NCBI GenBank assembly: GCA_016215705.1
Contig: JACRIR010000058.1
Coordinates: forward strand, 1-22,229
Length of the DNA: 22,229 nucleotides
Reading direction: 5' to 3'
DNA from: Candidatus Poribacteria bacterium
GTDB lineage: Bacteria > Abyssobacteria > SURF-5
Both the position numbers and the translations under genes were made by a program. The notes below the pieces were generated by a model, which was given only the letters and a program-made list of their open reading frames with translations, did not search any database and was not told the origin of the DNA. Shown here piece after piece: positions 1 to 22,229 of the stretch (the first letter of the stretch is position 1; every line of letters starts with the position of its first letter).

Positions 1-2
1 TT

Positions 3-1010
3 CGGCATCGATGGAACGACAACTTTGCCGACGCGAGAAATGCCGCGCTCAATGCCAGCACGGGCAAATGGGTCTTCTGGCTCGACGCGGATGACAGAAT
101 CGAGCCCCGGGCAGTGCGTACGCTCCGCAAGTTCATCGAGCGAAATACAGCATGTGGTGTTTTCTTCCCGCTCGAATCGGTCATCGGAAGCAGCGGCGAA
201 ACGGTGCAGAACTACTCGCTCAGGCTGTTCCCGAACAAGCCGGGGATTTCTTGGAAGGGAGCGGTGCACGAACAGATAGCGGACAGTTTGCGCTCGTGCG
301 GCCTGGAGCTCGTGAATTGTCCCGATTTAGCCATTCGCCACGTCGGCTATGAGAAAGAAGCTGAGGCCTTGAAGAAAAACCTCCGGAACCTCAATCTGCT
401 CGCAAAAGAACTTGTCGCCAATCCCGAAGACCCTTACGTGCTCTTTGCACTGGCGCAAGCATTCCTATTCTTCGGACAGGAACAGCACGCGGTCAAATGG
501 CTCCAGACCCTCTGGAAATTGCGCGAGAAAAAGGACCTCTCCAACAATCATGTAAGTCCGAATCCTGTGGACGCCAATTCATTCGCACATGAAGATTCTG
601 TGGGTGCAGATTCTGTGGATTTGAACTCAGTCGCACATGCAAATTCTGTAGGCGCCAATTCATTCGCACACGCCGGGCGAAAAGAGGACGAAAACGTCGC
701 GCGTGACATTTATTGGATGGCCGCCATCATCCTTTCAGACTGTGCCGCCCGTTCTGACTCGGCCGATGAATCCGAGACGTGGCTCGAGCGCGCCATCGAG
801 CTTTCACCCTCCAACTGGGTAGCACACTTTCTCCTCGGTGAGAGAAAGTTCCTGGAGGGCCGGATGGAGGAAGCCGCACACTTGCTCGCCAAGGCATCGG
901 AACTCGGCATAACTCCAACGCTCCTGCCGCTTGACATGAACACAATTAAGGAAAAGCTTGAAAGATATCTGGCGGAATTGAAATGCGCTCCGGCCTGTGT
1001 TCGCACGTAA
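3..1010 (+). CDS. Family-2 glycosyltransferase with C-terminal TPR region (5'-truncated by window edge)
   Basis: The reading frame is open from the window edge, so the N-terminus is missing and 335 residues remain. The first visible residues (RHRWNDNFADARNAAL, then WLDADD near residue 35) are the part of a GT2 (GT-A fold) domain that carries the DXD metal/nucleotide-sugar motif. The rest is helical and TPR-like (for example PEDPYVLFALAQAFLFFGQ and ERAIELSPSNWVAHFLLGERKFLEG). This matches the known GT2+TPR architecture and the next gene, whose equivalent motif is WNDDFSDARN. An ATG at 114 lies inside the catalytic domain and is not the start. Between two TPR stretches (about 559-674) sits an unusual Asn/Ser/Ala/His-rich repeat. 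The sugar and acceptor cannot be deduced. The family call is firm; the role (cell-surface or protein glycosylation) is inference. Confidence 0.88.
   Translation, partial: RHRWNDNFADARNAALNASTGKWVFWLDADDRIEPRAVRTLRKFIERNTACGVFFPLESVIGSSGETVQNYSLRLFPNKPGISWKGAVHEQIADSLRSCGLELVNCPDLAIRHVGYEKEAEALKKNLRNLNLLAKELVANPEDPYVLFALAQAFLFFGQEQHAVKWLQTLWKLREKKDLSNNHVSPNPVDANSFAHEDSVGADSVDLNSVAHANSVGANSFAHAGRKEDENVARDIYWMAAIILSDCAARSDSADESETWLERAIELSPSNWVAHFLLGERKFLEGRMEEAAHLLAKASELGITPTLLPLDMNTIKEKLERYLAELKCAPACVRT
559..674 (+). repeat. In-frame low-complexity repeat inside the glycosyltransferase TPR region
   Basis: The 17-mer GCCAATTCATTCGCACA occurs at 573-589 and again at 654-670, exactly 81 nt (27 codons) apart, with shorter variants (ATTCTGTGGG, CAGTCGCACATGC) between. 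The translation alternates ANSFAH, DSVGAD, NSVAHA and NSVGANSFAHA. It keeps the frame, interrupts the TPR helices, and is probably a linker expansion. Confidence 0.7.
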
Positions 1011-1072
1011 GAGCCCGGGGCGACGAGAAACAGGAAATGCCATGCCGCAGGGTGGATTAGTTAAACCGGATT

Positions 1073-1141
1073 GGGCGCGATAAATCGCGCCCCTACGAGC
1101 GTTCTTGTTACATCTCTGTAGGGGCGCAATTCATTGCGCCC
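1073..1141. repeat. Paired palindromic intergenic element (GGGCGCRAT type)
   Basis: Two short palindromes lie back to back: GGGCGCGAT-AA-ATCGCGCCC (1073-1092) and GGGCGCAAT-TC-ATTGCGCCC (1122-1141). They are also inverted relative to each other through flanking CCTAC (after the first) and GTAGG (before the second), so the whole element can fold as one long imperfect hairpin. A degenerate relative occurs at 8244-8263. This resembles REP/MITE-type dispersed elements. The TTG at 1134 lies inside it, which argues against that codon as the start of the next gene. Confidence 0.75.
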
Positions 1142-1157
1142 TGTGCAGACTCCAGAA

Positions 1158-2561
1158 ATGCAAATGAACCGTGCGAGTCTTCTTTCAATCCAAAACCCAA
1201 AACATGTCCTCAACCTTGATCGGGGATCCGAAATCCGAAATGTCCCATCCATCTCTCTCTGCATGATCGCCCGCAACGAAGAAGCGTTCCTTGCCGATTG
1301 CCTGAACAGCGTCCACGGAATCGTCAATGAAATAATCTTGGTGGACACCGGCTCGCAAGACTCCACCCCGGACATCGCCTCAAGATTCGGAGCGCGAGTG
1401 ATCCACCACCCCTGGAACGACGACTTCAGTGATGCGCGAAACCGCTCGATCGAAAACGCCACCGGCGAATGGATACTTGTTCTCGATGCAGACGAAATCA
1501 TCGCCGCGCGCGACGCCGCCAAAATCCGGACGCTTGCGCAAGGAGATGCTGATGGCTGCCTCTTTACGTATCGCAATTATTCGCAAGACAGCCACGATAT
1601 CCGATGGGTTGCCAATGATGGCTCGTACGCCGAAGGCAATGGCTGGGACGGCTGGATTTCAGGCCGGGTCGTCCGCATGTTCAGGCGTGACTACCGCATT
1701 CGTTTTCAGGGCGCGGTGCACGAGACCGTAGATCAGGCAATCAGGAGTTATGGAGGAAGAATCGCATCGACCGACATCATCATCCACCATTATCATGAAA
1801 GAAAAGGAAAGCAGCGCCTCCGGGAAAAACAACTCTCTTACCTGCGCCTGTGCGAGAAAAGCCTCGTAACGAACCCGAATAGCCCGAAGACCCATTTTGA
1901 CATGGGCCTCATTTACAGGTACGTGCTCAATGATGTCCCGAAAGCTATCTCCCATCAGGAACATGCCATTCGCCTCAACCCGCAATTCGAGGACGCGCAC
2001 ATGGAACTTGCGCTCCTGTATCACCTGAATAACGAGACGAAGAACACCGCAAAGGAAATCTCCTTCTTGCTCGGCCACAACCCCAACCACGCGCCTGCGC
2101 TGCTTTTGTGTGGTATAATCCTTGAAAGACGCGGGAGCGTCGATCGCGCCATCGAATGCTACGGGTTGGCGATCAAGGCAAACCCGAATCTCGTCGACGC
2201 GCGGCTCAATTTGGGAGCTTTGTGTCTCAGAAAGGGTGACATGGCGGGCGCCCGCAATGAATGGAAAGTGGCTCTCGAACTCAATCCATCCAATCCGCGA
2301 GCGCTCCTGAACCTCGGCGCGTTGGAGTTGCGCGCCGGCAACGAGGTCGTAGCCGAGCGCCTCCTTGGCAAGGCGCTCGAGCAATCGTCCGAGAACGCCC
2401 TTGCATGGAGCAACATGGGTGTGTTGTTTGCGCGCACCGGCCGACACGAGCAAGCACGCGAAGCCTTCGAGAAAGCCGTTGCGCTCGACCCCTCCCGCGA
2501 AGACATCCGGCGCAACCTGAAAGCTTCCCAAAATAACATCTATGGCCACTCGATCCGATAG
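1158..2561 (+). CDS. Family-2 glycosyltransferase with C-terminal TPR repeats
   Basis: About 467 residues. The N-terminal GT2 domain begins at SISLCMIARNEEAFLADC and carries VDTGSQDSTPDIA and the DXD-type VLDADEII, followed by WDGWISGRVVRMFRR and the AVHETV segment typical of this subfamily. From about residue 240 to the end there are six or so TPR units (such as NPNLVDARLNLGALCLRKGD and NALAWSNMGVLFARTGRHEQA). It is a paralogue of the truncated upstream gene, so the pair looks like a tandem duplication. The frame is open to a TTG at 1134, but that codon lies in a palindromic repeat; ATG 1158 (or 1164) is preferred, although neither has a clear Shine-Dalgarno. The first 25 or so residues also look derived from a dispersed repeat. 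The stop overlaps the acetyltransferase gene by 20 bp. Expected to be cytoplasmic; donor and acceptor unknown. Confidence 0.9.
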   Translation: MQMNRASLLSIQNPKHVLNLDRGSEIRNVPSISLCMIARNEEAFLADCLNSVHGIVNEIILVDTGSQDSTPDIASRFGARVIHHPWNDDFSDARNRSIENATGEWILVLDADEIIAARDAAKIRTLAQGDADGCLFTYRNYSQDSHDIRWVANDGSYAEGNGWDGWISGRVVRMFRRDYRIRFQGAVHETVDQAIRSYGGRIASTDIIIHHYHERKGKQRLREKQLSYLRLCEKSLVTNPNSPKTHFDMGLIYRYVLNDVPKAISHQEHAIRLNPQFEDAHMELALLYHLNNETKNTAKEISFLLGHNPNHAPALLLCGIILERRGSVDRAIECYGLAIKANPNLVDARLNLGALCLRKGDMAGARNEWKVALELNPSNPRALLNLGALELRAGNEVVAERLLGKALEQSSENALAWSNMGVLFARTGRHEQAREAFEKAVALDPSREDIRRNLKASQNNIYGHSIR

Positions 2562-3705
2562 CGAAAAACAAGGAGTCGAGGCCCCTCGCGCCCTCCGCCC
2601 CGAGGAACATGCCTCGGCCCTCCGGCTGCTCAATTCTGTCCTGCGTCCCAATAGCCCTCCTTCCATTCTGCAGGAGTATCCGCTCGTCCTCGACAAAGGT
2701 AACATCGAAAACATGCGTGTTATCGCAAAGGGGAAAGAAGTCGTTGCTCATGCCGCCGTTTACTTCTCGCAAGTGCGTTCGAGTGACCTTGTGTTCAAGG
2801 TCGGCGGCATCGGGTCGGTGGCGACACATCCGGCATATCGAGATCAGGGACTCGGCAGCGCCGTTGTACGGGATTGCATACAAGTCATGGCCAGGTCAGG
2901 GTGTCACTTTTCTTTGCTGTGGACCCAAAGGCATGATTTCTACCGAAACTTGGGTTACGAATCGGCCGGCTCGAGTTATCTGTTCCGCGTGAGAACATCC
3001 GACCTCGCCTCGATCCCGTGCGATTGCCGCATTGTCCCTTTTTCGCCCCAATATCTGCCCTCGATTATCGAGATACATGAGCGCGAGGCCCTGCGCTCTG
3101 AAAGAACAAGGGAAGAATACGAGAGCTATTTCGGCATTCCGAAAACAAACACATTGGTCGCCTTGAGAAACAACACCGTCAGCGCCTATGCCGTCATGGG
3201 CAAAGGCGAGGACTTGCGCCATTGCGTACACGAATGGGGCGGAAACGCGAGCGACCTCCTTTGCCTCGCCCGCGAGTTCGCCCACCTCTGGAGCCTCCAC
3301 GAATTCATCGTGCTCGCGCCGACGCAGGAGTCCGCCCAAATGTCCGTGCAGGAAACTTTCCCTCACTTGCTGGAACAGATGGGCGCCCGGAGAGTCTTCG
3401 AATACCTCGCTATGATCCGAATCATCGACGCAGAAGCTCTCTCATCGCTCGTGCGTGGCTATGTGAGTACTCGCCTCGGCAAAGACTTCCAAATCCGGCG
3501 CACCGAATCAGGAGTCGCCATAAGAATCGGCGAAGAACAAACGTTGCTCGGCAAGACTCTACCTTCCAGCCCCCACTCTGCAGCCGGCCTCCTCGCCCGC
3601 ATTCTATTCGGACCCGAGCCGCCCTCCACCCTCTTCCCCGGCCTCTCCGCCCTCGACCACGCTCTCCCCATCCCCCTCTTTATCTGGGGCCTCGACTCGG
3701 TCTGA
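2542..3705 (+). CDS. GNAT-family N-acetyltransferase, Eis-like two-domain form
   Basis: 387 residues. The N-terminal GNAT domain carries the acetyl-CoA pyrophosphate-binding motif A (VATHPAYRDQGLGSAVVRD, about residues 93-111, with Q-x-x-L-G), followed by the FYRNLGYE strand-helix typical of the fold's end. A long C-terminal part (about 160-387) is what Eis-type GNATs have, rather than the usual 150-180 residue single domain. It probably transfers an acetyl group from acetyl-CoA to an amine; the substrate is unknown. The gene overlaps the glycosyltransferase by 20 bp in another frame, which suggests co-transcription and a possible role in modifying an amino sugar or a surface molecule (inference). 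No strong ribosome binding site precedes ATG 2542, so initiation may depend on coupling. Confidence 0.82.
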   Translation: MATRSDSEKQGVEAPRALRPEEHASALRLLNSVLRPNSPPSILQEYPLVLDKGNIENMRVIAKGKEVVAHAAVYFSQVRSSDLVFKVGGIGSVATHPAYRDQGLGSAVVRDCIQVMARSGCHFSLLWTQRHDFYRNLGYESAGSSYLFRVRTSDLASIPCDCRIVPFSPQYLPSIIEIHEREALRSERTREEYESYFGIPKTNTLVALRNNTVSAYAVMGKGEDLRHCVHEWGGNASDLLCLAREFAHLWSLHEFIVLAPTQESAQMSVQETFPHLLEQMGARRVFEYLAMIRIIDAEALSSLVRGYVSTRLGKDFQIRRTESGVAIRIGEEQTLLGKTLPSSPHSAAGLLARILFGPEPPSTLFPGLSALDHALPIPLFIWGLDSV

Positions 3706-4006
3706 CAACGTATGATCTTGGCTTGGTAAGCTGTGCGACAATCAACTAATATATTGCATCCTGCAATCTTCATCTTGCAGTTTTCTCAAGAAATACTCTC
3801 TAACTTCGGAAATCGAAAACTGTCTCAATCCTTTCGTAATCAATAAATTAGGAGGCTGGATCACCTCCCCCAAATAAATGGCATCGTAGTTGCTCACATT
3901 CCATAGCGCAACTGTCGTCCCGGAAGAGAATTTCAATTGCTTGCTGACGCTGACGATGTGTCATGAAAAACTGAATATTCAAGACAATTTCCGGAGGGAG
4001 GGTTCC
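3706..4006. other. 301-bp gap between acetyltransferase and activase, with hairpin resembling the 16S rRNA 3' tail
   Basis: No convincing gene. The + strand has in-frame codons extending the activase upstream to a TTG at 3890, but without a ribosome site. On the - strand a 64-codon frame (3936 to 3742, TTG start, no Shine-Dalgarno) encodes a protein-like but unrecognised string (NYDAIYLGEVIQPPNLL), possibly a remnant. At about 3851-3868 AGGAGG is followed by CTGGATCA and CCTCC, a small hairpin whose sequence GGCTGGATCACCTCC matches the conserved end of bacterial 16S rRNA. No other rRNA sequence is present. A short TTGCATCCTGCAA palindrome lies near 3754. Confidence 0.5.
3993..4002 (+). promoter_or_regulatory. 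Ribosome binding site deciding the activase start
   Basis: GGAGGGAGGG lies 4 nt before TTG 4007, with the first GGAGG 9 nt away. No other in-frame start upstream (TTG 3890, ATG 3956) has such a site, and the activase fold begins about 10 residues after TTG 4007 (IGIDVGSTS). Confidence 0.75.
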
Positions 4007-7000
4007 TTGACTAATTGTGACTTCCTGGCAAATGGAATAGGAATTGATGTCGGGTCCACGAGCGCCAATGTGGTCGTGAGCAGCGCTGCCGGTGAGCTGG
4101 TGAAGGAATATTACGTGCGCACCAAAGGTCGCCCGGTGGAAACGGTCTATTCAATCTTGAAGGAATCTTTGTCGCGTGAATTTCTCGAGGACGGATGCCT
4201 TCTTGCCTTCACCGGCTCTGCCGGAAAGCTGCTTTCGGAATTGCTCAACGCGCCGTTCATTAACGAGATTGTCGTTCAAACGCGCGCTGCCTGCCATTTC
4301 CATCCGGAAACACGATCCATCATCGAAATCGGCGGTGAGAGCACAAGATTGATTACAGTCGGCAACAGCGATGGCGGCATGCGCACAGCAATAGAGGACT
4401 TTGCCATGAACTCACTCTGCGCCGCCGGCACAGGTTCTTTTCTTGACCAACAGGCGTCACGACTTGGACTAACAATAGAAGAGTTTGGCGCGCTCGCCAT
4501 GAAATCCAAGAATCCTTCCCGTATCGCGGGCCGATGCAGCGTCTTTGCGAAGTCCGACATGATTCATCTCCAACAAATTGCCACACCCGATTTTGACATT
4601 GTGGCCGGACTTTGCTACGCAGTCGCGCGCAACTTCAAAAGCAACGTCGCGCGCGGGAAGATCTTAAAGGAACCTGTGGTCTTTCAAGGTGGCGTGGCCG
4701 CTAATCCCGGTGTCCGCAAGGCGCTCGCGGAAGTATTAGGTCTTGAACCCGGAGCACTGATTATTCCGAAACACCATGCATCCATGGGGGCTATCGGAGT
4801 GCTCTTGATCGCCGGGAAGGAGACCTTGCAGACGCAGCAAAACCTAAAGAGTCTCGAGGTATTGGAAGCCTACCTGAAGAAGAGGACCGTCCAGGAAAGG
4901 TCGGCCCTCGAACCGTTGGGAGATAATGGAAAAGACTACGAACATCATCTCTTATGCTTTCCCATGTCCGCATCCGTTTCCAAAACCGGCCCGTTTTATC
5001 TGGGGATAGATGTGGGTTCCATCAGCACAAATCTGGTGGTAATAGACGAGGATAACAATGTCGTAGCACGCCGATATCTCATGACCGCAGGCCGACCCAT
5101 TGAAGCCGTTCGCCTTGGACTTGGAGAGATCGGAGAAGAGATTGGAGTCAGCGTTCCGATCTCGGCGGTGGGCACAACTGGGTCGGGCCGTTACCTTGCC
5201 GGTGGATTCGTCGGCGCCGACGTCGTGCGAAACGAGATCACCGCCCAGGCCACCGCAGCCCTTCAGATTGACCCGAGTGTTGACACGATCTTTGAAATAG
5301 GAGGCCAGGACTCAAAGTACATTGGCATTCAGAATGGCGCTATTGTGGATTTTGAGATGAACAAGGTGTGCGCTGCCGGAACAGGGTCTTTCTTGGAAGA
5401 GCAGGCGGAGCGACTCGGGATCGAAATAGACAAAACATTCGGGAAGTTGGCCCTAAGCGCCTCCCGGCCCGCTCCACTGGGGGAACGGTGTACCGTATTC
5501 ATCGAGTCCGATCTGATGCGCTACCAGCAAACCGGCGCCAAGGTTGATGATCTGGTGGCGGGTCTGAGTTATTCCATCGTTCACAATTATCTGAACAAAG
5601 TAGTCGGCCGGCGACGCATCGGCAAGAGAATATTCTTCCAGGGAGGAACCGCTTACAACCAGGGAGTTGTTGCCGCGTTTGGGAAGGTTGTGGGCCAACC
5701 CGTCATTGTTCCTCCACATCATGATGTGACCGGCGCCATCGGGGCCGCGATTCTGGCCAAAAGGGAAAACGCCAAGGGATACAGTAACTTCAAAGGCTTC
5801 GATCTGAGTCGAAAGAAATATACGATTGCTACTTTCGGGTGCAAAGAATGCTCAAATATGTGTGAAATCCAAAAGGTCAGCGTTGAAGGCGAGAAGCCGA
5901 CGTTCTACGGCAGTCGCTGCGAAAAGTACGAGGTTGACAAGACGAAAGAACAGAACGATGCTATTCCTGACCTCTTTGCTGAGCGAGAAGAACAGCTTCT
6001 CAATATTGTCTCCGAGCCCGCTTTGTCCGCTGACGCCCCGGTTGTCGGCATCCCCCGCGCCCTTTTCTTCCATGAACAGTATCCCTTCTGGAAAGCATTC
6101 TTTTCCGAACTCGGTATCCGGGTAATGCTTTCGGACAAGACCAATAAGCAAATCATTCATCAGGGTGTCGAAACTGTTGTTGCGGAGTTCTGTTTTCCCA
6201 TAAAAGTCGCTCACGGACATGTTCTGGAGCTTATCCGAAAAGGGGTTCGTCGAGTGTTTATACCGAGCGTCATAGACATGCAAAGGAGCGGGAAAGCCCG
6301 GAACAGTTTCAACTGTCCGTACGTGCAGTCATTCCCGTACACAGTACGCTCGTCTATCAACTTCAAGGAACTGGGAGTCGAGGTGTTATCGCCTGTCATA
6401 TATTTCGGCCGGGGACAAAAGATGCTTACGAAGTCCATGATTGAATTCGGCCGCTCTTTGAACCGTTCCGTTTCGGACGTAAAGAAGGCATTGGCAAAAG
6501 CGCAAGATGCGCAAAACAGGTTCTATCGCGGATTAGTTGAGAGAGGCAAGGAAATTCTGGCGGGCTTACGGCCGCAACAGCGGGCAATGGTCATCATCTC
6601 TCGTTCTTACAACGGCTGCGATTCGGCAGTTAACTTGGGCCTGCCCCAGAAGCTGCGCCGGTTGGGCGTTCTCCCCCTCCCAATAGATATGATGCCGTGG
6701 GAAGAACTGCCGGCGGAAAAACATGAAAAGGAAATCTACTGGAAGGCCGGCCAGAGGATACTCCAGACTGCCAGGATAATAGAGGATGATCCGCGATTGT
6801 TTGCTGTCTACCTGACAAATTTCGGCTGCGGGCCGGATTCGTTTGTCTCGCATTTCTTCAGAAAGACAATGGCGGAAAAACCGTACCTCCAGTTGGAAAT
6901 CGACGAGCACAGCGCCGACGCAGGAATCATCACGCGTTGCGAGGCATTCCTGGACAGTCTGAAGAACCATTCAGGAGAAGAAGACCGGCCTAAAACAATC

Positions 7001-8254
7001 AGCAAGGCAATCCCGAACTTGACCATCGAGAAAGGCAAACGCACGGTTTACATCCCGTACATGTGCGATCATTCTTATGCGTTGCTCGGAGCTTTTCAAG
7101 CATGCGGTGTGGCCGCCAGAGTAATGGACGAATCTAATGAGGAAACCCTCGATGTGGGAAGGAAACTCACCACCGGTCGAGAATGTTATCCGTGCATCCT
7201 GACAACCGGTGACATGGTCAAAACCATCAGATCAGCCGATTTCGACCCGGACCACAGCGCTTTCTTCATGCCCGCCGGCAGTGGCCCCTGTCGCTTCGGC
7301 CAGTACCACCGTTTTCACAGGTTGATCCTGGACGAATTAGGGTACAGCCAGGTGCCTGTTCTCGCGCCAAATCAGGACTTTGAACTTTACACCCATCTGG
7401 GCATGGTCGCTAACGGCTTCTCACGCCTGGCGTGGAGCGGAATAGTTGCTATTGACCTCCTGGAGAAGTCGCTGCGGGAGACCCAGCCCTACGAATCGAT
7501 TCCCGGCAAGGCCGAAGAAATCTACAAGAAGTATCTTCGCGAAGTGTGTGTGGCCGTGGCCCGCCGGGACAATGTCGCTCAAGCGCTGAAACGGGCGCGC
7601 TCCGAGATGGGAAACATACCCGTGCGTGAGAAGGGGCAGAAACCGGTTATTGGAGTCGTGGGCGAGATATACGTTCGAGGCAACCGATTCAGCAACGAGA
7701 ACATCGTTCGCAACATCGAGAGACTCGGAGGTGAAGTGTGGATGCCTCCTCTGGCCGAGTGGATTTTTTACATCAACCATTGCTCGAAACGCCACAGTCT
7801 GGATAACCGATTCTACGGGGAATACCTCCGGACGAAGCTTGAGGGGTGGTTCCAGCAGCGGGAGGAAGAGAATCTTTACAGAATATTTCATGGGTCCGTT
7901 TCTAATCTCCACGAGCCCTCTACGGAGGAAACGCTCCGCCGGGCGATGCCGTTCATACATCCCTCATATGAGGGAGAGGCAGTCCTGTCCATCGGGAAAT
8001 CAATAGACTACATCCACAAAGGCGTGGCCGGCATAGTCAATACAATACCATTTACCTGCATGCCAGGGACAATTGTGACTGCCGTCTTCAAACGGTTTCG
8101 CGAAGAACACAACAACATCCCTATCCTTAACCTGAACTACGATGGACAAGGCAAAACAAACGCGCAAACGCGCCTCGAAGCCTTCATGTATCAGGTTAAT
8201 CAGTATCACAGCGCGGCAGAGCCGCAACCAAACAGCACATATCGGGCGCGATGA
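4007..8254 (+). CDS. Giant acyl-CoA dehydratase activase-type protein: two BadF/HgdC ASKHA ATPase modules plus DUF2229 and HgdB-like region
   Basis: 1415 residues from the TTG with a strong ribosome site. Module 1 (about 9-270): GIDVGSTSANVVV, EIGGESTRL, CAAGTG with Cys138 and RCSVF with Cys177. Module 2 (about 330-585): GIDVGSISTNLVV, EIGGQDSKY, Cys454 and Cys495. In HgdC-type activators the equivalent cysteines of two subunits hold one [4Fe-4S] cluster and ATP hydrolysis drives an electron into a dehydratase or benzoyl-CoA reductase. A Cys motif follows (Cys612, 615, 619, 638), then the DUF2229 segment (VGIPRALFFHEQYPFWKAFF, about 681), and an HgdB-like part with Cys1060/1063 (GRECYPCILTTGD). 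Large fused proteins of about this length are known in anaerobes, but their substrate is not. Module 1 lacks the usual GGQD. No separate dehydratase subunit lies nearby. The last 15 or so residues look repeat-derived. Confidence 0.9.
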   Translation: MTNCDFLANGIGIDVGSTSANVVVSSAAGELVKEYYVRTKGRPVETVYSILKESLSREFLEDGCLLAFTGSAGKLLSELLNAPFINEIVVQTRAACHFHPETRSIIEIGGESTRLITVGNSDGGMRTAIEDFAMNSLCAAGTGSFLDQQASRLGLTIEEFGALAMKSKNPSRIAGRCSVFAKSDMIHLQQIATPDFDIVAGLCYAVARNFKSNVARGKILKEPVVFQGGVAANPGVRKALAEVLGLEPGALIIPKHHASMGAIGVLLIAGKETLQTQQNLKSLEVLEAYLKKRTVQERSALEPLGDNGKDYEHHLLCFPMSASVSKTGPFYLGIDVGSISTNLVVIDEDNNVVARRYLMTAGRPIEAVRLGLGEIGEEIGVSVPISAVGTTGSGRYLAGGFVGADVVRNEITAQATAALQIDPSVDTIFEIGGQDSKYIGIQNGAIVDFEMNKVCAAGTGSFLEEQAERLGIEIDKTFGKLALSASRPAPLGERCTVFIESDLMRYQQTGAKVDDLVAGLSYSIVHNYLNKVVGRRRIGKRIFFQGGTAYNQGVVAAFGKVVGQPVIVPPHHDVTGAIGAAILAKRENAKGYSNFKGFDLSRKKYTIATFGCKECSNMCEIQKVSVEGEKPTFYGSRCEKYEVDKTKEQNDAIPDLFAEREEQLLNIVSEPALSADAPVVGIPRALFFHEQYPFWKAFFSELGIRVMLSDKTNKQIIHQGVETVVAEFCFPIKVAHGHVLELIRKGVRRVFIPSVIDMQRSGKARNSFNCPYVQSFPYTVRSSINFKELGVEVLSPVIYFGRGQKMLTKSMIEFGRSLNRSVSDVKKALAKAQDAQNRFYRGLVERGKEILAGLRPQQRAMVIISRSYNGCDSAVNLGLPQKLRRLGVLPLPIDMMPWEELPAEKHEKEIYWKAGQRILQTARIIEDDPRLFAVYLTNFGCGPDSFVSHFFRKTMAEKPYLQLEIDEHSADAGIITRCEAFLDSLKNHSGEEDRPKTISKAIPNLTIEKGKRTVYIPYMCDHSYALLGAFQACGVAARVMDESNEETLDVGRKLTTGRECYPCILTTGDMVKTIRSADFDPDHSAFFMPAGSGPCRFGQYHRFHRLILDELGYSQVPVLAPNQDFELYTHLGMVANGFSRLAWSGIVAIDLLEKSLRETQPYESIPGKAEEIYKKYLREVCVAVARRDNVAQALKRARSEMGNIPVREKGQKPVIGVVGEIYVRGNRFSNENIVRNIERLGGEVWMPPLAEWIFYINHCSKRHSLDNRFYGEYLRTKLEGWFQQREEENLYRIFHGSVSNLHEPSTEETLRRAMPFIHPSYEGEAVLSIGKSIDYIHKGVAGIVNTIPFTCMPGTIVTAVFKRFREEHNNIPILNLNYDGQGKTNAQTRLEAFMYQVNQYHSAAEPQPNSTYRAR

Positions 8255-8263
8255 ATCACGCCT
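8211..8263. repeat. Repeat fragments spanning the activase stop codon
   Basis: GCGGC-AGA-GCCGC (8213-8225) forms a small hairpin. At 8244-8263 GGGCGCGAT-GA-ATCACGCCT is a degenerate copy of the element at 1073-1141. The activase stop TGA (8252-8254) and an ATG at 8251 both lie in it, so the C-terminal HSAAEPQPNSTYRAR of the activase is probably repeat-encoded. Confidence 0.55.
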
Positions 8264-8272
8264 CAGAAAATC

Positions 8273-8299
8273 GGGGACACGGTGAGACATCGTGTCCCC
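8273..8299. repeat. GGGGACAC palindrome, copy 1 (imperfect)
   Basis: GGGGACACG (8273-8281) pairs with CGTGTCCCC (8291-8299) around a 9-nt centre. It is followed by CAATTAAGG, the same tail as in copy 2 (9528-9535). It sits directly upstream of the ribosome site of the FAD oxidoreductase at 8314. Confidence 0.8.
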
Positions 8300-8313
8300 C
8301 AATTAAGGAGACT

Positions 8314-9447
8314 ATGGACAACAGAAACGACTTTGAAACAATCATTATCGGGTGTGGGATCGCGGGAGCGTCGCTGGCGTACTTTCTTGCCGAGCGGGGA
8401 TACAACGACGTGCTGATCCTCGAACGCGAGGAGCAGCCCGGGTATCATTCGACCGGACGCAGCGCGGCTGTAATGGCCGAGATTGACCTCTTGCCGAATG
8501 TCTTGCAGTTGAAGCTCAAGGGCGCGGGTTTTATCCGCAAGCCCCCCGCCGGATTCTCCGAAAGCCCGTTGCTCGAGCAGTCCGGAGTCCTCGCCATGTA
8601 TCAGGGGCCGAAGTGGGATGCTGCCAGAAAACTTGTTCCTCTCCTGGAGCAAGCGAGCGTGGAATTCGAAATGCTGTCTCCATCCGAGGTGACTATCAGA
8701 ATGCCGGTGATATCTCCCAAGCATCTCGACGGCGCAATATACCTCCCGAAAGACGGGATCATAGATGTGCATGGGCTTTTGTGGAGCTACTTGCGTCGCG
8801 CCAGGCAACGAGGCGTCGAACTTCGCTGCGGGGTCGAGGTTCAAGGAATACGGGTCGAACGCGGGCAATGCCTCGGCGTATTCACAAACGCAGGCGAGTT
8901 CCGGTCCCGGAAAATAGTGAACGCGGCGGGCGCGTGGGTCGGTACGATTGGCAAACTTGCAGGCGCGGCAAACATTCAATTCACTCCCAGGCGGAGAACA
9001 ATTATCGCGTTCAGCGCGCCGGATGGTCTCGATGTGAAGGGCTGGCCGCATGTCGTGAATCATTCGCACGAGTTCTACTTTGGCCCTGAATCGAGCGGCC
9101 TGCTGGCAAGTCCGATGGATCAGGACCTTGTCGAGCCTTGCGATGCGCGCCCCGATGACCTCGTTGTGGCGCAAACCATAGAGCGCATCGAGAAGCTTGT
9201 CCCTCGCCTGCTTCCCAAAAGTCTCAAGAGTAAGTGGGCCGGTCTCCGCACTTTCGCGCCGGACCAGGACTTCGTAATAGGCGAAGACCCGCTCGTGAGG
9301 GGCTTTTACTGGCTCGCGGGGCAAGGCGGGACCGGCATCGTAACGAGCCCCGCCGTGGGGCAAATCGCAGCCGATTTGATCATACATGGCTCCACCGATC
9401 GCATGGACGCCAGAATCCTTGCGCCGACCCGATTCGAAAGCCGATAA
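8314..9447 (+). CDS. FAD-dependent DAO-family oxidoreductase, D-arginine dehydrogenase-like
   Basis: 377 residues. The N-terminal Rossmann motif IIIGCGIAGASLAYFLAE (GxGxxG) is followed by LILEREEQPGYHSTGRSAA; this EREEQPGYHSTGRSAA string and the C-terminal GFYWLAGQGGTGI are strongly like Pseudomonas D-arginine dehydrogenase (DauA), a DAO-fold flavoenzyme that oxidises D-amino acids to imino acids and passes electrons to the respiratory chain or quinone. The open frame starts at 8251, but that part is translated repeat; ATG 8314 with AAGGAG (8305-8310, only 3 nt away) is chosen. It follows the activase on the same strand, but the palindrome between them makes shared control uncertain. The real substrate could be another amino acid or amine; a broader DAO assignment is safer than naming DauA. 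Confidence 0.87.
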   Translation: MDNRNDFETIIIGCGIAGASLAYFLAERGYNDVLILEREEQPGYHSTGRSAAVMAEIDLLPNVLQLKLKGAGFIRKPPAGFSESPLLEQSGVLAMYQGPKWDAARKLVPLLEQASVEFEMLSPSEVTIRMPVISPKHLDGAIYLPKDGIIDVHGLLWSYLRRARQRGVELRCGVEVQGIRVERGQCLGVFTNAGEFRSRKIVNAAGAWVGTIGKLAGAANIQFTPRRRTIIAFSAPDGLDVKGWPHVVNHSHEFYFGPESSGLLASPMDQDLVEPCDARPDDLVVAQTIERIEKLVPRLLPKSLKSKWAGLRTFAPDQDFVIGEDPLVRGFYWLAGQGGTGIVTSPAVGQIAADLIIHGSTDRMDARILAPTRFESR

Positions 9448-9500
9448 TCATTGGGCTATGGGTTGTATTCGGTTGATTACGAAAGCAGTTAACCCTAATG

Positions 9501-9525
9501 GGGACACCATGCCGCATGGTGTCCC
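9501..9525. repeat. GGGGACAC palindrome, copy 2
   Basis: GGGACACCATGC (9501-9512) and GCATGGTGTCCC (9514-9525) are perfect 12-bp arms around one base. The downstream tail GAATTAAGGG matches copy 1. It lies in the 180-bp gap between the two flavoenzyme genes. Confidence 0.9.
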
Positions 9526-9627
9526 TGAATTAAGGGAAACCGCCGCCGGTATCTCGGCGATGAATGGATTCCCGACCGTAGACCGCAAATTACAAACCGT
9601 GAACCTGCATTCTCAGGAGGAACAGCA

Positions 9628-10950
9628 ATGGAATCTTCCAATAAGGTCATTATCGTAGGCGCGGGGATAGGCGGACTGGCGTCCGGGCATTTCCTTTCCG
9701 AAGCCGGCCGATCCGTCGAAATATTCGAGCGTGCTCGAATTCCGGGCGGAAGAATACAACTGCTCGAGAAAGACGGCGCGCGCGTAGATGTCGGCACTCA
9801 GTATTTCCACACGAACTACGTCGAAACTTATAAGCTGCTCGAGACTGTCGGTATGAAAGACAAGCTCATTCCCATTCACCCGCCGGTCCAAATGATCCGT
9901 GATGGGCGCGGCTATCCTGTGAAGCACAACACGATTCGCTACAAGATAGTCCCTTTTTGGTCCAATCTGAAGTTCGGACGGTTTGTACTGACCACCCTCA
10001 TTAATTTTGGAAGACTCGACCCTTACTATAATGATCCGCTGCCGGAGTTTGAGGATATCGAGCTTGCGGACTACGTTCTCCGCAAATGCGACAAAGAGAC
10101 CCTTGAGTTTCTTGTGAGGCCGATAATCTGCGCGTTCAATCTGTCGGACCCCGAAGGCGAGAGTCTCGCCCATTTCCTGCGAATATGCAAGCAGTTCCTC
10201 ACCGCGTCAGATATGGTCTTGCCCGGCGGAATGTTCTCGTTCCCGCAGGCGCTCGCCGCAAGATTGCCCGTCACATACAACGCCGATGTCAAGCAAATCA
10301 TAGTCGAGTCGAATCAGGTGAGAGGCGTGCAGGTAGGCATAGGAAAGGAAGTCCGAAGAATCGAGACGAAGGACGTGATCTGTGCCACGCCCCTGAAAGA
10401 ACTCCCCCACCTGCTGCCGTCGCTCAACGATGTGGAGAAGAAAGGCGTCAACGCATTCAAATACTCCCAGTTTCCGCTCGCGAACTTCTTTATGAAGCGA
10501 AAGATATCCGGAAATCAATGGGCATACGTATTATCGCGATCTGAAGATTTCAAGACCGCATACACGTCCGACGCCGCGGTCAAGTGTGGGGAAATGGTCC
10601 CATCGGGTAAATCAGTTCTTCAAACGTGGTTCGCAGGCGAGGCAGGCTACCAGCTTATTGACGAACCGGACGAAAAGATTATCGCGTTGGCCAAGAAAGA
10701 AATGAATCGAGTCATGCCGAGCTTCGAGTCGGAAATCGAATCGGCCGAGATAGTCCGACACCATACGGGCATGCCTCGCTATCAGGTCGGCGCTTATCGT
10801 ATGCTGCGCGATTTCCTCGAAAGCATCCGCCGAATCAAGGGCCTCCATCTCGTCGGCGATTACTACGGCCATTCGACCCTCGAAACGGTCGTCCGCTCAG
10901 CGCGCAGAGCGACCGACAAATTGCTGGAAGCCGCATCTCCCTTTTCTTAG
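9628..10950 (+). CDS. FAD-dependent amine-oxidase/protoporphyrinogen-oxidase-fold oxidoreductase
   Basis: 440 residues. It starts with the dinucleotide-binding motif KVIIVGAGIGGLASGHFLSEAG and the following FERARIPGGRIQ (Glu contact to the FAD ribose, then the GGR motif), and ends with GLHLVGDYYGHSTLETVVRS, the C-terminal FAD-binding strand of the amine oxidase/PPO/phytoene-desaturase superfamily. ATG 9628 follows AGGAGGAACAGCA (AGGAGG about 7 nt upstream), a strong site. The superfamily call is firm; whether it acts on porphyrinogen, an amine or a carotenoid-type substrate cannot be told, and no heme or carotenoid genes are nearby. It follows another flavoenzyme on the same strand, separated by palindrome copy 2. 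Confidence 0.85.
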   Translation: MESSNKVIIVGAGIGGLASGHFLSEAGRSVEIFERARIPGGRIQLLEKDGARVDVGTQYFHTNYVETYKLLETVGMKDKLIPIHPPVQMIRDGRGYPVKHNTIRYKIVPFWSNLKFGRFVLTTLINFGRLDPYYNDPLPEFEDIELADYVLRKCDKETLEFLVRPIICAFNLSDPEGESLAHFLRICKQFLTASDMVLPGGMFSFPQALAARLPVTYNADVKQIIVESNQVRGVQVGIGKEVRRIETKDVICATPLKELPHLLPSLNDVEKKGVNAFKYSQFPLANFFMKRKISGNQWAYVLSRSEDFKTAYTSDAAVKCGEMVPSGKSVLQTWFAGEAGYQLIDEPDEKIIALAKKEMNRVMPSFESEIESAEIVRHHTGMPRYQVGAYRMLRDFLESIRRIKGLHLVGDYYGHSTLETVVRSARRATDKLLEAASPFS

Positions 10951-11417
10951 TACATGTTCTGTGCGCTGCACGCCGGCTACCTTCATTCGAGCAAGAAGTC
11001 GCCGCCCTGACCGCATAGGCTCCCGAAAGCCTCGAAGCGGCAAAGCTGCTTGAATCTCAAGGATATGTTTGATTGCGGCTGGGCCGCGCCAAGTAGACCC
11101 CTGCCATTTTTCAGGCATCGCTCTTGCATGAAGCAGTCGTTCGGTTCATAATATAAATAGTGAAAGCCGGATCGGGAAGTGTGTCCGGGGCCGGTGAAGG
11201 TGATGTAGAGTGTCTCAACACTGCCGCATTGCACACACCCGCAGTGGCATTTCCCACACAATTAGGCTAAATGCCCAACCCGATTTCCCCAATGCAGGAA
11301 TGAATAAATATTATAAGGTGTTCTGCGCTAATGTGATATGAAGATACCATGAAGAATGGCACGATAGATGCTTTATCTTCCAGATTTGTTTGTGTTAGGT
11401 AAAAGGAGAGCGCCAAC
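10951..11417. other. 467-bp intergenic region with a weak Cys-rich minus-strand frame
   Basis: No known element was recognised. A - strand frame at 10983-11261 (92 codons, TTG start) begins CGKCHCGCVQCGS and continues with FTGPGHTSRSGFHYLYY; this reads like protein and has zinc-ribbon-like cysteines, but it lacks a ribosome site and I cannot assign it. The right part (11299-11345) is AT-rich and probably holds the promoter of the gene at 11418; no clean -35/-10 pair was seen. Confidence 0.35.
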
Positions 11418-12185
11418 ATGAATCATGTTTCCACCGGCAAAGCGGCGAGGATGCTTTCGGTTACCCCGGACACAGTGCTGAAATGGATCAAAAGCGGGAA
11501 ACTGAAAGCAAGAAGAACCGCCGGTGGTCACTATCGAATCCCTCTTGACGCCATCCACGAATTGCTGTCCCCCGGGAGCGACTTGTCTGTCGCCAAATCG
11601 GCGCAAGCGGAGGAGGAAGCTGTCCCCTGCTGGGAGTTCCATGCCGTGGCCGGCAAGGTCCGGGATGAGTGCCACTCCTGTCTTGTGTTCAAATCAGGCG
11701 GTGACCGATGCTATGAGGTAGGGAGGATTCTGAAGGGAAAAGGCTCTGGGGCAACGTGTTGTCCCCTAAGCTGTGAGGAATGCTCGTACTATATTCACCG
11801 CAAACAACAACCGGTCAATGTGTTGGTCTTTACCGATAATGAAGAGTTGAGGCAGTCGTTGAAGCGAGACTCGATACAGTCGAGATTGCGCCTGCAGTTT
11901 ACCAGTTGTGAGTACGATTGCTCGTTGATTGTTGACTCGTTCCGCCCCGAGTGTGTTGTTGTCGATTGCGCGATGGAGTTGTCCGTGTGTGAGGAGTTGT
12001 GCCAGCACCTGGCGCAAGACCCGAGAATCCCGGGCGTGAGAATAGTATTGGCAATCCCGTGGCATGCCCAATGCGAAACGAAGCTCAAAGACGACAACAT
12101 CATAGTCGTCGAACAACCTCTCCGCCTTGCCGACCTTGAAAATCGCCTTGCAAACTCTATTCCTGCAGAAGGCTGCGGGCGATGA
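11418..12185 (+). CDS. Excisionase/MerR-type HTH protein with Cys-rich CWEF segment and degenerate receiver-like domain
   Basis: 255 residues. Residues 4-50 form a helix-turn-helix (STGKAARMLSVTPDTVLKW, then GGHYRIP) like excisionase-family DNA-binding domains. Residues 71-122 begin CWEF and hold eight cysteines (71, 85, 88, 98, 114, 115, 119, 122), a likely metal or redox site like 'two-CW'-type segments. Residues 132-245 resemble a response-regulator receiver (VNVLVFTDNEEL, VVVDCAMELS with candidate phospho-acceptor Asp183), but the Lys before the conserved Pro is Gln (VVEQPL) and the Thr/Ser position appears to be Ala, so it is probably a pseudo-receiver. ATG 11418 follows AAAGGAGAG. The 3' end overlaps the convergent acyl-CoA dehydrogenase gene by 29 bp. 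Probably a cytoplasmic transcription factor; signal and target unknown. Confidence 0.8.
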   Translation: MNHVSTGKAARMLSVTPDTVLKWIKSGKLKARRTAGGHYRIPLDAIHELLSPGSDLSVAKSAQAEEEAVPCWEFHAVAGKVRDECHSCLVFKSGGDRCYEVGRILKGKGSGATCCPLSCEECSYYIHRKQQPVNVLVFTDNEELRQSLKRDSIQSRLRLQFTSCEYDCSLIVDSFRPECVVVDCAMELSVCEELCQHLAQDPRIPGVRIVLAIPWHAQCETKLKDDNIIVVEQPLRLADLENRLANSIPAEGCGR

Positions 12186-13314
12186 TGAAACGCTGGATTT
12201 CGGATGTGCCTTCCACGATGCGGAGCGCGCGAACGCCGCGATACACACGCTCGATCGGGAGTTCTTTCATGTAGCCCATTCCGCCATGCACCTGGACGGC
12301 GACATCGGCGGCGCGGTTCACAAGCTCGGTCGCGTACAGTTTCGACATGGCAATTTCCTTCACCATCATCTCACCCTGGTCGATGCGCCACGCGGTGTGA
12401 TATACCATGTTGCGGGCGGCGTAGAGCTCGGTCGCAATGTCGGCGAGCATCCACTGGATGGCCTGTCTTGTCGCGATAGGTTTGCCGAACTGGACGCGCT
12501 GCTTGGCGTATTCGACAGAAGCTTTGAGCAGTTTCTCGGTCATTCCCACTGCGCCTGCGGCTATATTGAGGCGACCGCCTCCCAGGAACGTCATCGCCGC
12601 GATGAAGCCCATGCCTACTTCACCGAGCACGTTCTCGTGCGGCACGCGGCAGTCCTCGAAAATAAGCTCGCACTGCGAATCGCCTCCACCCATTGTTCTC
12701 TGAATCTTGCCGGTCGAAAGCCCGGGCGTTCCCTTCTCCACTATAAAACACGTGATACCGCCGCGCGCTCGCTTCTCGCGGTCGGTAACGGCGAAGACGA
12801 TCGCGTAGTCGGCATACGGTCCGTTAGTGATGAAATGTTTGAGGCCGTTAATGACCCACTCGTCACCGTCCCTGACGGCTGAGGTCTCGATGCTCGCAGC
12901 GTCGGACCCCGCATTCGGCTCGGTGAGCGCGAAACAGCAGCTTTGTTCACCCTTAACTACGGGAACGAGATACTTCTGAATCTGCGCTTCGGTTCCTGCC
13001 AGCAGGATTTTCGACGGCCCCTCCGGACCGCCGAAGATGGACTGCGTGAGCGAGCTGAAATACTTGGACACTTCCTCGCGCATGATGACCGTTCCCATCG
13101 TGTTCAGACCGCCGCCCCCGTATTGCTCGGGCATGTCGATCCCCCAGAAGCCGAGATCATGAGACCGTATGCGGACCTTCTTGAGGAGTTCTTGCGGCAC
13201 GCCTTCGTCGGGGTCAAAATCCGCCTTCTCTTCCATCGGGAGCACTTCCTTCTCGATGAATTTGCGGAGGCTGCGGCGAAGTATCTCAATCTCTTCAGGG
13301 ATGGTGAAGTCCAT
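12157..13314 (-). CDS. Acyl-CoA dehydrogenase
   Basis: 385 residues, the usual length for the FAD-dependent family. Motifs: CFALTEPNAGSDAA (the signature around the FAD/substrate site), GLKHFITNGPYADYAIVFA, the QFGKPIATRQAIQWMLAD helix, VQVHGGMGYMKE, and the C-terminal VEGTSEIQRFIIAR with Glu368 at the position of the catalytic base of short/medium-chain dehydrogenases. It forms the 2,3-enoyl-CoA from an acyl-CoA, passing electrons to an electron-transfer flavoprotein (ETF genes are not in the window). The ribosome site AGGAGACGCT precedes the ATG. It is the last gene of the minus-strand block and fits the enoyl-CoA hydratase upstream, although 6 kb and repeat-rich gaps separate them. Chain-length or branched specificity cannot be read from the sequence. 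Confidence 0.95.
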   Translation of the reverse strand: MDFTIPEEIEILRRSLRKFIEKEVLPMEEKADFDPDEGVPQELLKKVRIRSHDLGFWGIDMPEQYGGGGLNTMGTVIMREEVSKYFSSLTQSIFGGPEGPSKILLAGTEAQIQKYLVPVVKGEQSCCFALTEPNAGSDAASIETSAVRDGDEWVINGLKHFITNGPYADYAIVFAVTDREKRARGGITCFIVEKGTPGLSTGKIQRTMGGGDSQCELIFEDCRVPHENVLGEVGMGFIAAMTFLGGGRLNIAAGAVGMTEKLLKASVEYAKQRVQFGKPIATRQAIQWMLADIATELYAARNMVYHTAWRIDQGEMMVKEIAMSKLYATELVNRAADVAVQVHGGMGYMKELPIERVYRGVRALRIVEGTSEIQRFIIARSLLQE

Positions 13315-13513
13315 AGCGTCTCCTAAGAAAGGGGAAAGGCGAAAGGAACAAGGAGAAAGGGAAAAGAGAAGAAGCGGTCATCGTTCCCATGCCTTGCCTT
13401 TCTTTCACAACTAACCATGCCATAGGCGTGATCAACGCCCCTAAGAGATAACACACGCTTACAAATTAGGCAATGGAGAATCACCCTTACGAACTATATG
13501 GCGCGGGGAATGC

Positions 13514-13864
13514 TCAGGTCACGATGACGGACTGCGTTTTTGACGCCGACTCAAGAGCTGTGGCGCTTTCCTTCAGTTTGTCGACTGCATCGCGAAATTC
13601 CTTGAGGGCGTCTTCGTCGCCGCCGCTCGCCGCGTCAGCCTGGTCCGCCATGGTCTTGCTCGCCTCGAGCATGAGGAACGCGGGCGACATCGCTTTCTTG
13701 GTCTTGAAGAAAACTTTTTCCTTGAGACCTTCGAGCAGTTGGACAACGTTCTCGATAGTCTTCTTCTGTGCCTCGAGGTCGGATGCCGACACCACCAGAG
13801 AAAGAGATTCGCGGCATTGCTCGATGCTGTCAAGCAAATATTGTTTTGCTTCGGGTTCGCTCAC
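13514..13864 (-). CDS. Small helical protein of unknown function
   Basis: 116 residues from a GTG start preceded by AAAGGAAGG, a good ribosome site. The protein is Ala/Glu/Lys-rich and predicted mostly helical (EAQKKTIENVVQLLEGLKEK and LKEFRDAVDKLKESATALES have heptad-like spacing), with no cysteines apart from one near residue 17, no signal peptide and no membrane segment. I do not recognise a family. It lies between the epimerase and the acyl-CoA dehydrogenase on the same strand. Opposite-strand frames here are lower quality. Probably a real soluble protein. Confidence 0.7.
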   Translation of the reverse strand: MSEPEAKQYLLDSIEQCRESLSLVVSASDLEAQKKTIENVVQLLEGLKEKVFFKTKKAMSPAFLMLEASKTMADQADAASGGDEDALKEFRDAVDKLKESATALESASKTQSVIVT

Positions 13865-14156
13865 TTCAACGCCTTCCTTTCAAGGTTAAGATTCGTCGGA
13901 CCGGGATGCTATCCTCTTTTCAGCAAATCCAGTTTCTATTTTGGATTTTGGATTGGAAAGAAGAGGCAAACCGCAAAGGTCACCAAGAGAGCGCAAAGAC
14001 ACCTATCCGCAAACTGGACCCGCGCTCACACGGGTTGGCTCCTCATCCGTCCTGTATTCTATCATACCTTGCAGGTTTGTGCGAACAAGCCCGAAAGTAT
14101 TTCCTCACCGCAAGGGGTTGCAGACTCGATTTCCAAAGAGTGCAAGAGAAAACAGG

Positions 14157-14183
14157 GAGATTCTTCGCTTCACTCAGAATGAC
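14157..14183 (+). repeat. Dispersed GATTCTTCGCTTCGCTCAGAATGAC element
   Basis: GAGATTCTTCGCTTC(A/G)CTCAGAATGAC appears here, at 15404-15430 and at 16224-16250, and in reverse at about 15339-15372. Translated, it gives the 'HSERSEES' strings known from intergenic repeats of many bacteria. Confidence 0.85.
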
Positions 14184-14190
14184 GGTGGGT

Positions 14191-14306
14191 TGTGACTGTG
14201 CCGCATTGTGGTCATTGTCGTTCCAAAACCGTCGGCGTCTATCGCCCACGTCGGGCTGCTATCATGTGATTGTGCCGCATTGTGGTCATTGTCGTTCCAA
14301 AACCGT
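14191..14306 (+). repeat. Two 42-bp direct repeats
   Basis: Copies at 14191-14232 and 14265-14306 start TGTGAYTGTGCCGCATTGTG and end GTCGTTCCAAAACCGT. They differ at one position (C/T) and have a 74-nt period. No coding sense was seen. Confidence 0.9.
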
Positions 14307-14372
14307 TAATCGTTGGTACTTGAATCCGCGTAAATCTGCTCAATCCGCGGATTCCTCCCTTACGTCTTTCGC

Positions 14373-15242
14373 CTATTCTCCCAGCGCAGCGTCCATAGCG
14401 GCCTTGAGCATCTTGTGGAATTCGTCGAAGCTGGTGTTTTGGTATTTCAAGATGGCTTGCGATTGCGCCGTGTCGTACCAGTCGAGCCAGCCGGGTTTTT
14501 CATGAAACGTTTGCGACTCAAACGATATGTCCAGTGTATGGCAGTAGCGGCGAGCGTATTCTTCGCCGGTCACTTGCCACGATGAGCCGCCGGCGAGGTT
14601 GAAGACTTTGCCGTGCGCTCGAGTGTTGTCGACAAGATTGACGAGCGCCGTCACCAAGTCGCCAATCGCGACAAATTCGACGCGCTGATTACGCATGAAC
14701 GGCCACGGGGCGGGCGGATCAAGAAACGCGGGCACCGCGATGCCGGCTATCCGAAGAATCGCATAGGGAATACCTGCCTCCATCACAAGTCTCTCGGACG
14801 CGATCTTGCTCTCGGGATATATGTTCAGCGCCGCCTGCGGATGATCGATTTGGATGGGTGGCATCTCGGTCGAAGTGTCTCCGTATGTGGAGACCGACGA
14901 GGAAAATATCAGCGGAATCGAGCCGGCCGATTCGCACGCATGTGTGATTGCTCGCGTGCCTTCTACGTTTATGGACATGGTCAGTGTGCGGTCCTTTTCG
15001 CTCGCGGGCGGCAGAATGGCGGCCAAATGAAACACCGTCGAGCAGCCGTTGACGGACTGTTTCACGAGTTCGCCGTCGCGGATGTCGCCCCTGACAATCT
15101 CGAAGCCTTCCGGCTCTTCAAACGGGGAGAAGTCGGCGGCCGCGATGTCCATCACGCGTACATGATGCCCTTTCTCGCGGAGGCCATATGCCACATTTGC
15201 GCCGAGCCTGCCGGCGCCGCCGGTCACCAGAATAGTTGACAT
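14373..15242 (-). CDS. NAD(P)-dependent epimerase/dehydratase (extended SDR)
   Basis: 289 residues. TGGAGRLG at residues 7-14 is the extended-SDR nucleotide-binding motif, followed by an acidic residue after strand 2 (RVMDIAAADF), DIRD at 53-56, HLAA at 72-75, Ser113-116 (FSSSVSTYG) and YPESK with catalytic Tyr142 and Lys146. The fold reduces or oxidises a sugar nucleotide or another alcohol/ketone; the substrate is unknown. The frame extends 14 codons further upstream, but AGAAGGGA lies a suitable distance before the ATG at 15242, where the fold begins (STILVTGG). It follows the MoaD-like gene by 45 bp, so it may be the downstream member of the AOR transcription unit. Confidence 0.92.
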   Translation of the reverse strand: MSTILVTGGAGRLGANVAYGLREKGHHVRVMDIAAADFSPFEEPEGFEIVRGDIRDGELVKQSVNGCSTVFHLAAILPPASEKDRTLTMSINVEGTRAITHACESAGSIPLIFSSSVSTYGDTSTEMPPIQIDHPQAALNIYPESKIASERLVMEAGIPYAILRIAGIAVPAFLDPPAPWPFMRNQRVEFVAIGDLVTALVNLVDNTRAHGKVFNLAGGSSWQVTGEEYARRYCHTLDISFESQTFHEKPGWLDWYDTAQSQAILKYQNTSFDEFHKMLKAAMDAALGE

Positions 15243-15287
15243 GGAAGAATTCCCTTCTATGATGAAATATGAGTCGAGAGTCAAGGG

Positions 15288-15935
15288 TCAACGGTGTGTT
15301 GCCCGAATGAGATTGCGCTTCACAGTGCTCTCAGGATTGTCATTCTGAGGAGCGAAGCGACGAAGAATCTCTCGTTTTCCTGCAAATTTGCGACCTGTAG
15401 ACAGAGATTCTTCGCTTCGCTCAGAATGACAAAGGGATGGCTCAAAGTGACAAAGGGATGGCTCAAAGTGACAAAGGGATGGCTCAGAGTGACAAAAGGA
15501 TGGTTCAGAGTGACAAATGGATGGCTCAGAGTGACAAAGGGCTATTACCATTTGGGCAACACGCCGTCGAAGGTCAATTGCGTCCGAGAGAACGATCTCC
15601 TTTTGACGCGAGACTCGCGACTCCCCTTTCCCTTTTGTCTTGCTCCTGTTTTCCTCGCTGCCGCCCGACACTGGAATGAGAAAATGAATCTCGGCGTTTT
15701 CGGGCAAAGGAGTCTCGATTGCCTCGATGTCGCCGTTAGGCCCTATCGCAGAAATGGGCGGCTTGAACTCATTTTTTTCGGCATCCCAGCACTGCTTCGG
15801 AAAACTTGAGCCGTAGCGGTTTCCGATCTCGGCGAGGAGGTCGCCATAACATGCGCCGTCGCGAAGCGCGAGATCAACTGAGTCCACGCCCGCATATTTC
15901 GACAGTGTGCCGATGAAATTGACTCGAATCTTCAT
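15288..15935 (-). CDS. MoaD/ThiS-like sulfur-carrier protein with repeat-encoded C-terminal extension
   Basis: 215 residues, of which the first 92 form a ubiquitin-like MoaD/ThiS domain (MKIRVNFIGTLSKYAG, ILPVSGG-type end at 86-92: IPVSGG). In this family the C-terminal Gly-Gly is adenylated and thiocarboxylated to give sulfur to molybdopterin; MoaD-like genes often sit by aldehyde:ferredoxin oxidoreductase genes, as here. The Gly-Gly codons are at 15660-15665, yet the frame stays open for another 123 residues: a basic, non-conserved piece, then five 7-residue CHSEPSx/CHFEPSx units and HSERSEES. A protein needing a free terminal Gly-Gly would have to be cleaved, or the stop was lost. The upstream frame to 16148 is repeat translation; ATG 15935 fits the domain start (weak ribosome site). 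Confidence 0.8.
   Translation of the reverse strand: MKIRVNFIGTLSKYAGVDSVDLALRDGACYGDLLAEIGNRYGSSFPKQCWDAEKNEFKPPISAIGPNGDIEAIETPLPENAEIHFLIPVSGGSEENRSKTKGKGESRVSRQKEIVLSDAIDLRRRVAQMVIALCHSEPSICHSEPSFCHSEPSLCHFEPSLCHFEPSLCHSERSEESLSTGRKFAGKREILRRFAPQNDNPESTVKRNLIRATHR
15339..15430. repeat. Inverted pair of the GATTCTTCGC element
   Basis: GTCATTCTGAGGAGCGAAGC (from 15339) and its reverse complement relative GCTTCGCTCAGAATGAC (to 15430) flank a 30-nt spacer, so the region can form a hairpin. It lies within the read-through part of the MoaD-like gene. Confidence 0.8.
15421..15541. repeat. 21-bp tandem repeat, about 6 copies
   Basis: The unit GTGACAAAGGGATGGCTCAA (+A) repeats about every 21 nt with 1-3 changes per copy. 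21 nt is seven codons, so reading frames stay open on both strands (CHSEPSx on the minus strand). It seems to have grown from the tail of the element ending at 15430. Confidence 0.9.
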
Positions 15936-16124
15936 GATGACATCGATCCCTAACCGCAAAGGCGCAAAGAAGAACAAAGGCTCTAAATCACGAATGCCAC
16001 GAATGACAGGGCGGCTACGCCGCGCTGCAGATTTCCTCTTCCCGTGGTCGGTCTTCTCTTTGCGAACTTTGTGCCTTTGCGGTGAATAAAGCCCATAACC
16101 ACCCTTGTGAATAGGGCCAATGGA

Positions 16125-16170
16125 AATCCCCCCTTCCCCCCTTTGCAAAGGGGGGGTGAGGGGGGATTTT
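16125..16170. repeat. C-run/G-run imperfect palindrome
   Basis: AATCCCCCCTTCCCCCCTTT is opposed, after GC, by an AAAGG..GGGGGGATT arm (mismatches at the TGA/TT position). Its translation gives the known junk string PPSPPLCKGG; a dispersed intergenic element. Confidence 0.8.
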
Positions 16171-16223
16171 GTCTCGAGCTAGTAGAGCGCTTCCTAAGTA
16201 ACGTTGCAATAGCCATAAAGAAC

Positions 16224-16250
16224 GAGATTCTTCGCTTCGCTCAGAATGAC
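16224..16250 (+). repeat. Dispersed GATTCTTCGC element, further copy
   Basis: GAGATTCTTCGCTTCGCTCA followed by GAATGAC, identical to the copy at 15404-15430. Confidence 0.9.
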
Positions 16251-16308
16251 GGTTATTGTTAGGCTCATCCTCAAAATGCTTATGCTATGTTATTTCGGAA
16301 ACGTCATA

Positions 16309-18162
16309 CTAGTAGAGGTCCTTTATCGCGTATTCGAGGCCGAGCTCGTGGAGCTTCTCCTTGGTCGGCATCCCTTCTTTGTTCCAGCCGCGGGCTGAGT
16401 AGTAGTCGACCAATTGCATTTCGAGGTCCGCAACTTTGCCCGCGTGGCCGCCTTCGCTTGTCGGCGTGAGCAGCCGTTCGGGAAGAACATCGTCTTTAGC
16501 GGTCACACCGCATCTCAGGCTGAACACACGCTGCAGATTCGTTATCCGCTCCGCGATGAGAGGAATTTCCTTGGTGCTGTAAGCCATTCCGGCTGTCGCA
16601 CCCAGCAGGACAACATAGTGCAGGGGCGCGAGCGCCAGCCCGCAGAACTGGCAGACGACCAGGGAGTTGATTACCGACGCCTGATCCTGCGCCGCCTTAA
16701 CGTTGATTCCTTTGCCCTTCTTGTCGAAGCGGCCCTGTTTGTAGGCCACACCGAAGCCGGGGGCGATTATGCCCATATCGTAGATGAATGCCGCGCCGTG
16801 GAGGTGACATGCGCCGCGCGGAGAGGTTGCGTAATTGACGGCCATGCTGTGGAATGCGCGCGGATCATGCATCGGGATTTCAAGGCCCTTCACATGGATC
16901 GCGTACTTATCGGTTCCCTTGCCGAGTTTCTCGGAAGCGCGCTTCACTCCTTCGCCGAGGAGCGCGCCGAGGCCCTTCGCCTGGCCGATCTGGTGCGTCA
17001 TCTCGATGATCGCGTCGACGTTGCCCCACTTCAGATCGATGCCGCCGGTATCCTGCTTGGTGATGATTCCGTTCTCGTAAGCTTCCATCGCGAACGAAAT
17101 AGCGCAGCCGGCGGAAATCGTGTCGATGCCGTATGCGTTGCAAAGCTCGTTCAGGTGGCAGATGGACTCGAGGTTATCATTCAAGAGCATCGACCCGAAA
17201 CTGCCGAGCGTTTCGTATTCCGGCCCGGGGCCTTCCATCCGGAAACGGCCCTCTTCGATTTTCACCCAGCGCGAGCAATGAATGGGACAGTTGTAGCATG
17301 CGCCGTGCGGGCGAAGTATCGTGTCCGCAATCTTCTTGCCGCCAATGGCGACGCAGCCCTCTTTCCACAGTCCCTTGCGCCAGTTCTGAATCGGAATGTC
17401 CCCGGTAATCCATGCGGTGTCCATGCTCGCGGCTGTGCCGTAAGAGCGCATCGGCTCGAGCAGCGGGTTGGTTGCGAGTTCATGCGAGAATTTCTTGGCC
17501 ATCTGATCAAGTGTTGTGGAGTCGGCGACTTTAACGCTCTTCTTTCCGCGGACGGCGATTGCCTTGAAGTTCTTCGAGCCCATCACTGCGCCGACGCCGG
17601 CGCGGCCGGCGGCCCGGCCTTCATCGTTCATCACGGCGGAGATGAGCACCTTCTTCTCGCCCGCTTGTCCGATGCACAGAACGCGGATTCTCTTGTCGCC
17701 CAGTTCCTCTCGAATGGCATCCTGCGTCGCGTAGCTGTCCTTACCCCACAGCTTCGAGGCGTCGCGCAACTCGGCCTTATCGTCCGACACCCAGAGATAC
17801 ACGGGCTTGGAGGATGCGCCCTCGACAATGACGCCGTCGAAACCCGTCTTCTTGAAATCGGCGGCCCAGTGGCCTGCCGAGCTGGCGTCTACCCACATGT
17901 TCGTCAGAGGGGATTTTGTGCAGACCTCGTAGCGACCGCTTGTCGGGAACTTTGTGGCAGTGACGGGGCCGGTGAGAAACGCGATTTTGTTTTCCGGCCC
18001 GAGCGGGTCGGCGGAGGGGGGCACTTCGTCGTAAATGATTTTCGTCCCGAGGCCTGCGCCTCCGATGAAGGCGCGGGCATCGTCCATGTTAAGGTTCTCT
18101 ATTTCGACTTTACCTTCAGTGAGCCTTACTCGGATGAGTTTTCCCATGTAACCCAACGCCAT
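16309..18162 (-). CDS. Aldehyde:ferredoxin oxidoreductase family protein (tungstopterin/[4Fe-4S])
   Basis: 617 residues, full length for the AOR family. Motifs: GGAGLGTKIIYDEVPP (34-49), the FPTSGRYEVCTKSPLTNMW segment around 72-90, SSAGHWA, and the [4Fe-4S] site CYNCPIHC (Cys289, 292, 296) with the fourth ligand probably Cys504 (NSLVVCQFCG). EYETLG (Glu315) and GACHLHG (His453) match the catalytic region. The C-terminus (RGWNKEGMPTKEKLHELGLEY) is intact. These enzymes oxidise aldehydes to acids, or reduce acids at low potential, with ferredoxin and a W or Mo bis-pterin cofactor; the substrate is not predictable. ATG 18162 is preceded by AGGAGGT 8 nt upstream. The gene overlaps the DUF362 gene by 47 bp, and a MoaD-like gene follows. 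Confidence 0.96.
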   Translation of the reverse strand: MALGYMGKLIRVRLTEGKVEIENLNMDDARAFIGGAGLGTKIIYDEVPPSADPLGPENKIAFLTGPVTATKFPTSGRYEVCTKSPLTNMWVDASSAGHWAADFKKTGFDGVIVEGASSKPVYLWVSDDKAELRDASKLWGKDSYATQDAIREELGDKRIRVLCIGQAGEKKVLISAVMNDEGRAAGRAGVGAVMGSKNFKAIAVRGKKSVKVADSTTLDQMAKKFSHELATNPLLEPMRSYGTAASMDTAWITGDIPIQNWRKGLWKEGCVAIGGKKIADTILRPHGACYNCPIHCSRWVKIEEGRFRMEGPGPEYETLGSFGSMLLNDNLESICHLNELCNAYGIDTISAGCAISFAMEAYENGIITKQDTGGIDLKWGNVDAIIEMTHQIGQAKGLGALLGEGVKRASEKLGKGTDKYAIHVKGLEIPMHDPRAFHSMAVNYATSPRGACHLHGAAFIYDMGIIAPGFGVAYKQGRFDKKGKGINVKAAQDQASVINSLVVCQFCGLALAPLHYVVLLGATAGMAYSTKEIPLIAERITNLQRVFSLRCGVTAKDDVLPERLLTPTSEGGHAGKVADLEMQLVDYYSARGWNKEGMPTKEKLHELGLEYAIKDLY

Positions 18163-19477
18163 TTCCTCTTACCTCCTCAAGGTCGACGTCCAGTTTTCTC
18201 TTGAAACCGCCTTCGGGCATGACATGTTCGATTCCATAGAACGGGCGCAGCTTGATTCCCACCGTCTTCATCGAGGGCAGGAACGGGAGAACATTCTCGG
18301 GCTGTGGCACGGTAATAAGTTCATATTCTTTCTTGCCGAGTCCGTTCTTTTCGCCTGTGTTCGGCTGGATCATCTCATCGACGCCTATGACCGAGCCGCA
18401 CGAGGTGAGCTTGCGTATGCCCGGCTCCATGACTCCCTTTTCCTCGGCTATCGAGCCCGGGACGCCGTATGAATTGGTCGCCATGTCCAGGCAGGCGACG
18501 TCAATGGCCACGGGGTCCATCGATGCGAATACGCCGAGGTTGGGCAGGAACGAGCGATCGCTGAAGCTCACGCAATCGCACCACGGCGACATATCGATCG
18601 CCATGTTAATGAAGCCGACTTTGCCGGGTTTGAAAGTGTTCATCACGGCCTTCGCGCTGTCGGCCATGGCTGCGGCCGCCGAATCGAAGTAATCATCCGG
18701 TATGAATCCCACTCCGCACATAACGAGAATGCCGAAGCACGCCGAGCAACCGGTGCACTTTTCCCGTTGCCAGATGATGCCCTCATCGGATATATGGAGA
18801 GCGTTTTCCGGGCAGACAGTGTTGCAGAGCGCCATGCTGGCGCAGTCGCTCTTCTTGCAGAGTTGAGGATAGAAGGGCCGGGCGTTGAGGCCGTATTTCG
18901 GGTGGCCGCCCATGTGCAAGTTGTATTTCCCTTTCTTGGAGGCGCAGCCGACACCGATGTTCTTGATCGCTCCGCCGTAAACTCCCATCGGATGCCCTTT
19001 GAAATGGGTGAGCGCTATCATCGCGTCCGCCATTGCAATCGCCGTCGCGACGTATTGCTCCTTGAGAATGAATCCTTCGGGCAGGTCGACCCGGACGTCG
19101 TCCGCTCCCAGGAAGCCGTCGCCGATGATCACAGGGCACCCGAGCGTTGCGGGTGTGTAGCCGTTGCGATAGGCGGTGTTTAGGTAATCGAGCGCCGTGG
19201 TGCGGCTTGCGAACGGAGTGTAAGGCAGCGTGGTGGTATCGACCACCATCGGCTCGCCGCCGAGATCCTTTATTTTGTCCGCAAGCGCGCGCGCGTACAC
19301 CGGCCTCAGATAGGCCGTGTTGTTGTACTCGCCCATGTGAAGCTTGATGGCGACCGTATCGCCGGGCGAGATTGTGTTTTGAAGCCCTGCGGCCTCAAAC
19401 ACGGTGAGCATTTTCGCGACGAGGCTGTCCTGAATCGCCTTGGCGCGATCGTCCATGTAGTAGACCTTTGATGCCAT
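18116..19477 (-). CDS. DUF362 / Fe-S centre protein with two [4Fe-4S] motifs
   Basis: 453 residues. It resembles the 'uncharacterised Fe-S center protein' group: N-terminal KVYYMDDRAKAIQDSLVAKM, GDTVAIKLHMGE and the GHPMGVYGGAIKNIGVGCAS stretch. Cysteines form two ferredoxin-like sets: 207, 212, 218, 222 (LCNTVCPENAL) and 241, 244, 247, 254 (CTGCSACFGILVMC); Cys300 and Cys302 are extra. Function is not established for this family; being in an overlapping pair with the AOR gene, it is a plausible electron carrier or cofactor helper for AOR (inference). The frame extends to 19507, but ATG 19477 has GGAGG 7 nt before it and begins the conserved MASKVYYMDD. The 3' end runs 47 bp into the AOR gene, which may couple their translation. 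Confidence 0.88.
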   Translation of the reverse strand: MASKVYYMDDRAKAIQDSLVAKMLTVFEAAGLQNTISPGDTVAIKLHMGEYNNTAYLRPVYARALADKIKDLGGEPMVVDTTTLPYTPFASRTTALDYLNTAYRNGYTPATLGCPVIIGDGFLGADDVRVDLPEGFILKEQYVATAIAMADAMIALTHFKGHPMGVYGGAIKNIGVGCASKKGKYNLHMGGHPKYGLNARPFYPQLCKKSDCASMALCNTVCPENALHISDEGIIWQREKCTGCSACFGILVMCGVGFIPDDYFDSAAAAMADSAKAVMNTFKPGKVGFINMAIDMSPWCDCVSFSDRSFLPNLGVFASMDPVAIDVACLDMATNSYGVPGSIAEEKGVMEPGIRKLTSCGSVIGVDEMIQPNTGEKNGLGKKEYELITVPQPENVLPFLPSMKTVGIKLRPFYGIEHVMPEGGFKRKLDVDLEEVRGNGVGLHGKTHPSKAH

Positions 19478-19615
19478 AACCGGCCTCCGTGAATAGAGAA
19501 CTTCCAACCCACTCAGTGCACAATTATTCCGGGTTTGTTCGTGGTGTAAGGTGGGAGAAACCTCGGGGTTAATATATCAGATTCAATAGATAATTGCAAT
19601 TCAGTTCAGACATTG

Positions 19616-20401
19616 CTACTTACCCTTGAAATCGGGTTTGCGCTTTTCGTTAAAGGCGCGGATGCCTTCCTTCTGGTCTTCCGTCGCGAAGAGCATCGAG
19701 AATGCTTCGCGCTCGAGGGCGAGCGCCGAATGAAGGTCCCTGTCAGCGCCCATGTTCATGACCATTTTGGCCAGGCGAAGGCTGAACGGCGGTCGCTGAA
19801 TGAGTTTGGCCGCCAGCTTCTTTGCTTCCTCGAGTAGCTTCTCGGTGGGGACGACGGCGTTCACAAGGCCAAGTTGTTCAGCTTCCTTGGCGCCAATGAA
19901 TTCGCCCACCATGATGAGTTCTTTTGCTTTGGTCATGCCGATCAGCCGGGGGAGTCTTTGAGTGCCGCCGGCGCCGGGAATGAGGCCGACGCGAACTTCG
20001 GGCTGGCCGAACTGCGCCGACTCAGCGGCTATCCTGAAGTCGCAGCACATGGCGAGCTCGCACCCGCCGCCGAGCGCGTAGCCTGCGATCGCCGCTATCA
20101 CCGGTTTCCCCATTTGCTCGATGTAGTCGAAAGGGTTGTTCGGGGCAAAGCGCGCCTTGAAGACCTGCACCACGTCGAGCCCGGCGGCGGCCATCGCCTC
20201 GAGGTCGGCGCCCGCCGCGAACACGGTGTCGCCCCCTGTGATTATGATGACGCGCACTGAGTCGTCCTTGTCGGTGGCGCTGAGGGCGGCGTGGAGTTCC
20301 TTGAGCAGAGCGGGACTGAGGGCGTTCAGCTTTTCAGGCCGGTTGAGTGTTATGACGGCGGTCTGGTCGGTCTTTTCGTAGACGATTGTTTGGTATTGCA
20401 T
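19616..20401 (-). CDS. Enoyl-CoA hydratase/isomerase (crotonase family)
   Basis: 261 residues, the usual length. AVITLNRPEKLNALSPAL, the oxyanion-hole GADLEAM region, GGGCELAMCCDFRIA with Glu115 and FGQPEVRVGLIPGAGG with Glu135 are all present; the two glutamates are 20 residues apart as in authentic enoyl-CoA hydratases, so it should hydrate 2-enoyl-CoA to 3-hydroxyacyl-CoA. The 38 residues upstream in the open frame come from the palindrome (HHAAWCPQ), so the start is taken at ATG 20401, although the ribosome site is weak. Its neighbours upstream are SCP-2 and CoA-transferase genes, which fits CoA-thioester catabolism of a lipid-like substrate. Confidence 0.95.
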   Translation of the reverse strand: MQYQTIVYEKTDQTAVITLNRPEKLNALSPALLKELHAALSATDKDDSVRVIIITGGDTVFAAGADLEAMAAAGLDVVQVFKARFAPNNPFDYIEQMGKPVIAAIAGYALGGGCELAMCCDFRIAAESAQFGQPEVRVGLIPGAGGTQRLPRLIGMTKAKELIMVGEFIGAKEAEQLGLVNAVVPTEKLLEEAKKLAAKLIQRPPFSLRLAKMVMNMGADRDLHSALALEREAFSMLFATEDQKEGIRAFNEKRKPDFKGK

Positions 20402-20464
20402 AGTAGTTGAGGTTGCTTCACAAGTCCGCAATGCGTGGGGATTGGCTGCTCCCGGAAAACATGC

Positions 20465-20507
20465 GCTTATTTGGGGACACCATGCGGCATGGTGTCCCCA
20501 AATAAGC
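20465..20507. repeat. GGGGACAC palindrome, copy 3 (perfect 21-bp arms)
   Basis: GCTTATTTGGGGACACCATGC and its perfect reverse complement flank a single G (20486). It is the longest and cleanest member of the family in the window. It lies between the SCP-2 stop and the hydratase start and could act as a transcript hairpin. Confidence 0.95.
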
Positions 20508-20567
20508 TCCGGCAAAAAAGAGCGAGAGGGGAAGCACAGGGCTTCCCCTCCGCTTTCTGTCGCTGTG

Positions 20568-20888
20568 TTACAGGAACAACGTCTTCAGTTTCATTGCCAG
20601 GCTCATGTCGCCCTTGACCTTCAACTTGCCGCTCATGAAGGCCATCTGACCATCGAGCTTCCCATTGACGATGTCCAGCCAATCCTTGGCAGCCACCGTA
20701 ATAGTGATGTTGGGCGATGCATGCAGTCCCTCGGCGATGGTGCACGCGCCGTCGGCGATCGCCGCGTTGTACTTTCCTCCGCCCTCTCCAGTGACATCCC
20801 ACTGATAGACGGCCTTCATACCGGCTGCCTTAGCGCCGTTGAAGCGGGTTTGCATACCATCGAAGGATTCTTTCACCGTATTAGCCAT
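20568..20888 (-). CDS. SCP-2 sterol-transfer-domain protein
   Basis: 106 residues. The sequence AVYQWDVTGEGGGKYNAAIADG, ASPNITITVAAKDWLDIVNGKLDGQMAFMSGKLKVKGD is the compact SCP-2 fold, which binds hydrophobic ligands such as acyl-CoAs or sterols. The ATG has a near-consensus ribosome site (AAGGAGGTGA, 6 nt spacing). Bacterial single-domain SCP-2 proteins often sit with acyl-CoA metabolism genes, as here between the CoA-transferase and the hydratase. It is cytoplasmic (no signal peptide). The ligand is unknown. Confidence 0.9.
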   Translation of the reverse strand: MANTVKESFDGMQTRFNGAKAAGMKAVYQWDVTGEGGGKYNAAIADGACTIAEGLHASPNITITVAAKDWLDIVNGKLDGQMAFMSGKLKVKGDMSLAMKLKTLFL

Positions 20889-21044
20889 TCTGTTTCACCT
20901 CCTTCCGCCTTTGTGTATCTCCCACGGGCTGCGATATTGCCCACTGCGGGCCTTCAAATCCCGCGGGTGCTTGGAAAGCGGGGCATTGGGCTCGACCTCA
21001 CCCGTTCAATATGCCCAGTTCCAAAAACTATTGCGAAAACGTTC

Positions 21045-22226
21045 TCAAACTGCGCCGGCCTCTCTGAGCCGCTTGATTTCGTTCGCCTCGTAACCGAGGC
21101 TCCGGAGCACAGACTCCGTGTGTTCGCCGAGGAGCGGAGCGGGCAATCGCTCGACTGCCCCGTTCCCGCCCGAAAACTTGATCGGCATGCCTATCTGCTT
21201 CAACTTGCCTTCCGTCGGGTGGTCTGTCTCAAAGAGCATCCGCCGGTGTAGGACCTGCGGGTCCCGGAAAACATCCTCGATTGTATTGACCGGCCCCACG
21301 CATATATCGTACGCGTCCAGATAATCAAGCCATTCGGCAAGCGTTTTCTGCTTGAAGATTGCGGAGACTTGTTTTAGCGCGCCGGAAGGACCGTCGGAGT
21401 CGTCGAACTGCTTCTCAACTAAATCACTGCGCTCGACGGCCCGGCAGAAGTTGACCCAGAATTTCTCCTCAAGCGCTCCCAGACTGATGTAGCGGCCGTC
21501 TTTTGTCTGATACGCGGCGTAGCAGGGATATTGGCCGGAGAGCCGCATCTTTCCTCGTTCGAGGTTGTCGCCATCGGCGAAATGTTTGGCCGCGTGGATG
21601 GAAAGCCAGCTCACCACGCCGTCGGTCATCGAGATGTCGACGCAGCGTCCCATGCCCGTCTGCGACCTGCCTATGAGGGCTGCCAGCACTCCGATGGCCG
21701 CGAACATGGCCCCACCCGCGAGGTCGCCTATCTGTACAGCCGGAACCACTGGCGGACCACCTCGAAGGCCGGTCATCGCCAGCACGCCTGCGATGCCGAT
21801 GTAGTTGATGTCGTGACCGACTTCGTCCCTGTATGGGCCGTCTTGTCCATAGCCGGAGATGGAGCAATAGATCATTCGCGGATTGATTCTCGATACGGTG
21901 TCGTAGCCGAAGCCCAGTTTTTCCATGACGCCGGGCCGGTTGCCCTCGAACAGAACGTCGTACTCAGGAAGCAATCTCTCGAATATCTTCTTGCCTTCGT
22001 CGTGCTTGAGGTTGAGCGTGATGCTGCGCTTGTTCCGATTTATGGCCGCGAAGAGCGCGCTCATGTTCTTGAGCATCGGCGGATTCCAGCGCATGTAGTC
22101 GCCTTCACGAGGCGTCTCGATCTTGAGGACGTCTGCTCCCATGTCGGCCAGGAGCATCGAGCAGTATCCGCCCGGCAGGAGCCGCGTGAGATCGAGTATC
22201 TTTATGCCTTCAAGCAATCCGGCCAC
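21045..22226 (-). CDS. Family III CoA-transferase / alpha-methylacyl-CoA racemase-like protein
   Basis: 393 residues. LEGIKILDLTRLLPGGYCSMLLADMGADVLKIE is the canonical N-terminus of the CaiB/BaiF family, with RNKRSITLNLK, NRPGVMEKLGFGYD and GYGQDGP..GHDINYIGIAG; the Asp of GHDINY (Asp139) is the active-site residue in both CoA-transferases and methylacyl-CoA racemases. The GHDINYxxxxG string and the ISMTDGVVSWL segment lean towards racemase-like members. The frame starts at a GTG only 3 nt from the window edge, so the true start and ribosome site may lie outside. It would load CoA onto, or epimerise, the acyl substrate of the downstream SCP-2 and hydratase. Confidence 0.92.
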   Translation of the reverse strand: MAGLLEGIKILDLTRLLPGGYCSMLLADMGADVLKIETPREGDYMRWNPPMLKNMSALFAAINRNKRSITLNLKHDEGKKIFERLLPEYDVLFEGNRPGVMEKLGFGYDTVSRINPRMIYCSISGYGQDGPYRDEVGHDINYIGIAGVLAMTGLRGGPPVVPAVQIGDLAGGAMFAAIGVLAALIGRSQTGMGRCVDISMTDGVVSWLSIHAAKHFADGDNLERGKMRLSGQYPCYAAYQTKDGRYISLGALEEKFWVNFCRAVERSDLVEKQFDDSDGPSGALKQVSAIFKQKTLAEWLDYLDAYDICVGPVNTIEDVFRDPQVLHRRMLFETDHPTEGKLKQIGMPIKFSGGNGAVERLPAPLLGEHTESVLRSLGYEANEIKRLREAGAV

Positions 22227-22229
22227 GAA

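Follow-up and report, generated by a model that had tools for sequence, protein, structure and literature searches.

An AOR-linked MoaD-like gene very probably extended past its Gly-Gly by stop loss and a MITE

In the window (the whole stretch of Candidatus Poribacteria DNA that was analyzed, 22,229 nucleotides), a MoaD-like carrier linked to a gene for aldehyde ferredoxin oxidoreductase (AOR) has very probably been extended by the loss of its stop codon and by a MITE-derived tail, which together cover its Gly-Gly. The open reading frame lies on the minus strand (15935..15288, 215 amino acids) and, as the initial annotation had described, its Gly-Gly (codons at 15660-15665) is followed by 123 residues. 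The same annotation had recognized that the tail is partly built from 21-bp tandem repeats but overlooked their cause: the tail consists of a whole MITE together with filler DNA, and the repeats represent a module within this MITE that has been amplified.

A MoaD-like head behind an AOR gene

The first 92 residues (15660..15935, minus strand, ending in IPVSGG) were assigned to a MoaD/SAMP-like beta-grasp head based on profiles, a 60%-identical orthologue, and a predicted fold. In the profile search the head scored 23.6 bits against TIGR01687 over the full length (below the curated cut-off of 49.5) and 19.5 bits against Pfam ThiS (below the cut-off of 22.5), and the orthologue in genome G001, from a sister genus, reached 22.6 bits against ThiS, just above the cut-off. 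A structure model, whose input combined the window protein with three MoaD-like homologues from AOR loci, had high confidence across most of the head, with block means of 66-93, and a pLDDT mostly <50 in the tail. The best Foldseek matches of the predicted head fold were Haloferax SAMP1, archaeal and bacterial MoaD, and Urm1 (E down to 6.5e-7). The resemblance of the head to MoaD/ThiS is weak by sequence and clear by predicted fold, and its gene is a probable sulfur carrier. The free C-terminal Gly-Gly of MoaD/ThiS carriers is absent as encoded, with 123 residues behind the motif, and the protein is therefore named MoaD-like and not a working MoaD.

The head gene follows the AOR gene (16309..18162, minus strand; Pfam AFOR_N and AFOR_C, 84% identical in G001), and AOR-linked MoaD is a known gene neighborhood (PMC1779556). 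The downstream neighbor is a NAD-dependent epimerase-like gene (14373..15242, minus strand), identified with Pfam and syntenic in G001. A scan of the genome contigs with the head as query found no relative, the same scan with AOR as query found seven distant AORs and nothing else, and a viral scan gave no match. Further inverted repeats were noticed by eye between the AOR and MoaD genes (15957-16090 and 16120-16175), namely a pair of "ctttgcggt" sequences and a palindrome rich in G.

Residues behind the Gly-Gly in other carriers

The earlier statement that the family normally stops at the Gly-Gly holds as a tendency only. Of the 25 ThiS-family carriers compared from outside the window's phylum, 13 end at this motif and 12 continue, seven of them with 1-8 extra residues and five with 80-144; two of the five long-tailed carriers were scanned with Pfam and represent a ThiS-NIL and a MoaD-MoaE fusion. 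Within the phylum of the window, compared across three genomes (its own, G001, and G002), 13 out of 18 carriers have at least one residue behind the Gly-Gly. Overall, carriers with residues, or even whole domains, behind this motif are not rare. A free Gly-Gly is reported to be needed by Escherichia coli MoaD and by MoaX of Mycobacterium tuberculosis, whose activity requires a cut between Gly82 and Ser83 (PMC4326299), and the MoaD-MoaE protein of Deinococcus is cut by DRJAMM (PMC8832034). Since MoaX and MoaD-MoaE are both cut at the Gly-Gly, a buried motif alone does not mean a dead protein.

Several individual tails were also recorded. Carriers from three unrelated genomes (L132, L133, and L143) share a similar domain of 80-85 residues behind the Gly-Gly, which in L132 matches NIL. 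A G002 carrier (L118, 1501-1833) continues for 24 residues past the Gly-Gly and ends in a second ...AVAGG, and a G001 carrier (L123, 1501-1701) has a 10-residue tail (GGG-ATEHSVCGII).

Origin of the tail

The tail begins with 31 codons of filler (93 nt, 15567..15659, minus strand), which have no counterpart in the G001 orthologue; some short stretches of this filler are also present at other sites of the window's genome. Within the filler lies TCGA (15567-15570), the left target-site duplication of a full MITE copy of 275 bp (15292..15566, minus strand). The 18-bp terminal inverted repeats of this MITE (15292-15309 and 15549-15566; 22-nt arms, 86% complementary) bracket the tail DNA, and its ends recur at 33 + 33 places (66) throughout the genome compared with 1 + 0 in the control. 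The right duplication TTGA (15288..15291, minus strand) matches the left one at 3 out of 4 positions. In a test of 17 distinct elements in 18 pairings, two of the elements coming from G002, the 4-bp duplication matched at 65 out of 72 positions, whereas shuffles gave a mean of 33 and none of 20000 reached 65. The copies measured in this test are 170-365 bp long and too short for a transposase. No facing ends 1-3 kb apart that might mark a parent transposon occur among the matches listed for this draft genome. Because of its inverted repeats, its 4-bp target-site duplication, and its many short copies, the 275-bp element is assigned to a dispersed MITE family.

The repeats of the tail form a single array within the MITE (15419..15541, minus strand; TRF period 21, 5.9 copies, 92% matches) that reads CHSEPSx, and several other MITE copies, for example C44, carry similar amplified modules of their own. 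The forward frame 0 of the MITE is open from end to end in 12 out of 18 sampled rows, so that a reading frame entering in this phase reads the whole element, and because 21 bp is a multiple of three the frame survives amplification of the array. The window frame terminates at a TGA (15288-15290) inside the right-hand duplication. An open tail needs no selection, since the MITE has one frame open throughout. Compared with their consensus, the array units contain four nonsynonymous and one synonymous codon changes, and protein-level selection on the tail was rejected given that these changes are mostly nonsynonymous. The GC3 of the tail is 0.44 versus 0.63 in the head. The tail alone matched no Pfam family, and a conserved domain was likewise rejected.

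A second MITE family is represented in the window by a 126-bp element (16179-16312) whose position coincides exactly with the stop codon of the AOR gene (TAC-TAG), where the CTAG duplication preserves the stop; CTAG was found on both sides in 6/6 copies seen. Both MITE families contain the 25-mer CATTCTGAGCGAAGCGAAGAATCTC (window 15404-15428 and 16224-16248), which with up to three mismatches has 219 occurrences in the genome of the window, and 7 and 5 in the two sister genera. A literature search on this 25-mer and its peptides returned no relevant paper.

Probable loss of the stop codon and integrity of the assembly

The syntenic G001 orthologue, the one AOR-adjacent orthologue available for a check of where the gene stops, ends in ISGG-Thr-Ala-stop, two residues behind the Gly-Gly and 13 nt before the next gene. 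The comparison with this one outgroup supports a putative ancestral stop after the Gly-Gly that was lost in the window gene. No orthologue of the head gene was found in G002. When the flanks are joined without the MITE, the frame runs into the epimerase gene if the TCGA copy is retained and stops 30 residues after the Gly-Gly if the TTGA copy is retained, and the state before insertion is therefore ambiguous.

The initial annotation had offered stop loss, exposure of the Gly-Gly by a protease, and an assembly or indel artifact as explanations; the G001 orthologue favors the first and the following observations disfavor the last. An artifact would take the form of a repeat misassembly or of a sequencing error that erased the stop. 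The genome is a draft of 270 contigs in which the MITE is present in multiple copies, and one wrong base, for example in the GAG or GAA just after the Gly-Gly, would suffice. However, the order DUF362-AOR-MoaD-epimerase-small protein-acyl-CoA dehydrogenase is identical in the window and in G001, and this conserved arrangement to either side of the MITE, together with the nearly matching target-site duplication, makes a chimeric join unlikely; it was rejected on these grounds. A frameshift error was rejected as well: in the other two frames the first stop past the Gly-Gly comes after about 27 and 37 codons, so a single-base indel would neither bring back an early stop nor account for the buried motif. 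An artifact of either kind is highly improbable.

Under the favored explanation, the original stop of the AOR-linked MoaD-like gene, directly behind the Gly-Gly, would have been lost, and a MITE would have inserted about 90 bp downstream of the Gly-Gly, with the two events possible in either order. The frame would then read through the filler and the MITE in its end-to-end open frame, with the CHSEPSx repeats arising from an amplified 21-bp module, and end at the TGA of the right-hand duplication. The tail is presumably translated, and the predicted product is a beta-grasp carrier whose tail is modeled with low confidence and is probably disordered. Its Gly-Gly would be neither adenylated nor thiocarboxylated without a proteolytic cut behind the motif. 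From MoaD chemistry, the uncut carrier should be inactive, carrying no thiocarboxylate as encoded, and proteolysis would be needed for activity.

Trimmed precursor or decaying gene

A check of the genome for a JAMM gene, as the initial annotation had proposed, identified one intact Prok-JAB gene (HxHx10D motif) in a MoaD-ThiF-cysteine synthase-JAMM cluster (C84) away from the locus of the extended carrier. There is an appreciable, if less than even, chance that the gene encodes a functional precursor, in which the translated tail is cut behind the Gly-Gly by this JAMM or another protease and discarded, much like a harmless leader, to leave an ordinary active carrier. The intact JAMM gene and a Gly-Gly-Ser junction like that of MoaX are consistent with such a precursor, and the many carriers of the phylum with a short tail behind the motif suggest that tail removal may be routine and the carrier fully active. 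The divergence of the head is ordinary as well (60% identity to its orthologue vs. 47-74% in other carrier pairs), but the JAMM gene lies at another locus.

The chances are slightly better than even that the gene is instead decaying: stop loss together with the MITE would have disabled it, and it would still be open because too little time has passed, with other carriers acting as substitutes. The genome contains five other ThiS-family carriers, some of them beside other AOR genes, and one MoaE, so loss of a carrier could be tolerated; the missing G002 orthologue and the mostly nonsynonymous array changes point in the same direction. Against decay, the head is intact with its Gly-Gly kept and its divergence not unusual, and the MITE copy differs from the family consensus by 4.2% in the part compared (family range 0.8-10.9%), indicating that the insertion is not brand-new. 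Overall, the evidence leans slightly more toward a dispensable carrier.

A more specific proposal appears rather unlikely: translation of the MITE tail would be tolerated because the carriers of this phylum, most of them already extended, are trimmed behind the Gly-Gly by a broad JAMM protease. If it were true, growth of the 21-bp array would represent freely variable protein sequence on a trimmed precursor. The extended carrier provides a natural case in which trimming of unrelated tails behind a Gly-Gly by a bacterial JAMM can be tested simply; beyond this it is an ordinary outcome of repeat-rich intergenic DNA. It illustrates how the reactive end of a carrier can become hidden when stop loss and a MITE act jointly, and caution is warranted with gene callers, which convert MITE copies into protein tails.

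Comparison with known systems

The formation of C-terminal extensions by MITEs is a known bacterial process of which the window reading frame is a further case. RU-1 supplies the C-terminus of the Erwinia amidase ECA3499 (PMC2759123) and QMITE2 that of enhC in Coxiella Dugway (PMC5896051), in each case replacing the stop, and the Rickettsia palindromic elements sit in frame within proteins (reviewed in PMC10969869). As in these examples, part of the window protein is encoded by a short non-autonomous repeat whose frame is open, and as with RU-1 and QMITE2 that part is the C-terminus. The window MITE differs from them in belonging to another family, in its in-frame amplified 21-bp module, and in that its tail covers the end at which the protein is expected to react.

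Among carriers, the window gene shares the neighborhood of the AOR-linked MoaD family, and the C84 cluster resembles the ThiS/MoaD-E1-JAB-cysteine synthase operon type (PMC1779556), although in the window's genome the extended carrier and the JAMM are encoded at separate loci. Like MoaX and the Deinococcus MoaD-MoaE, the window protein has its Gly-Gly buried in a longer chain, but filler and repeat DNA take the place of a conserved domain behind it, and cleavage is known for those two proteins.
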